Source: Frigoribacterium sp. ACAM 257 (GTDB lineage: Bacteria; Actinomycetota; Actinomycetes; Actinomycetales; Microbacteriaceae). Taken from it: a DNA stretch of 64,000 nt. This document shows positions 1 through 64,000 of the stretch, one piece after another (position 1 is the first letter of the stretch; each line of letters opens with the position of its first letter). The stretch covers positions 1 through 64,000 of the forward strand of contig NZ_VOLO01000001.1 of assembly GCF_007954365.1 (NCBI RefSeq), written 5' to 3'. A model generated the notes under the pieces. The model worked only from the letters and a program-made list of their open reading frames with translations, was not told where the DNA came from and did no database searches. Position numbers and translations under genes: made by a program.

Positions 1-132
1 CGAGGGGGCGGCGGAGGACGACGAGCCGGAGCCGGCGTCGGTGGAGGAGCAGGCCGCGAGGCTGAAGATGAGGGCGCCGGAGGCGACGATGCCGAAGGCG
101 GACTTGGTGATGGTCTTGCGTGAGATGTTCAC
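1..132 (-). CDS. Lipoprotein, N-terminal 44 residues only (runs off the window)
   Basis: Reading leftwards from a GTG at 132, the frame stays open to the window edge. It encodes MNISRK, a hydrophobic stretch and the lipobox SLAAC, with Cys28 as the acylation site, then a Ser/Gly/Ala linker typical of exported ABC substrate-binding lipoproteins. A GGAG Shine-Dalgarno sequence lies 8 nt before the GTG. The protein would be anchored on the outer face of the membrane. Direct repeats resembling a PHO box about 75 bp upstream make a phosphate-binding PstS a reasonable guess, but the ligand domain lies outside the window, so the substrate is unknown. Confidence 0.75.
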   Translation of the reverse strand, partial: MNISRKTITKSAFGIVASGALIFSLAACSSTDAGSGSSSSAAPS

Positions 133-206
133 GATGTTTCTCCTTGTCTGTGGTTCCCGGTGGGGAGTTGACAGGGGTTCGCCACCCTCGCTGGATGAGA
201 TTGGTG

Positions 207-224
207 CGTTACCTGACCGTTACC
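207..224 (-). promoter_or_regulatory. Candidate PHO box upstream of the lipoprotein gene
   Basis: CGTTACC occurs twice with an 11 bp period (207-213 and 218-224). PhoB/PhoP boxes are 11-bp-spaced direct repeats (GTTCACC-like in Streptomyces). The site lies 75 bp before the lipoprotein start at 132. The identification rests on spacing and partial sequence similarity only. Confidence 0.35.
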
Positions 225-226
225 TC

Positions 227-266
227 CAGCCAGCCAGCCAGCCAGCCAGCCGGCCAGCCGGCCAGT
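227..266. repeat. CCAG tetranucleotide array
   Basis: About ten CCAG/CCGG tetranucleotides run head to tail directly beside the candidate PHO box. It is non-coding, lies upstream of the lipoprotein gene and is likely length-variable by slippage. Confidence 0.8.
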
Positions 267-349
267 GCCGAGGAGGCGGTGGGCAGGTCCCGGGGACCGG
301 CCCAGCGCCTCCTCGGCTCGATGGGTTCACGGTGCGGGTCGGCGGCAGG

Positions 350-443
350 ATTCAGGAGCCGACCGTGCACAGGTCCTGAGTCGTGCACGACTCAGGACGA
401 ATGTGTCCTGAGCTGCGGCGACTCAGGACCCATGTTCCTGAAT
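350..443 (+). repeat. 94-bp dispersed element, family A, copy 1
   Basis: It begins ATTCAGGA and ends TCCTGAAT, followed by the conserved tail GAGGAGA. Positions 374-397 form a perfect 24-nt palindrome, TCCTGAGTCGTG followed by its reverse complement. A second hairpin pairs TCCTGAG (406-412) with CTCAGGA (422-428). Five more copies with the same internal spacing lie at 20699, 36290, 49579 (inverted), 57588 (inverted) and 57868. All are intergenic. With the array at 227 it accounts for most of the gene-free stretch 133-468. Confidence 0.9.
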
Positions 444-468
444 GAGGAGAGCAAGCGAGACGGCCGGG

Positions 469-2607
469 CTAGCGCAGGTCGAGCCAGGCGACCTGCTCGT
501 CCGACAGCGAGACGCTGAGGCCGCGCATCGACGAGCGCGCCTCCGAGATCGTGCGCGGCCCGAACAGCGGGAACGTCGGGAACGGCTGGTGCAGCACGTA
601 CGCCAAGGCGATCGCCGTCGCCGCGACGCCGTGCTCCGCTCCGAGCTGTTCCGCACGGCGCAGACGCTCGAAGTTGTCTTCGCTGTAGTAGCAACGCACG
701 AGTTCGGCGTCGGTGAGGTCGTCGGGGCGAGCCCGCCCGGTGAAGAAGCCGCGCGCCTGGGACGACCAGGGCAGCAGCGGGATCTGGCGCTGCTCGAGCC
801 ACTGCTTCGACTCCGGGTCGGTGACGTGCTCGCAGCCGGCCCACGGCACGTCGTACGCCTCGGCGAGGCCGAAGTGGTTCGACAGCACCGAGAACTCGGC
901 CCGGCCGTGGGCGCGGGCGTACTCGTTCGCCTCGTCGACGCGGGCCGGGGTCCAGTTCGAGCCGCCGTAGACCCGGATGCGCCCGGCCCGGCGGTGCTCG
1001 TCGAGCACGTCGACGAACTCGCCCACGGGGACGTCGGTGTTGTCCCTGTGCATCATGTAGATGTCCGCGTGGTCGGTGCCCTGCCGGTCGAGGCTCTCGA
1101 GCAGCTGGCGGGTCAGCGACTCGGGGTCGCAGTGCGGCGTGTGCGCGCCCTTCGTGATGACGACGACGTCGTCGCGGATGCCGCGGTTCGCGATCCACCG
1201 TCCGAGCCGCGCCTCCATCTCGCCGTCGCCGTAGAGCCAGCCGGTGTCGAACGTGTTGCCGCCCTGGCTGACGAAGTGGTCGAAGATCGAGGAGGCGTGG
1301 GCCAGGTCCTGCTGGTTGTCGACTCCCATGACCAGTCGCGACACCTTCTTGCCGACCCCGGCGATCTCGCCGTAGACCATCGGTGCGTCGGGGGAGACCG
1401 CGAGCGGGCGGCCGGTGACCGGCGGGATGTCGACGTCCTCGCGCTCGAACGGGTAGCGCAGGCCGATCGCGGCACGCCACTGGTCGAGCACGCGGGCGGT
1501 CCCGACGCTGTCGTCGAGGCTGATCTCGGCGGCCTCGCCGGTGCCGTCGCGCAGGGCGGCGATCGTCGCGGCGGCCTCGAGGCCGTACGGCTCCGCCCCG
1601 GGGAACGACAGGGTGCGGGTCTCGCCGTCGACGGTGCGGACGGTCAGCTCGGCGTCGTCGCCGAACCACGGGTCGGTGATCACGATGCTGCCGCGCGAGC
1701 CCGTGATCGTCGCGGCGTTGGCGTCCTCGACGCGGATCCCGCAGCGGACGGTCGCCGTCGTGCCGTCGCCGAAGTCGAGCTGGGCGAGGGTCCACTCGTC
1801 GACGCCGGTCGGGCCGAGCGTGCCCTTGGCCGTCACGGCGAGGGGCTCGGCGAACGCGCGACCGCGGGCGGCCCCGACGACGGCGCGCGCCAGCGACACC
1901 GGGTAGCCGCCCACGTCGAGGATCCCGCCGCCGGCCGTGTCGACGTCGAACAGGCGGCCCTCACGCTCGGAGGCCGCGAACGAGAAGGCCGCGTCGACGT
2001 GCACGAGCTCGCCGATCGCGCCGTCCCGGACGAGCTCGAGCAGCGCGCGGGTCTGCGGGTGGAACCGGTACATGAACGCCTCGACGAGGGTCGCGCCCGC
2101 CTGCCGTGCCTCGTCGGCCACGGCCATCGTGGTGCCGGCGTTCGGCGTCAGCGGCTTCTCGCAGAGGACGGCCTTGCCGGCCGCGACGGCGTCGAGCACG
2201 AGGCGCGCGTGGGCGGTGTGCACGGTGGCGACGTAGACGGCGTCGATCGTCGGGTCGGAGAGGACCTCGGCGTACGTCCCGGTGCGGACCGTCCCGTCCC
2301 CGTCGCCCCCGTCCGACTCGCCCCCGTCCGACTCGCCCCCGTCTGACTCGCCCCCGGCGGGGGCAGCCCCCTGCTCGGCCGCGAACGAGGCGAGCTCGGC
2401 GGCCCTGCCTGCGTCGGTGCTGCCGACCGCGGCGAGCACCCCGCCCGACGACGGCAGCTGCGAGACGAACTTCCGGGCGATCGAGCCGGCGCCGAGCACG
2501 GCCCAGCGGGCGGCGGCGCCCGGCTCGGCCGGCTGGCGGGGTGCCGTGGGGGCAGCACCAGCCGAGGAGGCGGCGGTCGCGTCGGCGGGAGGGGTCAGGG
2601 GAGACAT
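469..2607 (-). CDS. Fused Gfo/Idh/MocA oxidoreductase and aldo/keto reductase
   Basis: A 712-residue protein with two NAD(P)-dependent oxidoreductase modules. The N-terminal Gfo/Idh/MocA domain (about 34-390) has the nucleotide motif GAGSIA at 39-44 and the family's EKP motif at 150-152. The C-terminal aldo/keto reductase (about 410-712) keeps the catalytic tetrad Asp454, Tyr459, Lys486 and His520. Each module is near the full length of its family, so this looks like a real two-enzyme fusion acting on sugar-like substrates in the cytoplasm; the substrate is not evident. A short GESDG tandem repeat sits at 86-104 inside the first domain. The ATG has an AAGGA ribosome site. The gene is divergent from a LacI regulator across an operator at 2652, which suggests sugar control. 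Confidence 0.85.
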   Translation of the reverse strand: MSPLTPPADATAASSAGAAPTAPRQPAEPGAAARWAVLGAGSIARKFVSQLPSSGGVLAAVGSTDAGRAAELASFAAEQGAAPAGGESDGGESDGGESDGGDGDGTVRTGTYAEVLSDPTIDAVYVATVHTAHARLVLDAVAAGKAVLCEKPLTPNAGTTMAVADEARQAGATLVEAFMYRFHPQTRALLELVRDGAIGELVHVDAAFSFAASEREGRLFDVDTAGGGILDVGGYPVSLARAVVGAARGRAFAEPLAVTAKGTLGPTGVDEWTLAQLDFGDGTTATVRCGIRVEDANAATITGSRGSIVITDPWFGDDAELTVRTVDGETRTLSFPGAEPYGLEAAATIAALRDGTGEAAEISLDDSVGTARVLDQWRAAIGLRYPFEREDVDIPPVTGRPLAVSPDAPMVYGEIAGVGKKVSRLVMGVDNQQDLAHASSIFDHFVSQGGNTFDTGWLYGDGEMEARLGRWIANRGIRDDVVVITKGAHTPHCDPESLTRQLLESLDRQGTDHADIYMMHRDNTDVPVGEFVDVLDEHRRAGRIRVYGGSNWTPARVDEANEYARAHGRAEFSVLSNHFGLAEAYDVPWAGCEHVTDPESKQWLEQRQIPLLPWSSQARGFFTGRARPDDLTDAELVRCYYSEDNFERLRRAEQLGAEHGVAATAIALAYVLHQPFPTFPLFGPRTISEARSSMRGLSVSLSDEQVAWLDLR

Positions 2608-2651
2608 CGGTGTCCTTCACTGGGTCTGCGGTCGCGAAGTCGTGCGAGCGA

Positions 2652-2667
2652 CCGTGAACGTTCACGG
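2652..2667. promoter_or_regulatory. LacI-type operator in the divergent promoter
   Basis: CCGTGAACGTTCACGG is a perfect 16-bp palindrome with the CG centre usual for LacI/GalR operators. It lies between the fused oxidoreductase (start 2607, minus) and the LacI gene (start 2699, plus). The same 14-bp core occurs at 3792. The likely binder is the LacI protein encoded at 2699. Confidence 0.8.
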
Positions 2668-2686
2668 CCAGGGTCGACGCTACCAG

Positions 2687-2692
2687 TAACCT
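2687..2692 (+). promoter_or_regulatory. -10 element of a leaderless promoter (TAACCT)
   Basis: TAACCT is followed by six bases and then the GTG start at 2699, the geometry of a leaderless transcript. The operator at 2652 would cover the -35 region. Confidence 0.5.
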
Positions 2693-2698
2693 CAGGGG

Positions 2699-3688
2699 GT
2701 GACGACTGCCGACCCCCGCCTCCCTCGCCCTGCCACGATCCTCGACGTGGCCAGGGTCGCCGGGGTCTCGCGCCAGACGGTGACCCGGTCGCTCAACGGC
2801 CTGCCCGACGTGAGCGCCGCGACGCGCGAGCGCGTGGTGCAGGCGGCCCGCGACCTGAACTACCGGCCGAACCGTGCGGCCCAGGGCCTCGTCAAGGGCC
2901 GGCAGGTGACGGTCGGGCTCGTCCTCGACGACCTCCGCAACCCGTACTACCCCGAGGTCGCGTCGGAGTTCAGCCGGGCCGCGACCGCACGCGGCTGGGG
3001 AGTGCTGCTGTGCGACCTCGGGCACGACGCCTCCGTCGCCCGCGAGAGCCTGGCGTCCCTGGTGCCGCGCGTCGACGTGCTCGTCTCGCTGATGCCGCTC
3101 GGCGACCTGCGCGACCAGGTGTCGGGAGTCCCGACGGTCGAGGTCGACACCGATCCCGACGGAGGCGCCCAGGGCGTCATCGAGATCGAGACTCGGACGG
3201 CCGTCCGCAGCGCTCTCGACCACCTCAGGGCGGCGGGCCGCAGCCGGGTCGCGATGATCGACTCCGGCGTGGAGGGCTCCGGGCGGGCCCTCGCCTACCG
3301 CGAGTACCTCGCCGATCACGACATGGCGTGGAGCACCGCCTCCGAGGTCCGGGTCGAGCAGACCCACGCCGACGGGGTGCGCGCGGTCGCCGAGCTGCTC
3401 CGCGCGTACCCGGACGCCGACGCCCTGCTGGCCTTCAACGACGTGCTCGCGATCGGCGCCCTCAAGGGGCTCGCGCGCCTCGGGGTCGCCGTGCCGGACG
3501 ACGTAGCAGTGGTCGGCATGGACGGGCTCGACCTCGGCTCGCTCGTCACTCCCGAGCTGACCACCCTCTCGATCGACAAGGCCGAGCTGGCGCGCGTCGC
3601 CGTCGAGGTCGTGGCCGAGATGCTCGCCGGTGCCGAGCCGCCGCGGCGCCGCGTGGCGCGCACGCTGCTGCTCCGCGAGTCCGCGTAG
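2699..3688 (+). CDS. LacI-family transcriptional regulator 1
   Basis: 329 residues. The helix-turn-helix (about 14-36) contains ILDVARVAGVSRQTVTRSLN, followed by the hinge region (YRPNRAAQGL) and a periplasmic-binding-protein-like sugar domain through to the C-terminus, a normal length for the family. GTG start at 2699 with a leaderless-type -10 just upstream. It is divergent from the fused oxidoreductase and precedes a second LacI gene. The palindrome at 2652 is probably its own operator, and a second copy at 3792 suggests it also controls the downstream lacI/beta-galactosidase cluster. Effector sugar unknown. Confidence 0.9.
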   Translation: MTTADPRLPRPATILDVARVAGVSRQTVTRSLNGLPDVSAATRERVVQAARDLNYRPNRAAQGLVKGRQVTVGLVLDDLRNPYYPEVASEFSRAATARGWGVLLCDLGHDASVARESLASLVPRVDVLVSLMPLGDLRDQVSGVPTVEVDTDPDGGAQGVIEIETRTAVRSALDHLRAAGRSRVAMIDSGVEGSGRALAYREYLADHDMAWSTASEVRVEQTHADGVRAVAELLRAYPDADALLAFNDVLAIGALKGLARLGVAVPDDVAVVGMDGLDLGSLVTPELTTLSIDKAELARVAVEVVAEMLAGAEPPRRRVARTLLLRESA

Positions 3689-3791
3689 CCCGTAGCGCGT
3701 AGCGCGCGCCTGCCCGCTGCCGGTCACACTCCGCACGCGAACTCTCGCCGAGGGCGCGCCACGGGCGGCGCCGTTGGCTGCGCGGCCCTTG

Positions 3792-3805
3792 CGTGAACGT
3801 TCACG
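3792..3805. promoter_or_regulatory. Second copy of the LacI-1 operator
   Basis: CGTGAACGTTCACG is identical to the core of the site at 2652. It lies 110 bp upstream of the second LacI gene (3915), in the 3689-3914 gap. Confidence 0.75.
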
Positions 3806-3835
3806 GTGACTTAGTCTCAGGTCCGACACCGCAGT

Positions 3836-3847
3836 CGAAGCGCTTCG
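3836..3847. promoter_or_regulatory. Operator of the second LacI regulator (autoregulatory site)
   Basis: The palindrome CGAAGCGCTTCG matches the centre of the longer site at 4965 before the beta-galactosidase gene. Placed 68 bp before lacI-2, it suggests autoregulation. Confidence 0.7.
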
Positions 3848-3848
3848 C

Positions 3849-3888
3849 CACGACGCCGGGACCAGAGGCACGACGCCGGGACCAGAGG
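3849..3888. repeat. 20-bp perfect tandem duplication
   Basis: Two adjacent identical 20-bp units starting CACGACGCCGGG lie between the operator at 3836 and the start of lacI-2, in its 5' leader. Confidence 0.9.
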
Positions 3889-3914
3889 CGCGACGACTCG
3901 ACGAGGAGGCCGAG

Positions 3915-4931
3915 ATGACGACGATCCACGACGTGGCGAAGGCCGCCGGGGTCTCGATCAGCACCGTCTCGTACGCGCTCAGCGGCAAGCGGTCCATCCG
4001 GGCCGACACCCGCCTCCGGATCGACGCCGCCGTCCGCGACCTCGGCTACCGCGCCAACGCCGGCGCCCGCATGCTGGCCGGCACGCGGACGAACATCCTC
4101 GCCCTCAGTGCCCCGATGCACGCCGAGACGCATCCGCCCGCGTTCATGTCGTTCGTCGTGGCGATCGCCACGGCCGCCCGGCGCCACGACTACGACATCC
4201 TGCTGCTGACCGAGGCGGACCCGCTCGAGGGCCTCCGCCGGGTGGCGTCGAGCCAGCTGGTCGACGGCGTCGTCCTGATGGACGTCGACACCGACGACGT
4301 CCGCCTCCCGCTGCTGCGCGAGCTCGACCTGCCCGCGACGGTCGTCGGCGTGCCCCGCGACACGACCGGCCTGGTCTGCGTCGACTTCGACTTCGAGGAG
4401 GCGGCACGCACGTCGGTCCGCCGGCTCGCCGACCAGGGCCACCGGTCGATCGGCATGGTCGGCCACGCCGCCGCCCTCTACGAGCACGGGTCGAACTTCG
4501 CGCCGCGGTTCCGCGACGCCTTCGTCGCGGCGATCGAGGCCGATCCCCGGGGGCTGCAGGGCGCGTTCGCCCACGCCCCGGCCGCCGGCGACCGGCGCGG
4601 GCCGATCGACGTGCTGCAGGAGGCGTTGCCCGACCTGACCGCGCTCGTCCTGAACTGCAACGAGGGGGCCCACCGCGCCGTGCTCCGATCGCTCGCCGAC
4701 AGGGGGCTGCGCGTGCCTGACGACGTGTCCGTCGTCTCGGCCTGCTCGAGCTTCGACACGGCCGAGTTCGTGCCGGCGCTCGACGTCGTGCCGCTGCCCG
4801 CCGAGGAATCGGGCCGCCGCGCGGTCGAGCTCACGATGGCGCAGCTGGACGGCCGGTCGACGAATCAGGTGCAGCTGATCGCGCCGACCTGGATCACCGG
4901 GAACTCGACCGCGGAGGTCGTCGTCTCCTGA
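3915..4931 (+). CDS. LacI-family transcriptional regulator 2
   Basis: 338 residues. The N-terminal helix-turn-helix begins MTTIHDVAKAAGVSISTVSY, and the hinge and sugar-binding core follow. The ATG is preceded by a strong GAGGAGG ribosome site. It is the first gene of the cluster that continues with GH42, ABC and GH31 genes. Palindromes with the GAAGCGCTTC core lie before this gene (3836) and before the beta-galactosidase (4965), so it most likely represses itself and the sugar operon. The divergence from LacI-1 in sequence suggests a different inducer. Confidence 0.9.
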   Translation: MTTIHDVAKAAGVSISTVSYALSGKRSIRADTRLRIDAAVRDLGYRANAGARMLAGTRTNILALSAPMHAETHPPAFMSFVVAIATAARRHDYDILLLTEADPLEGLRRVASSQLVDGVVLMDVDTDDVRLPLLRELDLPATVVGVPRDTTGLVCVDFDFEEAARTSVRRLADQGHRSIGMVGHAAALYEHGSNFAPRFRDAFVAAIEADPRGLQGAFAHAPAAGDRRGPIDVLQEALPDLTALVLNCNEGAHRAVLRSLADRGLRVPDDVSVVSACSSFDTAEFVPALDVVPLPAEESGRRAVELTMAQLDGRSTNQVQLIAPTWITGNSTAEVVVS

Positions 4932-4964
4932 CTCCTCGACGCCCCCGGCGCTCGACGATCCTTC

Positions 4965-4980
4965 GTCGAAGCGCTTCGAC
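4965..4980. promoter_or_regulatory. LacI-type operator before the beta-galactosidase gene
   Basis: GTCGAAGCGCTTCGAC is a perfect 16-bp palindrome with a CG centre, about 97 bp before the ATG at 5077. It shares its 12-bp core with the site at 3836, so lacI-2 is the likely binder. Confidence 0.8.
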
Positions 4981-5015
4981 ATTCCTTCACCCATCACCAC
5001 GACCCACGCCACCCC

Positions 5016-5062
5016 ACCCGCACGCACCCACCCGCACGCACCCACCCACGCACCCACCCACA
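5016..5062. repeat. Low-complexity ACCC/GCACGC tract in the 5' leader
   Basis: Repeated ACCCGCACGC and ACCC units fill the leader of the beta-galactosidase gene, leaving an almost G-free coding-strand stretch before the ribosome site GAGAGG. Confidence 0.7.
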
Positions 5063-5076
5063 CCGAGAGGCCCCCG

Positions 5077-7146
5077 ATGTCGACGCTGACGTCCCGCTCC
5101 CGCGACCTGCCCGAGCCCCGCACCTTCCCCTGGATCACCGACGGCCTCGCCCTCGGCGGCGACTGGTCGCCCGAGCAGTGGCCCGAGGAGCTCTGGGTCG
5201 ACGACGTCGCCCTCATGAAGCGGGCCGGGGTGAACAGCATCAACCTCGCCGTCTTCTCCTGGGGCCTGATCGAGGTCGCCGACGGCGAGTTCGACTTCGG
5301 CTGGCTCGACCGCGCGATGGACCTGCTCGGCGACGCCGGCATCGGCGTCAACCTCGCGACCCCGACCGCGGCGCCGCCGATCTGGCTGTTCCGGGCGCAC
5401 CCCGAGATCGGCCTCGTCACCGACCGCGGCGTGCGGGTCTCGCAGGGCGGCCGACTCGGCTGGTCGCCGAGCTCCGCGGTGTTCCGCCGCTACGCGCTGC
5501 GGCTGGTCGAGACCATGGCGGCCCGCTACGCCGATCACCCGGCCCTCCGCCTCTGGCACGTGAGCAACGAGCTCGGAAACGAGAACTCGCACTGCTTCAG
5601 CGACGAGACCTCCGCGGCCTTCGCGACCTGGCTGGAGGCGCGGCACGGCACGGTCGAGGAGCTGAACGCGCACTGGGGCTCGGCCTTCTGGGGCCACCGC
5701 TACACGTCGTTCGACCAGGTCGAGGCGCCGCGCTTCACCGGCACCAGCCACAACCCCGGCCTGCTGCTCGACTTCGAGCGCTTCAGCAGCGACGCGCTGC
5801 TCGGCCACTACCTCGCTGAGCGCGAGGTGCTGCGGCGCGTCACGCCCGACGTGCCGATCACGACGAACTTCATGATCCAGAACCACCCCGGGGTGCACGA
5901 CTACGCCGGCTGGGCGCGCGAGGTCGACCTCGTCGCGAACGACCACTACACGATCGGCGTCGACCCCGAGCGCTGGGGCGAGCTGGCCTTCAGCGCCGAC
6001 CGGACCCGCGGCATGTCGCAGGGCGAGCCGTGGCTGCTGATCGAGCACTCGACCTCGGCGGTCAACTGGCAGCCGCGCAACCGTGCCAAGTCGCCCGGCG
6101 AGCTGGCGCGCAACAGCCTGGCGCACGTCGCGCGCGGGGCCGACGGCGCCCTGTTCTTCCAGTGGCGCCAGTCGACCGCGGGCAGCGAGCAGCACCACTC
6201 GTCCGTCGTGCCGCACGCGGGTGCCGACAGCCGCGTGTACCGCGAGGTGGAGGCGCTCGGCGCGACCCTGCGCCGCATCGGCGCCGTGCGCGGGTCGACC
6301 GTCGAGCAGGCCCGCGTCGCGATCCTCTTCGACGAGATCAGCCCGAACGCGCTCCGCTCGGGGAACAACCCCAGCGTCGACGTCAGGGCCCTCGACCAGC
6401 CGCTCGCGTTCCACCGGGCGCTGACTCGCAAGGGCGTGGCGGTCGACGTGGTCGCGCCGACGAGCGACCTCTCCGGCTACGACCTCGTCGTCGTGGCGAC
6501 CCTCTACCTGTGCCCCGAGGAGGCGGTGGCCGGCCTCGAGCAGGTCGTCGCCCGAGGCGGGACCGTCGTCGTCACCCCGTTCTCCGGCATCGTCGACCGG
6601 CACAACCGCGTCGTCGAGGGCGGCTACCCCGGCGTGCTGCGTGAGCTGCTCGGCGTGCGCTCGGAGGAGTTCTACCCGCTGCTGCAGGGCGTCGAGGTCG
6701 AGCTGTCCGACGGCCGCCGCGGCCGCGTCTGGAGCGAGCTCGCCGAGCCCCGCGCCTGGAGCGCCGACGGCGCCGCCGCCACGGTCACGAGCACCTACGC
6801 CACCGGCCAGCTCGCCGGCCACCCGGCGACCTTCCGCCGCGACGTCGACGGTGGCGGAGCGGCGATCTACCTGACCACGCACCTCGACGACGCGTCGCTC
6901 GCCGACCTCGTCGACGACCTCGTCGCCGAGCAGGGCATCGCGCCCACAGCGGCCGGCGACGACGGTCTCGAGCGGGTGCGCCGCACCTCCGAGGCGGGGT
7001 CGTGGCTCTTCGCGATCAACCACGGCGACGTCGACCAGCAGGTCGAGGCGACCGGGGTCGACCTCGTGTCGGGCGACCGCGCCGACGGCTCGTTCACCGT
7101 GCCCGCCGGCGCGGTCGCCGTGATCGAGGAGTCCCCGGCCCGCTGA
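5077..7146 (+). CDS. GH42 beta-galactosidase
   Basis: 689 residues, the usual GH42 length. The catalytic acid is Glu165 in HVSNELGNEN and the nucleophile is Glu323 in LIEHSTSAVNWQPRN. A trimerisation-type domain follows (about 385-600) and then a short beta domain. No signal peptide is seen, so it hydrolyses terminal beta-galactosides inside the cell. It is followed by an ABC importer and a YicI-like GH31 enzyme. That combination fits disassembly of imported galactosylated side chains such as those of xyloglucan, though arabinogalactan- or galactan-derived oligosaccharides are also possible. Control is probably by LacI-2 through the palindrome at 4965. Confidence 0.9.
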   Translation: MSTLTSRSRDLPEPRTFPWITDGLALGGDWSPEQWPEELWVDDVALMKRAGVNSINLAVFSWGLIEVADGEFDFGWLDRAMDLLGDAGIGVNLATPTAAPPIWLFRAHPEIGLVTDRGVRVSQGGRLGWSPSSAVFRRYALRLVETMAARYADHPALRLWHVSNELGNENSHCFSDETSAAFATWLEARHGTVEELNAHWGSAFWGHRYTSFDQVEAPRFTGTSHNPGLLLDFERFSSDALLGHYLAEREVLRRVTPDVPITTNFMIQNHPGVHDYAGWAREVDLVANDHYTIGVDPERWGELAFSADRTRGMSQGEPWLLIEHSTSAVNWQPRNRAKSPGELARNSLAHVARGADGALFFQWRQSTAGSEQHHSSVVPHAGADSRVYREVEALGATLRRIGAVRGSTVEQARVAILFDEISPNALRSGNNPSVDVRALDQPLAFHRALTRKGVAVDVVAPTSDLSGYDLVVVATLYLCPEEAVAGLEQVVARGGTVVVTPFSGIVDRHNRVVEGGYPGVLRELLGVRSEEFYPLLQGVEVELSDGRRGRVWSELAEPRAWSADGAAATVTSTYATGQLAGHPATFRRDVDGGGAAIYLTTHLDDASLADLVDDLVAEQGIAPTAAGDDGLERVRRTSEAGSWLFAINHGDVDQQVEATGVDLVSGDRADGSFTVPAGAVAVIEESPAR

Positions 7147-7222
7147 CCCGCACCCCGCACCGCACCGCACCGACCCCACCACTCGCACCCGCACCGCACC
7201 ACCCGCGTCGAAGGAGATGCCG

Positions 7223-8518
7223 ATGAGACACCCGAAGACCGTGAGGGCCGCAGCACTCGCGACCCTCCTGATCGGGGGAGCCGCGCTGAGCGGCTGCTCC
7301 GCCGCGGGCGGCGACGACGTCGTCCGCCTCGAGTACTGGGGCTGGGGGGTGGGCCAGAGCGAGCAGGTCGCGCTCTGGAACGCCGCGAACCCCGACGTCC
7401 AGGTGCGGCACACCGACGCAGGAGGCGGCACGGACTCGGCCGCGAAGCTCCTGACCTCGAGCCGGGCCGGCAACGCCCCCGACGTGGCGCTCGCCGAGTA
7501 CACGACGATCCCGTCGCTGGTGATCGCCGACGTGCCGCGCGACATCACCGACCTCGTGGCCGACGTGGACGACGCCTTCACCGACGGCACCTGGGCCCAG
7601 ACCACGTTCGGCGGGCAGGTCTACGCCCTGCCGCAGGACGCCGGGCCGATGGTGCTGACGTACCGGGCCGACCTGCTCGCCGAGACGGGCCAGGCCGTGC
7701 CGACGACGTGGCAGGAGTTCGGCGACGTCGCCCGCGCCGTGCACGAGCAGCGCCCCGACACGGTGCTCGCGGCCGTCCCCGCCGGCGAGCTCGGCTTCTG
7801 GGCCGGCGTCTCGGCGCAGGCCGGCGCCGACTGGTGGTCGGTCGACGAGGACGGCTGGACGGTCGGCATCGCCGACGAGCGGATGCTCGAGGTCGCCGAC
7901 TTCTTCGAGCAGCTCGCCGCCGACGGCTCGATCGACACCGACCCCGTGTTGTCGCCCGAGTACAACAAGCGCGTCAACGACGGCACGATCGGCGGCTGGG
8001 CCGCGGGCATCTGGGCGCCGAGCGTGCTCGGCGGCGTCGCCCCCGACACCTCCGGCGCGTGGGAGATCACGCCGCTGCCCGAGTGGACGCCCGGCGACGC
8101 CGCGGTGCCGTTCCAGGGCGGCTCGGCGCTGATCGTCACGAAGAACAGCGAGCACCCCGAGGAGGCGGCGGCGTTCGCCAAGTGGATGAACGCGAGCACC
8201 GAGGGCAACCAGTCCCTGCTCGACGTGCGCGGGGTCTACCCCGCGTCGATCGAGGGCCAGGAGCTCGCGATCGGCAACGCGCCGCCCTCGCTGATGCCGC
8301 AGCAGACCGATTTCTACGACGTCGCCGCCGAGGTCTCGGAGGACGTCCTCCCCACCACGTGGGGCCCGAACGTCGCGCTCGCGACGACGACGCTCACCGA
8401 TGAGCTCAACGCGGCGATCGGGGCCGGCACCCCGTGGCGCGACGCCTTCGCCGCGACCCAGGCCGTCGTCGTGGCCGACATGGAGGAAGTGGGATACCAG
8501 GTGACCACGAATGGCTGA
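7223..8518 (+). CDS. ABC sugar importer, substrate-binding lipoprotein
   Basis: An extracellular solute-binding protein of family 1, 431 residues from the chosen start. The ATG at 7223 has AAGGAG six bases upstream, whereas the in-frame ATG at 7217 abuts that motif and is rejected. A signal peptide ends in the lipobox LSGC with Cys25 acylated. The motifs LEYWGWG near the N-terminus and KNSEHPEEAAAFAKWM later are typical of oligosaccharide binders. It overlaps the first permease gene by 8 bp. It captures the oligosaccharide that the flanking GH42 and GH31 enzymes presumably break down. Confidence 0.9.
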   Translation: MRHPKTVRAAALATLLIGGAALSGCSAAGGDDVVRLEYWGWGVGQSEQVALWNAANPDVQVRHTDAGGGTDSAAKLLTSSRAGNAPDVALAEYTTIPSLVIADVPRDITDLVADVDDAFTDGTWAQTTFGGQVYALPQDAGPMVLTYRADLLAETGQAVPTTWQEFGDVARAVHEQRPDTVLAAVPAGELGFWAGVSAQAGADWWSVDEDGWTVGIADERMLEVADFFEQLAADGSIDTDPVLSPEYNKRVNDGTIGGWAAGIWAPSVLGGVAPDTSGAWEITPLPEWTPGDAAVPFQGGSALIVTKNSEHPEEAAAFAKWMNASTEGNQSLLDVRGVYPASIEGQELAIGNAPPSLMPQQTDFYDVAAEVSEDVLPTTWGPNVALATTTLTDELNAAIGAGTPWRDAFAATQAVVVADMEEVGYQVTTNG

Positions 8519-9485
8519 CACCGCGCTGCGCCCCGAGATGACGCACCCCGTGACCGCGAGCCCGGCCCCGCGCCCGGCACGCGGCCGACGCCGGAGCCCG
8601 CTGGCTCCCTACCTGTTCGTCGCGCCGGCCGTCGTGCTGTTCGTGGTGTTCATGCTGATCCCCCTCGGCTACACGATCTGGTCGAGCCTCCGGGCCTACC
8701 GGATCGAGGAAGGCGCCTCCGTGCTCGGCGTCCGCGTCGACCGCTTCGTCGGCCTCGACAACTACGTCGCCGTGCTCCAGGACGCCGAGCTGCTCGCCAG
8801 CTTCGGCCGGCTCGGCGTCTACGGCGTCATCGCGGTGCCGCTGACGCTCGGGCTGGCGCTGCTCTTCGCGCTGTTGCTCGACGTGCCCGCCGTCCGCGCC
8901 AAGCGGTTCGCGCGCACGGCGATCTTCATCCCCTACGCCGTGCCCGGCATCACCGCGGCGCTGCTCTGGGGCTTCATGTACCTGCCGAGCACCAGCCCGT
9001 TCTCGTACGTGACGAACGCGCTCGGCTGGGGCCCGATCCCGTTCCTCGAGGCCGGCGGCCTGTTCGGGTCGCTCGCCAACATCGCCATCTGGGGCGGCGT
9101 CGGCTTCAACATGATCATCATCTACACGTCGCTCCGCGGCATCCCGGCCGAGATCTACGAGTCGGCCCGCCTCGACGGCGCGAGCGAGCTGCAGGTGGCC
9201 CTGCGCATCAAGGTGCCGCTCGTCGTCCCCGCGCTCGTCCTCACCGGCGTCTTCGCGCTGATCGGCACGCTGCAGCTGTACGGCGAGCCGAACACCCTCC
9301 GTCCCCTGACCACCGAGATCACCCAGAGCTGGGCACCGCTGATGACCATCTACCGCGACGCGTTCCTGACCGACGACCTCCCGTCGGCAGCCGCCTCCTC
9401 GACCATCCTCGCGCTCGGGACGGTCGCCCTCTCGGCGGTCGTGCTCGGCGTCGCGAACCGCCGCCGGAAGGAGGGCGTCTCGTGA
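8511..9485 (+). CDS. ABC sugar importer permease (MalF type)
   Basis: 324 residues with six predicted membrane segments starting near residue 27. The cytoplasmic EAA loop (EIYESARLDGASELQVALRI) binds the ATPase. The ATG overlaps the end of the lipoprotein gene, so the two are translationally coupled. Its partner is the next permease. Confidence 0.9.
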   Translation: MADTALRPEMTHPVTASPAPRPARGRRRSPLAPYLFVAPAVVLFVVFMLIPLGYTIWSSLRAYRIEEGASVLGVRVDRFVGLDNYVAVLQDAELLASFGRLGVYGVIAVPLTLGLALLFALLLDVPAVRAKRFARTAIFIPYAVPGITAALLWGFMYLPSTSPFSYVTNALGWGPIPFLEAGGLFGSLANIAIWGGVGFNMIIIYTSLRGIPAEIYESARLDGASELQVALRIKVPLVVPALVLTGVFALIGTLQLYGEPNTLRPLTTEITQSWAPLMTIYRDAFLTDDLPSAAASSTILALGTVALSAVVLGVANRRRKEGVS

Positions 9486-10405
9486 CCGCCCTCGACACCC
9501 GCCGCGGCACGAGCTCCCGACGAGGAGGCGCGGAGGGCGACCGCAGGACGGCCCGCCCCGGCGCCTCCCGCCCCTCCCGCAAGGGCAAGCTGCTGCCCAC
9601 GATCGTGCTGCTGATCGGCGCGTTCTACTGCCTCGTGCCGGTCGGCTGGGTGTTCATCGCCTCGTCGAAGTCGCCGGGCGAGCTCTTCACCTCGTTCTCG
9701 TTCGCCCCGGGCACCGGGCTGCTCGGCAACCTCGGCGACCTGTTCGCCTACGAGGGCGGCCAGTACGGCCTGTGGGCGGCGAACTCGCTGCTCTACGCGG
9801 GAGTCGGCGGCGTGCTGTCGACGCTCGTCTCGACGATGGCTGGCTACGCCCTGGCGAAGTTCGCGTTCCGCGGGCGGAACCTGATCTTCTTCATGATCCT
9901 CGCGGGCGTGCTCATCCCGGGCATCACCCTGGCGATCCCGCAGTACATCCTGCTCAGCGAGATCGGGCTGGCGGGCGGGCCGATCTCTGTGCTGCTGCCG
10001 ATCATCATCAGCCCGTTCGGCATCTACCTCTCGCGGGTGTTCGCGCAGTCGGCGGTGCCGCAGGAGATCCTCGAGGCGTCGCGGATCGACGGCGCGGGCG
10101 AGTGGCGGATCTTCCGGCACATCGTGCTGCCGATCATGGTGCCCGGCATGGTGACCGTGTTCCTGCTGCAGTTCGTCGGCATCTGGAACAACTTCCTGCT
10201 GCCGTTCGTGATGCTCAGCGACCAGGCCGACTACCCGCTCACCGTCGGCCTCTACACGCTGCTGTCGAAGGGGTCGGGCGCCCCCGCGCTGTACTCGCTC
10301 GCCATCACGGGAGCTGCCGTGTCGATCGTCCCGCTGACGCTGCTCGTGCTGTTCCTGCAGCGCTTCTGGCGGCTCGACCTGATCTCGGGAGGGCTGAAGG
10401 GCTGA
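9482..10405 (+). CDS. ABC sugar importer permease (MalG type)
   Basis: 307 residues and about six membrane helices. The EAA loop reads EILEASRIDGAGEWRIFRHI. The GTG start overlaps the previous stop as GTGA. No ATPase gene follows; carbohydrate importers of this family in actinobacteria commonly share one unlinked MsiK-like ATPase, which is the likely arrangement here. Confidence 0.9.
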   Translation: MTALDTRRGTSSRRGGAEGDRRTARPGASRPSRKGKLLPTIVLLIGAFYCLVPVGWVFIASSKSPGELFTSFSFAPGTGLLGNLGDLFAYEGGQYGLWAANSLLYAGVGGVLSTLVSTMAGYALAKFAFRGRNLIFFMILAGVLIPGITLAIPQYILLSEIGLAGGPISVLLPIIISPFGIYLSRVFAQSAVPQEILEASRIDGAGEWRIFRHIVLPIMVPGMVTVFLLQFVGIWNNFLLPFVMLSDQADYPLTVGLYTLLSKGSGAPALYSLAITGAAVSIVPLTLLVLFLQRFWRLDLISGGLKG

Positions 10406-10481
10406 TGACCGAGCCGATCCGCACCTCCTCGACCCCCACCTCCTCGACCGTCGGCCGCTCGCCGAGGGAAGGCAGCACCGC

Positions 10482-12701
10482 ATGAAGTTCACCGACGGCT
10501 ACTGGGAGATCCTGCCCGGCGTCACCGCCCTGTACGCCCAGGAGGCGCACGACGTCTGGGAGCAGGACGGCGGCCTGGTCGCCTACGCCCCCACGAAGCG
10601 CATCGCGGGGCGGGGCGACACCCTCAACCGGCCGATGCTCACCGTGTCGCTGTCGTCGCCGGCCGAGGGCGTCATCCGCGTCCGCATCGACCACCACCAG
10701 GGCACGCGCGGCCGCGGCGGGTTCGACCTGCCCGGCGACGACGGCTCGCGGGTCGGCGAGGTCAGCGTCGTCGACGGCGTGGGCACGCTCACCTCGGGGG
10801 CGCTCACCGCGACCGTGGGCGAGGGCGCCCCCTGGTCGCTCGAGTTCAGCTCGGGCGGCGAACGGCTGACGGGGTCGGGGCACCGCTCCGTCGGGTACGT
10901 GACGGACGCCTCCGGCCGGTCGTTCGTGCACGAGCAGCTCGACCTCGGCGTCGGCGAGCACGTCTACGGGCTGGGGGAGCGCTTCGGGCCGCTCGTCAAG
11001 AACGGGCAGACGGTCGAGATCTGGAACGCCGACGGCGGCACCTCGAGCGAGCAGTCGTACAAGAACGTGCCGTTCTACCTGACGAACAAGGGATACGGGG
11101 TGCTCGTCGACGACCCCGGCGCCGTCTCGTTCGAGGTCGGCACCGAGTCGGTCGAGCGCGTGCAGTTCTCGGTCGAGGGCGAGTCGCTCGAGTACCTCGT
11201 GATCGCCGGGCCGACGGGCAAGGACGTGCTCGAGCGCTACACCGCGCTCGCCGGACGCCCCGCCCTCGTGCCGGCCTGGAGCTACGGCCTCTGGCTGACG
11301 ACGAGCTTCACGACCAGCTACGACGAGGCCACGGTGACCTCGTTCATCGACGGCTTCGCCGAGCGCGACCTGCCGCTGTCGGCGTTCCACTTCGACTCGT
11401 TCTGGATGCGCGAGTTCCAGTGGACCGACTTCGTCTGGGACGAGCGGGCGTTCCCCGACCCCCGAGCGATGCTCGCCCGCCTGCACGAGAGGGGCCTGCA
11501 CACCTGCGTGTGGATCAACCCCTACATCGCGCAGCGGTCGCGCCTCTTCGCGGAGGGCGCCGCGGCCGGCTACCTGGTCACGAGGGCGAACGGCGACGTC
11601 TGGCAGTGGGACATGTGGCAGGCCGGCATGGCGCTGGTCGACTTCACGAACCCGGAGGCGGTGGCCTGGTACCAGGGCCACCTGCGGCAGCTGACCGCGC
11701 AGGGCGTCGACTCGTTCAAGACCGACTTCGGCGAGCGGATCCCCACCGACGTCGTCTGGCACGACGGCAGCCACCCCGAGGCGATGCACAACCTGTACGC
11801 GCAGCTCTACAACCGCGCGGTGCACGAGGTGCTCGTCGACGAGCGGGGCGAGCGCGACGCCGTCGTCTTCGCCCGCTCGGCGACCGTCGGCGGCCAGACG
11901 ATGCCGGTGCACTGGGGCGGCGACAACTCGTCGAGCCACGTGTCGATGGCCGAGACGCTGCGCGGCGGGCTGTCGTTGTCGATGGGCGGCTTCGGCTTCT
12001 GGGCGCACGACATGGGCGGCTTCGAGGGGCTGCCCGACGCGGGCGTCTTCAAGCGCTGGCTCGCCTTCGGCCTGCTCTCGTCGCACTCGCGGCTGCACGG
12101 GTCGAGCTCGTACCGGGTGCCGTGGCTGTTCGACGACGAGGCCGTCGACGTGACCCGGGCGTTCACGAAGCTCAAGCTCTCGCTGATGCCGTACCTGTTC
12201 CAGGCGGGCGTCGAGGCACACGAGCGGGGAGTGCCGGTGATGCGGCCGATGGTGCTCGAGTTCGACCGCGACCGCGCCGTCGTGCACGTCGACACGCAGT
12301 ACATGCTGGGGCCCGACCTGCTCGTCGCCCCGGTGTTCTCCGCCGACGGCACCGTCGAGGTCTACCTGCCGCACGGCCGCTGGACGAGCTGGTTCACCGG
12401 CGAGGTCGTCGAGGGCGGGTCGTGGCGCACCGAGCGGCACGGCTTCGACACCCTGCCGCTGTACGTCCGCGAGGGGGCGGTGGTGCCCGTCGGAGCCCGC
12501 GACGACCGGCCCGACTACGACTACCTGGACGGGCTGACGCTGCACGCGTTCCCCGGTCCCGACGGGGTCCGCGAGGTGACGATCACCGACCAGGCGACGG
12601 CCGTGCCGACCGTCTTCCGAGTCGAGAGACGAGGAGGCGCGGTGCAGGTGACCGGGCCCGAGGGCGCGACCCTGCCTGCCCTGGTGGTGCGCGCCTCCTA
12701 G
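10482..12701 (+). CDS. GH31 alpha-xylosidase (YicI-like)
   Basis: 739 residues. It begins MKFTDGYW like E. coli YicI (known alpha-xylosidase) and keeps SFKTDFGERIPTDV with the nucleophile Asp415, and WGGDN with the acid/base Asp481, within one residue of the YicI positions. Other GH31 subfamilies (alpha-glucosidase) differ at this signature, so alpha-xylosidase is preferred, though not proven. No signal peptide. It is last in the operon 5077-12701. A GAGGGAAGG ribosome site precedes it. The 76-bp gap before it holds no gene. Confidence 0.85.
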   Translation: MKFTDGYWEILPGVTALYAQEAHDVWEQDGGLVAYAPTKRIAGRGDTLNRPMLTVSLSSPAEGVIRVRIDHHQGTRGRGGFDLPGDDGSRVGEVSVVDGVGTLTSGALTATVGEGAPWSLEFSSGGERLTGSGHRSVGYVTDASGRSFVHEQLDLGVGEHVYGLGERFGPLVKNGQTVEIWNADGGTSSEQSYKNVPFYLTNKGYGVLVDDPGAVSFEVGTESVERVQFSVEGESLEYLVIAGPTGKDVLERYTALAGRPALVPAWSYGLWLTTSFTTSYDEATVTSFIDGFAERDLPLSAFHFDSFWMREFQWTDFVWDERAFPDPRAMLARLHERGLHTCVWINPYIAQRSRLFAEGAAAGYLVTRANGDVWQWDMWQAGMALVDFTNPEAVAWYQGHLRQLTAQGVDSFKTDFGERIPTDVVWHDGSHPEAMHNLYAQLYNRAVHEVLVDERGERDAVVFARSATVGGQTMPVHWGGDNSSSHVSMAETLRGGLSLSMGGFGFWAHDMGGFEGLPDAGVFKRWLAFGLLSSHSRLHGSSSYRVPWLFDDEAVDVTRAFTKLKLSLMPYLFQAGVEAHERGVPVMRPMVLEFDRDRAVVHVDTQYMLGPDLLVAPVFSADGTVEVYLPHGRWTSWFTGEVVEGGSWRTERHGFDTLPLYVREGAVVPVGARDDRPDYDYLDGLTLHAFPGPDGVREVTITDQATAVPTVFRVERRGGAVQVTGPEGATLPALVVRAS

Positions 12702-12715
12702 GCCGCTCGCTCGGC

Positions 12716-12784
12716 TTTCGCATCACGTTCCGAGCATCGCGTCGCGCCACGACGGGACGCGACGCTCGGAACGTGATGCGACAC
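12716..12784. repeat. Long hairpin, family B, copy 1
   Basis: TCGCATCACGTTCCGAGC and its reverse complement form the arms of a stem of about 24 bp around a short loop. It lies 15 bp after the GH31 stop, a terminator-like place. A closely similar 70-bp copy lies at 40712. Confidence 0.85.
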
Positions 12785-12880
12785 TCGCCACCCCCGGCCG
12801 GGGGCCAGCCCGGGTACGGGGCGACGCCACCGGTCGGGGTACGGCCGGTCGCGCGCCAGCCGAGAGAACCGGCGCGGTCG

Positions 12881-12909
12881 TTGTGCTCGTCGTGGATCAG
12901 GCGTATATC
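12881..12909 (+). promoter_or_regulatory. Sigma-70-type promoter of the ice-binding protein gene
   Basis: TTGTGC at 12881-12886 and TATATC at 12904-12909 are separated by 17 bp, a good housekeeping promoter in an otherwise GC-rich stretch. Transcription would start about 65 bp before the ATG at 12982. Confidence 0.6.
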
Positions 12910-12981
12910 TCAGGCAACGGGGAACACCAGCACGTCCGACACGTGTGCTCTGGTGCCTCCTCTCCGCAGTCAGGTGCCGCC

Positions 12982-14262
12982 ATGGCCCGCACGACATCCA
13001 CCCTCCCCTTCACGCGGACGGCCGTCGTGCTCGGCGTCGCCGCCGCCCTCACCCTCACGGCCGCGTTGCCGGCCCAGGCCGACACGGTCATCCCCGGGCC
13101 GGTGGGGCTCGGCTCCGCCGCGACCTACGGCGTCCTCGCGAGCTCGGCGATCACCAACACCGGCGCCAGCGTGGTCGACGGCGACATCGGAGTGAGCGCC
13201 GAGGGCGCGATCACCGGTTTCGACCCCGCGACGGGCCCCGGCGTGATCGCCACGGGAGGTGTCGTGCACGTCAACGACGCCGCCTCGGCCCAGGCGCAGG
13301 CCGACCTCACGACCGCGTACGACGTCGCGCGGTCACTGACTCCGCAAGAGTCCGGCGTCACCGAGCTGGCCGGTCGGTCGCTGACCCCCGGCGTCTACTC
13401 GGGCGGCGAGGTCGCGCTGTCGGCGAACGGCGCCCTGACCTTCGCCGGCACCGCGGAGTCGGTCTGGGTCATCCAGGCGTCGAGCAGCCTCACCATCGGC
13501 TCGGTGACGACGATGATCCTGCCGCCCGGCGCGAGTGCCTGCAACGTCTTCTGGCAGGTCGGCAGCTCGGCCACCATCGGCAGCGGGTCGCAGTTCCGGG
13601 GCACCGTCCTCGCGCAGACCTCCGTCAGCGTGAACGACGGCACGACCGTCATCGGCCGCCTGCTCGCCCGCACCGGCGCCGTGACCTTGATCAACGACGC
13701 GATCACCGTGCCCGAGGACTGCGCGGCCGGCGACGTGACCAGCAACCCGACCATCACCTCCGGGGCTCCCGGCACGGCCACGGCGGGCACTCCCTACACG
13801 TTCCCGGTGACGGCCAGCGGGTCTCCCTCGCCGACCTTCACGGTCACGGCGGGTACGCTGCCCGTCGGTCTCGGCCTCGACTCGGCCACCGGCGTCATCT
13901 CGGGCACGCCCACCACGCCCGGCTCGACGAGCGTCACCATCACCGCGTCCAACGGCGATGCCCCTGCTGACAGCGAGACCTACGTCATCACCGTCACCGC
14001 GGCGGCGGCCGTGCCGCCCGTCGTCGTGCCGCCGGTCACGGTGCCGCCGGTGACGGCCCCGCCCGTGACGCCCACCGTCCCCGTCACGCCCGTGGCCGAC
14101 CGCGCCCGCGGTCAGCTCGCGGCAGGACGCCTCGCGAACACGGGCGCCGAGAACACGGTGCCCGCGCTGGTCGCCGGACTCGCGCTGATGTCCGGCATCG
14201 CCCTGGTGGCGACGGCCGCGGTGCGTCGCCGCCGCGCCCGCGGCGCCCACGTCGCCCGCTGA
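12982..14262 (+). CDS. Ice-binding (DUF3494) protein with Ig-like domain and LANTG wall anchor
   Basis: 426 residues. Signal peptide ending PAQA (about 1-33), then an ice-binding DUF3494 beta-solenoid (about 38-250) with the family hallmarks SAITNTG, GDIGVS, GVY and ACNVFWQVGSSATIGSG. A putative Ig (He_PIG) domain follows (about 253-340), then a VPPVT-rich linker and a sorting signal, LANTG, hydrophobic helix and RRRRARG tail. It is therefore probably displayed on the cell wall to bind ice or ice-coated surfaces. The frame is open upstream to 12883, but the signal peptide starts properly at the ATG 12982. Adhesion rather than freeze protection is also possible. Confidence 0.88.
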   Translation: MARTTSTLPFTRTAVVLGVAAALTLTAALPAQADTVIPGPVGLGSAATYGVLASSAITNTGASVVDGDIGVSAEGAITGFDPATGPGVIATGGVVHVNDAASAQAQADLTTAYDVARSLTPQESGVTELAGRSLTPGVYSGGEVALSANGALTFAGTAESVWVIQASSSLTIGSVTTMILPPGASACNVFWQVGSSATIGSGSQFRGTVLAQTSVSVNDGTTVIGRLLARTGAVTLINDAITVPEDCAAGDVTSNPTITSGAPGTATAGTPYTFPVTASGSPSPTFTVTAGTLPVGLGLDSATGVISGTPTTPGSTSVTITASNGDAPADSETYVITVTAAAAVPPVVVPPVTVPPVTAPPVTPTVPVTPVADRARGQLAAGRLANTGAENTVPALVAGLALMSGIALVATAAVRRRRARGAHVAR

Positions 14263-14480
14263 CGTCTGTTGCGGACCCGCGGCCGAGTGCACGCGACAGG
14301 CCCGTGCTCGGGGGTGGTGACGCAGGGCGGTGCCTGCGAGATGATGACCGTGCGACACTCGACCGTGCACCTGCGTGCCCGTGACCCCGTGACGAACCGG
14401 CTCGCCGAGGCGTCCTGACAGGGTCGGGCCTGCCTCACCAGCGGTGGGCACGGGCCGGGAACGGACCAGGAGAACCAGTC

Positions 14481-15524
14481 ATGACCACCACCGAGACGAC
14501 CGCATCCACCGACTCCGTCGACGTCGAGACCCCCCTGTCCGTCGACCCGGACCACGCCGGTGCCGTCGCGCCCGAGGACGAGCCGCGCTTCGAGCGCGTC
14601 CAGTTCGCGAGCGACGACCTCGAGGAGGCGCGCAGCAGCCTCGAGAGCGTCTACGACGGCCGTCAGTTCCGGGCGCGCGCCACGGGGGAGCCGTTCGGGT
14701 TCCGGTTCGCCTCCGCGGGCGACTCCCGGCTCAGCCTGCAGACGGGCACGTTCACCGCGCACCTCCAGGGCGTCATCCCGTGGTCGCGCGACTACGCCAT
14801 GTCGTGGTTCCGCTCCGGCAGCGTGACCGTCGACTACCCCGTCGGACAGCTGACGAGCCAGGGCTCGCGGCCGTTCCTGACGCCGACCGAGACGTCGTTC
14901 GCGTTCGCGATGACGCCCCACCGTCACGGCATCGTGCACGTCGACGCGGCGTTCCTCGAGGCGGTCGCGAGCGAGCGGCACGCGGGGCCTCCGCAGCGGA
15001 TCGTCTTCGACTACGCGGCCGTCCCGAGCGACGAGGCGCTCGCCGCGTGGCGGACCACCCTCGGCGCAGCGACCCCGTTGATCGTCGGCGAGGAGACTCC
15101 CGCACTGGCTCGGCACGCTGCGCAGCAGTCGCTCGTCCGGGGCATGCTCGACCTGTTCCCGTGGCGGGCGATCGACGTCCCGGACACGCTCCGGACCGAG
15201 CGCACCCGCCGCCTCCGCCAGGCTGCCGAGTACGTCCACGCCTACGCCGACCAGGCCATCACCTCCGCCGACATCGCGACGGCCGCGGGGATGCACACCC
15301 GCACCTTGCAGCTGCTGATGAGCGAGCACCTCGGCTCGAGCCCCACCAACTACGTGCGGCACGTGCGCCTCGACCGTGCTCGACAAGACCTCCTCTCGTC
15401 CGAGCCCGGCTCCGTGCTCGTCTCGGAGGTCGCCCGGAAGTGGGGCTTCGGCAACCTCGGGCGGTTCTCGGCGTCGTACTCGGCACGGTTCGGCGAGTAC
15501 CCGCGCGACACGCTCGCGCGCTGA
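14481..15524 (+). CDS. AraC-family regulator (paralogue 1)
   Basis: 347 residues. An N-terminal AraC-binding-like domain precedes a C-terminal pair of helix-turn-helices (about 245-345; ADIATAAGMHTRTLQLLMSE, then VARKWGFGNLGRFSASY). GGAGA ribosome site before the ATG. It ends GEYPRDTLAR, as does the regulator at 16846, with which it is collinear, so the two arose by duplication. The leader 14263-14480 holds nothing else recognisable. Target and ligand unknown. Confidence 0.88.
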   Translation: MTTTETTASTDSVDVETPLSVDPDHAGAVAPEDEPRFERVQFASDDLEEARSSLESVYDGRQFRARATGEPFGFRFASAGDSRLSLQTGTFTAHLQGVIPWSRDYAMSWFRSGSVTVDYPVGQLTSQGSRPFLTPTETSFAFAMTPHRHGIVHVDAAFLEAVASERHAGPPQRIVFDYAAVPSDEALAAWRTTLGAATPLIVGEETPALARHAAQQSLVRGMLDLFPWRAIDVPDTLRTERTRRLRQAAEYVHAYADQAITSADIATAAGMHTRTLQLLMSEHLGSSPTNYVRHVRLDRARQDLLSSEPGSVLVSEVARKWGFGNLGRFSASYSARFGEYPRDTLAR

Positions 15525-15555
15525 GCGCTCGCGCGCTGAGCGCTCGCGCGCTGAG
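15511..15555. repeat. 15-bp tandem repeat x3 across the stop codon
   Basis: CGCTCGCGCGCTGAG occurs three times without interruption. The first copy contains the last codons and the TGA stop of the AraC gene, so two extra copies of the gene end follow it. Confidence 0.92.
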
Positions 15556-15647
15556 CGCTGCGGCGGGGCGTCCTGCGGTGCCCGGCCCACGCCTCCTCGG
15601 GTGAGCCTTTCACAGGCAGCTCGGGGTGCTCTCGCGGGGGCCGGGCG

Positions 15648-15653
15648 TACGGT
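15648..15653 (+). promoter_or_regulatory. -10 element TACGGT of a leaderless gene
   Basis: TACGGT is followed by seven bases and the ATG at 15661; no Shine-Dalgarno sequence is present. Confidence 0.45.
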
Positions 15654-15660
15654 CCGCGAC

Positions 15661-15858
15661 ATGAGCACCGACGACAAGTCCGACGAGACCATGACCAGCC
15701 CGATGATGGACGGCGCCGAGGAGGCGACGGCCGAGGAGAAGACGGACGGCCTGGCCGAGCAGGCCGACGCCGACCACCGCGACGGTGGCGGGACCGGCAG
15801 CCGCGAGGGCGACGTGCGCGAGCGCGCCGCCCAGCACGACGCGCAGTCGGACGTCTAG
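15661..15858 (+). CDS. Small acidic hypothetical protein
   Basis: 65 residues, highly charged and Asp/Glu-rich (starts MSTDDKSDET), with no membrane segment and probably disordered. I do not recognise it. The -10 TACGGT seven bases upstream supports a leaderless transcript, and codon third positions are G/C as in its neighbours. It sits alone between the AraC and BLUF genes. A stress-type hydrophilin is conceivable but unproven. Confidence 0.55.
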   Translation: MSTDDKSDETMTSPMMDGAEEATAEEKTDGLAEQADADHRDGGGTGSREGDVRERAAQHDAQSDV

Positions 15859-15861
15859 CCG

Positions 15862-15932
15862 CGAGGCCGCTGGGCCGCTGGGCCGCTGGGCCGCGGGCCG
15901 CGGGCCGCTAGCCGCGGGCCGCTGGGCCGCGG
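15862..15932. repeat. GCCGCTGG / GCCGCGGG tandem array
   Basis: A run of about nine degenerate 8-bp units directly after the small acidic gene. Non-coding. Confidence 0.8.
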
Positions 15933-16020
15933 GCACGCCACCCGAGCTGCACCCCTGATCCCGCACGGCACCTCGCGTTCAGGGGGTGCGGCGCCGGTTC
16001 GGGAGTACAGCCCGTAGTCC

Positions 16021-16057
16021 GGTGCGGCTGCGGCTGCGGCTGCGGCTGCGCCTGCGG
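16021..16057. repeat. GGCTGC hexanucleotide array
   Basis: About five GGCTGC/GCCTGC units just beyond the 3' end of the BLUF gene. Confidence 0.8.
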
Positions 16058-16072
16058 CGGGCGCGGGCGGGC

Positions 16073-16504
16073 TCAGGCGCCGGCGGGCACCGGCGCGCGG
16101 AACCAGTCGAGCAGGGCGCGCACCGCCGGGTCGAGGTCGGCCCGCCCGCGTGAATGGTCGAGCGCCGCGCCGGTGACGTCGGCGTAGCCGGGGATCGCCT
16201 CGGCGAGCTCGTCGGTGGTGGGCAGGTAGCCCATCGACCAGTCCGCGAAGCGGGGCTCGTCGATCGACTCGCGCAGCAGCTCGACCACGTCGGTGTGTCG
16301 GGGGTCGGCGGCGATGATCTCGTAGCGGGCCTGCACGACGTCGTCGGGACCCTCGAGCACCTGCACGAAGCGCCCCTGCTTGTGCATCAGGAACCCCGAC
16401 AGCCCCAGCCGGCGGTTGTTCGCGCGGCTGTTCATGAGCAGGGTGGCGAGGTCGCCGTCGGTGGGGCGGACGCGCGAGGCGCTGGTGTAGACGATCGAGA
16501 GCAT
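16073..16504 (-). CDS. BLUF-domain blue-light sensor
   Basis: 143 residues, a single BLUF flavin domain (1-95) with a short tail and no output domain. The photocycle residues are present: Tyr6 (SIVYTS), Asn30 (RANNRRLGLSG), Gln48 (RFVQVLEG), and Trp89/Met91 (DWSMGY). It should bind FAD and signal blue light through protein contacts. The start at 16504 has AGGAAGG upstream; the open frame beyond it lacks similarity. Its upstream region (16505-16768) is full of repeats. The flanking AraC gene is a candidate partner only by position. Confidence 0.9.
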   Translation of the reverse strand: MLSIVYTSASRVRPTDGDLATLLMNSRANNRRLGLSGFLMHKQGRFVQVLEGPDDVVQARYEIIAADPRHTDVVELLRESIDEPRFADWSMGYLPTTDELAEAIPGYADVTGAALDHSRGRADLDPAVRALLDWFRAPVPAGA

Positions 16505-16608
16505 TCGGGCCTTCCTGGGGGTCCCTCGAGCTTGCCTGGTGCGCACCGCGCCGTCACGCCCCAGAGCGGGGGCTGCGCCCGGCCCTCGGAACGCGACCGC
16601 ACGCTCGG

Positions 16609-16668
16609 GATCTGCGTACACCCTCGGGATCCGCGCACACCCTCGGGCGCGCGCGAGGGTGTGCGCGG
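16609..16668. repeat. Hairpin family C, copy 1, with a 20-bp direct duplication
   Basis: GATCTGCGTACACCCTCGGG is followed by a near-identical unit (from 16629). The second unit forms a 15-bp stem, CCGCGCACACCCTCG (16631-16645), with 16654-16668. It lies upstream of the BLUF gene and fills the gene-free stretch 16505-16845 together with copy 2. Confidence 0.85.
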
Positions 16669-16768
16669 GTTCGGCGGGTGTCGACGCAGGTCTGTGGGAA
16701 CGCAGGGCTGCGGTCGCTCAGGGCCGCTCGGTGCGGAGGAACGTCCGCAGTGCGCTCGACCCTCCCGC

Positions 16769-16828
16769 ACCCGCGGAACCCGCGCACACCCGTCGGCGCG
16801 CACGGGGGTGTGCGCGGGTTCCGCGGGT
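16769..16828. repeat. Hairpin family C, copy 2 (23-bp perfect arms)
   Basis: Arms 16769-16791 and 16806-16828 are perfect inverted repeats, beginning ACCCGCGGAACCCGCG, with a 14-nt loop. It lies 17 bp after the stop of the AraC gene at 16846, so it would fold at the 3' end of that mRNA. Confidence 0.9.
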
Positions 16829-16845
16829 GTCGACACGACGCGCCG

Positions 16846-17817
16846 TCAGCGCGCGAGCGTGTCGCGGGGGTACTCGCCGACGTGGTCGGCGTAGCTGGCC
16901 GAGAAGCGGCCGAGGTTGCCGAAGCCCCAGCGGCGCGCGACGGCGGCGACCGTCGTCTCGTGCGGCGACGCGGCGAGCAGGTCGGCCCGCACACGGTCGA
17001 GTCGGACCTGACGCAGGTACGCCGACGGAGTCGTGCCGAGGTGCTCGCTCATCGCCAGCTGGAGGCTGCGGGTGTGCAGCCCCACCGCGGCGGCGACGTC
17101 GGAGGGGCTGATCGCCTCGGCCGCGTGCTCGTGCAGGTACTCGAGCGCGTGCCGCACCCGCACGGTGCCGGGTGTGCGGAGCGACCGCGGCACGTCGACG
17201 ACCTGCCAGCGCCAGGTGCGGAGCACCGCCCTCGCCGTGCTCAGCTGCGCCTCGAGCCGGAGCAGCGGCGGGACCACCTCGCCCACCACCGCCTCCGTCG
17301 CGCCCGCCATCGTCGTCCGCCAGTCGGCGATCGCCTCGGCGCCGGGCGTGCTCGACGAGTCGAAGGCGACGCGCTGCGCGGGCCCGCCGTGCAGCTCGGT
17401 CGCGGTCTGCTCGAGGAACTCGGTGCCGAGGCGGACCAGGTTGCTCTGCCGCGGCCGGAACTCGAACTCGAACGAGTCCTCGGCGGGGATGAGGAACGGC
17501 GTCGAGCCGTCGGTGCGGTACTCCTCCGACCCACGACGGACCCTCGCCGACCCGCTGCGGAACCACATGACGAAGTGGACGTCGGGGAAGGGGATCTCGC
17601 CCTCCATGTGTCCCGTGAAGTGCGACGTCTGCAGCGCGACGCGCTCGTCGCCCGCGGTGACGTACCGGTACGAGAACGGCTCGCCGGACGGGCGCGCGTC
17701 GAACCGACGACCGCCGTGGTGGTCGGCCCTGCTGCGCAGCACCTCGTGCAGGTCGGTGCCGTGCTCGACGGCGCGGCTGTACGCCGGCACGTCGAGGCGC
17801 TCGGACTCGTCCGACAT
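16846..17817 (-). CDS. AraC-family regulator (paralogue 2)
   Basis: 323 residues from the ATG at 17817. N-terminal ligand-type domain and C-terminal AraC double helix-turn-helix (about 220-320) with ARRWGFGNLGRFSASY and the tail GEYPRDTLAR shared with the regulator at 14481. The frame runs on upstream without similarity, so the MSDESE start is preferred; the ribosome site is weak. A short-chain dehydrogenase gene follows upstream on the same strand 83 bp away and may be co-regulated. Confidence 0.88.
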   Translation of the reverse strand: MSDESERLDVPAYSRAVEHGTDLHEVLRSRADHHGGRRFDARPSGEPFSYRYVTAGDERVALQTSHFTGHMEGEIPFPDVHFVMWFRSGSARVRRGSEEYRTDGSTPFLIPAEDSFEFEFRPRQSNLVRLGTEFLEQTATELHGGPAQRVAFDSSSTPGAEAIADWRTTMAGATEAVVGEVVPPLLRLEAQLSTARAVLRTWRWQVVDVPRSLRTPGTVRVRHALEYLHEHAAEAISPSDVAAAVGLHTRSLQLAMSEHLGTTPSAYLRQVRLDRVRADLLAASPHETTVAAVARRWGFGNLGRFSASYADHVGEYPRDTLAR

Positions 17818-17900
17818 CGGGGCTCGTCTCGTCTCTGCAGGGTCTGGGCAGGAAGAGCTGAATCGTGCCACACGCCGCCGACATCCGACCTGGGGGCCGA

Positions 17901-18854
17901 TCAGGCGCGCGAGCGCGCCTCCGCGTCGACGAGCGCGACCGAGACGTCCCACAGGCGGTCGGCCTCGGCCGGGTCGAGCGCCCAGGCACGGACGCCGTGC
18001 AGCCCGTCGACGATCTGGTCGACCACCTCGGCCTCGTGGCAGTCCTCGAAGTAGCGGCCCCGCACCTCCGCCAGCTCGGGCGCGGTGGCGAGCAGCACGG
18101 AGGTGGCCGCGCCCTGCTCGGGCGTCTTGACCGCGTCGGCCGCGGCGACCTTGGTCGCGGCGAGGACGTCCGGGTCCCAGTGCTTCTGTAGGCCCGTCCA
18201 GATGCCGCCGGGCATGCAGGAGTTCGCGGTGATGCCGTCGTCGGCCCAGCGGGCGCTCGCCCCGACGGCGAAGAGGGCGTTGGCCGTCTTCGACTGCGCG
18301 TAGGCGAGGCCGGGCTCGTAGCGCCTCCGCCGGAAGAACAGGTCGTCGAACACGACGGGCGAGCCGCCGTTGCCGCTCGACGAGACGGAGACGATCCGAG
18401 CGCGGCCCGCCGCGGCGAGGGCGCCGTGCAGGCCCTGCGCGAGGGCGAAGTGGCCGAGGTGGTTCGTCGCGAACTGGAGCTCCCACCCCGCGGACGTGTA
18501 GGTCTCGGGGGAGTCCATGACGCCGGCGTTGGCGACCAGGATGTCGAGCTGGCCGGTCCACGCGGCGGCGACGGCCTCGACCGAGGCGGGCCGGTCGAGG
18601 TGCAGCTCGACCACGTCGGGCGCGGGCCCACCGGTCGAGCGGGCGATGTCGTCGGCCACCGCACGCCCCGCGGCCACGTCGCGCACGGCCAGCGTCACCT
18701 GGGCCCCCGCGCCGGCCAGGGCACGGGCCGTCTCGACCCCGATGCCCGAGGAGGCGCCCGTCACCAGGGCGGTCCGCCCGCCGAGGTCGACGCCCTCCAG
18801 CGTCTCGTCCGCCGTCGTCCGCGCACCGAATGTGCTGATGTCGCGTGTCGTCAC
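17901..18854 (-). CDS. Short-chain dehydrogenase/reductase (SDR)
   Basis: 317 residues from a GTG at 18854 with GAGAGGGA upstream. Rossmann motif TGASSGIG (about 33-40), NAG (about 108) and catalytic YAQSK. An insertion around VVFDDLFFRRRRYEPG is typical of the retinol-dehydrogenase-like actinobacterial SDRs that oxidise or reduce alcohols with NADP. Substrate unknown. Upstream of AraC paralogue 2 on the same strand. Confidence 0.88.
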   Translation of the reverse strand: MTTRDISTFGARTTADETLEGVDLGGRTALVTGASSGIGVETARALAGAGAQVTLAVRDVAAGRAVADDIARSTGGPAPDVVELHLDRPASVEAVAAAWTGQLDILVANAGVMDSPETYTSAGWELQFATNHLGHFALAQGLHGALAAAGRARIVSVSSSGNGGSPVVFDDLFFRRRRYEPGLAYAQSKTANALFAVGASARWADDGITANSCMPGGIWTGLQKHWDPDVLAATKVAAADAVKTPEQGAATSVLLATAPELAEVRGRYFEDCHEAEVVDQIVDGLHGVRAWALDPAEADRLWDVSVALVDAEARSRA

Positions 18855-18993
18855 GTTGTCCCTCTCGCTCGTCGCCGCGACCCTACGCCGGGCTGCCGAC
18901 ACCGTGTCCCGTGACGGCCTGCCGCCTCCTTCGCCCGCCCGCCCGCCGCCGCCTGACCCGACTCGAAACCGACAACGCAACGCGGGGGCCCGC

Positions 18994-19016
18994 GGAGGTT
19001 CGTCGCTTTCACGTCG
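18994..19016. repeat. Half copy of hairpin family D
   Basis: These 23 bases match the right arm of the hairpin at 27906-27963 (GGAGGTTCGTCGCT then TTCACGTCG against CTCGCGTCG) with two differences. The left arm is missing, so this is a decayed or half element between two divergent SDR genes. Confidence 0.6.
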
Positions 19017-19043
19017 CCTCGTCGGCGGGCGCCCGCCTGGGGC

Positions 19044-19892
19044 ATGCTGACGGGTGCGAGGAGTCGCTCCCCGCACCCGCTGACGGAAGGACCTCCCGTT
19101 CACATCGACCTCACCGGCAAGACCGCCCTCGTGACCGGCTCGACCCAGGGCATCGGCCGCGCGATCGCGCTCGGCCTGGCCCGCGCGGGCGCGACGGTCG
19201 CCGTGAACGGGCGCACCGCCTCCCGCGTGGACGAGGCGATCGCGGGCCTCCGGGGCGACGTGCCGGGCGCCTCCTTCGTCGCGGCCCCCGGCGACGTCTC
19301 GACCGACGAGGGGGCGCAGCAGGTGCTCGCCGCCGTGCCGCAGGTCGACGTGCTGACGAACAACCTGGGCATCTTCGGCTCGGCCGACCCGCTCTCGATC
19401 GACGACGACGAGTGGCGCCGCTACTTCGAGGTCAACGTGCTGTCGGCGGTGCGGCTGATCCGCACCTACCTGCCGGGCATGACCGAACGCGGCTGGGGGC
19501 GGGTGCAGAACATCGCGAGCGACTCGGCCGTCGTCATCCCGGCGGAGATGATCCACTACGGCATGTCGAAGACGTCCCTGCTCGCGGTGTCGCGCGGCTT
19601 CGCGAAGGCCGCCGCAGGCACGGGCGTCACCGTCAACTCCGTCATCGCGGGCCCGACCCACACCGCCGGCGTCGAGGACTTCGTCTACGAGCTCGTCTCG
19701 CGCGACCTGCCCTGGGAGGAGGCGCAGCACGAGTTCATGGTGCAGCACCGGCCGCAGTCGCTCATCCAGCGCCTGATCGAGCCCGACGAGATCGCGTCGA
19801 TGGTCGTGTACCTGTCGTCGACTTTCGCGTCGGCGACGACGGGGGCCGCGGTGCGGGTCGACGGCGGCTACGTGGACTCGATCCTGCCCTGA
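19044..19892 (+). CDS. Short-chain dehydrogenase/reductase (SDR)
   Basis: 282 residues if begun at the ATG 19044. Motifs: TGSTQGIGRA for NAD(P), NNLG, and catalytic Ser with YGMSK. An insert near VYELVSRDLPWEEA is seen in classical SDRs annotated as 3-oxoacyl-ACP reductase-like. The real start is uncertain: similarity begins only at HIDLTGK (about codon 20), and a GGAAGGA motif sits before that point, but no ATG or GTG follows it in frame. Substrate not evident. Divergent from the SDR at 17901. Confidence 0.83.
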   Translation: MLTGARSRSPHPLTEGPPVHIDLTGKTALVTGSTQGIGRAIALGLARAGATVAVNGRTASRVDEAIAGLRGDVPGASFVAAPGDVSTDEGAQQVLAAVPQVDVLTNNLGIFGSADPLSIDDDEWRRYFEVNVLSAVRLIRTYLPGMTERGWGRVQNIASDSAVVIPAEMIHYGMSKTSLLAVSRGFAKAAAGTGVTVNSVIAGPTHTAGVEDFVYELVSRDLPWEEAQHEFMVQHRPQSLIQRLIEPDEIASMVVYLSSTFASATTGAAVRVDGGYVDSILP

Positions 19893-19904
19893 CCTGGTGC
19901 GCCG

Positions 19905-20573
19905 TCAGGCGGCGGCAGCTGCCGCGCGGCGCGACCGGCGGTCGGCCTCGAGGCCGTCGAGGAGGCGGGTGTCCAGCGAGTGGGCCAGCGCGACCTCGGC
20001 GACCACCGCCTCCTTGTCGGGGTCGGTCCACGGGGCGGCGTCGAGCTGCTCGCGGTACGTGGCCCGGAAGCACGCCGGGTCGGCCACCTCGGCGAAGACG
20101 TAGAAGCCGACCCCGTTGACGTCGAAGCCGTAGTGCTTCTGCAGCAGCGTGCTGATGAACCGCCCGCACGAGAGGTCGCCGAGGTAGCGCGTGTAGTGGT
20201 GGGCGACGAAGGCGCCGACCGAGGTCGCGGCGACGGTCTCGAGCCTCTGGACGTACTCGCGCGTCGCGGCGAGGGGCGTGACGCGGTCGCGCCAGGCGTC
20301 GCCGAGCAGGAACTCGAGGTCGGACTCGAGGGCCGGCAGCCGGGTCGTCCCGGTCGTCACGAACGGCGCGGCCACGGCGTCCCCGGCCATGGCGCCTGCG
20401 GCGTCCTCGAGCGCGCGGTACACGAACCAGTACTGCGCCACCAGCTGGGCGTAGTCGTCGACCTCGCAGGTGCCGCGCAACAGGTCGGTCATGAAGTCGG
20501 CGCCGCTGCTGGTGCCGTGACGGCTGGCCGTCCGGGCCCGCAGCAGCTCCGAGAAGGGGACGACGTCGGTCAC
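19905..20573 (-). CDS. Haem oxygenase (biliverdin-producing)
   Basis: 222 residues from a GTG at 20573 with GGAG nine bases upstream. It has the HO fold signature near the N-terminus, ARTASRHGTSSGADFM, with His19 as the probable proximal haem ligand, and the distal-helix motif YTRYLGDLSCGR. It cleaves haem to biliverdin, CO and iron in the cytoplasm, usually as part of iron acquisition. A possible DtxR/IdeR box lies upstream (20652), consistent with induction under iron limitation. An A/R-rich C-terminal tail is a small oddity. Confidence 0.88.
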   Translation of the reverse strand: MTDVVPFSELLRARTASRHGTSSGADFMTDLLRGTCEVDDYAQLVAQYWFVYRALEDAAGAMAGDAVAAPFVTTGTTRLPALESDLEFLLGDAWRDRVTPLAATREYVQRLETVAATSVGAFVAHHYTRYLGDLSCGRFISTLLQKHYGFDVNGVGFYVFAEVADPACFRATYREQLDAAPWTDPDKEAVVAEVALAHSLDTRLLDGLEADRRSRRAAAAAA

Positions 20574-20651
20574 GATGGACTCCGCTCGGTCGGACGGTGC
20601 TGCTGCCGGGGGTCGTGCACGAGGCGGCACGCCCGCCTCCTGCCCGATCGT

Positions 20652-20672
20652 ACTTAGGTGACCCTTAGTTTG
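20652..20672 (-). promoter_or_regulatory. Candidate DtxR/IdeR iron box of the haem oxygenase gene
   Basis: On the minus strand AACTAAGGGTCACCTAAGTA is an imperfect palindrome resembling the actinobacterial iron box and sharing CTAAGGGT with the stronger site at 29536. It lies about 80 bp before the GTG at 20573. Confidence 0.4.
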
Positions 20673-20698
20673 TCGAGCGCGGCGTCGGGATCTTCAGC

Positions 20699-20791
20699 AT
20701 GCAGGACGCCGCGGCACGGAGTTCCTGATCCGTGCACAGTTCAGGATCGACGCACCCCTCACCGCGCGGATCAGGAGCGACATTCCTGAAT
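20699..20791 (+). repeat. 94-bp dispersed element, family A, copy 2
   Basis: Left end ATGCAGGA (one change from the ATTCAGGA type), 24-nt core at 20723-20746 with GTGCAC in the middle, right end ATTCCTGAAT and tail GAGGAGAG. It lies between the divergent haem oxygenase and DUF3140 genes. Confidence 0.88.
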
Positions 20792-20842
20792 GAGGAGAGC
20801 GAGAACAGGTCAGGGTCGCGAGACCGGGGGCAGGCTGGGGCG

Positions 20843-21187
20843 ATGGACGACGACGAGAAGAAGAGCATCCGCGACGACTTCCACGACGCGGTGAACATGG
20901 CGCCCCACGAGCTCGAGCAGTGGCTCGAGACCGACGAGTCGAAGGAGGTGGGGCAGAAGTCCTCCGACGGCGCCGAGTCGGTGGGGCACGACAGCGGTCG
21001 CAAGATCGTGACGATCCTGCGGACGAAGCAGGCCGACCTGGGCGACGACGACTACGCGCACATGAAGAAGGTCACCGGCTACGTGCACCGGCACGCCGCG
21101 CAGGGGCCGGAGGGCGACGCGCACGACTCGAAGTGGCGCTTCTCGCTGATGAACTGGGGCAACGACCCGGAGAAGAAGGCGAAGTAG
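20843..21187 (+). CDS. DUF3140-family protein
   Basis: 114 residues. Contains DFHDAVNMAPHELEQWLETDESKEVG and later SVGHDSGRKIV, the conserved core of the DUF3140 family of small actinobacterial proteins, which are of unknown function and possibly DNA-associated. The ATG lies six bases after CAGGCT, a possible -10, so the gene may be leaderless. Convergent with the SRPBCC gene across a strong terminator. Confidence 0.85.
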   Translation: MDDDEKKSIRDDFHDAVNMAPHELEQWLETDESKEVGQKSSDGAESVGHDSGRKIVTILRTKQADLGDDDYAHMKKVTGYVHRHAAQGPEGDAHDSKWRFSLMNWGNDPEKKAK

Positions 21188-21189
21188 CC

Positions 21190-21224
21190 GCAGCGAGCAG
21201 CGAGCAGCGAGCAGCGAGCAGCGA
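21190..21224. repeat. GCAGCGA heptamer array x5
   Basis: Five perfect 7-bp units start 2 bp after the stop codon of the DUF3140 gene. Confidence 0.9.
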
Positions 21225-21241
21225 GCGGCCGCGGCCGCAGC

Positions 21242-21286
21242 CGCCGACGGCCCCGTCCCTCCCGAGGAGGAACGGGGCCGTCGGCG
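21242..21286. terminator. Bidirectional terminator-like hairpin
   Basis: CGCCGACGGCCCCGT (21242-21256) pairs perfectly with 21272-21286 around a 15-nt loop, between two convergent genes. No U tract follows, as is common in high-GC actinobacteria. Confidence 0.75.
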
Positions 21287-21314
21287 TCGGCGGGCCGGGG
21301 CCCGAAGGTGCGGG

Positions 21315-21770
21315 CTACGCCTGCACGTCGCCGCGCCAGGCGCCGTCGGCCTGGCCCTTCGACTCGATGTGCTGCTTGAAGTTCGCGAGGTCCTTCTTGA
21401 TCGCGCGACCGTCGGAGCCGATGGCCGCGCCGAGCTTCTCGAGCACGCCCTCGGTCGTCCAGTCGATCTGCACGGTGACGCGGGTCTCGGTGTCGCTCAG
21501 CTTGTGGAACGTGACGACGCCGGCGTGGTCGACCTCGCCGCCGGTGCTCGTCCAGGCGACGCGCTCGTCGGGGTGCTGCTCGGTGATCTCCGCCTCGAAG
21601 GTCTTCTCGACCGGTCCGACCTTGACCTTCCACACCGTGAGGGTGGGGGTGGTCTGCGTGATCGACTCGACCTCGTCGAGGAACTTCGGGAACTCCTCGA
21701 ACTGGGTCCACTGGTCGTACGCGGTGCGGACGGGGACCTCGACGTCGATCGTCTCGATGGCCTGTGCCAT
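21315..21770 (-). CDS. SRPBCC (polyketide cyclase-like) protein
   Basis: 151 residues, a single START/Bet-v-1-like fold: begins MAQAIETIDVEVPVRTAYDQW and has the typical FPKFLDEVESI, WTSTGGEVDHAG and GTVTFHKL-like strands. GAGGAG ribosome site. These proteins bind hydrophobic ligands or membranes; the exact role is unknown. The adjacent 180 bp upstream hold only its promoter. Confidence 0.85.
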   Translation of the reverse strand: MAQAIETIDVEVPVRTAYDQWTQFEEFPKFLDEVESITQTTPTLTVWKVKVGPVEKTFEAEITEQHPDERVAWTSTGGEVDHAGVVTFHKLSDTETRVTVQIDWTTEGVLEKLGAAIGSDGRAIKKDLANFKQHIESKGQADGAWRGDVQA

Positions 21771-21950
21771 GGTGTTCTCCTCTTGTCGTGCTGTCGTGGG
21801 GGCGAGTGAGCCCCGGTGGGGTCCGTGCCCCGTGTGGACTGCGACCCGCCGACGTGAACGGTAGGAGGCGCGGGTCGGCTCCGTCCACGTCCAGAGGCGA
21901 TGGTCAGGTGGCGGGTGACGCCGCGTCCCGACAGGGCGAGTGCGGCGCGG

Positions 21951-22100
21951 CTAGAGGAGGCCGAACACCGTCAGCAGTCCCGCCGCCGCCGTGGCGCCCG
22001 CGGCGATCGCGGAGCCGACGATCACGAGGAGCGTCACGCGGCGCTCCCGGTCGCCGACGGGGCCGGCAGAGGAGACGCGCTGCGGATCGGGGTACGTCAC
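21951..22100 (-). CDS. Single-pass membrane micro-protein
   Basis: 49 residues from a GTG at 22100 with a perfect GAGGAGG ribosome site 7 bases upstream. N-terminal polar part ending in DRERRV and then one hydrophobic helix, TLLVIVGSAIAAGATAAAG. The charge pattern and the RxLTLxV helix entry resemble the 47-residue protein at 25078, so the two may be paralogues. Function unknown. It lies between the SRPBCC and kinase genes. Confidence 0.65.
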   Translation of the reverse strand: MTYPDPQRVSSAGPVGDRERRVTLLVIVGSAIAAGATAAAGLLTVFGLL

Positions 22101-22193
22101 GGGAGCCTCCTCTGGTCGGGCCCGGTCGAGCCGGGCGCGCCCAGCATGGCCCTGACTCGGCCGCGGCGCACCCACCCGTCCGGGGCGCGTCGC

Positions 22194-23882
<1,689 letters not shown>

Positions 23883-23963
23883 GACCCCGAGGGTACCCGG
23901 CGGCTGCGGGGGAAGCGGCCGGGGGCCCCAGGGCGGCCTGCGCGCCCGGCCTTGCAGACGCGC

Positions 23964-24440
23964 CTAGCGCGCCGCGACCGGCGCCGAGGTCGGGGCCGGG
24001 GTCTGCTGCGCGGCGATGACCGAGCTGAGCTCGTCCAGGAACGCGCTGACCGCCTCCGCCTGCTCTGCCGGGACGCCCATCAGGAACTTGCGGACGTGCG
24101 GAGCGCTCGTCACCGTGTCACAGGCGTCGCGCCCGGACTCGGTCGTCGTGACGATCTTGCGGCGTCCGTCGGCCGGGTCGGGGGTGCAGGTGATCAGCTC
24201 GGCGTCCTGGAGGCGGTGCAGCAGGTTCGAGACGGCGGGCGTCGAGAAGCCCAGGGTGGTGGCCAGCGTGCTCGGCGTCATCGGCTCGTCGGTCTGCTCG
24301 GCTGCGAGCACCAGGGCCAGCGCGTCACGCTCGGTGCGCGGCAGCGTGCCTGCCGAACCTCGGCGGTCGAGTCGCTGCTCGGTGATGCGCCAGGCCTCGA
24401 GGGCGGCATGCAGGCGGGCTGCCTGTATCTTCTGCGGCAT
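23964..24440 (-). CDS. MarR-family regulator
   Basis: 158 residues. Winged helix-turn-helix core with ALVLAAEQTD, STLATTLGFSTPAVSNLLHR and the wing DPADGRRKIVTTTESG, followed by a helical C-terminus. It follows the four-gene micro-operon (24556-25221) on the same strand after a 115-bp gap containing repeated GGGTC units, and it is its most likely regulator by position. Ligand unknown. Confidence 0.85.
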   Translation of the reverse strand: MPQKIQAARLHAALEAWRITEQRLDRRGSAGTLPRTERDALALVLAAEQTDEPMTPSTLATTLGFSTPAVSNLLHRLQDAELITCTPDPADGRRKIVTTTESGRDACDTVTSAPHVRKFLMGVPAEQAEAVSAFLDELSSVIAAQQTPAPTSAPVAAR

Positions 24441-24555
24441 GTAGGGCGGGTGTCCTCTGAGTGGTCAGGTCGTCGGGTCGGGTCGGGTCGGGTCTGGTCG
24501 ATCGGTGCTGGCCAGGGAGCAGCCAGCCGACGTGCGTTTTCTCGCTGCGGGAGGA

Positions 24556-24645
24556 TCAGTCGAGGTCGTCGTCGTCGATGGAGGTGTCGAAGTAGGAGAC
24601 GTGGTCGGCCGCCACGGCGCCGAGGATGCGGTCGGCGAAGGTCAC
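24556..24645 (-). CDS. Micro-operon gene 4: 29-residue acidic peptide
   Basis: GTG start at 24645 overlaps the stop of the preceding gene as GTGA. The peptide begins MTFADRILGAVAADH, continues VSYFDTS and ends in an acidic IDDDDLD tail. VSY is also found near the end of the 106-residue protein (VSYASFF), which may hint at common origin. No similarity is recognised. Very short, so real translation is inferred from the coupled arrangement and coding-like codon use. Confidence 0.5.
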   Translation of the reverse strand: MTFADRILGAVAADHVSYFDTSIDDDDLD

Positions 24646-24962
24646 GAGGCGACCGCCATCTCACGGTCGTCCCTGGCCGAGGCCGCCTCGGGCTCGACGA
24701 AGAAGCTCGCGTAGCTGACCTCGAGCGGGCGGGCGGGCTGCACGGCCAGCGTGGCCGACTCGACCGACTCGGCCATCGACGCGACGACGTCGCGGACCCG
24801 ACGGCGACGCGGGTAGGTGTCGATGCGGGCCGCGGGGACGGAGCGCTCGCGGACGTAGAAGCTGTCGAGCTCGGCCGCGGTGGGGCGCACGGCGGCGCCG
24901 ACACGACCGCCGACCGCGGCCACGAGGCCCTCGTGCGTGAGCCGGCGCAGGTCGACGCTCAT
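24642..24962 (-). CDS. Micro-operon gene 3: 106-residue protein of unknown function
   Basis: 106 residues, soluble, no signal peptide. Arg-rich centre (TYPRRRRVRDVV) and an aromatic/acidic end (LEVSYASFFVEPEAAS). The ATG overlaps the stop of the 40-residue gene as ATGA, and its own stop overlaps the GTG of the next gene. I do not recognise a family. The central IDTYPRRRRVRDV might bind nucleic acid or a partner, but this is a guess. Confidence 0.65.
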   Translation of the reverse strand: MSVDLRRLTHEGLVAAVGGRVGAAVRPTAAELDSFYVRERSVPAARIDTYPRRRRVRDVVASMAESVESATLAVQPARPLEVSYASFFVEPEAASARDDREMAVAS

Positions 24963-25081
24963 CGGAGCGCCTCGGAGTCGAAGAGCTCGGCGAGGTCGAG
25001 GGGCTGGGTCTCGGCGAGGAGGTGGTGGCCGTCGACCCGGGGCGTGGTCGCCGTGTGCGTGGGAGCCGTCGACGCGGTCAT
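24959..25081 (-). CDS. Micro-operon gene 2: 40-residue peptide
   Basis: 40 residues. Thr/Ala/Pro-rich N-terminal half (MTASTAPTHTATTP), then HHLLAETQPLDLAELFDSEA and a final Leu-Arg. No membrane helix. ATG overlaps the stop of the 47-residue gene (ATGA), and its stop overlaps the ATG of the 106-residue gene in the same way. A two-part layout with an acidic DLAELF helix resembles a leader or docking segment, but no modifying enzyme is nearby, so a RiPP precursor is unsupported. Confidence 0.6.
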   Translation of the reverse strand: MTASTAPTHTATTPRVDGHHLLAETQPLDLAELFDSEALR

Positions 25082-25221
25082 GCGCCTGCGCCCATCGCGA
25101 AGAGCATGCCCGCGATCAGCGTGCCGCAGGCGGCGAGGGCGGAGGTGGCGACGACGAAGAGCGTGAGCTGACGGTCGGCGTCGCGGATCTCGGTGAAGGG
25201 GGAGTGCTGCGTGGTGGTCAT
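25078..25221 (-). CDS. Micro-operon gene 1: 47-residue membrane protein
   Basis: 47 residues. Polar N-terminus (MTTTQHSPFTEIRDADRQ) followed by one hydrophobic helix (LTLFVVATSALAACGTLIAG) with a small-residue-rich face and one Cys. AGGA ribosome site six to nine bases before the ATG. It is the first gene of four overlapping genes. Similar in layout to the 49-residue protein at 21951. A small membrane regulator, toxin-like peptide or scaffold are all possible; none is proven. Confidence 0.65.
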   Translation of the reverse strand: MTTTQHSPFTEIRDADRQLTLFVVATSALAACGTLIAGMLFAMGAGA

Positions 25222-25399
25222 GTCCTGCTCGTTCCTGTCAGCCCTGCGCTGACCTCGAGGTGCATGTCTCTCGTGTCTCGTGCCGCCGTGAACCGGCACA
25301 CGAGAATGGTTACACAGTCTCGCTAGTCGCTCTAACTAGATGACCTAGAGAGTTCGCAGAACGGACATGCCTCGAGGCCGAGAGACCTCGACCCGGCCC
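25222..25399 (-). promoter_or_regulatory. Promoter region of the micro-operon
   Basis: An unusually A/T-rich island for this genome (about 25300-25350). On the minus strand it contains CTCTAGGTCATCTAGTTAGA, with repeated CTAG/TAGA half-sites that could be a MarR operator, followed by TGTGTAACCATTCTC as a rough -10 region. No gene is seen here. The exact promoter is not certain. Confidence 0.4.
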
Positions 25400-26743
25400 C
25401 TACGGGCCCGTCGGGGCGGTCGGCACCGAGGTCGCGGGCGACTCCGCATGGTGCTCCAGGGGCGTCACGCGCACCGTCGCGATGCGGTAGCCCTCCATGC
25501 GGACCACCTCCAGCACGGCGCCGTCGACAGCGATGGTGTCGCCGACGACCGCCAGTCGCCCGAGCGCGTCGAACACGTAGCCGCCGACGGTCTCGTACGG
25601 GCCGTCCGGCAGCGAGACGCCGGTCTCCTCCTCGAGCTCCTCGACGATCAGTCCGCCCTCGACCTCGCGGGTCTCGCCCGCCTCCAGCGTGCCCTCGCCG
25701 CGGTCGCCGGTGTCGTACTCGTCGTAGATCTCGCCGACGAGCTCCTCGAGCAGGTCCTCCAGGGTGACGATGCCGTCGGTGCCGCCGTACTCGTCGATGA
25801 CGACCGCGATCTGGTGCCCGTCGTCGCGCATCGTGCTGAGCGCCGCCAGCACCTTGGTCGTGCCGGGCAGCGCGAGGATCGGCCGCGTGATGTCGGCGAC
25901 GGTCGTCGCCTGCTCGCCGCCCGCCGCGGGCACGGACGCCATCAGGTCGCGGACGTGCACGAAGCCGAGCACGTCGTCGCGGCTGACGCCGACCACGGGG
26001 TAGCGCGAGTGCGGCAGGGCCAGCACGGTGCGGTACCCGTCGCTGACGGACGAGTCGCCGGCGAGGAACGACACGTCCGGCCGCGGCCTCATCACCTCGG
26101 CGACGCGGCGGTCGTCGGCGTCGAGCACGTCGGCGAGGATGCTGCGGCTGTCGCGGTCGATCTCGCTCGTGTTCGAGATGATGTCGCGCACCTCGTCGGC
26201 CGAGACCTCGTCCTCCTTGCGGTCGGGGTCGAGCCCGAGGAGGCGCCCCACGGCGTTCGTGGACACCGACAGCAGCCAGATGACCGGCCGCATCAGCCGG
26301 GCGAGGGCGTTCAGCGGCGGCGCGAGCGTCTTCGTGAACGCGACGGACTTCTGCATCGCGAGCCGCTTCGGCACCAGCTCGCCGAACACGAGCGAGAGGT
26401 ACGCGACCACGAGCGTCATGCCGATCAGGGCGACGGTCGACGCGACGCTCTCGGTCAGGCCGAGGGCCACGAGGCCCGGCACGAGGTCGGGCGCGATCGT
26501 CGAGGCGCCGTAGGCGGACGAGAAGAAGCCGGCCAGGGTGACGCCGATCTGCACCGCCGAGAGGAACGTGTTCGGGTTGCGGACGAGCTGCCCGATCTTG
26601 CGGCCGCGGTCGCCGCCGGCCTCGATCGCCCGCACCTGGCTGTCGCGGAGGGTCACGATCGCCATCTCGGTGCCCGCGAACACCCCGCCGATCAGCACGA
26701 AGACGACGACGAGGCCGATGTTGAGCAGGGTGTCCGTGTCCAT
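25400..26743 (-). CDS. CNNM/CorC-family membrane protein (hemolysin-C-like)
   Basis: 447 residues from the ATG at 26743. N-terminal DUF21 membrane domain (about 1-190, with FAGTEMAIVTLR and FGELVPKRLA), paired CBS domains (about 205-330; MRPRPDV, VVIDEYGGTDGIVTLEDLLEE), and a C-terminal CorC_HlyC domain (about 345-430). The family is linked to magnesium/cobalt or sodium efflux; hemolytic action is historical naming. The frame is open upstream to 26809 but the natural start is MDTDTLL, with a weak ribosome site. Confidence 0.88.
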   Translation of the reverse strand: MDTDTLLNIGLVVVFVLIGGVFAGTEMAIVTLRDSQVRAIEAGGDRGRKIGQLVRNPNTFLSAVQIGVTLAGFFSSAYGASTIAPDLVPGLVALGLTESVASTVALIGMTLVVAYLSLVFGELVPKRLAMQKSVAFTKTLAPPLNALARLMRPVIWLLSVSTNAVGRLLGLDPDRKEDEVSADEVRDIISNTSEIDRDSRSILADVLDADDRRVAEVMRPRPDVSFLAGDSSVSDGYRTVLALPHSRYPVVGVSRDDVLGFVHVRDLMASVPAAGGEQATTVADITRPILALPGTTKVLAALSTMRDDGHQIAVVIDEYGGTDGIVTLEDLLEELVGEIYDEYDTGDRGEGTLEAGETREVEGGLIVEELEEETGVSLPDGPYETVGGYVFDALGRLAVVGDTIAVDGAVLEVVRMEGYRIATVRVTPLEHHAESPATSVPTAPTGP

Positions 26744-26867
26744 GCGCCAGATTCTGTCGGCGCAGGCCGGGAGATCACCTCGAACGTGCGCGAGGTGCAG
26801 GGTCTGCACGCTGTGTGCGTCTGTGGGTCGCGAGGCGCGCCTCCTCGGCCAGGTCTGTCGCCCTAGG

Positions 26868-26926
26868 CGACGCGAAGGCGACGAACCGACGTGATCTTCC
26901 GCGTCGGTTCGTCGCCCTCGCGTCGG
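26868..26926. repeat. Hairpin family D, copy 1
   Basis: CGACGCGAAGGCGACGAACC... pairs with its near-perfect complement (26902-26926); stem of about 24 bp with one mismatch. The loop GTGATCTTCCG is almost identical to that of the copy at 27906 (GTGATGTTCCG). It lies downstream of the glyoxalase-like gene. Confidence 0.88.
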
Positions 26927-26969
26927 GACCCGGCCCGAGTCGGCGAGGAGGCGCGGGAGAGGAGGCGCG

Positions 26970-27338
26970 TCAGGCTCGGTCGTGCAGGGTCACGTGGTAC
27001 CCGTCGGGGTCGGCGAACGTGAAGGTGCGGCCGAAGGGACCGTCGATCGGCTCGGCGACGACGGGGACGCCCGCCTCGACCAGTGCGTCGTGGATCGACT
27101 GCACGTCGGTGGCGTGCAGCCAGAGCGCGACGCCGAGGCCGGGCTGGGCGACGGAGTCGAGGTCGGTGCCCGGCAGGAGGCCGCGCAGCGCGAAGGCGAT
27201 CGGCGTCGTGGTGAACACGACGGCGTGCGGCGGGCCGGCGGGCGAGCGGACGAGGCCGAGGTGCGTCTCGTAGAACGCCCGGGAGGCGTCGAGATCGCGG
27301 ACCTGGAGGGAGACGAAGTCGGGGCCGGTGACGGGCAT
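26970..27338 (-). CDS. Glyoxalase/VOC-family protein
   Basis: 122 residues. Typical vicinal-oxygen-chelate fold with two beta-alpha-beta-beta-beta units: FVSLQVRDLDASRAFYETHLGL at the start and FTFADPDGYHVTLHD at the end, the latter ending in the usual DPDG motif. Divergent from a MarR gene with two operator-like palindromes between, so probably induced by the MarR ligand. Reaction (dioxygenase, isomerase or resistance) not evident. Confidence 0.85.
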   Translation of the reverse strand: MPVTGPDFVSLQVRDLDASRAFYETHLGLVRSPAGPPHAVVFTTTPIAFALRGLLPGTDLDSVAQPGLGVALWLHATDVQSIHDALVEAGVPVVAEPIDGPFGRTFTFADPDGYHVTLHDRA

Positions 27339-27380
27339 GGGAGCTCCTGTGGGGATCGATGGTGAGGGAGGTGGTCGTTG

Positions 27381-27396
27381 TGTCAGTCTTCTGACA
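27381..27396. promoter_or_regulatory. MarR operator, site 1
   Basis: TGTCAGTCTTCTGACA: 6-bp perfect arms around four bases, between the divergent VOC and MarR genes. Confidence 0.7.
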
Positions 27397-27408
27397 TCGC
27401 TGACGGTA

Positions 27409-27424
27409 TGTCAAGATGCTGACA
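27409..27424. promoter_or_regulatory. MarR operator, site 2, touching the MarR start codon
   Basis: TGTCAAGATGCTGACA has the same TGTCA/TGACA arms as site 1. It ends on the A of the ATG at 27424 and overlaps the possible leaderless -10 CAAGAT, so binding should block the MarR gene itself. Confidence 0.65.
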
Positions 27425-27873
27425 TGAGTCAAGGCATCGACCTCGAGACGTCGCTCGGCTACCTGCTCAAGGAGGCGTCCAGCGCCCTGCGGTCGGCGAT
27501 GGAGGAGGTGCTCCGACCGCTCGGCATGACGGTCACGCACTACTCGTGCCTCGAGCTGCTCGCGCAGCGCCCCGGCCTGTCGAACTCGGAGCTCGCCCGC
27601 GGGGCCTTCGTCACCCGGCAGTCGATGAACGTCCTGCTCCAGGCGCTGGAGCGAGAGGGGTCGGTGACGCGGCCGTCGGAGGCGCCGGTCGGCAAGGCCC
27701 TGCCCGCTCGCCTGACGCCCGCGGGTCGACGGCGTCTCGCGGCGGCGACCGCGGCGGTGCGCGGCGTCGAGCTGCGGATGCTCTCGGGCATGAGCGAGGC
27801 CGACCGGCCCGTCGCCCGCAGGCTGCTCCGCAGCATGGTCGAGTCGCTGCGCGAGTCGACGCGCGACGCTTGA
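27424..27873 (+). CDS. MarR-family regulator
   Basis: 149 residues. Winged-helix core: YSCLELLAQRPGLSNSELARG, FVTRQSMNVLLQALEREG and the wing TRPSEAPVGKALPARLTPAG. The ATG at 27424 lies inside operator site 2 and has no Shine-Dalgarno, so a leaderless, autoregulated transcript is likely. The divergent VOC gene is the probable target. Convergent with the surface-protein gene at 27983 across hairpin family D copy 2. Confidence 0.88.
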   Translation: MSQGIDLETSLGYLLKEASSALRSAMEEVLRPLGMTVTHYSCLELLAQRPGLSNSELARGAFVTRQSMNVLLQALEREGSVTRPSEAPVGKALPARLTPAGRRRLAAATAAVRGVELRMLSGMSEADRPVARRLLRSMVESLRESTRDA

Positions 27874-27905
27874 ATCTCCCGTCCTGACCAGGACCCCGCG
27901 CCGAA

Positions 27906-27963
27906 CGACGCGAGAGCGACGAACCTCCGTGATGTTCCGGGGAGGTTCGTCGCTCTCGCGTCG
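27906..27963. terminator. Hairpin family D, copy 2 (23-bp perfect arms), probable bidirectional terminator
   Basis: Arms 27906-27928 and 27941-27963 are perfectly complementary (CGACGCGAGAGCGACGAACC at the left), with loop GTGATGTTCCGG. It lies between the stops of two convergent genes. Compare copy 1 at 26868 and the half copy at 18994. Confidence 0.85.
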
Positions 27964-27982
27964 GTGAGGCTCGTGCCGAGGG

Positions 27983-29341
27983 TCAGACCCGGCGTCGGAG
28001 GCGCGCAGCCGTCGCGAGGACCCCGCCGAGGAGCAGCGCCAGGGCGGCGATCCCGGCGGGCAGTGCGGACTCCGTGCCCGTGTAGGCGAGCGACCCGCCC
28101 CGGGTCGCGACCACGGTGTTGACCGGGGCCCCGGTCGGCCCGGCGGGCGTCACGACCGGCGCTGCGGCCGCGGCGGCCGAGACGGTGAAGGGCACGACGT
28201 CGGCGGGCACGGAGGTGTCGGACGTCTCGGTGTCGATCACGACGGCCGTGGTGCCGAAGTCGCCGGCGGGCAGCACGAAGCGGGCCGAGAAGGTGCCGTC
28301 GGCGGCGATCGGCACGAGCGCCGAGGCAGGTCCCTCCGAGGCCGTGTACTCGACCGGCTCCCGGTCGAAGAAGTCCTCGTCGGGGGCGGCCTCGGCCTGC
28401 TCCGCCGTCGTGACGAGCGAGGTCAGGTCGGCTGCCGCCTCCTCGGCAGGTGCGTCGGCAGCCGCGTCGGACGACGACTGGCCGGTGCCGAACGCGAAGC
28501 CGAAGCCGACCTCGACGTCGTCCGGTGCGCCGACGACCACGACGGCTGCCTGCCCGGGCACCCCGCCGGAGCCCGAGACTGTCACGATGCCGGCGGTGGC
28601 GCCGACGGGAGCGACGACGACCGGGGCCGGGATCGGGTCCGTGACGGCCACCTCCGTGCTGCTGGCGTTGCCGTGCGCGTCGGTCACCGTCACCGTCAGG
28701 GTGCCGAGGGGGAGGTCGGCCGGGACCTCGACGTCGAAGTACGCCGTGCCGCTGGTGTCGAAGACGAACGGCAGCTGGCTCGGGTAGACGGTGAAGACGT
28801 CGTCGGTCGAGACCGCGTCGCCGTCGACGCGCGCCGAGACGGCGTCTCCGGCCGTGAAGCCCTGCGTGAAGACGGAGAACGCCGAGCCGGGGTGGGCGGC
28901 GCCGGGGTAGACCTCGACGCTCGGCTCGACCTCGGGAGCGACGACCACGACGGTGCCGGCTCCCTGGGTCGTCGGGGCGGAGGCGTCGGGGGCGGCGGCG
29001 GAGCCGGGCTGGGCGGCGGCGGCCGTCGGGGCGGGACGCTGGCCGACCGCCGTGTTGCCCGTCGCGGTGCCGGAGGTCGGGCTCAGGGGCGATGCAGGAG
29101 CCGGGGTGGCGGGATCGGCCGGCGTCGCAGCCGCGTCCGTGCCGGACGGGTCAGCGGCGGGCGTCGGGTCGGCGCCGACGACCGGGGCCGTGGTGTCGGC
29201 GGCCACGGTCGGCGCGGAGGCGGCGGGGGCGGCGGGGGCGGCGGGGGCGTCGTCGGCGAAGGCGGCTGCGGGCACGAGGACGAGCGCGGCGGTGAGGGCT
29301 GCGGCGCCCGCGGACGTGCGGAGGCGGTGGGACGTGGTCAT
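27983..29341 (-). CDS. Secreted LAYTG-anchored surface protein
   Basis: 452 residues. Signal peptide (about 1-29, ending AAFA), a long Ala/Pro/Thr-rich low-complexity stalk (30-130), then two beta-rich modules (about 135-380) with DAHGNASSTEVAVTD and SGSGGVPGQAA, and a sorting signal LAYTG, hydrophobic helix and RLRRRV tail. Start at 29341 has GGGGAAG upstream. Probably covalently attached to the cell wall by a class E sortase. No known adhesin domain is recognised; function unknown. Confidence 0.8.
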   Translation of the reverse strand: MTTSHRLRTSAGAAALTAALVLVPAAAFADDAPAAPAAPAASAPTVAADTTAPVVGADPTPAADPSGTDAAATPADPATPAPASPLSPTSGTATGNTAVGQRPAPTAAAAQPGSAAAPDASAPTTQGAGTVVVVAPEVEPSVEVYPGAAHPGSAFSVFTQGFTAGDAVSARVDGDAVSTDDVFTVYPSQLPFVFDTSGTAYFDVEVPADLPLGTLTVTVTDAHGNASSTEVAVTDPIPAPVVVAPVGATAGIVTVSGSGGVPGQAAVVVVGAPDDVEVGFGFAFGTGQSSSDAAADAPAEEAAADLTSLVTTAEQAEAAPDEDFFDREPVEYTASEGPASALVPIAADGTFSARFVLPAGDFGTTAVVIDTETSDTSVPADVVPFTVSAAAAAAPVVTPAGPTGAPVNTVVATRGGSLAYTGTESALPAGIAALALLLGGVLATAARLRRRV

Positions 29342-29535
29342 GTGGTCTTCCCCAGGGAGCAGGACGCCTCGGGCGGGCGCCGTCTCGCTGACAGTAGGGT
29401 GCACCGACCCGTCGGCACGGGCCCCCGAACGAGCCGGAGCGGTCGCCGTGACCAGATCGTTGCAGGAACGTCCCCCGTCCCTGCGGCCGCGGGGGACGTG
29501 TCTCGGTGTCGAGCCATCGGGTTGCGGTCTCCTGC

Positions 29536-29554
29536 TAAGGGTAGGCTAACCTCA
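29536..29554 (+). promoter_or_regulatory. DtxR/IdeR iron box
   Basis: TAAGGGTAGGCTAACCTCA matches the consensus TTAGGTTAGGCTAACCTAA at 16 of 19 positions. It overlaps the likely -10 TAACCT (29547-29552) eight bases before the GTG at 29561, so iron-loaded repressor would block the siderophore importer operon. The gap 29342-29535 before it holds no gene. Confidence 0.85.
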
Positions 29555-29560
29555 ATTCTC

Positions 29561-30499
29561 GTGACCTCGACCGATGTGGCCCTCGTGCCGCCCGCCTCCT
29601 CGGCCCAGCCTGCCGACGCGCAGGCCGCCCCGTCGCTGCCGGGCGCGCAGGCTGAGCCGACCGCCCTCGTGGCCGACGGGGTCACGGTCTCGTACGGCGC
29701 CTCCGACGTGGTGCACGACGCCCGGCTCGAGCTGCGGCCCGGCCGGGTCACCGCCCTCGTCGGGCCCAACGGCAGCGGCAAGTCGACGCTGCTCCGCACC
29801 GCCGCCCGGCTGCAGCGGGCTCGTGCGGGGACCCTGTCGCTCGAGCACCCGCAGCAGCAGCAGCCCGGCACGGCGCAGCCGACCGACGGCCTCGCCCTCT
29901 CGGTGCGCGATTTCGCCCGACACGTCGCCCTCCTCACGCAGGGCCGCCCGGTGCCGAGCGGCCTGAGCGTGCGCGACGTCGTCGAGTTCGGCCGCTACCC
30001 GCACCGCGGTCGCTGGGGCAGGGCCGACCAGGGAGGCGCGGCGGCCGTCGACCGGGCACTGCAGCTCACCGGGGTGGCCGACCTCGCCGAGCGCGGCGTC
30101 GACCAGCTCTCGGGCGGACAGCTGCAACGGGTCTGGCTCGCCAGCTGCCTCGCCCAGCAGACCGGCGTGCTGCTGCTCGACGAGCCCACCACCTACCTCG
30201 ACCTCCGCTACCAGGTCGAGCTGCTCGACCTGGTGCGCGATCTCGCCGACGAGTCGCAGATCGCCGTGGGCGTCGTGCTGCACGACCTCGACCAGGCCGC
30301 GGCGCTCGCCGACACGGTCGTGCTGCTGCACGAGGGCCGCGTCCGCGCGACGGGCACCCCGGCCGAGGTGCTGACGCCCCGCCTCCTCTCCGAGGTCTGG
30401 GGCATCGACGTCGAGGTCGACACCGATCCCTCCACCGGCCGGCTCCGCACCCGCGCGGTCGCTCGCCACCACACCAGAACCGAGAGGCTCCACCCATGA
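29561..30499 (+). CDS. Iron-siderophore ABC importer ATPase (FepC/FecE type)
   Basis: 312 residues from the GTG at 29561. Walker A GPNGSGKST, signature LSGGQLQRVWLA, Walker B LLLDEPTTYLD and the H-loop. An N-terminal extension of about 35 residues rich in Ala/Pro is unusual. The open frame runs further upstream, but the iron box and -10 sit just before 29561, and no ribosome site is found, so a leaderless GTG start is chosen. First of three genes: ATPase, binding lipoprotein, fused permease. The next ATG overlaps its stop. Confidence 0.88.
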   Translation: MTSTDVALVPPASSAQPADAQAAPSLPGAQAEPTALVADGVTVSYGASDVVHDARLELRPGRVTALVGPNGSGKSTLLRTAARLQRARAGTLSLEHPQQQQPGTAQPTDGLALSVRDFARHVALLTQGRPVPSGLSVRDVVEFGRYPHRGRWGRADQGGAAAVDRALQLTGVADLAERGVDQLSGGQLQRVWLASCLAQQTGVLLLDEPTTYLDLRYQVELLDLVRDLADESQIAVGVVLHDLDQAAALADTVVLLHEGRVRATGTPAEVLTPRLLSEVWGIDVEVDTDPSTGRLRTRAVARHHTRTERLHP

Positions 30500-31500
30500 C
30501 CAGCAGACGACGCGTCCTCGCCGTCACCGCCCTCGCCGCCTCGGCGGCCCTCGCACTCGCCGGCTGCGGCACCACCGAGGAGGCGGCCGGCGGCTCGACC
30601 ACCGGCTCCGGCTCCGGCTCGGCCTCGGGCGAGCAGATCACCGTCACGGACGGCACGGGCACCGAGGTCACGCTCGACGGCCCGGCGACGAAGGTCGTCG
30701 GCACCGAGTGGAACGTCGTCGGCGACCTCGTCTCGCTCGGCGTCGAGCCCGTGGGCGTCGCCGACGTCGAGGGCTACGAGGCGTGGTCCTCGGCCGTGCC
30801 GCTGACGGGGGACCCGACCGACATCGGGACCCGGGGCGAGCCCAGCGTCGAGACCGTCGCCTCCTTGGCTCCCGACCTGATCGTCGCGACCACCGACCTG
30901 CCCGCGGACGCCGTCGAGCAGCTGCGCGACATCGCCCCGGTGCTGCAGGTCGTCTCGGCGGACGCGTCCGACCAGCTCGGCCAGATGACGACGAACTTCG
31001 AGATGATCGCCACGGCGACGGGCACCGAGGACGCCGCCCAGCAGGTGCTCGCCGACTACGAGCAGGCCGTGGCCGACGGCACGAAGGCGCTCGCCGACGC
31101 CGGGCTCGCCGGGACGCAGTTCGCCTTCGCCGACGGGTACGTCGACGCCGGCCAGGTGAGCATCCGCCCGTACGCGGCAGGCTCGTTGATCAGCGACGTC
31201 ACGACCGAGCTCGGCCTGGTCAACGCCTGGGCGCTCGAGGGCGACCCGGCCTACGGCCTCGCCTCCACCGACGTCGAGGGCCTCACGCAGCTGCCCGCCG
31301 ACACGCAGTTCCTGTACTTCTCGAACGCCGTCGACGGCGACCCGTTCGCCGACACGCTGTCGTCGAACGCCGTGTGGCAGTCGCTGCCGTTCGTGCAGTC
31401 GGGCGACGTGCACCGCCTGCCCGACGGCGTGTGGGTCTTCGGCGGACCTGCCTCGATGACGGCCTACGTGGACGCGCTCGTCGAGACCCTGACGGCCTGA
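30496..31500 (+). CDS. Iron-siderophore binding lipoprotein (FepB/FhuD type)
   Basis: 334 residues. Signal peptide ending in lipobox LAGC with Cys24, a Ser/Gly linker, then a two-lobed type III binding protein (about 50-334) with KVVGTEWNVVGDLVSLGVEPVG and VETVASLAPDLIVAT. The ATG overlaps the ATPase stop (ATGA). It captures a ferric siderophore outside the cell; hydroxamate or catecholate type cannot be told. Confidence 0.88.
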   Translation: MTSRRRVLAVTALAASAALALAGCGTTEEAAGGSTTGSGSGSASGEQITVTDGTGTEVTLDGPATKVVGTEWNVVGDLVSLGVEPVGVADVEGYEAWSSAVPLTGDPTDIGTRGEPSVETVASLAPDLIVATTDLPADAVEQLRDIAPVLQVVSADASDQLGQMTTNFEMIATATGTEDAAQQVLADYEQAVADGTKALADAGLAGTQFAFADGYVDAGQVSIRPYAAGSLISDVTTELGLVNAWALEGDPAYGLASTDVEGLTQLPADTQFLYFSNAVDGDPFADTLSSNAVWQSLPFVQSGDVHRLPDGVWVFGGPASMTAYVDALVETLTA

Positions 31501-31504
31501 CCCG

Positions 31505-33640
31505 GTGACCGTCACGGAGCCGGCGGCCGCCGCCGACGCGCGGCCCGTCGCCGACGCGTCGCCCGTCGCCGTAGGCCCGCAGGAGGCGCGGCTCACCGCC
31601 CCGCCCCGTGCCGGCCTCGGCGCCGTGGTCGTCGTCTTCGCGCTGGCGGCGGTCGTCGTGCTCCTCGCCCTCGTCGACGTCACGCAGGGCACCGCGGCCG
31701 TCGGTCCGCGCGAGGTGTGGCGGGCCCTGACCGGCTCCGCGGCTGCCGGTGACGCCTCCGTCGTCGTGGCGTCGCGCCTGCCGCGGATGGCGGCGGCGAT
31801 CCTCGTCGGCGTGGCCCTGGGCGCCGCAGGCGCGGCGTTGCAGACGGTCAGCCGCAACGTGCTTGCGTCGCCCGACACCCTGGCGGTGAACGCGGGCGCG
31901 TACGCGGCCCTCGCCGTCGCGTCGGTGACCGGTCTCTCGTTGCCGCTGGTCGCCTCCTCGGGGGTCGCCTTCGTCGGCGGGCTGCTCGCCGCGGGCGTCG
32001 TCCTCGCCCTGTCGGGGCTCGGCTCGGGATCGGTGCGGCTCGTGCTCGCGGGCAGCGCCCTGGCGCTCGGCCTGGCCAGCGTGACGAGCGCGCTGCTGCT
32101 GCTGTTCCCGCGCGAGACCGCGGGGCTCTACCAGTGGGGCCAGGGCAGCGTCGGGCAGAACGGCTTCTCGTCGGTGGCCCAGATGGCCCCGGTCGTGCTG
32201 GTCGGCCTCGCCGTCGTGCTGCTCATGACGCGCCGGCTCGACGCGCTCGGCCTCGGCGACGACGCGGCCCGGAGCGTCGGGGTCGACGTGCGGACCACGC
32301 GCGTCGTCACCGTCGTCGCGTCGGTGCTGCTCTCGGCCGGGGCGGTCACCGTCGCCGGGCCGATCGGCTTCGTCGGGCTCTGCGCGCCCGCGTTCGTGCG
32401 GCCGCTGCGTCGGCTCGTGCCGAGCGTCCGCCGCACGTGGGTCTTCGTGTCGCTCGCCGGGCTCGCCGGCGCCGCCGTGGTGCTCGCGTCGGACGTGCTG
32501 CTGCGCGCCGCGGTGGGGGCGGAGGCGTCGGTCCAGGTGCCGACCGGGATCGTCACGTCGATCGTCGGCGCGCTCGTGCTGGTGGCGCTGGCCTTCCGGG
32601 CCGCGGACCACGGCGGGTCGGCCCCGACCGAGCAGCACCGCGTCGTCTCGCGCCGCCGCGTCGTGCTGGTGCTCTCGGCGCTCGGAGTCGTGCTGGTCGG
32701 GGTGGCCGTCGCGGGCGTGCTGCTGGGCGACGCCGTGCTGCTGCTCGGCGACGTCGCGAACTGGGCCACCGGGCGTGCGGGGCCGGTCGTCGGCTACGTG
32801 CTCGACACCCGGGTGCCGCGCGTCGTCGCGGCGCTGCTGGCCGGGGCGGCGCTCGCCCTCGCCGGCGGACTCGTGCAGTCGGTGACGCGCAACCCGCTGG
32901 CCGAGCCGAGCATCCTCGGCGTCTCGGGGGGAGCCGGGCTCGGCGCCGTCGTCGCCGTGACCACCGTGCCCGCGATCTCGGGCTGGGGCGTCGCCGGCGC
33001 CGCGTTCGCCGGGGCCGTCGTCGCCGCGGTGGTCGTCTTCGGCCTCGCCTCGCGCGGGGGGTTCCCGCAGAACAGGCTCGTGCTGATCGGCGTCGGAGTC
33101 GCCGCCGCGACCGCCGCGGCCATCAGCCTGCTGATCGTCCTCACCGACCCCTTCAACGGCGCGAAGGCCCTGACCTGGCTGTCGGGCTCCACCTACGGAC
33201 GCTCGTTCGCGGACTCGGTCCCGGTCGCTCTCGTGCTGGTCGTCGGCCTGGTCGTCGCCGGTGCGAGCCACCGTCGCCTCGACCTCGTCGCCCTCGACGA
33301 CGACACCCCTCGGCTGCTCGGCGTCTCGCTCTCGCGATCGCGCCTCCTCTTCTTGTCGCTTGCCGTGCTCCTCACCGCCGCCGCGGTCGCCGCCGTCGGC
33401 GTGGTCGGGTTCGTCGGGCTGGTCGCCCCGCACGCCGCCCGCGCCCTCGTCGGGGCCCGGCACGCCCGCGTGCTGCCCGTCGCCGTCGTGCTCGGCGCGG
33501 CCCTCGTCGGCCTCGCGGACGTGCTCGGCCGCACCGTCATCGCCCCGGCGCAGCTGGGCGCGGGGCTGCTCACGGCCCTCATCGGCACGCCGTACTTCGT
33601 GTGGCTGCTCTGGCGTGGCCGCGCCGCCCGCCAGCGCTGA
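31505..33640 (+). CDS. Fused iron-siderophore permease (FhuB-like, two FecCD domains)
   Basis: 711 residues. Two tandem FecCD/BtuC permease domains (about 40-345 and 385-705), each with about nine or ten helices and the motif G..LQ..TRNPLA/RNVLASPD. Such a double permease is known from FhuB of E. coli (660 residues), so it serves as both membrane subunits. GTG start four bases after the previous stop. The third and last gene of the operon under the iron box. Confidence 0.88.
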   Translation: MTVTEPAAAADARPVADASPVAVGPQEARLTAPPRAGLGAVVVVFALAAVVVLLALVDVTQGTAAVGPREVWRALTGSAAAGDASVVVASRLPRMAAAILVGVALGAAGAALQTVSRNVLASPDTLAVNAGAYAALAVASVTGLSLPLVASSGVAFVGGLLAAGVVLALSGLGSGSVRLVLAGSALALGLASVTSALLLLFPRETAGLYQWGQGSVGQNGFSSVAQMAPVVLVGLAVVLLMTRRLDALGLGDDAARSVGVDVRTTRVVTVVASVLLSAGAVTVAGPIGFVGLCAPAFVRPLRRLVPSVRRTWVFVSLAGLAGAAVVLASDVLLRAAVGAEASVQVPTGIVTSIVGALVLVALAFRAADHGGSAPTEQHRVVSRRRVVLVLSALGVVLVGVAVAGVLLGDAVLLLGDVANWATGRAGPVVGYVLDTRVPRVVAALLAGAALALAGGLVQSVTRNPLAEPSILGVSGGAGLGAVVAVTTVPAISGWGVAGAAFAGAVVAAVVVFGLASRGGFPQNRLVLIGVGVAAATAAAISLLIVLTDPFNGAKALTWLSGSTYGRSFADSVPVALVLVVGLVVAGASHRRLDLVALDDDTPRLLGVSLSRSRLLFLSLAVLLTAAAVAAVGVVGFVGLVAPHAARALVGARHARVLPVAVVLGAALVGLADVLGRTVIAPAQLGAGLLTALIGTPYFVWLLWRGRAARQR

Positions 33641-33689
33641 CACGCTCTCTCTCCGCCTCCTGTCCCTCCTCCCGTCTCTGTCACCACCC

Positions 33690-33741
33690 AGTGGTCCCAA
33701 TTGGGCCCTGCCGGTCGTCTGGACGACAGTTCCTGACCACT
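33690..33741. repeat. 52-bp element, family E, unit 1
   Basis: Begins AGTGGTC and ends GACCACT. It carries the palindrome CCAATTGG, then GCCCTGCCGGTC. Unit 2 (33783-33834) has the same length and design. It lies between the permease and photolyase genes. Confidence 0.85.
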
Positions 33742-33782
33742 CGGCCGGGCTGGGCGTCGAGACGCCCGACGGCGGCTAGCCG

Positions 33783-33834
33783 AGTGGTCCGAATTCGGCC
33801 CTGCCGGTCCTCTCGCCGACAGATGCTGACCACT
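33783..33834. repeat. 52-bp element, family E, unit 2
   Basis: Same ends as unit 1 and about 80 percent identical, but the palindrome is CGAATTCG instead of CCAATTGG: both arms changed together. A small hairpin GGGCGTC/GACGCCC lies between the units. Confidence 0.85.
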
Positions 33835-33891
33835 CGGCGAGGCGGCGGCGTCAGACGGCGCACAGCCGGGGGCGTTGTCGGAGGTGGAGCG

Positions 33892-33897
33892 TAGGTT
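33892..33897 (+). promoter_or_regulatory. -10 element TAGGTT of the photolyase gene
   Basis: TAGGTT, six bases, then the ATG at 33904; no ribosome site, so leaderless. Confidence 0.5.
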
Positions 33898-33903
33898 CCG
33901 GGC

Positions 33904-35409
33904 ATGTCCGAGATGCATGCCGCCGACGTCCCACCCCGCGCACGGCTGATCCTGCCCGGGCAGTACGGCGACGAGTTCGACGACGGCGGCCCCGTCGTCG
34001 TGGTCGAGGCGCGCGACGCCTTCACCCGTCGGCCGATGCACCGCGCCAAGGCGCACCTCTGGCTCTCTGCGCTGCGGCACCGGGTCGCCGCGCTCGGCGA
34101 CCGGGCGACGCACCTGCAGGTCGAGAGCCTCGACGAGGTGCTCGACGACGCTGCCGGGGTCGGCCCGTTCGAGGTCGTCGACCCGCCCGACCGTCAGTTC
34201 CGGGCGGCCGTCCGTCGAGAGGGCCGTGACGTCCGCGTGCTGCCGAGCCGCGGGTTCGTGACGAGCGAGGAGGAGTTCGCGGCCTGGGCGGCGTCCCGCA
34301 AGGGGCGCCTCCTGATGGAGAACCACTACGAGACCGTCCGTCGCCGCGAAGACTGGCTCATCGAGGGCGACGGCCCCGCGGGCGGCAAGTTCAGCCTCGA
34401 CGAGCAGAACCGCAACCCGCCGCCGAAGGGCGCGACGACGCTCGGCCTGCCCGACCCGGTCTGGCCCGACGAGGACGAGATCGACGAGGCGGTCCGTGCC
34501 GACCTCGACGCGTGGGTCGCCGACGGCAGCGTCGTGTTCGTCGGTGCCGACGACCGGCGCCGCTTCGCGGTCACGCCGGCCGAGGCCGAAGCCGCCCTCG
34601 AGGACTTCCTCGAGACCCGGCTGGGCGACTTCGGCCCCTTCGAGGACGCGATGCTCTCGAACGACTGGACGATGTCGCACTCCCTGCTCAGCGTCCCGAT
34701 GAACCTCGGTGTGCTCGATCCCCGCCACGTGATCGAGCGCGTGCTCGAGGTCCACGCCTCAGGAGGCGCGCCCCTGGCGAGCGTCGAGGGCTTCGTCCGG
34801 CAGATCGCCGGCTGGCGCGACTACGTCTGGCACCTGTACTGGCACCTGGGCGAGTCGTACACGACCGACAACAACGCCCTCGGCGCCACCGAGCCGCTGC
34901 CGCGCTGGTGGCGGGAGGTCGACGCGACCGAGGTGCAGGCCGAGTGCCTCCGCAGCACGCTCGAGACGGTGCACCAGCACGGCTGGACGCACCACATCCA
35001 GCGGCTGATGATCCTCGGCAACTGGGCACTGCAGCGCGGCTACCAGCCGGCCGAGCTCACCGACTGGTTCACCGACGTCTTCGTCGACGGCACCGAGTGG
35101 GTGATGCCGGCGAACATCGTCGGCATGTCGCAGCACGCCGACGGGGGAGTGGTGGCGACCAAGCCCTACGCCGCCGGGGGCCGCTACATCCACTCGATGA
35201 GCGACCACTGTGGCTCGTGTCCGTTCTCGCCGACCGTGCGGGTCGGGCCGACGGCCTGCCCGTTCACGGCGGGCTACTGGGCGTTCCTCGACCGGGTCGA
35301 GCCGGCGCTGCAGGGCAACCCGCGGATGATGCGTCCGCTCCAGGGGCTCCGTCGACTCGACGACCTCGACGACGTGGTCGCGCAGGAGGCGGCCCGGACG
35401 ACCCCCTGA
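33904..35409 (+). CDS. FeS-type photolyase/cryptochrome-like protein ((6-4) photolyase family, PhrB-like)
   Basis: 501 residues. N-terminal alpha/beta domain and C-terminal helical FAD-binding domain. Four Cys at 348, 436, 439 and 452 (AECLRS, DHCGSCPF, TACPF) match the 4Fe-4S ligands of Agrobacterium PhrB (350, 438, 441 and 454), which repairs (6-4) photoproducts with light. NRNPPPKG and YTTDNNALGA are family motifs. It should act on UV-damaged DNA. A light role fits the BLUF gene in the same window, but there is no direct link. Confidence 0.9.
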   Translation: MSEMHAADVPPRARLILPGQYGDEFDDGGPVVVVEARDAFTRRPMHRAKAHLWLSALRHRVAALGDRATHLQVESLDEVLDDAAGVGPFEVVDPPDRQFRAAVRREGRDVRVLPSRGFVTSEEEFAAWAASRKGRLLMENHYETVRRREDWLIEGDGPAGGKFSLDEQNRNPPPKGATTLGLPDPVWPDEDEIDEAVRADLDAWVADGSVVFVGADDRRRFAVTPAEAEAALEDFLETRLGDFGPFEDAMLSNDWTMSHSLLSVPMNLGVLDPRHVIERVLEVHASGGAPLASVEGFVRQIAGWRDYVWHLYWHLGESYTTDNNALGATEPLPRWWREVDATEVQAECLRSTLETVHQHGWTHHIQRLMILGNWALQRGYQPAELTDWFTDVFVDGTEWVMPANIVGMSQHADGGVVATKPYAAGGRYIHSMSDHCGSCPFSPTVRVGPTACPFTAGYWAFLDRVEPALQGNPRMMRPLQGLRRLDDLDDVVAQEAARTTP

Positions 35410-35574
35410 CGGTCGCGTCCCGCTCGGCTCGCGCCGCGTCTCGCCGTACGTCGACTCCGTACGGCTCCCTGGCCGTCGAACGAATCACCAGAACTGGGGG
35501 CGTCCTCGATTCCCTCCCCAGGGCCCCGGGCTGCGAACATCGTGCAGACCCGATGCGACCCCGAGGAGGCCACG

Positions 35575-35793
35575 ATGACCGAGCACGAACGACGCCGACC
35601 GCTGTTCGTCGACGACGTGACCGACCCCGGAGTGTGGGAGGCCGCCGCCGAGCGACGTGCTCTCGCCGCCTCGGCCCGCCGCTCGTTCGCCCGTCGCACG
35701 GCCGACCACCTCGGCGAGGCGCTCGGCGTGACGGCCGCCCCGAGGGTGCTGCTCGACGCGGCGGACGACGACGCGAAGGTCCCCGCCCTCTGA
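35575..35793 (+). CDS. Small basic/acidic hypothetical protein
   Basis: 72 residues with a good GAGGAGG ribosome site. Starts MTEHERRRPLFVDDVTDPGVW, central helix AAAERRALAASARRSFARR, acidic tail DDDAKVPAL. No membrane segment. I do not recognise a family. Stands alone, convergent with the acidic gene at 35801. Confidence 0.65.
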   Translation: MTEHERRRPLFVDDVTDPGVWEAAAERRALAASARRSFARRTADHLGEALGVTAAPRVLLDAADDDAKVPAL

Positions 35794-35800
35794 GCCGGAG

Positions 35801-36088
35801 TCAGCTGGCGGGCGCTCCCGCCGCCTCCTCGTCGTCCGTGACGAGCTCGCTCTCGTCCAGGTCGTCGAGCTCGTCGTTGCCGGCCGCCTCGATCCAGTCG
35901 GTGGCGTCGTCCGAGAGGTAGAAGTCCTCGGCGTCAACGTCGGCGGCCCAGTCATCGTCGGCAGTCGGCTCGCCCGTGACGGCGGTGATCTGCTCGAGCA
36001 CCCAGGCGGGGACGACGTCGCCCGCGTTGTCGATCAGCCACTGCCGGGTCGAGGGGACGAGCTCGGACCACCATTCGTCGATGCGCAT
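35801..36088 (-). CDS. Acidic hypothetical protein
   Basis: 95 residues: MRIDEWWSELVPSTRQWLIDN, PAWVLEQITAVTG and a strongly acidic second half with DDEE runs. Codon use matches its neighbours. No family recognised. Its upstream region (36089-36416, 328 bp without a gene) holds the 36139 inverted repeat and family A copy 3. Confidence 0.7.
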   Translation of the reverse strand: MRIDEWWSELVPSTRQWLIDNAGDVVPAWVLEQITAVTGEPTADDDWAADVDAEDFYLSDDATDWIEAAGNDELDDLDESELVTDDEEAAGAPAS

Positions 36089-36138
36089 GCTCCGAGCCTG
36101 ACACGTCCGGGGTCCTCGGCGCTTGTCCGCGCCTCCTC

Positions 36139-36228
36139 GTGTCGACGATTCAGGTGTCGACGTCGCGACGCGGCCCCGGCACCGGGCCGTCGGAGGCGCG
36201 ACGACGCGCACACCTGATTCCTCGACAC
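36139..36228. repeat. 90-bp imperfect inverted repeat
   Basis: Left arm GTGTCGACGATTCAGGTGTC... (36139-36175) pairs with the region ending CCTGATTCCTCGACAC (36185-36228), with scattered mismatches. It is directly adjacent to family A copy 3 and a distinct sequence. Confidence 0.75.
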
Positions 36229-36289
36229 GTCGTGTCGCGGCCGCGCCCGCGCTCGCGTCTCACGCCACGCAGATCGCGCCCGCAGCGCA

Positions 36290-36382
36290 ACTCAGGAGGC
36301 GGCGGTCGCAGATTCCTGAACCGTGCACGACTCAGGATCCCGGCGCACCCCCTCGCGCAACGCAGGACAGATCTTCCTGAAT
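36290..36382 (+). repeat. 94-bp dispersed element, family A, copy 3
   Basis: ACTCAGGA left end, 24-nt core 36314-36337 around GTGCAC, CGCAGGA internal motif, right end TTCCTGAAT and tail GAGGAGAG. 93 bp. It lies downstream of the TetR gene at 36417. Confidence 0.9.
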
Positions 36383-36416
36383 GAGGAGAGGCCGACGGCT
36401 CGGGGGCGCCCGGGGG

Positions 36417-37019
36417 TCACCAGCCGCGCGTGAGCCCCTCGAGCCCGAGGTCGAACGCGACGACGACGTCGTGGTCGGGCTGGAGCAGCATCTGCAGCTG
36501 CAGCCCCATGTACAGCGCGACGACGCTGGTCGAGAGCGCGGCGACGTCGGTGCCCGCGGGGATCTCGCCCTGGCTGAGGTCGAACGCGAGCCCCTGGAAC
36601 ACCATCGCGTGGAAGTCGCGGTAGCTGTCGCGGACGAACCGTCCGGAGAGGTCGCCCGCGTCGGCCGAGCCGATCGAGAGGGTCATGAGCGAGCGCGACA
36701 GCCCACGGTGCACGTTGCTGTGCGCGATGAGTCCCCGCACGAAGCCGAGCGTCGCCGCGCCCGCCGTCTCGCGGGCGACCTGCTCGAAGCGGTCGAGGTT
36801 CCACCGGTCGACGGCGGCGAGCACGAGTCCCTCCCACGACGGGAAGTGCCGCTCGACGCACGCAGGCGACATGCCCGCGGTCCGGGCCACGGCGGAGACG
36901 TCGGTCGCGTCCCAGCCGACGGCGTCGAGCGTCTCGACGGTGGCGGCGACGATGCGCTTGCGGTCCGCGACGCTCGTCTCGAACGCGCTCGGTTCGTGGT
37001 GCGCGGTGATCGTGCTCAC
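36417..37019 (-). CDS. TetR-family regulator
   Basis: 200 residues from a GTG at 37019 with GAGGAG upstream. N-terminal helix-turn-helix (about 18-65) DRKRIVAATVETLDAVGW, SAVARTAGMSPACVERHFPS. The C-terminal ligand domain has no recognised ligand. No divergent partner immediately next to it. Confidence 0.85.
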   Translation of the reverse strand: MSTITAHHEPSAFETSVADRKRIVAATVETLDAVGWDATDVSAVARTAGMSPACVERHFPSWEGLVLAAVDRWNLDRFEQVARETAGAATLGFVRGLIAHSNVHRGLSRSLMTLSIGSADAGDLSGRFVRDSYRDFHAMVFQGLAFDLSQGEIPAGTDVAALSTSVVALYMGLQLQMLLQPDHDVVVAFDLGLEGLTRGW

Positions 37020-37190
37020 GCGGTCTCCTCGGTGGCTGGCGTCCGCGGCGGGTGGGTGAGTCCCCGCCTGTCGTCCGTGTCCCCAGCTTGGAGCAGCCGG
37101 CCGGTCCCGACCACCCCCTCCGCGCCCCCAACCCGGGTGCCACGCCGCCGGCCTCGAGGAGGCGCGGAGCGAGCCCCGAGGAGGCGTCCG

Positions 37191-37439
37191 TCAGCCCTGC
37201 CGAGCCGCCCGGTCCTGCGAGTGCTCGGCCTGCTCCCGAGTGAGGTCGGTGACGCCGCCGCAGTTCGTGCACTGCACGTGGTACCGCTTCGACACCGTGA
37301 ACAGCGGCACGAAGAACAGGGTGAAGCGCGTCGAGCGCCGCGCGACCTGCTGCTCGACGGTGCGTCCGCAGAACCGGCAGGCGAAGACGACGACGGTCAG
37401 CAGAGCCTGGCGGACGGAGGTGCCGAAGAGCAGGAACAT
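37191..37439 (-). CDS. Small zinc-ribbon protein
   Basis: 82 residues. Two CxxC pairs (CRFC and CTNC) about 36 residues apart, with a short hydrophobic N-terminus (MFLLFGTSVRQALLTVVVFA). Zinc-ribbon 15-like proteins of this size are widespread in actinobacteria, with no defined role. Divergent from the epimerase gene at 37551. Confidence 0.75.
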   Translation of the reverse strand: MFLLFGTSVRQALLTVVVFACRFCGRTVEQQVARRSTRFTLFFVPLFTVSKRYHVQCTNCGGVTDLTREQAEHSQDRAARQG

Positions 37440-37550
37440 CCCCCGACGCTACCGAGACGGCCGAGTCGGACGCTCAGCCGGCGAGGACTCCGAGCCAGGG
37501 GCGGAGCGAGCAGACTGGCACAGCCCTCCCACGAAGAAAGAAGACCCCTC

Positions 37551-38552
37551 ATGTCAGCGTTGACAGTCCTGTTCATCGGCGGCACCGGCATCATCAGCTC
37601 GGCGGCCGCGGCCCGAGCCGTCGAGCTCGGCCACGACGTCACCGTCCTCAACCGCGGGGCGTCGTCGACCCGGCCCACGCCTCCTGGGGTCGAGGTGCTG
37701 ACGGGGGACGTCTCCGACCCGGCGTCGATCCGCCGGGCCCTCGGCGACCGGTCGTTCGACGTCGTCGTCGACTTCGTCGCGTTCACCCCGGACCAGGTCC
37801 GGGCCGACATCGACCTCTTCACCGGACGAGCCGGCCAGTACGTCTTCATCAGCTCGGCGTCGGCCTACCAGAAGCCCGTCGCCGCGCTGCCGATCCGCGA
37901 GTCCTCTCCGCTCCGCAACCCGTTCTGGCAGTACTCCCGAGACAAGATCGCCTGCGAGGACCTGCTCGTCGGCGCCTACCGGGAGCGCGGCTTCCCCGTC
38001 ACGATCGTCAGGCCGTCACACACGTACGACCGCACCACGATCCCGGTCACCGGCGGATGGGCCGTCGTCGACCGCATGCGACGCGGCCTCGAGGTGGTCG
38101 TCCCCGGCGACGGGACGTCGCTCTGGACGCTGACCCACCACGCCGACTTCGCCCGTGCCTTCGTCGGGCTCCTCGGCCTGCCGGCCGCCGTCGGCGACGT
38201 CTTCCACATCACCTCCGACGAGGCCCTGCCGTGGGACCAGATCTACACGACCCTCGCGGCCGCGGCGGGCGTCGACGACCCGGCGCTGGTGCACGTGGCG
38301 AGCGAGAGCGTGGCCCTCGTCGAGCCCGAGTGGGGCCCGGGGCTCCTGGGCGACAAGGCGCACTCGGTCGTGTTCGACAACGCGAAGGTGAAGGCCTTCG
38401 TCCCCGGCTGGCAGGCGACGACGTCCTGGGCCACGGGTGCTCGGGAGATCGTCGAGTGGTACGACGCAGAGGCCTCTCGTCGGGAGGCCGACCCTGCGAC
38501 GGAGGCTGCCTTCGAGCGCCTCCTCGCCGGTGCGCGCGCCTTCGGCGCCTGA
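37551..38552 (+). CDS. NAD-dependent epimerase/dehydratase family protein
   Basis: 333 residues. Starts MSALTVLFIGGTGIISSAAA, a GxxGxxS-type nucleotide motif, and has SSASAYQ and YSRDKIACE (Tyr/Lys pair). The atypical SDR group resembles plant CSP41/mRNA-binding-like reductases rather than UDP-sugar epimerases, so the substrate is open. AAGAAAGAAG-type ribosome site about eight bases before the ATG. Confidence 0.85.
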   Translation: MSALTVLFIGGTGIISSAAAARAVELGHDVTVLNRGASSTRPTPPGVEVLTGDVSDPASIRRALGDRSFDVVVDFVAFTPDQVRADIDLFTGRAGQYVFISSASAYQKPVAALPIRESSPLRNPFWQYSRDKIACEDLLVGAYRERGFPVTIVRPSHTYDRTTIPVTGGWAVVDRMRRGLEVVVPGDGTSLWTLTHHADFARAFVGLLGLPAAVGDVFHITSDEALPWDQIYTTLAAAAGVDDPALVHVASESVALVEPEWGPGLLGDKAHSVVFDNAKVKAFVPGWQATTSWATGAREIVEWYDAEASRREADPATEAAFERLLAGARAFGA

Positions 38553-38578
38553 CCGGGACGGCGCAGCGACCGGGCCCG

Positions 38579-38690
38579 CGCCTCCTCGGGTCGTCCCCTA
38601 GTTGAAGGCCGGGGTGTCGATCGCGCACCGCGCCCGCCTCCTCGGGCCGTCCCCTAGTCGAAGGCCGGGGTGTCGATCGCGCACTGCGCC
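38579..38690. repeat. 56-bp tandem duplication of a gene end
   Basis: Units 38579-38634 and 38635-38690 differ at about four positions. The second unit contains the last codons (CAIDTPAFD) and TAG of the lipoprotein gene at 38654; the first unit is an extra, untranslated copy of that end including a stop codon. Confidence 0.92.
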
Positions 38691-39127
38691 GGCTCGCCGG
38701 GGCTCGCGGAGGTCGCGGTCGCGATCTCTCGCGTGCCGTCGAGGAGGATGCGGCAGGTCGCCGTCGCGCCCGGCGAGGGCGTCGCCGTGACCGCGGCCCG
38801 TCCGCCGGCGAGGACGATCGTCTCGCCCTCCCACGAGGAGCCGCCGCTCTGCTCGGTCGCCGTCGTGGCGCTGCCGACCTCGTGCGTCGAGGGGCTGTCG
38901 CCGCGCTCGTCGGCGCCCTCGAACGAGACCCCGGTGAGCTCGGCGCCGGTCGGCTGGTCGACCGAGACCTCGTACGTGACGCTCCAGGCGTCGCCGACGT
39001 GCTGCTGCACGAAGGCGCAGCCCGACGAGAGGAGGGCGATGCTCAGGGCGGTGACGGCGACGGCCGCCGTCCTGACACGGACAGGGACACGGACACGGAC
39101 ACGGGCTGGGGCGGTGTGGTTCTGCAT
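38654..39127 (-). CDS. MmpS-like lipoprotein
   Basis: 157 residues. Arg/Val repeats in the signal peptide (RVRVRVPVRVR, from CGGACA-like DNA repeats at about 39075), lipobox SSGC with Cys37, and an MmpS-type beta domain (WSVTYEVSVDQPTGAELTGV, CRILLDGTREIATA, QCAID). MmpS proteins usually assist MmpL transporters, but no mmpL is here. GAGGA ribosome site. Divergent from the VanZ-like gene. Confidence 0.75.
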   Translation of the reverse strand: MQNHTAPARVRVRVPVRVRTAAVAVTALSIALLSSGCAFVQQHVGDAWSVTYEVSVDQPTGAELTGVSFEGADERGDSPSTHEVGSATTATEQSGGSSWEGETIVLAGGRAAVTATPSPGATATCRILLDGTREIATATSASPGEPAQCAIDTPAFD

Positions 39128-39244
39128 GTCCTCAGTCTCGAGACGCGCGAGCCCCGGGTCGTCCCCCCGGGGGACCGACGTCCCGGCACCGGGGGTCCAC
39201 TCGGACGGTCCCGTGGGACCACGCGCGAGCGCCCGCCGGCCCGG

Positions 39245-39250
39245 TACCGT
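39245..39250 (+). promoter_or_regulatory. -10 element TACCGT of a leaderless gene
   Basis: TACCGT, six bases (CCTTGC), then the ATG at 39257. The same layout occurs at 49776. Confidence 0.5.
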
Positions 39251-39256
39251 CCTTGC

Positions 39257-40357
39257 ATGGGAAACGTTCTGCCGGGAGTCTTCGCCTTCGCGATCGGCTC
39301 CGTGCTGGCCGTCGGCGCCCTCGTGCCGTGGACTGCGGCCGAGTACCGCAGGCACGGCAAGCTCGGCGTCCGACGGAGCCTGGTCGCCTTCGGCACCCTG
39401 GTCTACGCCCTGGCGCTCGTCACCTACACGCTGCTTCCCCTGCCTGCCGACGTCGCGACGATGTGCGCCACGCCGGCCTCGGCGCAGCTGAGCCCGTTCG
39501 CGTTCGTCGGCGACGTCGCGAAGGAAGGCGGCATCGCCGGGCCGCGGTCGCTGCTGACGAACCCGGCGATCGCGCAGGTCCTCTTCAACGTGCTGCTCTT
39601 CGTCCCGCTCGGAGCCCTCGCCCGGCACGCCGTCGCCCGGCGGCGAGTCGTCCCCGGCCTCCTGGTCGGCCTCGGGGCCGGGTTCGTCGTCTCGCTGCTC
39701 ATCGAGCTGACGCAGCTCACCGGCGACTGGTTCCTCTACCCCTGCGCGTACCGCCTGTTCGACGTCGACGACCTGCTGGCGAACACCGCCGGTGCCGTCG
39801 TCGGCACTCTGCTGGCGCCCCTCGTCGGGCTGCTGGCCGGGTCCGGGGACCCCGTCGACGCCGACAGTCCTCGACCCGTCACCGCCGCCCGCCGCTTCTC
39901 GGGCATGCTGTCCGACGTCCTGGCCGTCTGGTTGCTCTCGGGCGTGCTGAGCGTCGGCACCACGCTGGCCTGGGTGCTGACGGACCGCGACCCCGACGAC
40001 CCTGTCCTGGCGTCCCTCGTCACGGTCGGCGCACTCGTGGCGCCGGCGGTGCAGCTCGTCGTCGTCCTCGTCTCGGGTCGCACCCTCGGCGAGCACGTCG
40101 TCCGACTCCGGCCGACGCCGGCTCCCGGGGCGGGCGGGCGCGTGCTGCGCTGGGCGCTCGGCTCCGGCGGGTGGGCGACGCTGCTCGCCCTCGACCTCCC
40201 CGTGTTCGCGTTCGTCGCCTCCCTGCTCGCGGTGGTGTCCGTCATCGCGGTGTGGTCGACGCGGGGGAGGCGCGGCCTGGCTCTCGCAGTCCTGCGCCTG
40301 GACGTCGAGGACGACCGGACCGCACGGGAAGGGTCTGCAGCACAGCGCGACGCATGA
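39257..40357 (+). CDS. VanZ-like membrane protein with C-terminal RDD domain
   Basis: 366 residues. N-terminal VanZ-like domain (about 1-185) with VLFNVLLFVPLGAL, SLLIELTQL and DVDDLLANTAGAVVG; then an RDD-type membrane domain (about 205-350) whose end reads RTLGEHVVRLR. About eight or nine helices in all. VanZ relatives confer low-level teicoplanin resistance in some bacteria; the role of this fused form is unknown. Probably leaderless. Confidence 0.8.
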   Translation: MGNVLPGVFAFAIGSVLAVGALVPWTAAEYRRHGKLGVRRSLVAFGTLVYALALVTYTLLPLPADVATMCATPASAQLSPFAFVGDVAKEGGIAGPRSLLTNPAIAQVLFNVLLFVPLGALARHAVARRRVVPGLLVGLGAGFVVSLLIELTQLTGDWFLYPCAYRLFDVDDLLANTAGAVVGTLLAPLVGLLAGSGDPVDADSPRPVTAARRFSGMLSDVLAVWLLSGVLSVGTTLAWVLTDRDPDDPVLASLVTVGALVAPAVQLVVVLVSGRTLGEHVVRLRPTPAPGAGGRVLRWALGSGGWATLLALDLPVFAFVASLLAVVSVIAVWSTRGRRGLALAVLRLDVEDDRTAREGSAAQRDA

Positions 40358-40439
40358 GTCGTCATCGCGGCACGGACGTCGTGCCGTCAGGGGCGGTCCG
40401 GCTCGGGTCTGGGTTGTCGGACTGGCTGGGCGGGGCGTG

Positions 40440-40690
40440 TCAGCAGCAGTCGCAGGCCTCGACCTGTCGCTCGCCCGTCAGGGCCGACACCGGCGTCGTG
40501 CACGCGTCGCCGCGCCAGGCCTCGAGGCCCTCGCGCACGGCGAAGACGACGATGACGAGCCCGGCCACGGGGTCGGCCCAGCTCCAGCCGAACGCGAGGT
40601 TGAGCACGAGGCCGACGAGCACGGCCGCCGACAGGTACGAGCGGATCAGCGTCTGCCTGGAGTCGGCCACCGCCGATGCCGAGCCCAGCT
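40440..40690 (-). pseudogene. 3' remnant of a cation transporter gene
   Basis: The frame encodes VADSRQTLIRSYLSAAVLVG, then GWSWADPVAGLVIVVFAVREG and EACDCC, the C-terminal third of a cation diffusion/efflux transporter of about 200 residues. Nothing upstream encodes the missing N-terminal part; hairpin family B copy 2 (40712) begins about 20 bp before the break. It reads as a decayed gene, possibly broken by the repeat. The 40358-40439 gap holds nothing else. Confidence 0.65.
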
Positions 40691-40711
40691 CGGTGCCGGT
40701 GCGACGGCGAG

Positions 40712-40781
40712 GTGTCGCATCACCTTCCGAGCATCGCGTCGCGTCGCGGCCGGACGCGATGCTCAGAACCCGATGCGACAC
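40712..40781. repeat. Long hairpin, family B, copy 2
   Basis: GTGTCGCATCACCTTCCGAG and its imperfect complement (ending GATGCGACAC) make a stem of about 25 bp. About 85 percent identical to copy 1 at 12716. Confidence 0.85.
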
Positions 40782-40816
40782 GGTCGCAGGCGGAGGCCCG
40801 GGCTGGCCGGGCCGCC

Positions 40817-42034
40817 TCAGCGGACGAGATGCGAGTAGTCGGGCAGGTCGACGGCGTCGGCCGGGGGAGAGAAGAGCTTGCCGCCGACCGCGCTGAACGC
40901 CCGGCTGGCGCCGATCCTCGCGGCGGTGTTCAGCAGGGCGATCCCGGCACGGGTCCTCGGGTTCGCGAGGCGGGGGGCCCCGGGCGGGAGCTGCTGGGCC
41001 TGCGCGACGTAGGGGCGCATGATCCGCTCGTAGCCGCGGAACGCGTCGCGGTGGTCGACGTGGGCGGCGATCTCCCCGGCGAGGACGTAGGCGCCGACGA
41101 GGGCGAGGCTCGTGCCCATGCCGCTGATCGGTGACGCACACCAGGCCGCGTCGCCGAGCAGGGCCACGCGTCCCGCGGTCCAGGCGGGCGCGTGCACCTG
41201 GCCGATGTGCTCGAAGTAGAGGTCGCCCTCCTGCTCGAGCCCGTCGAGGATGCGCCGCGCCTCCCAGCCGGCGTCGGCGAACTTCTCGCGGAGCAGGTCC
41301 TTCTGTTCGTCCGGACCGAGGCCGGCGTGAGCACCCGGCGTCGACAGGAACGACAGCGTGGCCCGGATCGTGCCCTTGGTGTCGGGTCGCAGGGTCATCG
41401 TGCGCCCGCCGGGGGCGTTGTGCCAGCGCGCCCAGTCGCTGTCGCGCTCCGTCCGCGGGATCGTCAGGTACGAGGTGTCCAGGCCCAGCGGTCGGATGGT
41501 CGGGGCGCTGCCGAACACGAGTCGACGGGTGCGCGAGCCCATCCCGTCCGCGATCACGACGAGGTCGACGTCGCGGTCGCCTCCGTGCTCGAACGACACC
41601 CGGACGTGGTCGGGCTGGTCGTCGATCGCGGCGATGCTGTCGCCGAAGACGTACTCGACGGCACCCGCAGGCCCAGGGCCGAGGGAGGCGTCGACCAGCA
41701 GGCGGGCGAGGTCGCCTCGCAGGATCTCCAGCTCGGCCGTCGCGCCGCTCGTGTCGGAGGTGCCGGCCGGGAACCGCGCGACGGCGCTGCCGTCCGACCG
41801 GACGAACTCCGTGCCGAGCTCGCCGGTCGTGGCGTCGCGGATGCCGTCCTCGACTCCCATGCGACGGGCCACCGTACGGCCTGCGCCGCGGACGTCGATG
41901 TTCTGCCCGCCGTCGCGGAGCTCGGGCGCACGTTCGACGACGGTGACCTGCCACCCGTAGGCGGCGAGCCAGTAGGCGAGCGCTGGCCCGGCGATGCTGG
42001 CGCCGGAGACGACGGCGGTCTTGGCAGGGCTCAT
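40817..42034 (-). CDS. FAD-dependent monooxygenase
   Basis: 405 residues. N-terminal FAD motif VSGASIAGPALAYWLAAYGW with the ERAPELRDGG acid, central DG-type motif LVVIADGMGSRTR, and the later GDAAWCASPISGMGTSLAL, as in the PHBH/TetX-like class A flavin monooxygenases. It hydroxylates an aromatic or drug-like substrate with NAD(P)H. A MarR remnant and operator-like palindrome lie just upstream, so it may have been an inducible detoxification gene. Confidence 0.88.
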   Translation of the reverse strand: MSPAKTAVVSGASIAGPALAYWLAAYGWQVTVVERAPELRDGGQNIDVRGAGRTVARRMGVEDGIRDATTGELGTEFVRSDGSAVARFPAGTSDTSGATAELEILRGDLARLLVDASLGPGPAGAVEYVFGDSIAAIDDQPDHVRVSFEHGGDRDVDLVVIADGMGSRTRRLVFGSAPTIRPLGLDTSYLTIPRTERDSDWARWHNAPGGRTMTLRPDTKGTIRATLSFLSTPGAHAGLGPDEQKDLLREKFADAGWEARRILDGLEQEGDLYFEHIGQVHAPAWTAGRVALLGDAAWCASPISGMGTSLALVGAYVLAGEIAAHVDHRDAFRGYERIMRPYVAQAQQLPPGAPRLANPRTRAGIALLNTAARIGASRAFSAVGGKLFSPPADAVDLPDYSHLVR

Positions 42035-42052
42035 GGTCGTTCCGTTCGTTGG

Positions 42053-42062
42053 TAATCAATTA
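42053..42062. promoter_or_regulatory. Operator-like TAATCAATTA
   Basis: TAAT and ATTA arms around CA, an A/T-rich island 19 bp upstream of the monooxygenase start and next to the MarR remnant. Typical of MarR operators. Confidence 0.45.
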
Positions 42063-42063
42063 G

Positions 42064-42195
42064 ACCCCGACCGAGCTCGCGCGCCGCCTCGGCATCTCGA
42101 CGGCTGCGACGACGCTGATCGAGTCCCGGGGGGAGTCCGAGCGCGCAGTCGTCGAGGACTTCGTCCGGGGCCTGCTCGCCGCCTGCGACGACGCG
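42064..42195 (+). pseudogene. Remnant of a MarR-family regulator
   Basis: The frame from 42064 reads TPTELARRLGISTAATTLIE, the recognition helix of MarR proteins, then jumps to SERAVVEDFVRGLLAACDD, which resembles the C-terminal helix. No start codon, wing or N-terminus is seen. An internal deletion has removed the middle. The gene once lay divergent to the monooxygenase. Confidence 0.5.
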
Positions 42196-42208
42196 ACCCC
42201 GGCACGGC

Positions 42209-42508
42209 CTACGGCGCGAGGCTCTGCAGGAACGCGAAGTGGCCGCGCAGCGCCTGCGACCCTGGCGGGGTGAGCGTCACCCACGTCCGTGCCTGGCCCT
42301 TGGCCCGCTGGACGCGCCGGAGATCGACGTAGCCTGCCTCGGTCAGGGTGCGGAGGTGCTTGCTGAGGGTCGCGTCGGAGACGTCGAGCCCCTCGCGGAG
42401 CACCCCGAACTCGACCTCGCCGCCGCGCGCGAGCATGGCGCAGATCTGCAGCCGCTGGGGCGCGTGCACGACGGCGTCGAACACCGGCTCGGGGGCGGCT
42501 CCGGTCAC
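42209..42508 (-). CDS. Winged-helix regulator (HTH_34/ArsR-like)
   Basis: 99 residues from a GTG at 42508 that overlaps the stop of the membrane-protein gene as GTGA. Recognition helix VSDATLSKHLRTLTEAGYV and a short wing AKGQARTWVTLTPPG. These small regulators typically pair with a membrane protein of unknown function, as here. A palindrome at 43000 ahead of the pair is a likely autoregulatory site. Confidence 0.83.
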   Translation of the reverse strand: MTGAAPEPVFDAVVHAPQRLQICAMLARGGEVEFGVLREGLDVSDATLSKHLRTLTEAGYVDLRRVQRAKGQARTWVTLTPPGSQALRGHFAFLQSLAP

Positions 42509-42993
42509 CGGGCGTTCCCGGTGCCGAGCTCGCCGCCCAGTCGACGGCGGGCGGACGCGTCGGCCGCGGGTCCGAGGGCGAGGGTCACGACCCCGGCGGC
42601 GCCGGCGGCGGTGCCGACCTGCCAGAGCGGCTCGTCCTGGGCGATGACGACGAACGCCAGGGCCGAGACCGTCACGACCAGGGCGATGACCGCCCAGGGT
42701 GCCCCCAGCGCGAGGAACCGCCACCGTTCGGTGTTCGCCCGGGCGACGCCCACGTCGCGGACGCGGCGGCGGGAGAGGGCGACGAGGCCGACGACGCCGA
42801 GCAGCATCCACCCGGTGCTGTCGGGGGCGCCGAGGCCGTAGACCGTCGCCGCGACGAGCAGCCCGCGGAGGACGTGCACCCACCAGGGCGAGCGGACCCT
42901 CGCGGCCATGCGGGCCTGGGCGTCGTTCGCGACCCGGAAGGCGGCGACCGGGTCGACGGGCTGGGACGAGTTGTCGTTCGAATGGCTTTCCAT
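42505..42993 (-). CDS. Small membrane protein of unknown function
   Basis: 162 residues with four hydrophobic segments (WWVHVLRGLLVAATVYGLG, WMLLGVVGLVALS, FLALGAPWAVIALVVTVSALAFVV, VGTAAGAAGVVTLAL). Co-transcribed and overlapping with the winged-helix gene. ATG at 42993; the operator-like palindrome is 7 bp upstream. No enzymatic motif is seen. Confidence 0.75.
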   Translation of the reverse strand: MESHSNDNSSQPVDPVAAFRVANDAQARMAARVRSPWWVHVLRGLLVAATVYGLGAPDSTGWMLLGVVGLVALSRRRVRDVGVARANTERWRFLALGAPWAVIALVVTVSALAFVVIAQDEPLWQVGTAAGAAGVVTLALGPAADASARRRLGGELGTGNAR

Positions 42994-42999
42994 GTCGGC

Positions 43000-43012
43000 A
43001 ACACTAAGTGTT
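43000..43012. promoter_or_regulatory. Operator-like palindrome AACACTAAGTGTT
   Basis: A perfect 13-bp palindrome, about 7 bp before the ATG of the membrane-protein/regulator pair. Likely binding site of the regulator at 42209. Confidence 0.6.
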
Positions 43013-43064
43013 TCCGAGATGGAAAGTCAACAGGGTGGTCGCGCCGCGTGGGAAGCTCCGCACC

Positions 43065-43652
43065 ATGACCGACATCGACTGGAACTCCGGCACCTGGACG
43101 ACGGCCCCCGCACAGGTGGACGTCGCGTCCGACGGCCTGCACGTCACGGCCGTCGAGGGGAGCGACGCGTGGCGCACCACCTCCTACGGCTTCGTGCACG
43201 ACACCGAGCACGCGCTGCTCGTCCCGTTCGAGCAGGACACGGCCCAGGAGGTGACGTTCCGGCTGGACTTCACCGCCCAGTTCGACCAGGCGGGCATCTT
43301 CGTCAAGGTCGACGAGACGACCTGGACCAAGGCCGGCGTCGAGCGGAGCGACGGGGAGGAGAGCCTGGGTGCCGTCGTCACGCGCGGCATGTCCGACTGG
43401 TCGCTCTCGCCGGTCCCCGGGTGGCACGGCCGCGAGGTCACCATCCGGGCGAGCCGCTCGGGCGACGCGCTGACCGTTCGCGCCCGCGTGGACGACGAGC
43501 CGTGGCGACTCGTGCGGGTGGCGCCGCTCGACCCCGCCTCCCGGGTCTCGGCAGGGCCGATGTGCTGCGCCCCGTCGCGCGGCGACCTCACCGTGCACTT
43601 CACCTCGTGGACGACGGGCCCGGCCGACGCGAGCCTGCACCCCGAGGACTGA
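43065..43652 (+). CDS. DUF1349 family protein
   Basis: 195 residues, a beta-sandwich of the DUF1349/concanavalin-like group: WRTTSYGFVHDTEHALLVPF, FDQAGIFVKVDETTW, RGMSDWSLSPVPG. No signal peptide. GGAAG ribosome site. The family is often predicted to bind or act on carbohydrates; no catalytic residue is evident. Confidence 0.83.
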   Translation: MTDIDWNSGTWTTAPAQVDVASDGLHVTAVEGSDAWRTTSYGFVHDTEHALLVPFEQDTAQEVTFRLDFTAQFDQAGIFVKVDETTWTKAGVERSDGEESLGAVVTRGMSDWSLSPVPGWHGREVTIRASRSGDALTVRARVDDEPWRLVRVAPLDPASRVSAGPMCCAPSRGDLTVHFTSWTTGPADASLHPED

Positions 43653-43766
43653 GGAGGCGCCGCGAGGGTCGCAGGAGGCGCCCGCGCGGTCGCCGAGGCG
43701 GCGAGCCGACGGCTCGTCGGTCGCGGAGACGGTAGACAGGAGTCCCCGCACAGCGACAGGAGCACC

Positions 43767-44117
43767 ATGACCGACCCCGACGAGCTCGGTGGCTCCGCCG
43801 CGGATCGCCGCTTCCGCGAAGCCCTCCGCGAGGGCCTGGCGGCCGCCGAGCGCGAGAGCCGGGCCGAGAACCAGGCCGAGAACCAGGCCGAGAGCCGGGC
43901 CGAGAGCCAGGCCGAGAGCCGGGCCGGCGGACCCGACGGCGATGCGCCCGTCGTGCCCCGGGCGGGCGGGCCCGAGCGTGCTTCCCGGAAGCCTCCCCGA
44001 TCCCGTTCCGAGGTGTTCATGGACTGGGCGCCCCTCGCCGTGGCCGTGCTCGCGATCGGCGCCGTGATCGGCATCGCCCTCTACGGGATCAACGGCGGCG
44101 ACCTCGGCCCCTGGTGA
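43767..44117 (+). CDS. Small C-terminally anchored membrane protein with Glu/Ala repeats
   Basis: 116 residues. A charged N-terminus (REALREGLAAAERESR), then an (A/R)E(N/S)QA repeat encoded by a 12-bp DNA repeat at about 43859-43925, then Pro/Arg linker and one C-terminal helix LAVAVLAIGAVIGIALYGI. No family recognised. GAC-AGG ribosome site. Confidence 0.65.
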   Translation: MTDPDELGGSAADRRFREALREGLAAAERESRAENQAENQAESRAESQAESRAGGPDGDAPVVPRAGGPERASRKPPRSRSEVFMDWAPLAVAVLAIGAVIGIALYGINGGDLGPW

Positions 44118-44140
44118 GCGCAGGTCCCCGCGGCCCCTTG

Positions 44141-44162
44141 CACCTGACGCGACGTCACGTGG
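44141..44162. promoter_or_regulatory. Candidate MerR operator
   Basis: CACCTGACGCGACGTCACGT is an imperfect inverted repeat 54 bp before the MerR GTG start at 44216, in a promoter-like position. Binding is inferred. Confidence 0.35.
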
Positions 44163-44215
44163 TCTGGTGGAGTCACGTCACAGACCGACCGTCAGCCCCG
44201 CAGGAAGGCCCCACC

Positions 44216-45175
44216 GTGTTCTCGTCCTTCATCCCGCCTCGTCAGGTCGCCATCGGCGACGCCGCCTCGTTCGTCGGCACGACGCCGAGGGCGATCCGTC
44301 ACTACCACTCGCTGGGGCTGCTGCCCGAGCCCGAGCGCGACGGTGGCGGACGTCGTCGCTACGACTACGACGCCATGATCCGCCTGCTCTGGATCCGCAA
44401 GATGACCGACGCGGGCATCGCCCTCGGCGACATCCGCGACGCCTTCGCGGGCCTGCCTGCGTCCGGCGCCGCCGCCTCAGGTGCTGCCGCCCCGGTCTCG
44501 CCGCACGGCGCCGCAGCCGGTGAGGCCGACGTCGCCGACGTGCTCGAGAAGCTGGAGGCGACCCTCGAGGCCAAGGAGGCGGAGCTGCAGCGCCAGCGCG
44601 CGGCCGTCAGCCGCATGCGCGCCCTGGGCAGCCGCACCGGTCTGCTCGACGAGTTCGTCTCCCAGCGCCTCGCCGGTCTGCCCGAGGGCTCGCTCCGCCA
44701 GGACGACCTCGACGCCCTGCTCGTCACCGAGCGGATCTTCGGCCCGCTCGGCGCCGCCGTGCAGGCCGGCCGGTTCGTCGCGCTCGCCACCAGCCAGGAG
44801 CTCCGGGCCGAGTCCGATCGCGTCGAGGCGGCCGAGGCGGCGCTCGACGACACGGTCGCGGTCGACGACCCCCGCGTGGCCGAGGTGGCCGCCGAGCGGC
44901 ACGCCTTCGAGGAGGCGCTGCTCGCGGTCATCGAGGAGTCCGGCCAGGACGCCGAGGACGACGCGCTCCTCGCGGCCTGGGACGCGCTGCACCCGGAGGG
45001 GGTCGACCCCGACCCCGGCGCCGGCACCGGGCCGCGTCGGCGCGGCCGGTCGAGGAGCCTCGCGGACGCCGCCGGCATGATGCCCTACGACTTCTCCCCG
45101 GCCCGGGCCCGCTGCGTCGAGCTCACCCTGGAGCTCTCCCTGGCGGACGCCGTCGACGAGTCGCTCTCTCGCTGA
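44216..45175 (+). CDS. MerR-family regulator
   Basis: 319 residues from a GTG at 44216 with AGGAAGG six to eight bases upstream. MerR winged-helix domain (about 10-80: GDAASFVGTTPRAIRHYHSLG, RRYDYDAMIRLLWIRKM), a coiled-coil dimer helix (about 105-150), and a long C-terminal part without a recognised effector domain. Metal-type Cys are absent, so a drug or organic signal is more likely. Confidence 0.85.
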   Translation: MFSSFIPPRQVAIGDAASFVGTTPRAIRHYHSLGLLPEPERDGGGRRRYDYDAMIRLLWIRKMTDAGIALGDIRDAFAGLPASGAAASGAAAPVSPHGAAAGEADVADVLEKLEATLEAKEAELQRQRAAVSRMRALGSRTGLLDEFVSQRLAGLPEGSLRQDDLDALLVTERIFGPLGAAVQAGRFVALATSQELRAESDRVEAAEAALDDTVAVDDPRVAEVAAERHAFEEALLAVIEESGQDAEDDALLAAWDALHPEGVDPDPGAGTGPRRRGRSRSLADAAGMMPYDFSPARARCVELTLELSLADAVDESLSR

Positions 45176-45321
45176 ATCGACACGACGTGCCCTGACGCGG
45201 GCGGGGCAGAGCGTCCACCGCCGGTTCCCCCGGCCTGCTCGGGGTGAGCGGCCCCCGATCGACCTGCGAGGGCAGCAGACACGTGCCCCACCGGAGCACC
45301 CCTCGGGCCGCCCCGGCGTCG

Positions 45322-45327
45322 TACGGT
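45322..45327 (+). promoter_or_regulatory. -10 element TACGGT of the XRE operon
   Basis: TACGGT, seven bases, then the ATG at 45335. Leaderless geometry. Confidence 0.5.
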
Positions 45328-45334
45328 CGATGCC

Positions 45335-46273
45335 ATGGACAACAAGAGCGAGGTGCGGGACTTCCTCACCACCAGGCGCGCCCGTGTGACGCCGGAGCAG
45401 GTCGAGCTGCCCGGCGGCCCCGGGCGTCGGGTGCCGGGCCTGCGACGGACCGAGGTGGCGATGCTCGCCGGCGTCAGCGTCGAGTACTACTCGCGGCTCG
45501 AGCGCGGCGACCTCGGCGGCGTCTCGGAGGCGGTGCTCGAGGCGGTCGGCACCGCCCTGCTGCTCGACGACGCCGAGCACGCGCACCTGGCCGACCTCGC
45601 CCGGGCGGCGAACGAGTCGCCGGTCCGCAGCCGCGCGCGGGCCAGGTCCCGGCCGGTCGGCATCTCCCGTGCCCTGCAGCTCGCCCTCGACTCCGTGACG
45701 GCCGGCCCGGCCTTCGTCCGGAACGGCCGGATGGACGTGCTCGGCGAGAACGCGCTCTTCCGCGCCCTCTACTCCGACCTGTACGCGCTGCCCGAGCGAC
45801 CCGTCAACCTGGCCCGCTTCGTCTTCCTGCACCGGGAGCTGGCCGAGGCCTTCTACCCGTCCTGGTCGATCGCCGCCGACATCAACGTCGCCATCCTCCG
45901 CACCGAGGCGGGCCGCGACCCCCACGACAAGGCGCTGCACGACCTCGTCGGCGAGCTGTCCACCCGCAGCGACGAGTTCCGCGCGCGGTGGGGCGCGCAC
46001 GAGGTCCGGCACCACGCGTCGGGGAACAAGTCGTTCCGGCACCCCGTCGTCGGCGACCTCGAGCTCGTCTACGAGGCCATGGAGCCGATGGGGCAGCGTG
46101 GGCTGAACTTCTTGATCTACAGCGCCGAGCCGGGCACGCCGACCGAGGAGCGCCTCCGCCTCCTCGCCAGCTGGGGCGCGACCCCTGCCACCCAGGAGGC
46201 GCGGGAGACCAGGCAGACCGCCGGCCGGCACCCGACGAACGACGACGCACGACGAGAGGACACCACACGATGA
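45335..46273 (+). CDS. XRE/MmyB-like regulator
   Basis: 312 residues. N-terminal helix-turn-helix (about 30-90; RRTEVAMLAGVSVEYYSRLE) and a MmyB-type ligand-binding domain (about 105-275), a group that may bind lipid or small-molecule ligands and often sits beside an SDR/AKR target. The next ATG overlaps its stop (ATGA). First gene of a three-gene operon with an aldo/keto reductase and an exporter. Confidence 0.88.
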   Translation: MDNKSEVRDFLTTRRARVTPEQVELPGGPGRRVPGLRRTEVAMLAGVSVEYYSRLERGDLGGVSEAVLEAVGTALLLDDAEHAHLADLARAANESPVRSRARARSRPVGISRALQLALDSVTAGPAFVRNGRMDVLGENALFRALYSDLYALPERPVNLARFVFLHRELAEAFYPSWSIAADINVAILRTEAGRDPHDKALHDLVGELSTRSDEFRARWGAHEVRHHASGNKSFRHPVVGDLELVYEAMEPMGQRGLNFLIYSAEPGTPTEERLRLLASWGATPATQEARETRQTAGRHPTNDDARREDTTR

Positions 46274-47238
46274 AGTACGGACGACTCGGCACCACGGGCC
46301 TGCGAGTGAGCAGGATCGGCCTCGGCTGCATGAGCTACGGCGACCCCACGCGGGGCCTGCACACCTGGACCCTCGACGAAGAGGCCTCCGCGCCCTTCTT
46401 CCGCCAGGCGGTCGAGCTCGGCGTGACGTTCTGGGACACCGCGAACGTCTACCAGCAGGGCACCGGCGAGGAGTTCGTCGGGCGTGCCGTGCGCGAGTAC
46501 TCGCGGCGCGAGGAGATCGTGCTCGCCACCAAGGTCAGCGGGAAGGTGCACGAGGGCCCCGGCGGCTCGGGGCTGTCGCGGGCCGCGATCCACGAGCAGG
46601 TCGACGCGTCGCTGCGACGCCTCGGCACGGACTACATCGACCTGTACCAGATCCACCGTTTCGACGACGAGACGCCGGTCGAGGAGACGATGGAGGCGCT
46701 GCACGACCTCGTGCGCGCCGGCAAGGTCCGGTACACGGGTGCGTCGAGCATGTTCGCGTGGCAGTTCGCGAAGCTGCAGACGGCCGCCGCCGTGCACGGC
46801 TGGGCGCCGTTCGCGTCGATGCAGGACCAGTACAACCTCCTGAAGCGCGAGGAGGAGCGGGAGATGATCCCGCTCTGCGCCGACCTCGGCGTCGGGCTCG
46901 TCCCGTACTCGCCGCAGGGCAAGGGGCGGCTGACGAGGCCGCGCGACGTGACGACCGACCGCTCGGCCGTCGACGAGGTCGCGAAGGCGTTCGACACCGA
47001 CGCCGACGGGCCGATCATCGACGCCGTCGAGCAGGTCGCCGCCGAGCACGAGGTGTCGATGGCCCAGGTCGCGGTCGCCTGGGTGCTGCGGAACCCGGTC
47101 GTCTCGGCCCCGATCGTCGGCGCGACGAAGCCGCACCACCTCGCCGACGCCGTGGCCGCGCTCGACGTCGAGCTGACCGACGACGACGTCCGCCGACTCG
47201 AGGAGCACTACGTGCCGCAGGCGCCGTTCTGGTGGTGA
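46270..47238 (+). CDS. Aldo/keto reductase
   Basis: 322 residues. MKYGRLGTTGLRVSRIGLGC, catalytic Asp/Tyr in FWDTANVYQQG, Lys in VLATKVSGK and His in YQIHRFDD. Translationally coupled at both ends. Reduces an aldehyde or ketone with NADPH; in this operon it may modify what the MFS exporter removes. Confidence 0.88.
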   Translation: MKYGRLGTTGLRVSRIGLGCMSYGDPTRGLHTWTLDEEASAPFFRQAVELGVTFWDTANVYQQGTGEEFVGRAVREYSRREEIVLATKVSGKVHEGPGGSGLSRAAIHEQVDASLRRLGTDYIDLYQIHRFDDETPVEETMEALHDLVRAGKVRYTGASSMFAWQFAKLQTAAAVHGWAPFASMQDQYNLLKREEEREMIPLCADLGVGLVPYSPQGKGRLTRPRDVTTDRSAVDEVAKAFDTDADGPIIDAVEQVAAEHEVSMAQVAVAWVLRNPVVSAPIVGATKPHHLADAVAALDVELTDDDVRRLEEHYVPQAPFWW

Positions 47239-48629
47239 CGGGGCAGGGCGCCCGGAGCGCCGGCACCGGGCGGCCGGCCGGGCCTGCTCCGGCCGCGGCA
47301 CGGCGTGCGCTGTTCCTGGCGTCGCTCGCGTTCTTCCTGATCACCCTCGACATCCTCATCGTCAACGTCGCGCTCACCCGGATCGGCGACGAGCTGGGCG
47401 GCGGGCCCACGGCGCAGCAGTGGGTGATCGACGGCTACACGCTCATGTTCGCGGCGCTGCTGCTGTCGGCCGGCAACCTCTCCGACCGGATCGGCGCCAA
47501 GCGCACCCTCGGCGTCGGCATCGCGCTCTTCCTGTTGTCTTCGGTCGCCTGTGCGGCGGCGCCGACGGTCGGCGCGCTGATCGCGGCCCGGTTCGTGCAG
47601 GGCGTCGCCGCGGCGGCGATGCTGCCCGCGTCGATGGCGCTGATCCGCGAGGGGTTCCCCGACGCCCGCCAGCGGGCCCGCGCCCTGGGGATCTGGGCCG
47701 TGGGCGGCGCCGTCGCGACCGCGGTCGGCCCGCTCCTCGGCGGGCTGCTCACGACGATCGACTGGCGGCTCGTCTTCCTGATCAACCTGCCCGTCTGCGT
47801 GCTGATGCTCGTGCTCCTCCGTGCGGTCGCGCCGTCGTCGACGGTGTCGACGCCGTTCGACGGCGCGGGCCAGGCGCTGTCGCTGGTCGCCCTCGTCGCC
47901 CTGATGTACGGACTGATCGAAGGAGGCGCGGCGGGCTTCGCCGAGCCGGTGGTCGTCGCGGCGCTCGCCGTCGCCCTCGTCGGAGTGGCCGCGTTCCTCG
48001 TCGTGCAGTCGCGCGTCGCGCACCCGATGATGCCGCCGGTGCTTTTCCGCAGCCGCGAGATGCGCATCTCGCTCGGGGTCGGCTTCGCGTTCATGGTCGG
48101 CAACTTCGGCTCGGTCTACGTGGTCAGCCTGTACCTGCAACAGCACCTGGGGCTGTCGCCGCTGCTCGCCGGGCTGGTCTTCCTGCCCTCCGCGGCGTTC
48201 GCCGTGGCCGGGAACATCGTCAGCGGCGGCCTCTCGAACCGCTTCGGGCCGCGGGTGCCGGTGGCGGCCGGGCTGACCTCGATGGCCGTCGGCCTCCTCG
48301 CCATGGCGGCCACCGCCTCCCTCGGCTCGCCCTGGCTGTTCGCCGGGCTGCTCGTCCTGACGGGCCTGGGCGGCTCGGTCGCGATGCCGCCCGTGACGTC
48401 GGTCGTGCTGGCCTCGGCGCCGGCTGAGCGCGCGAGCACGGCGAGCGCGGTCTTCAACACGTTCCGGCAGGTCGGCGGGGCCGTGGCGATCGCCGTGCTG
48501 GGCGGCCTGCTGGCCGGGGCGTCGTCGTTCGTGCCGGGGCTGCAGGTCAGCTTCGTCGTCGCGGCCGGCGTCGTCGTGGTGGCCGCCGGGGCCGCGCTGT
48601 TCATCCGGCAGCGGCCCGAGCACGCCTGA
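47235..48629 (+). CDS. MFS efflux transporter (DHA2/EmrB-QacA type)
   Basis: 464 residues with 14 predicted helices. Motif C-like and antiporter motifs (LDILIVNVALTRIGDELG, GNLSDRIGAKRTLGVG, VGPLLGGLLTTIDWRLVFLINLP). GTG at 47235 overlaps the reductase stop (GTGA); another GTG at 47232 is possible. Proton-driven drug or metabolite export. Last gene of the operon under the XRE regulator. Confidence 0.87.
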   Translation: MTGQGARSAGTGRPAGPAPAAARRALFLASLAFFLITLDILIVNVALTRIGDELGGGPTAQQWVIDGYTLMFAALLLSAGNLSDRIGAKRTLGVGIALFLLSSVACAAAPTVGALIAARFVQGVAAAAMLPASMALIREGFPDARQRARALGIWAVGGAVATAVGPLLGGLLTTIDWRLVFLINLPVCVLMLVLLRAVAPSSTVSTPFDGAGQALSLVALVALMYGLIEGGAAGFAEPVVVAALAVALVGVAAFLVVQSRVAHPMMPPVLFRSREMRISLGVGFAFMVGNFGSVYVVSLYLQQHLGLSPLLAGLVFLPSAAFAVAGNIVSGGLSNRFGPRVPVAAGLTSMAVGLLAMAATASLGSPWLFAGLLVLTGLGGSVAMPPVTSVVLASAPAERASTASAVFNTFRQVGGAVAIAVLGGLLAGASSFVPGLQVSFVVAAGVVVVAAGAALFIRQRPEHA

Positions 48630-48664
48630 CGCACGCCTGACGCGTGCCTGACGCGCGCCTGGCG
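48621..48664. repeat. 11-bp tandem repeat x4 across the MFS stop codon
   Basis: CACGCCTGACG occurs twice and two degenerate units follow. The TGA stop of the MFS gene lies in the first unit. Confidence 0.88.
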
Positions 48665-48718
48665 CGTCCGGGACGTTGGCCCCTTGACGGCAGGTCTGCC
48701 CGGGACGAGTGTGTGCGC

Positions 48719-48964
48719 ATGACCCTCTTCATCAGCTGTCCCGTCGCGGACGTCGAGCGCGCGACCGCCTTCTACGCCGCGCTCGGCTGGGAGCTGCAGG
48801 CGGCGATGTCGGGCCCCGAGTCGTCGTGCTTCGCGATCGCGCCCGACCAGAACGTCATGCTGACGAGCCGTGCGATGCGGCAGTTCGACGACCTCGACGG
48901 GTACCACTGGTCGCCGTTCTGGATGAAGCCGGACACCGAGGCGGGCGCGACCGCTTCCGCGTAG
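48719..48964 (+). CDS. Shortened VOC-family protein (internal deletion likely)
   Basis: 81 residues against about 130 for relatives. The N-terminus (MTLFISCPVADVERATAFYAALGWE) and the extreme C-terminus (DDLDGYHWSPFWMKP) match the two ends of glyoxalase-like proteins, but about 45 residues between are missing at MLTSRAMRQF. It reads as an in-frame internal deletion that would remove half of the fold and its metal or ligand site. Probably inactive or repurposed. Confidence 0.6.
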   Translation: MTLFISCPVADVERATAFYAALGWELQAAMSGPESSCFAIAPDQNVMLTSRAMRQFDDLDGYHWSPFWMKPDTEAGATASA

Positions 48965-49032
48965 CCGCCCACCGCCTCCCTGGCTCTTGTCTGCCTGGAC
49001 GCCCGCGTGTGCGCGGGGTGCACTCTCGGGGC

Positions 49033-49512
49033 ATGACCGAACGAGACGACACCTTCACCGCCCTCACCGTCCAGCGCGCCCAGGAGAACGTGGACGTCGG
49101 GGGCAAGCCCTTCGCGTGCCTGCTCGTCCGTGACGGCGAGGTCGTCGTCGAGGCGAGCAACCACGTCGCCCAGACCGGCGACCCGACCGCGCACGCGGAG
49201 ATCCTCGCCATCCGCCAGGCCGCCGAGCAGGGCATCACCGACCTGCGCGGCTTCGACGCCTACGTGACGGCGTACCCGTGCCCGATGTGCCTCGGGGCGC
49301 TCTACTACGCACAGCCCGACCGCGTGGTCTACGCGGTGAGCCGCGAGGAGGAGGGCGAGCACTACGAGGACGGCAACCGCCTGATGAGCCTCGCCACCTT
49401 CTACGACGAGTACGCGAAGGCCCCCGAGGACCGCGCCCTGGCGGCCGAGCAGGGGCACGTCGATGGTGCGACGGCGCCCTTCGCGGACTGGACCGCTCGA
49501 CACTCGTCGTGA
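49033..49512 (+). CDS. Nucleoside/guanine-type deaminase (zinc-dependent)
   Basis: 159 residues. Zinc site: His54-Ala-Glu56 (PTAHAEIL) and PCPMC with Cys83 and Cys86, the classical cytidine/deoxycytidylate deaminase motif. DVGGKPFACLLVRDG and the C-terminal NRLMSLATFYDEY resemble guanine deaminase relatives. The start has CGGGGC rather than a ribosome site, so it may be leaderless. Purine or pyrimidine preference not certain. Confidence 0.87.
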   Translation: MTERDDTFTALTVQRAQENVDVGGKPFACLLVRDGEVVVEASNHVAQTGDPTAHAEILAIRQAAEQGITDLRGFDAYVTAYPCPMCLGALYYAQPDRVVYAVSREEEGEHYEDGNRLMSLATFYDEYAKAPEDRALAAEQGHVDGATAPFADWTARHSS

Positions 49513-49578
49513 CGCCTCCTCGACGGGTGCGTCGCGACGCCCCTCGACAGGTGCGCTCCCCCTTCTTCGAGTCTCCTC

Positions 49579-49671
49579 ATTCAGGAACATGGGTCCTGAT
49601 CTGCGCGAGAGCTAGACCCCTCGTCCTGAGTCGTGCAGGGTTCAGGACGGTGTGCCTGCCACTTCCTGAAA
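49579..49671 (-). repeat. 94-bp dispersed element, family A, copy 4 (inverted)
   Basis: Preceded by TCTCCTC, it begins ATTCAGGAA; core at 49624-49647 (TCCTGAGTCGTGCAGGGTTC...), end TTCCTGAAA. Orientation is reversed relative to copies 1-3. It lies between the deaminase and umuD genes. Confidence 0.9.
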
Positions 49672-49775
49672 GAGCTAGAAGATGTTCGCGCACCAGAGTG
49701 GCCTGAGCACGGGCCACGGCGTGAGCGAGCGGCGGTACGCGAAACCGCCGGCGCGGCAGTGTCGGCGGCCGGTGC

Positions 49776-49781
49776 TACCGT
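49776..49781 (+). promoter_or_regulatory. -10 element TACCGT of the umuDC operon
   Basis: TACCGT, six bases, then the mini-ORF ATG at 49788. Same layout as at 39245. Confidence 0.45.
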
Positions 49782-49787
49782 CCGGGC

Positions 49788-49811
49788 ATGACGTGGGAGG
49801 AGCGACCGTGA
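49788..49811 (+). CDS. Possible 7-residue leader peptide MTWEERP before umuD
   Basis: ATG six bases after the -10 TACCGT. Its stop TGA overlaps the GTG start of umuD as GTGA. Its codons GAG GAG also supply the ribosome site for umuD. Translation is a guess. Confidence 0.3.
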   Translation: MTWEERP

Positions 49812-50239
49812 CCGAGGTGATCGGCGCGGTGGGCGGCGAGCCACGGCCCGACCACCTGCTCCCGCAGCAGGCCGCCGAGGCCGTGCACGCCGGTTTCCCT
49901 TCGCCTGCGCAGGGGTACTACAACGGGCCCGTCGACCTGAACCGGCACCTGATGCGCGACCCGACGGCGACCTTCCTGGTGCGGGTCAGCGGCGACAGCA
50001 TGACCGGCGCCGGCATCTTCGACGGCGACGAGCTCGTCGTCGACCGCGGGCTCGACGCGCGCGACGGGCACGTCGTCGTCGCAGTCGTCAACGCCGAGCT
50101 GACCGTCAAGCGCCTGTCGTGGCGCGACGGGCAGATGGTGCTCAGCCCCGAGAACCCGGCCTACCCCGAGATCGTGCTGTCCGAGCTCGACGAGGCGACC
50201 GTCTGGGGCGTCGTGACGAGGTGCCTGCACCGTGTCTGA
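49808..50239 (+). CDS. umuD: UmuD-like S24 peptidase (SOS mutagenesis)
   Basis: 143 residues from the GTG at 49808 with GGGAGGAG upstream. Self-cleavage site Ala28-Gly29 ([14 protein letters not shown]), catalytic Ser64 (SGDSMTGAG) and Lys101 (TVKRL). The clipped form should associate with the UmuC polymerase of the next gene, whose start overlaps its end. No convincing LexA box is seen nearby, so DNA-damage control is assumed from the family, not shown. Confidence 0.9.
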
Positions 50240-51554
50240 GCATCTCGTGCCTGCGTCTGCGCCTCGTGTGTCCGATCGCAGCATCGCGATCGTCGACGCG
50301 AACAACTTCTACGTGTCGTGCGAGCGGGTGTTCGACCCGGCCCTCGAGGGGCGTCCGGTGGTCGTCCTGTCGAACAACGACGGCTGCGTCATCGCCCGGT
50401 CCGAAGAGGCGAAGGCGCTGAACGTCGACATGGCCGCGCCCTGGCACAGCATCGCGCCCATCGCCGAGATGCAGGGCGTCGTGGCCGTCTCGAGCAACTA
50501 CGAGCTCTACGGGGACATGTCGGCCCGGTCGGCCGAGGTCCTCAGCCGCTACACGAGCAGCCAAGAGGTCTACTCGATCGACGAGTCGTTCATCGAGCTG
50601 ACCGGCACGCTCGACGAGACGATCGCGCAGGCCCGCGAGATCCGTCGGGCCGTGCGCAAGCTGATCGGCCTGCCCGTGAGCATCGGCATCGCCCCCAGCA
50701 AGACCCTCGCGAAGCTCGCGAACCGCGGCTCGAAGCAGAACAGGGCACTGGGAGGCGTCTGTCACCTGGGCAGCTACGCCCCCGACCGGCAGACCGCCAT
50801 CCTCGCCAGCGTCGACGTCGGCGACGTCTGGGGCATCGGGCGCCGCACCGCGAAGAAGCTCGCGCCGCTCGGCGTCCACACGGCAGCCGACCTCCGCGAC
50901 GCCGATGCGGCACGGATCCGCGCGCGGTTCGGGGTCGTGCAGGCCCGCGTCGTGCACGAGCTGCGCGGCGTCGACTGCCTCCCCATCGAAGAGGTCCAGC
51001 CCGAGCGCGAGCAGATCTACCACTCGCGGTCGTTCGCGGTGCCCGTCACCACGGTGACCGAGCTCGAGGAGGTGCTGTCCGTGTACACGCAGCGGGCTGC
51101 GGCTCGGCTGCGGAGGCAGGGCTCGCTGGCGCGGATGATGCGCTGCTTCGCGGCGACCTCCCCGTTCTCCGACAGCGCCGCGCACACGAACCACTCGGTG
51201 TCGGTGGCGTTCCCCGAGCCCACCGACGACGCGGCGACCCTCTCCCGGGCGGCCATCGCCGCGCTCGGCCCGCAGCTCGAGCCCGGCAAGCGCTACGTGC
51301 GCGCTGGCGTGACGCTGATGGAGCTGACCCCGCGCGACGAGCACGCCAGCCTCGACGTGTTCGACCTCGAGGGCGCCGCGCCGCCGGCCTACGGCGCCGT
51401 GATCGACCGCATCGCGGGCAAGTTCGGCGAGGAGACCCTGGGCCTCGGGGTCGCCGGCCTGCGTCACCGCCGCGGATGGTCGATGAAGCGCGACATGGTC
51501 TCGCCTCGGGCGACCACCCACTGGGACGAGCTCGCCACCGTCAAGGCGAACTGA
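50232..51554 (+). CDS. umuC: UmuC-like Y-family DNA polymerase
   Basis: 440 residues. Palm/fingers motifs: [42 protein letters not shown]; then [15 protein letters not shown], and the UmuC C-terminal DUF4113-type end. The GTG start overlaps umuD by 8 bp. Performs error-prone bypass of lesions. It ends near the hairpin at 51713, convergent with the giant surface protein. Confidence 0.9.
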
Positions 51555-51712
51555 CCCGCGTCACCGGCTGAGCCTCGGCTCAGCGCGGCGTGGCGTCCCC
51601 GTCGTCGGAGGCGTCGCCGCCGGGGGGAGACGCGCCCTCGGTCCGATCGCCGTCGGCCGAGGGAGGTGCGGGTGCGGTCGGTGCCTGAGGTGCAGTCGGC
51701 GCCGGGGGTGCG

Positions 51713-51763
51713 GCGCCTCCTCGACGACGGAGGAGGCGCACGGCGGGTGCCGTGCGCCTCCTC
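51713..51763. terminator. Two mutually exclusive hairpins between convergent genes
   Basis: GCGCCTCCTC (51713-51722) can pair with GAGGAGGCGC (51730-51739), but the same stretch (51730-51744) also forms a perfect 15-bp stem with 51749-51763 around a 4-nt loop. The stronger stem probably terminates both convergent genes. The rest of 51555-51813 contains a possible proline/alanine-rich minus-strand frame, without clear start or similarity. Confidence 0.7.
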
Positions 51764-51813
51764 AGCTCACCGGGTCGGGCAGCTCAGTGCTCCCGGCCAG
51801 TGCCCCGCGCCGA

Positions 51814-54800
51814 TCAGTGTCGGCGTGCCGGCTTCCGGCGGCGGACCACCAGCAGGCTCCCGCCCGCGACGAGCAACAGCACCGCCATGCTCGCGGGCAC
51901 CGCGAGCTCCGTGCCGGTGAAGGCGAGGCTGCCGCCGCCGGGTGCGGTCACGACCACGCCGCCTCCTTCAGCTGCCGGGGTGACGGCGATGCCGGGCGTG
52001 GCGGGCACCGGGGCGGCGGGCACCGTGACGGCGAGCTCGGCGATCGAGCGGCTGCCGTCCTCGTCGGCGACCGAGTAGGCGACGGTCGCGGTTCCGGCGA
52101 AAGTCGCCTCGGGGGTGAAGGTGATCGTGCCGTCGGTGCCGACCGTGAAGGTGCCCGTGCCGGGGACGGTCACGGACGAGACGAGCTCACCGGTCGCCGG
52201 GTCGACGAGCTGCACCGAGCGCGGGTCGAGCGCGGTGGAGCCCGAGCTGTCGTTGCCCGTCACCGTGACGGTCACGGGCGTGCCCGGGGTCGTCGAGCTG
52301 CGGTCGTCCACAGCGGTCGGGGGAGTGCCCACGGTCACCGTGACGGTCGAGCGGGCGGTGCCGCCGTCGACGTCGCCGACGACGTAGGGCACGGTCACCG
52401 TGCCGGTGTAGCCGGCCTCGGGGGCGAAGGTGATGCGTCCCGTCGTGGTGTCCACGGTGAACGTCCCGGTGCCGGCGATCGCGACGACCGTGACCGGCGA
52501 GCCGGCCCCGTCGAGCAGCCGGACGGACGTCGGGGCCAGCGGGGTGCCGGCGTTGCCCGGCGCGTCGTTCGCCACGGGGTCGATCGTCACGGGGGTCCTG
52601 GCCGGCGTCTGCGCGCTGTCCGGGGCGGCCGTCGGGACGACCGAGGTGACGGTGACGACGACGGTGGCCGTCGCGGTCAGCCCACGAGCGTCGGTGACCT
52701 GGTAGGTGACGGGTGCCGTGGAGCCGACGAAGGCCTTGGCCGGCGTGAAGACGACCGAGCCCTTCGCGGGGTCGATCCGCAGCACGCCGACGCCCGGCAG
52801 GGTGAGCGTCTTCCCGCCGTCGGCCAGCAGCGCTCCTGCCGGCTGGCCGGTCGTCGTGAACAGGACGGAGGTCGGGTCGACGGCCGCGCCGCCGCGGACG
52901 CCGGCGGCGTCGTTGGCGAGGAGGTCGATCGTGACCGGCGTGTTCTGCGGCGTGCTCGCCTGGTCGTCGACGGCGCGGGGGGCGACCGGGGTCACCGTGA
53001 CCGTCGCGACGGCGGTGCTCGTGGCTCCTCCGGCGTCGGCGATCCGGTAGGTGACCGGAGTCGTGGTCCCGGCGAAGCCGTCGGCCGGCGTGAAGGTCAC
53101 GACGCCCGACGTGCGGTCGACGGTCCAGACGCCCTGCGACGGGACGGTCAGCTTCCGGCCGCCGTCGGAGACGACGGCGTCCTTCGGCTGGCCCGCCGAG
53201 GTGAAGACCACGGTGCTCGGGTCGACCATCGTGCCGCCCGCGACGCCGGGAGCGTCGTTCTGCGGGAGATCGATCGTGACGGGCGTGTTCTGCGGCGTGC
53301 TCGCCGTGTCGTCCTGGGCCCTCGGCCCGACCGCGCGCACCGTGACGGTGAGCGTCGCCGTGGTCGCGGTGCGGTCGACGTCGGAGACGCCGTAGACCAC
53401 CGGCGACGCCGTGCCGCGCAGGCCGGCGACGGGGGTGAAGGTGATCGCGCCGGTGGCCGGGTCGATCGTGTAGCTGCCCTGGTCGGCGACCGTCAGGGTG
53501 CGGCCGTCGGTCGAGACGACGGCCCCCGTGGGCTGGCCCGCCGAGGGGAACACGACCGAGGTCGGCTCGACGGCGGTCCGGGCGTTGCCGCCACGGTCGT
53601 TGTCGACGACGTCGACCGTCACCGGGGTGCCCTGACGGGTCTCGGCCGTGTCGTCGGTCGCGGTCGGCGTGACGGGCGCCACGGTCACCGTGATGCTGCC
53701 GGTGCCCTGGGCGCCGCCGGTGTCGGCGACCTGGTACACGACGGGGCTCGTCGTGCCGGTGGCGCCCTGAGCGGGCGTGTAGGTGACCCCGCCGGTGGCC
53801 GGGTCGGCCGTCCAGGTGCCCTGGCCGGGGACGGTCAGGGTGCGGCCGTCGGTCGAGACCGTTGCGCCCGAGGGCTGGCCGGCGGTCGGGAAGACCACGG
53901 TGGTCGGGTCGAGCGGGGTGCCGCCCTCCACGCCGGGGGCGTCGTTCGAGGTCACGTCGATCAGGACGGGCGTGTTCTGGCTCGTCGCGTCCGTGTCGTC
54001 GGCGGGTGCCGGGCCCACCGGGGTGACGGTGACCGTGACGGTCGTCACGGACGACTCGCCGTCGCTGTCGGCGACCCAGTAGCTGACCGGGGTGGCCTCG
54101 CCGCGGAACGCGGGCTCGGGCGTGAAGCTGATCTCGCCCGTCCCCGGGTCGATCTCGTAGACGCCCTGGTCGGGCACGGTCAGCGTGCGGCCGTCCTTCG
54201 ACACGGTCGCGTCGGCGGGCTGGCCGGGGGTGGTGAACGACACGCTGGTCGGGTCGATCGGGGTCTGCTCGTTGCCGGCGTCGTCGTTGTCGAGCACGTC
54301 GGTCACGACAGGGCGTCCCTGCGTGGTGGTCGGGCGGTCGGGGTTCGCGGTCGGGGCGACCGTGTTCACGGTCACCTCGATGGTGGCCGTGTCCGTCAGG
54401 CCGCTGGTGTCCGACACCTGGTACGTGACGATGGCCACGTCGCCGGCGTAGCCGGGCGCCGGGGTGAAGGTCACGACGCCGGTGAGGGGGTCGGCCCGGT
54501 AGGTGCCCTGGTCGGCGACGGTCGCGGTGCGGCCGTCGTCCGAGACCGTGACCCCGACGGGCTGGCCCGCGGCGGGGAACACGACGGTGGTCGGGTCGAC
54601 CGGGGTGCCGCCGGTCACGCCGGGGGCGTCGTTGGCGGTCACGTCGATCGTGACGGGGGCGTTCTGGCCGGTCGTCGCGATGTCGTCCGTGGCCCGGGGG
54701 GCGAGCGCGGTGACCGAGACGGAGACCGGAGCCGTGGAGGCGGTGCCGTCGGCGTCCAGGGCACGGTACGTCACCGGGGCGGCGTCGCCACGGAACGCCG

Positions 54801-56577
54801 GGTCGGGCGTGAAGGTGATCGTGCCGGTGGTCGCCGAGGCGGTCCAGGTTCCCTGGCCGGGCACCGTCATCGTGCGTCCGTCGTCCGAGACGACGGCGCC
54901 GGCGGGCTGGCCGCTCGCGGGGAAGGTCACCGACGTGCGGTCGATGCGGCCTCGGTCGTTGCCGAGCACGTCGATCTCGACGGCGGAGCCCTGGCTGGTC
55001 GTCGCGGCGTCGGCGACGGCGGTGCCGGCGAAGGCGACGGTGATCGCGGCCGAGCCGCGCTTGCCGCGGACGTCGTCGACGGTGTAGCCGACGGGGGTCG
55101 GGGTCAGGGTGGTCGGGTCACCGGCCGTGCCGGCAGCGGGCGTGAAGGTCACGCGGCCCGTGGTCGGGTCGACGGTCCAGGTGCCCTCTCCGGGGACGAC
55201 GAGGGTGCGGCCGTCGCTCGAGAGCTGCGCGCCGGTGACGCCGGTCGCGAGGAGGCGCACGGTCGTGGCGTCGAGGTCGCCGGAGTCGTTGGCGAGCACG
55301 TCGACGGTGACCGGGCGGCCCTCGGCGTTGCCGCGTGAGGTGTCGTCCTGGGCGGTCGGGCCGGCGAGCGGGTTCGTGAAGGCGCACTTCACGTTGCTGC
55401 CGTTGGCCGAGGGCACCGTGAACGCGGCGGTGCTGCCGGTGCCCTCCGAGACGACGGCGCCGGTGCCCAGGTCGGTGCACTGGTAGGCCGTGGCGTAGTC
55501 CGCCGGGTTCGTCTTGTCGTTGGCGGGCGTCTGCGTCGCCGTGTACGACTGGCCCGGCAGCAGGATGACGGGACCCGCGGTCGCCGACGTGCCCGTGTCG
55601 ATCGTGCTCGCGGTGGCCGGCTTCGGGATGTCCCCGCCGCCGACGGCGACGGTGAACTGGTCGTCCGTGTCGTGGCGCCCCTCGGAGAGCGTCGTCGACG
55701 CCTGGCCGGTCGAGGGGTACTGGCGTGTGCCCATGTCGGTCAGGGCGGAGCGAGGGGAGCGCCGCTCGAGGATGGCACCCGTGACGGGGTTCACCTTGAG
55801 GAAGCTGTTCGCCCCGGTCCCGGAGATGTACAGGTAGCCGTCGTCGGCGAAGGCCAGCGAGGTGAGGGCCGACGGAGGGGCGATGGAGGGGCCCACCGGG
55901 GTCGCCTTCGTGGTGCCCCCGTCCAGGGCCGCGGCGTCGACGCGGAAGACCTGGGCGGTGCCGGTGCCCCCGTTCGACACGTTGCTGCTCGAGATGAAGT
56001 ACATGTTCCCGAGTCGGTCGAACGCGAGGTCGCCGTTGGTCCCGGGAGCCGAGAGGGTCTTGACCGTCGTCGAGGTGCCGGCGATGGTGTTCGTGGCCGG
56101 GTCGTAGCTGGTGAAGGTGAACGTGGCCTCGTCGGCCGTCGACGCGGAGAAGCCGCCGAACCAGAACTTGTCGGTCCGCGGGTCGACGCCGCCCATCTGC
56201 GTGGCCACGGCGGCGGCGGTGCCCGACCGGGGGGTGACCTCCCAGGTGCCGCTCGACGCCGTGTACTCGAAGATGCTCTTGTCGTTGGTCATGAGCAGCT
56301 TGTCGCCGTCGTTCGTGAAGCCGAGCTGGTTCAGCGCGGTCGCGCCGGTCGGCTCGGTGAGGACCGTGGCCGTCGCGCCGGTGGCCCGGTCGATCGACAC
56401 CACCGAGGAGGAGCCGGAGACGGTCCCGTAGATCGCCGCGGTCGAGAACTTCTCCGCCGCGGAGGCCATCTGGGGCGCGAGCAGGGCCGAGCCGCCGGCG
56501 ACGAGCGCGATGACGCAGCTGCCTGCCAGCAATCGGAGTTGAGGGCGCGCTGATCGAGCGCGGTGCTTGGTGGGCAC
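51814..56577 (-). CDS. Giant cell-wall adhesin-like protein with ten CshA-type repeats, LAFTG anchor
   Basis: 1587 residues from a GTG at 56577 with GAAAGG upstream. Signal peptide (about 1-41), a propeller-like domain (about 45-290; DUF6923-type), a linker domain (about 300-405), ten tandem repeats of about 105-115 residues with the consensus DDTA..QGTPVTIDV..ND, TVVFP..GQP, VSDDGRTLTVPGQGTW, DP.TG.VTFTP and TPVTYQV.D, then LAFTG, hydrophobic helix and RRRK tail. The repeats match the CshA fibril domain, an adhesive filament in streptococci. Expected on the cell wall as a long fibril. Ligand unknown. Confidence 0.85.
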   Translation of the reverse strand: MPTKHRARSARPQLRLLAGSCVIALVAGGSALLAPQMASAAEKFSTAAIYGTVSGSSSVVSIDRATGATATVLTEPTGATALNQLGFTNDGDKLLMTNDKSIFEYTASSGTWEVTPRSGTAAAVATQMGGVDPRTDKFWFGGFSASTADEATFTFTSYDPATNTIAGTSTTVKTLSAPGTNGDLAFDRLGNMYFISSSNVSNGGTGTAQVFRVDAAALDGGTTKATPVGPSIAPPSALTSLAFADDGYLYISGTGANSFLKVNPVTGAILERRSPRSALTDMGTRQYPSTGQASTTLSEGRHDTDDQFTVAVGGGDIPKPATASTIDTGTSATAGPVILLPGQSYTATQTPANDKTNPADYATAYQCTDLGTGAVVSEGTGSTAAFTVPSANGSNVKCAFTNPLAGPTAQDDTSRGNAEGRPVTVDVLANDSGDLDATTVRLLATGVTGAQLSSDGRTLVVPGEGTWTVDPTTGRVTFTPAAGTAGDPTTLTPTPVGYTVDDVRGKRGSAAITVAFAGTAVADAATTSQGSAVEIDVLGNDRGRIDRTSVTFPASGQPAGAVVSDDGRTMTVPGQGTWTASATTGTITFTPDPAFRGDAAPVTYRALDADGTASTAPVSVSVTALAPRATDDIATTGQNAPVTIDVTANDAPGVTGGTPVDPTTVVFPAAGQPVGVTVSDDGRTATVADQGTYRADPLTGVVTFTPAPGYAGDVAIVTYQVSDTSGLTDTATIEVTVNTVAPTANPDRPTTTQGRPVVTDVLDNDDAGNEQTPIDPTSVSFTTPGQPADATVSKDGRTLTVPDQGVYEIDPGTGEISFTPEPAFRGEATPVSYWVADSDGESSVTTVTVTVTPVGPAPADDTDATSQNTPVLIDVTSNDAPGVEGGTPLDPTTVVFPTAGQPSGATVSTDGRTLTVPGQGTWTADPATGGVTYTPAQGATGTTSPVVYQVADTGGAQGTGSITVTVAPVTPTATDDTAETRQGTPVTVDVVDNDRGGNARTAVEPTSVVFPSAGQPTGAVVSTDGRTLTVADQGSYTIDPATGAITFTPVAGLRGTASPVVYGVSDVDRTATTATLTVTVRAVGPRAQDDTASTPQNTPVTIDLPQNDAPGVAGGTMVDPSTVVFTSAGQPKDAVVSDGGRKLTVPSQGVWTVDRTSGVVTFTPADGFAGTTTPVTYRIADAGGATSTAVATVTVTPVAPRAVDDQASTPQNTPVTIDLLANDAAGVRGGAAVDPTSVLFTTTGQPAGALLADGGKTLTLPGVGVLRIDPAKGSVVFTPAKAFVGSTAPVTYQVTDARGLTATATVVVTVTSVVPTAAPDSAQTPARTPVTIDPVANDAPGNAGTPLAPTSVRLLDGAGSPVTVVAIAGTGTFTVDTTTGRITFAPEAGYTGTVTVPYVVGDVDGGTARSTVTVTVGTPPTAVDDRSSTTPGTPVTVTVTGNDSSGSTALDPRSVQLVDPATGELVSSVTVPGTGTFTVGTDGTITFTPEATFAGTATVAYSVADEDGSRSIAELAVTVPAAPVPATPGIAVTPAAEGGGVVVTAPGGGSLAFTGTELAVPASMAVLLLVAGGSLLVVRRRKPARRH

Positions 56578-56797
56578 GGCGGAGCCTTTCGTCGGGTGGT
56601 GCCCGGCGACGGGGGATCGCGGAGCTGTCAGAGTCAAGCGCCCGCAAGGCCCTCCTCCGTCCGGTGGTCCTCATATGTGCCGTCAAGTGGGGTACCCCGA
56701 CGCGGTCGGGGAGAGTGCGCCACTCGTTCTGCGGACAGCGCAGGAGGTGCGGGTGCGCTGAGCGGATCAGCCGCGTCGACACGGGCGGGCGACCGGG

Positions 56798-56803
56798 TAC
56801 GGT
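56798..56803 (+). promoter_or_regulatory. -10 element TACGGT of a leaderless gene
   Basis: TACGGT, seven bases, then the ATG at 56811. Confidence 0.45.
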
Positions 56804-56810
56804 CGCGAGC

Positions 56811-57554
56811 ATGGAGGCGACGGAGCTGGTGCGGTGGTTCCTGCGTCCCGTGCTGCGCCTCCGGCTGGCCTGGTTCCGGCACCTCGTCCGCGGCGGGACG
56901 TTCCCGCCCGCGCCGACGGGAGCGGCGCGGCGGGCGGCCGTTGAGGCCCGGGCCGACGTGTCGGCAGACCGGGTCGGCTGGCTCGGCAGCCCCGCCGCCG
57001 CCCGCTTCGGCGTGCTGCACGACGACCTCACCACCCTCGCCCGCGTCGCCGCGCTCGTCGAGGCCCACCGCGCCCGGCCCCTGGTGTGGATCGAGGCCGG
57101 GTCGGCCTTCCTGACGGTCCGTGACGCCGCCGACCACGCGTCGACGGCCCTGGCCGACGTGGACGCGGTCGTCGTCGCGTTCGGCTACAGCGACGTCCTG
57201 CTGATGACCTCGGCCACGGCCTGGACGCGCGACCTCGACCGGCTCCTCGACAGGGCCCGTCGACCCGGTCGCGTGCTCAGCCCGGTGATCGTGGGCGGGA
57301 TCCCGCCGATGGACCGCTTCACCGAGAGCGCCTGGATGGGCCGCGGCATGATCCGAGCCCAGATCGAGCGCCTCGACGCCGCGACGATCGAGCTCGTGCG
57401 GCGTCGCGGCGACTGCGTCTTCGTGCCGTTCCCCGACCTCGACGCGGGGGCCGCGCAGGTGCGTGGCCGGCTCTGGTCGTGGTCACGGGTGCACCAGCTC
57501 TGGGCCGCTGCCCTCGCGCCCGAGCTCGCGCGCCTCCTCGACGAGGACGCCTAG
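56811..57554 (+). CDS. Hypothetical protein, possibly a degenerate SGNH-hydrolase fold
   Basis: 247 residues, soluble. The central WIEAGSAFLTVRDAA, VVVAFGYSDVLLMTSATAW and SPVIVGGIPPMDRF follow the strand order of GDSL/SGNH hydrolases (GxND block replaced by GYSD), but the N-terminal GDS serine is not seen. Possibly inactive or a different alpha/beta fold. Leaderless start. Confidence 0.6.
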   Translation: MEATELVRWFLRPVLRLRLAWFRHLVRGGTFPPAPTGAARRAAVEARADVSADRVGWLGSPAAARFGVLHDDLTTLARVAALVEAHRARPLVWIEAGSAFLTVRDAADHASTALADVDAVVVAFGYSDVLLMTSATAWTRDLDRLLDRARRPGRVLSPVIVGGIPPMDRFTESAWMGRGMIRAQIERLDAATIELVRRRGDCVFVPFPDLDAGAAQVRGRLWSWSRVHQLWAAALAPELARLLDEDA

Positions 57555-57587
57555 CCCGCGCCTCCTCGTCCTGCCCCGTGTCTCCTC

Positions 57588-57680
57588 ATTCAGGAACGTG
57601 AGTCCTGACTTGGCATCGCGCAGGAGTCCCGCTCCTGATCCGTGCACGATCCAGGACCCGTCCGCTCCGACTTCCTGAAT
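57588..57680 (-). repeat. 94-bp dispersed element, family A, copy 5 (inverted)
   Basis: Preceded by TCTCCTC, begins ATTCAGGAA, core 57633-57656 with GTGCAC, ends TTCCTGAAT. 93 bp. With copy 6 it frames the GC-rich inverted repeat at 57731. Confidence 0.9.
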
Positions 57681-57730
57681 CCCGCCCGCGTTGGTCGGCC
57701 CCTGCCCCGCGCACCTGCCGCGATCGTGCC

Positions 57731-57800
57731 GAGGGCGGGTCCTCTCGGTCGAGGGCGGGTCGCCGCGGACCCGCCCTCGACCCGGATCACCCGCCCTCGA
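57731..57800. repeat. GAGGGCGGGT quadruple repeat with a 15-bp hairpin
   Basis: GGTCGAGGGCGGGTC (57747-57761) pairs perfectly with 57768-57782 around a 6-nt loop. Two more single arms flank it (57731-57740 and 57790-57800). Lies between the two family A copies and explains the gene-free 57555-58088. Confidence 0.85.
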
Positions 57801-57867
57801 GCCGCAGCGCGCGCAGTTCGGGCGGCCCAGCGAGCAGGCGAGCCCGCGCGCACCGCGTCGGCTGCGA

Positions 57868-57962
57868 ATTCAGGAGGTGGGGGCCCGGTCGTCCTGAGTC
57901 GTGCACGATTCCGGAGCGCGCCTCCTGCGTACTGCGATCTCAGGACTGATCGTCCTGAATGG
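57868..57962 (+). repeat. 94-bp dispersed element, family A, copy 6
   Basis: Begins ATTCAGGA, core 57892-57915 (TCCTGAGTCGTGCACGATTC...), second hairpin TCCTGCG/CTCAGGA, ends TCCTGAAT with GGGGAGG tail. 95 bp. Confidence 0.85.
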
Positions 57963-58088
57963 GGAGGCCGGAACTGCTGCCGGGGTGCGTGGGCGGCCGT
58001 GGATCCGTGTGCAGACGGGAGGTGCGGTCAGCCGGTCTGGGCGCGCCTGCGCGACCGGACAGGGGAGACCGCACGGCAGGATGGCCCC

Positions 58089-58473
58089 ATGACGAACATC
58101 GCCGGCATCGACATCGCCCCACGAGCTCGGCCAGGTCGAGGCGCACTGGACCCCTCGGGTCGTGGGGCAGGTGAACGACCAGTACGTGAAGGTCGCGAAG
58201 CTGCTGGGCGAGCTCGTCTGGCACGCCCACGACGCCGAGGACGAGATGTTCCTCGTCGTCTCCGGCCGCCTCCGCATCCAGCTGCCGGGCGACCAGGAGG
58301 TGGTGCTTGGCCCCGGCCAGTTCCACGTCGTGCCGCGAGGGGTGCAGCACAACCCGATCGCCGACGAGGAGGTGGAGATCGTCCTGATCGAGACGGTCAC
58401 GACCGCACACACCGGCGACGTGGTCGTCGAGGGGACGGTGCCGGTCGAGCGCCAGCTCGGCGAATTCCGCTAA
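58089..58473 (+). pseudogene. Cupin-domain gene with a frameshift
   Basis: The ATG at 58089 opens MTNIAGIDIA, then a C tract (58117-58120) shifts the frame; one base fewer restores HELGQVEAHWTPRVVGQVND and a full cupin: LVWHAHDAEDEMFLVVSG, then PRGVQHNP (metal-type His/Glu). The intact part could also restart at GTG 58162. Either a true pseudogene, a phase-variable homopolymer or a sequencing error. The 147 bp behind it hold only a short minus-strand frame of uncertain value. Confidence 0.7.
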
Positions 58474-58620
58474 CGCGGAGCGCAGGTCGGCGTCGCCTAG
58501 GCCCCGGGGTGGGCGGGCGGGCGGGCGCAGCCCGACGGCGGGCAGCACCACGCCGTCGACGAGCCCGAGGAGGAACTCCCGGTCGACCGGCTGCCCGCGG
58601 GTGCGAGCCGGGACGGCGGC

Positions 58621-61170
58621 CTAGCCGACGACCCGCGTCGTCGTCGCCAGCGGCAGCTCGGCGACCGAGGTGCCGACGTGCAGCGTGAACTCGCCGGGCT
58701 CGTGCGCCCAGGCGCCGTCGCGCCAGTCCGCGAAGGCCCGCGCAGGCACCGTGACCTCGACGGTGGTCGAGGCGCCGGCCTCGAGCTGCACGGGGACGAA
58801 GCCGACCAGCCAGAGGGCCGGACGGTCCACCGCGGAGTCGGGGCGGGACGCGTAGACCTGCACCACGTGCTTGCCGGCGCGGGTGCCGGTGTTCGCGACC
58901 TCGACGGAGACCGTGACCGCGCCTCCTGCGCTCACCGTGTCGGAGACGACGAGGCCCGACTGCTGCCAGGTCGTGTAGCCGAGGCCGTGCCCGAACGGCC
59001 AGGCGGGCGTCGCCCCGGCGCGGAGCCAGGCGCGGTAGCCGACGTGGATCCCCTCGTCGTAGCGGACCACGCCGTCGACCGGCGTCACGTCGAGGACGGG
59101 CACGTCGGCGGTGGCGGCCGGCCAGGTCGTGGGCAGGCGGCCGCCGGGCTCGGCGAGGCCGGTGAGCAGGTCGGTCAGGGCGTGGCCGTACTCCTGCCCG
59201 CCGAACCAGGTGAGCAGCACCGCCGCGGCGTCGTCGCGCCAGGGCAGCTCGACTGGCGAGCCGGCGTTGACGACGGCGACCGTGCGGGGGTTCACCGCGA
59301 GCACGGCCCGGGCGAGGTCGTCCTGGCGGCCGGGCAGCGCGAGGGTCGCGCGGTCGAAGCCCTCCGACTCGACCTTGCTGTTGGTGCCGACGACGAGCAC
59401 GACGAGGTCGGCCGCTGCGGCCTCGGCGGCGGCCGCGTCGATCAGCACCTGCGGGTCGGAGTCGTCGGCGTCGAGGCCGAAGGTGAACATCATCGCTCCG
59501 TCGAACGACTCGCCGCTGGCCTTCGCCCGGCGGAACCGGACGGTCAGGTCGACCGTCTGCCCTGCCTCGACGTCGAGCGGGTGCGACTCGCTCGGAGGCG
59601 CGAGCAGCGCCGCGCCCAGCTCGTCGCCCTCGGCGGCGACCGAGGCCGTGAACAGCTCGTCGCCGTCGACGACGAAGGTCGCCTCGCCGATCGAGGCGAA
59701 GCCGAGCCGCACGCGGCCGGTGGCCGAGGGCGTCCAGGTGGTCGTCGCGACGAACTCGCCGAGGCGGGTGACGGGGGCGTCGCCGCCGATGTAGACGAAC
59801 GAGGTCGCTCGGCGCTCCTCGGTGAAGATCTCCGCGCCTCCCGCGTCGAGGAACGACACGTGCACGCCGGGCTCGCCCGTGACGGGGTTGGTCAGCTCGG
59901 CGAGGGGCAGCTCGGCGACGCCCTCCTGCACGACCGCGCCGACCGACCAGGTCACCTCGGCGTCGGGGAACGCCTCGCGGATCCCCTCGATCGGGCTGAC
60001 GACCGACTGGGGCACGACGGTGGCGCTGCCGCCGCCCTGCGTGCGGGCCCGGTCGGCGTTGTCGCCGATCACCGCGATCGTGCGCACCGAGCCGGGCGAG
60101 ATCGGCAGGATCCCGTCGTTGGCGACGAGCACGGCACCGGCGGCCTCGGCCTCGCGCGCGAACGCGACGCCGTCCTCGACGAACCCGGGCTGCACGCCCT
60201 CGAAGCTCTCGAGGGCGCCGACGCGAGCGGCCAGGGTCAGGACGCGCAGCACCTTCCGGTCGACCGCCTCCTCGGGCACCTCGCCCGACCGGACGGCCGC
60301 GACGAGCGCGTCGCCCCAGGCGCCGACCGGCCCGGGCATCGCCATGTCCTGCGAGGCCCTCGCGCTGTCGACCGAGCGGACGCCCGTCCAGTCGCTGATG
60401 ACGACGCCGTCGAAGCCCCACTCGCTGTTCAGCGGCGTCTCGAGCAGGTCGTTCTCGGAGGCGGTGGTCCCGTTGATCGAGTTGTAGGCGCTCATGACCA
60501 GCCAGGCCCGCGCCTCCACGACGCTCTTCTCGAAGGCGGCCAGGTAGAGCTCGCGCAGCGCTCGGTCGCTGACGACGACGTCCGCGGTGAAGCGCTCGGT
60601 CTCGAAATCGTTGGCGACGTAGTGCTTCGGGGTCGCGCCGACGCCGTTCTCCTGCACGCCCGCGACGTAGGCGGCGGCGAGGTCGGCGGTGAGCAGCGGA
60701 TCCTCGCTGAAGCCCTCGAAGTGACGGCCGCCGAGGGGGGACCGGTGCAGGTTGATGGTCGGGCCGAGCACGACGTCGACGCCCTTGCGGCGGGCCTCGA
60801 CGGCCGAGGCGTGGCCGTAGCGACGCGCGATCGACGTGTCCCACGCGGCCGACAGGGCGGTGCCGCTGGGCAGGTTCAGCGACGGGCTGCGCTCGTCCCA
60901 GGTCTCGCCGCGGACGCCGGAGGGGCCGTCAGAGAACAGCATCCGGCGGAGGCCGATCTCGTCGATCGGCCAGCTGGTCCAGAAGTCGCGGCCGGTGAGC
61001 AGCTGCACCTTCTGCTCGAGCGAGAGCCGGTCGACGAGGCCGAGGAGGCGCGGGTCGGCGGGCGTGACCGCCGGCGCGTCGGGCGCGGAGCCGGCCTGGC
61101 TCGCGTGCTCGGCGTCGACGCCGTCGGTCGCGTGCTCGGCGTCGGTCGGGGTGGTGGTGTCGTCGGCCAC
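58621..61170 (-). CDS. GH3 beta-glucosidase-like glycosidase
   Basis: 849 residues from a GTG at 61170 with AGGAGG upstream. GH3 N-domain (about 45-330) with nucleophile Asp260 in GVVISDWTG, KHYVANDFETERF motif, C-domain (about 360-720) interrupted by a PA14-like insert (about 450-560), and a fibronectin type III-like end. Acid-base is likely in the C-domain. No signal peptide, so it acts on imported beta-linked oligosaccharides. Divergent from a TetR gene, whose site may be at 61221. Confidence 0.88.
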   Translation of the reverse strand: MADDTTTPTDAEHATDGVDAEHASQAGSAPDAPAVTPADPRLLGLVDRLSLEQKVQLLTGRDFWTSWPIDEIGLRRMLFSDGPSGVRGETWDERSPSLNLPSGTALSAAWDTSIARRYGHASAVEARRKGVDVVLGPTINLHRSPLGGRHFEGFSEDPLLTADLAAAYVAGVQENGVGATPKHYVANDFETERFTADVVVSDRALRELYLAAFEKSVVEARAWLVMSAYNSINGTTASENDLLETPLNSEWGFDGVVISDWTGVRSVDSARASQDMAMPGPVGAWGDALVAAVRSGEVPEEAVDRKVLRVLTLAARVGALESFEGVQPGFVEDGVAFAREAEAAGAVLVANDGILPISPGSVRTIAVIGDNADRARTQGGGSATVVPQSVVSPIEGIREAFPDAEVTWSVGAVVQEGVAELPLAELTNPVTGEPGVHVSFLDAGGAEIFTEERRATSFVYIGGDAPVTRLGEFVATTTWTPSATGRVRLGFASIGEATFVVDGDELFTASVAAEGDELGAALLAPPSESHPLDVEAGQTVDLTVRFRRAKASGESFDGAMMFTFGLDADDSDPQVLIDAAAAEAAAADLVVLVVGTNSKVESEGFDRATLALPGRQDDLARAVLAVNPRTVAVVNAGSPVELPWRDDAAAVLLTWFGGQEYGHALTDLLTGLAEPGGRLPTTWPAATADVPVLDVTPVDGVVRYDEGIHVGYRAWLRAGATPAWPFGHGLGYTTWQQSGLVVSDTVSAGGAVTVSVEVANTGTRAGKHVVQVYASRPDSAVDRPALWLVGFVPVQLEAGASTTVEVTVPARAFADWRDGAWAHEPGEFTLHVGTSVAELPLATTTRVVG

Positions 61171-61220
61171 GGTGCCTCCTGAGATCGGGGCGGGCCTCCG
61201 TCGGCGCCCCCTCCTCGACG

Positions 61221-61250
61221 TTAGCACTTGCGACTGAACGTCACTAGGTA
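61221..61250. promoter_or_regulatory. Divergent promoter/operator region of GH3 and TetR genes
   Basis: An A/T-richer stretch TTAGCACTTGCGACTGAACG then TCACTAGGTA, with imperfect GACTGAACG/CGTCACT symmetry, midway between divergent starts. Probable TetR site. Confidence 0.4.
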
Positions 61251-61296
61251 TTCGAGGCGCAGGCGGCATCGGCGGCATCGCCCGGACCGCACCGGA

Positions 61297-61302
61297 TAGC
61301 CT
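61297..61302 (+). promoter_or_regulatory. -10 element TAGCCT of the TetR gene
   Basis: TAGCCT, six bases, then the ATG at 61309. Confidence 0.5.
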
Positions 61303-61308
61303 GGCCGC

Positions 61309-61902
61309 ATGGCACGTCGGGGTTCGTACGCGAAGGGCGTGGCCAAGCGCGAGGAGATCCTCCGCACAGCCCTCGAGGTCGTCGACCGGAACGGCATGCG
61401 CGGCACCTCGGTGCGTGAGCTGGCCGACGCGGTCGACCTCACCCAGGCGGGCCTGCTGCACCACTTCGGCAGCAAGGAAGAGCTCTTCCTGGCGATCCTG
61501 ACCGTCCGTGACGACGAGGACGCCCAGTGCATGGCTGGCCTCGACATCATCGACCAGTTCCTGCTGGTCATCGAGCACAACGCGAAGACCCCGGGGATGG
61601 TGCAGCTCTTCACGAGCCTGTCGGCCGCCGCGACGAGCGATCCGTCGCACCCGGCGCACGCGTGGTTCGCCGAGCGCTACGTCCGCTTCCGCACCCTGCT
61701 GACCGAGACGATGCGCGAGCGCCAGGCCAGCGGCGAGATGCCCGCCGACGTCGACGTCGAGAAGCTCGCCGCCGTGATGATGGCGGTCAGCGACGGCATG
61801 CAGCTGCAGTGGATGCTCGACCCGTCGACCGACATGGCCGCGCACGTCCGGCTCGTCTGGGACCTCGCGCTGCGGAGCGCACCGCGGACCGTCGCGAGCT
61901 GA
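61309..61902 (+). CDS. TetR-family regulator
   Basis: 197 residues. N-terminal helix-turn-helix (about 13-60): KREEILRTALEVVDRNGMRG, TSVRELADAVDLTQAGLLHHFG. Leaderless start. Its probable target is the divergent GH3 gene; that inference is from position only. Confidence 0.88.
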   Translation: MARRGSYAKGVAKREEILRTALEVVDRNGMRGTSVRELADAVDLTQAGLLHHFGSKEELFLAILTVRDDEDAQCMAGLDIIDQFLLVIEHNAKTPGMVQLFTSLSAAATSDPSHPAHAWFAERYVRFRTLLTETMRERQASGEMPADVDVEKLAAVMMAVSDGMQLQWMLDPSTDMAAHVRLVWDLALRSAPRTVAS

Positions 61903-61933
61903 GCCTCAGGAGCTGAGCGACCCGTCGGCGGAA

Positions 61934-62041
61934 GTCGGCGGGTTCCCGTAGCCCGCGGCGGGTCGTTGCCCGAGGTCGGCGGGTTCCCGTAGCCCGCGGC
62001 GGGTGGGCGCTGACCCGCCGCGGACGACAGGAACCCGCCGA
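61934..62041. repeat. 30-bp direct repeat and 29-bp hairpin, probable terminator
   Basis: GTCGGCGGGTTCCCGTAGCC plus 10 bases occurs at 61934-61963 and 61975-62004. The second copy pairs with 62013-62041 as an imperfect stem of 29 bp around an 8-nt loop. It lies between the convergent TetR and debranching enzyme genes. Confidence 0.88.
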
Positions 62042-62091
62042 ACCCACCACACAGAGCAGAACTGGACCCGAAGGAGGCGGTGGCCGCGTCC

Positions 62092-64000
62092 CTAGGAGCC
62101 AGCTCGGCCGGCCTCGCCCGCCCCGCCCGCCCCGCGGGCACCGCCGGCCTCAGCGGCAGCGCCGTCGCCCGCGTCGCCGCACGCGCACGCGCGCGACGTC
62201 GCGGCCCACACGGCGACCGCCGCGGCCGCCGCCCACGCCTGCGGCCGGCACGACGCCGGGTACGGCACCGGCGCGGGCACGTCGGCCGCGGCGTCGCCCC
62301 CGTGCAGCTCGGGCATGCGGTAGCCGAACCACGGCGCCGCGGCGAGCAGCCCCTCGGACAGCAGCCGCGCCTCCTCGTGGTGGTGGGTCGCGGCGAGGCC
62401 GGCGATCGCGACGGCGGTGTCGTGGGTCCACACGGTGCCGAGGTGGTAGCCGAGGGGCCAGAAGCCGGCCGCGTCCGAGCTGAGCGTGCGGAGGCCGAAG
62501 CCGCTCGCGAGCTCGGGGCCGACGAGGCGGGCGGCGACCAGCGCCTCCTCGTCGGCGTCGAGCAGTCCGGTGCCGAGCAGGTGGCCGATGTTGCTCGTGA
62601 CCGTGTCGACGGCGCGCTTGTCGGCGTCGAGGGCGACGGCAGGGAACCGGCCGCGCGCATCGGTGACCCAGAACCGCTCGCGGAACGCCGTCCGCAGCCG
62701 GTCGGCCCAGCCGCGCCACTCGTCGGCCCCCGGCCGGTCGAACGCGTCGAGCAGGTCGGCACCGTGCACCGCGGCCTCGTGCGCGTACGCCTGCACCTCG
62801 CAGAGCGCGATGGGGCCGTCGGCGAGTCGTCCGTCGCTCCACTGGACGCTGTCGCCGGAGTCCTTCCAGCCCTGGTTCGAGAGGCCGTGGCCGGTCTCGT
62901 CGACGTACTCGAGCAGCCCGTCGCCGTCGCTGTCGCCGTGGTCGCGCATCCAGGCGAGCGCCGCCTCGAGGTGCGGCAGCAGCGACCGCACCTCGTCGTC
63001 CGGCAGGCCGGCCCGCCAGGCGTCGTGCAGCAGGCAGACCCACAGCGCCGTCGCGTCGACCGTGCCGTAGTAGAGGGGAGCGAGCGTCACGCCCTCGCCG
63101 TGGATCTCGAGCGGCCGCTGGCGGAGCTCGTGCATGATCTTGCCGGGCTGCTCGGCGCTCGCCGCGACCTCCCGCGTGCCCTGCAGGCCGGCGAGCACGC
63201 GCAGGGTGCCGGCGGCGATGCCCCGGCCGGTGCCGAGGTCCGGGTCGAGCGGCAGGGCGAGGCGCGCGGCCCAGAGCGAGTCGCGGCCGAAGAGGGTGAA
63301 GAACCAGGGTGCCCCGGCGGCGAAGAACACGTCGTCGGGGCGCTCGATCGTGGTCATGCGCAGGGCCGACAGGTCGCCGAGCGCCTGGTCGAGCCAGCGG
63401 GCCAGACGGTCGTCGTGCGGCGCAGGGTCGAGCGCGCCCCAGCGCTGGTCGCCCTCGACGCCGGACACGACCGCGCCGTCGAGCACCGTCGCGAGCTCGA
63501 GCCCGGCCGAGGCGGCACCCCGGGCCGGCACGCGCAGGTGCCAGGTCAGCCGCAGCTCGTCCCTCTCGGCCTGCACCGCGCCTCCGTCGTCCCCGCCTGC
63601 CGCGCCCCCTGCGTCGGCACCGCCCGCCGCGCCGGTCAGCGTCAGCGTCGTCACGGCATCGCCGCCCGACCAGGAGGCGCGCGCCCCGTCGACCTGCAGG
63701 TCGCGCGGCGGCACGGCCGGCAGCCCCGCCTTGACCTCGTCCATCGACGACGCGTCGGGCCGCACGGCCACGGTCAGCACGACGTCGAGCTCGCGAGCCA
63801 GGCGCGAGGTCACCGTCAGCGTCTCCCGGACCCCGCGGGTGCCGACCTCGCGCAGCAGCGACAGCCGCACGTCGGGGTCGGCCCCGTGGTCGTCGAGGCC
63901 GCGCAGCAGCGACTCGAACCGGATCGAGGAGGCGCCGAGCGGCACCGCCGCGATGGTCTCGACCCTGCTGCCCCCGACCTCGACCCGGTGCCCGCGCAGC
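62092..64000 (-). CDS. Glycogen-debranching-type glycosidase (amylo-alpha-1,6-glucosidase family), 5' end outside window
   Basis: At least 636 residues; the frame continues past the right edge. N-terminal GDE_N-like beta domain, then an alpha/alpha-toroid with GAPWFFTLFGRDSLWA, KIMHELR, STPLYYGTVDATAL-like PLYYGTVDATALWV, SNQGWKDSGDSVQWSDGR, and a W/H-rich end WPLGYHLGTVWTHDT. Related trehalase/GH15-type proteins cut alpha-linked oligosaccharides, but the exact linkage is not seen here. The C-terminal tail is Ala/Gly-rich low complexity. Stop codon at 62092-62094. Confidence 0.85.
   Translation of the reverse strand, partial: LRGHRVEVGGSRVETIAAVPLGASSIRFESLLRGLDDHGADPDVRLSLLREVGTRGVRETLTVTSRLARELDVVLTVAVRPDASSMDEVKAGLPAVPPRDLQVDGARASWSGGDAVTTLTLTGAAGGADAGGAAGGDDGGAVQAERDELRLTWHLRVPARGAASAGLELATVLDGAVVSGVEGDQRWGALDPAPHDDRLARWLDQALGDLSALRMTTIERPDDVFFAAGAPWFFTLFGRDSLWAARLALPLDPDLGTGRGIAAGTLRVLAGLQGTREVAASAEQPGKIMHELRQRPLEIHGEGVTLAPLYYGTVDATALWVCLLHDAWRAGLPDDEVRSLLPHLEAALAWMRDHGDSDGDGLLEYVDETGHGLSNQGWKDSGDSVQWSDGRLADGPIALCEVQAYAHEAAVHGADLLDAFDRPGADEWRGWADRLRTAFRERFWVTDARGRFPAVALDADKRAVDTVTSNIGHLLGTGLLDADEEALVAARLVGPELASGFGLRTLSSDAAGFWPLGYHLGTVWTHDTAVAIAGLAATHHHEEARLLSEGLLAAAPWFGYRMPELHGGDAAADVPAPVPYPASCRPQAWAAAAAVAVWAATSRACACGDAGDGAAAEAGGARGAGGAGEAGRAGS

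What the first reader, a model, noticed from the sequence alone, without database searches (positions are those of the whole stretch)
24556..25221. Four overlapping micro-genes next to a MarR regulator: candidate new small-protein system
Seen directly: on the minus strand four frames of 47, 40, 106 and 29 codons follow each other with ATGA, ATGA and GTGA overlaps, the first with an AGGA ribosome site, and a MarR gene follows. The first is a single-helix membrane peptide, the second a T/A/P-rich peptide with HHLLAETQPLDLAELF, the third an Arg-centred protein ending SYASFFVEPE, the fourth an acidic peptide VSYFDTS...DDDDLD. None is recognised. Perfect coupling over four tiny frames is unlikely by chance and suggests a stoichiometric complex or signalling peptide set.
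Basis: partly seen in the sequence, partly recalled or inferred. Interest (0 to 1): 0.8.

Follow-up and report, generated by a model that had tools for sequence, protein, structure and literature searches.

The report
Modular small-protein operon with structured leader
Four tiny overlapping genes in a Frigoribacterium bacterium look real and belong to a dispersed, apparently undescribed family of mix-and-match small-protein operons that share a promoter signature and a folded RNA leader and often sit beside regulator genes; what the small proteins do is not yet known.

Summary
In detail: P1 (47 aa, membrane helix), P2 (40), P3 (106) and P4 (29) overlap by 4 nt each, and a MarR gene follows. 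They look like genuine genes: the six orthologous operons found in Frigoribacterium keep order and overlaps, dN/dS among the four closest is below 1 for P1-P3 (P4 is too short to judge), and coding bias resembles MarR's. P1-P4 match no model above cut-off in Pfam, NCBIfam, PHROGs or PADLOC. They belong to a modular family: the modules recur in other combinations at other loci, P3 mainly in Frigoribacterium and Frondihabitans, P1 in at least seven genera of one family. Many cassettes in the two main genera share a two-box promoter and a leader hairpin with seven covarying pairs and a near-constant loop (RUUCACGG), not in Rfam. Of 38 strong hairpin hits in 26 genomes, 37 precede known cassettes and the last a similar frame. 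In six genomes tested, cassettes lie near MarR and AraC-type genes far more often than expected. Best guess: a membrane-anchored small-protein assembly made in set ratio, working in a circuit with a local regulator. Assembly, targets and direction of control are untested.

The parts
25355..25365 (-). promoter box 1, TCCGN4GCG (TCCGTTCTGCG)
   Evidence: Joint pattern with box 2 in 16 genomes: 22 of 23 matches lie at cassettes; the own genome has two, both at cassettes
25323..25334 (-). promoter box 2, TAGN5CTAG
   Evidence: Same pattern; whole span of the two boxes 41-43 nt at 18 sites, 32 nt at 4, 51 nt at the one unassigned match
25306..25312 (-). possible -10 region (TAACCAT)
   Evidence: Position and resemblance only, by eye from the upstream sequences; the consensus scan found no sigma-70-type promoter
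25279..25300 (-). leader hairpin H1, 7-bp stem and loop GUUCACGG
   Evidence: 39-row alignment, all 7 pairs with changes on both sides; model hit of 35.2 bits; the model was built from such leaders
25237..25253 (-). leader hairpin H2, 6-bp stem and loop GCAGG, just before the initiation element
   Evidence: 12 of 28 leaders, chosen for forming the stem; present in the predicted fold
25228..25236 (-). conserved initiation element AGRAAYGAG (AGGAACGAG)
   Evidence: Upstream sequences
25078..25221 (-). P1, 47 aa, SPFTEIR motif then one hydrophobic helix
24959..25081 (-). P2, 40 aa, LAETQPLDLAELF motif
24642..24962 (-). P3, 106 aa, LTHEGLV, VPAARIDTYPRRRR and SYASFF motifs
24556..24645 (-). P4, 29 aa, FADRIL, SYFDT and acidic tail
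23964..24440 (-). MarR-family regulator, 158 aa, possibly in the same transcript
   Evidence: Pfam MarR_2 40.7 bits; orthologue in the same 6 of 16 genomes as the operon; no terminator-like site found in 23900-25450

Best explanation
The four frames are genuine genes read as one unit, probably with MarR, from a promoter of a type shared by sister cassettes. The 5' leader folds into two hairpins next to the initiation site and probably controls translation. The stop-start overlaps let the same ribosomes make P1 to P4 in a set ratio. P1 sits in the membrane; P2, P3 and P4 are short-motif proteins that most likely assemble on or near it. The assembly most likely works in a feedback circuit with the local one-component regulator, here MarR, either controlling it or controlled by it. 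Shown: frames, overlaps, selection on P1-P3, modular family, promoter signature, covarying H1, regulator proximity. Inferred: co-transcription, translational control, membrane position, assembly, the circuit and its direction.
For: Order and 1- or 4-nt overlaps in 6 of 6 operons; dN/dS among the four closest 0.09-0.41 (P1), 0.24-0.70 (P2), 0.23-0.41 (P3). P3 family in 16 of 16 Frigoribacterium genomes. Modules recur at other loci. Promoter pattern: 22 of 23 matches at cassettes. H1: 96.0% of cells paired, 61 cells with changes on both sides against 18.4 in shuffles; of 38 genome hits of 26 bits or more, 37 at known cassettes and one at a similar small hydrophobic frame. A MarR domain lies within 1.5 kb of 9 of 34 cassettes in six genomes, 1.4 expected; 8 of 22 AraC_binding_2 genes there lie within 2 kb of a cassette, 0.17 expected. 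The MarR orthologue is in the same 6 of 16 genomes as the operon.
Against: No experiment. Many cassettes have no MarR, TetR or AraC gene close by, for example the second own-genome cassette at C9:159 kb. Ten genomes lack the MarR orthologue; 9 of them keep the promoter pattern at cassettes, so this MarR is not the common regulator of that promoter. Modules can be missing (P3+P4 without P1, P1 alone, P1-P2-P4 without P3), so no fixed four-part complex is universal. Some cassettes lack the promoter pattern (none in G001) or H1 (L012, L019). AlphaFold gives P3 no confident fold (pTM 0.21). P4 dN/dS is 0.33-1.04 on few sites.
Confidence: 0.42

Rival explanations
1. Effector model: the local regulators merely switch the cassettes on or off. 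The small proteins are effectors (for example membrane-stress or envelope factors) that act elsewhere and do not touch the regulator.
For: Regulators of several unrelated families (MarR, AraC, TetR, GntR) lie beside cassettes, which fits local controllers better than one shared protein partner; cassettes without a near regulator exist.
Against: The co-presence of this MarR with this operon would fit a tighter partnership too; no effector target is known.
Confidence: 0.36
2. P1 is a type-I-like hydrophobic toxin whose translation is restrained by the leader RNA, and P2-P4 moderate it.
For: Small hydrophobic peptide, several copies in many genomes, structured leader.
Against: P1 is missing from cassettes that keep the same leader, such as L005-L011; PADLOC found nothing for P1-P4. 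An antisense RNA was not looked for.
Confidence: 0.07
3. Secreted or processed signalling peptides, for example precursors of modified peptides.
For: Short conserved motifs and acidic tails.
Against: P2-P4 lack a strongly hydrophobic stretch. The nearest neighbours besides MarR are a CNNM-type membrane protein and a protein kinase (named by eye from the translations, not scanned); no modification enzyme was recognised.
Confidence: 0.05
4. Cassettes are mobile or selfish elements that landed near regulators.
For: Dispersed copies and shuffled modules.
Against: No transposase or integrase was recognised beside them (by eye, from the first 48-50 residues shown, no family scan); no phage match for P1 and no plasmid match for P3; purifying selection on the proteins.
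Confidence: 0.05
5. The frames are spurious and only the promoter or leader RNA matters.
For: The leader hairpin is conserved on its own account.
Against: Coding bias, dN/dS and protein motifs kept across loci and genera.
Confidence: 0.01

Closest known systems
MarR-family autoregulated operons (recalled, for example marRAB of E. coli)
   Same: A MarR gene next to, and perhaps in one transcript with, the genes beside it
   Different: The companions are four tiny uncharacterised proteins upstream of marR; related cassettes elsewhere sit beside AraC, TetR or GntR genes or no regulator
Small membrane proteins that tune sensors or regulators, such as MgrB (recalled)
   Same: A single-helix membrane peptide of about 47 aa, possibly linked to a regulator
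   Different: No relation to MgrB was tested; P1 is coupled to further coding frames and has paralogues in many genomes
Streptomyces conservons (recalled)
   Same: Conserved small multi-gene operons with several paralogues per genome
   Different: None of P1-P4 matches a Pfam or NCBIfam model above cut-off; the proteins are far smaller (recalled comparison)
Type I toxin-antitoxin systems (recalled)
   Same: Short hydrophobic peptide behind a structured leader
   Different: Coupled coding frames and modules without the hydrophobic peptide; antisense RNA not looked for
Rfam cis-regulatory leaders
   Same: A structured 5' leader with a near-constant loop in front of a set of operons
   Different: No Rfam family matches

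Membership tests
MarR family (the regulator only) | MarR winged-helix domain above the curated cut-off | tested here: met
   PF12802 40.7 bits against 27, PF01047 32.5 against 24.6
Any curated family for P1-P4 | Match above cut-off in Pfam, NCBIfam, PHROGs or PADLOC | tested here: not met
   Only a sub-threshold LptM match for P1 in Pfam (13 bits against 27.3); nothing at E 1 or less in NCBIfam, PHROGs, PADLOC
Rfam RNA families (leader) | Match to a covariance model | tested here: not met
   In 601 bases of the window two matches far below gathering score, on the plus strand (E 1.3 and 4.1); none at E 1 or less in 20 loci
Attenuation by leader peptide | Terminator hairpin with U run in the leader | tested here: not met
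   No terminator-like site in 23900-25450 (a simple consensus scan)
Type I toxin-antitoxin | Small hydrophobic peptide | tested here: met
   P1 highest 19-residue hydropathy 2.06
Type I toxin-antitoxin | Antisense or trans RNA antitoxin | not tested
   No transcript data available
Modified-peptide (RiPP) cluster | Modification enzyme beside the precursor | tested here: inconclusive
   Neighbouring frames were only read by eye, not scanned against families
Translationally coupled operon | Conserved stop-start overlaps | tested here: met
   1- or 4-nt overlaps in 6 of 6 operons; coupling itself was not measured

The most novel reading that the evidence does not exclude
A lineage-specific regulatory architecture: one-component regulators of different families each work with a dedicated, translationally coupled micro-protein cassette that acts as a membrane-bound co-regulator, and a common trans-acting factor that reads the near-constant RUUCACGG loop sets the output of the cassettes in the cell together.
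Probability: 0.18. Interest if true: 0.85.

Novelty: categorically new. Interest (0 to 1): 0.64.

Why it matters
Tiny genes are often missed by annotation (recalled). Here a family of them is visible, with protein-level selection, mix-and-match modules, a shared promoter signature and a covarying RNA leader, none of which was found in the curated libraries searched. It offers a compact, testable case of several micro-proteins made in a set ratio and of a shared RNA loop that may co-ordinate paralogous operons. Frigoribacterium, which I recall as a harmless environmental genus, would be the place to test it.

Tried and rejected
Rejected: spurious frames; phage or defence origin (no PHROGs or PADLOC match for P1-P4; P1 not in the phage records; P3 not in the plasmid records; P2 and P4 were not searched there); a known RNA family; this MarR as the sole regulator of the promoter; H1 as a plain DNA operator, because its arms vary with compensation while the loop stays, the reverse of what a protein-DNA site would show (inference). 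Led nowhere: AlphaFold of P3 (pTM 0.21, so no fold search was made); PDB sequence search with the P3 alignment (one match, E 0.17); paper searches (held no paper; one search listed one genome announcement and three papers, of which I saw the listing and the start of the abstract only; none of those is on this topic); P1 beyond the family (297 genomes of the order: outside the family only two hits of E near 1e-3, inside frames of 483 and 557 aa).

Limits of counts. The H1 sites were found with the pattern RTTCACGG, so the constant loop in A5 is partly by construction; a looser look and the model search also met a variant, GATCCACGG at L018. A5 holds 39 of 43 distinct sites: one with stem 3 and three with stem 0 were dropped. 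In one search the number of pair types was reached by 12 of 500 shuffles, the other four measures by none. A7 holds 12 of 28 leaders, chosen because they form the stem; of the other 16, eight form it shifted by one and eight do not; two of five measures (pairs with change on both sides, 153 of 500; pair types, 68 of 500) do not stand out from shuffles. The reversed-pattern control gave more matches (168 summed over its table) than the pattern (23); reversing turns CTAG into GATC, and I recall CTAG as a rare word, so it is a poor null; the argument rests on where the matches fall. The 34 cassettes were merged by hand (one start), with two marginal P3 hits kept (G011:C2, G260:C2) and three weak P1 hits left out (G000:C6:21954, G011:C7:32030, G003:C2:307144). 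MarR positions were those on cassette contigs that I picked by eye from the list, which was itself cut; 4 of the 9 linked cassettes are orthologues of this locus. The TetR list was not used for a count; several TetR-like neighbours are not in it.

Full report
What is there. On the minus strand P1 (25221-25078), P2 (25081-24959), P3 (24962-24642) and P4 (24645-24556) follow with 4-nt overlaps, and a MarR gene (24440-23964) follows 115 nt later. The codon-usage score per codon is 0.37, 0.27, 0.28 and 0.63 against 0.23 for MarR; the other frames are near or below zero. P1 has one strongly hydrophobic stretch (19-residue mean 2.06), P2-P4 none above 0.97; net charges are -1, -4, 0 and -7.

Are they genes? 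Six orthologous operons were found among 16 Frigoribacterium genomes. All six keep the order P1-P2-P3-P4-MarR. All three junctions are 4-nt overlaps in five; the sixth (L016) has one 4-nt and two 1-nt overlaps. Among the four closest (L001-L004), dN/dS is 0.09-0.41 for P1, 0.24-0.70 for P2, 0.23-0.41 for P3, 0.33-1.04 for P4 (few sites) and 0.06-0.17 for MarR. P3 alone finds relatives in 17 of 60 genomes: all 16 of the genus and 1 of 44 others.

A modular family. At other loci the same modules recur in other combinations: P3-P4-P5 (L005-L011); P2-P3 (for example L013, L015, L021, L023) or P3 without an evident P2 (L029, L165) beside an aminodeoxychorismate-lyase-like gene named by eye; P1-P2-P3-P4 (L019); P1 alone (L093); P1-P2-P4 (L095); P1-P2-P3 with a TetR gene in a third genus (L129, TetR by Pfam; L133 by eye); P1-P6-MarR in another (L138, MarR by Pfam). 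A P3 profile finds 23 of 398 Microbacteriaceae genomes: 13 of the own genus, 7 of a second genus and 3 marginal ones, of which one (G389) shows P1, P2 and a short P3 in order. A P1 profile finds 52 of 398; hits better than 1e-6 fall in seven genera. In 297 genomes of the order nothing convincing lies outside the family. The two main genera are named through a leader pattern scan of named genomes and the agreement of contig lengths: of 20 stretches 15 are Frigoribacterium and 1 Frondihabitans; the other four (two Nocardioides, one Martelella, one Nitrososphaera) showed no module by eye and are taken as chance. P1-P4 match no model above cut-off in Pfam, NCBIfam, PHROGs or PADLOC.

Promoter. Upstream sequences share TCCGN4GCG and TAGN5CTAG. 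In 16 genomes the joint pattern gives 23 matches, 22 at cassettes; the own genome has two, both at cassettes; one genome (G001) has none. The whole span is 41-43 nt at 18 sites and 32 nt at 4, about one helical turn apart, and 51 nt at the one unassigned match; this suggests contact between bound proteins (inference). Not every cassette has the pattern. The reversed-pattern control was more frequent (168 matches) than the pattern and is a poor null.

Leader RNA. By eye H1 lies upstream of 28 of the first 30 loci (not L012 and L019; L018 is a variant; many of the 30 are orthologues). An exact core pattern occurs twice in the own genome, both at cassettes; at up to two mismatches it has 369 matches against 122 for the reversed pattern, so the sequence alone is not specific. 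In 39 of 43 distinct sites 96.0% of cells pair, all 7 pairs show changes on both sides, and 61 cells do so against 18.4 in shuffles; the loop is constant partly because sites were found by it. A covariance model on 26 genomes gives 38 hits of 26 bits or more, in 10 of 10 Frigoribacterium and 5 of 7 Frondihabitans genomes and 0 of 9 genomes of other genera. Thirty-seven are at cassettes already found; the last, in G219, has box 2, a variant of box 1 and a 57-aa hydrophobic frame that the P1 profile did not list. Weaker hits, under 26 bits, occur in all 26 genomes and are taken as chance. The model was built on cassette leaders, but whole genomes were searched. A second hairpin H2 next to the initiation element is seen in the 12 of 28 leaders chosen for forming it. 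The own leader folds with z -2.92. Rfam has no match.

Regulators nearby. The MarR orthologue (E 1e-55 or better) occurs in 6 of 16 genomes, the same six in which the operon was found. In six genomes with 34 cassettes a MarR domain lies within 1.5 kb of 9 (1.4 expected; binomial 6.6e-6; four of the nine are orthologues of this locus). Of 22 AraC_binding_2 genes in the same genomes 8 lie within 2 kb of a cassette (0.17 expected; binomial 3.9e-12; some may be orthologues; none is in the own genome). Of ten neighbouring genes given to Pfam four are MarR, one TetR (24.1 bits against 24), two AraC, one GntR, and two TetR-like ones were not confirmed; these ten were chosen by eye because they looked like regulators.

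How it may work. The overlaps imply coupled translation in a set ratio; the leader implies control at or near initiation; P1 implies the membrane. A feedback circuit with the local regulator is the reading I hold most likely, at 0.42, closely followed by the plain effector model, at 0.36. Neither is tested. P3 has no confident predicted fold (pTM 0.21), which fits a protein of short motifs but does not prove it.

Novelty. Searches found no paper; two searches listed four papers, of which I saw the listing and the start of the abstracts, none on this. The family, the promoter signature and the leader appear undescribed in the libraries searched. I call it categorically new as an architecture, while its function is unknown.

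Noticed in passing
window 21951-22100, minus strand: A second small membrane frame whose helix part matches the P1 profile weakly (E 1.4e-5), with similar weak hits near the operon in G007, G011 and G012; may be only composition.
   Followed up: partly
window 27328-27873, plus strand: Another MarR-family gene (PF12802 hit at 27520-27681), divergent from a small glyoxalase-like frame at 26970-27338 (named by eye).
   Followed up: no
G003:C2:307144-307359, minus strand: A weak P1 hit (E 0.0025) has a weak H1 hit (20.7 bits) about 90 nt upstream on the same strand; probably a further cassette, left out of the counts.
   Followed up: no
L166 3048-5798: Two P1 cassettes about 2.2 kb apart on opposite strands with two TetR-like genes (by eye) between them.
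   Followed up: no
L167, L168, L174, L191, L199, L200: A 110-130 aa family (start like VKRLHY, then TGDAIAEA) lies near cassettes in both genera.
   Followed up: no
L131, L135, L138, L121, L221, L222: A further partner module P6 of about 90 aa (W..AD..W....GYFGGTID) follows P1, in L121 after P2, in several genera; the two given to Pfam had no match.
   Followed up: partly
L213-L216, L218, L220: In one genus P1 cassettes sit near a PurF-like gene, and in another (L206, L208, L209, L212) beside DNA-ligase-like genes (named by eye).
   Followed up: no
L254: The best hairpin-model hit under 26 bits (25.8) is a terminator-like hairpin just after a tRNA-like sequence (read by eye), taken as a chance match.
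   Followed up: yes
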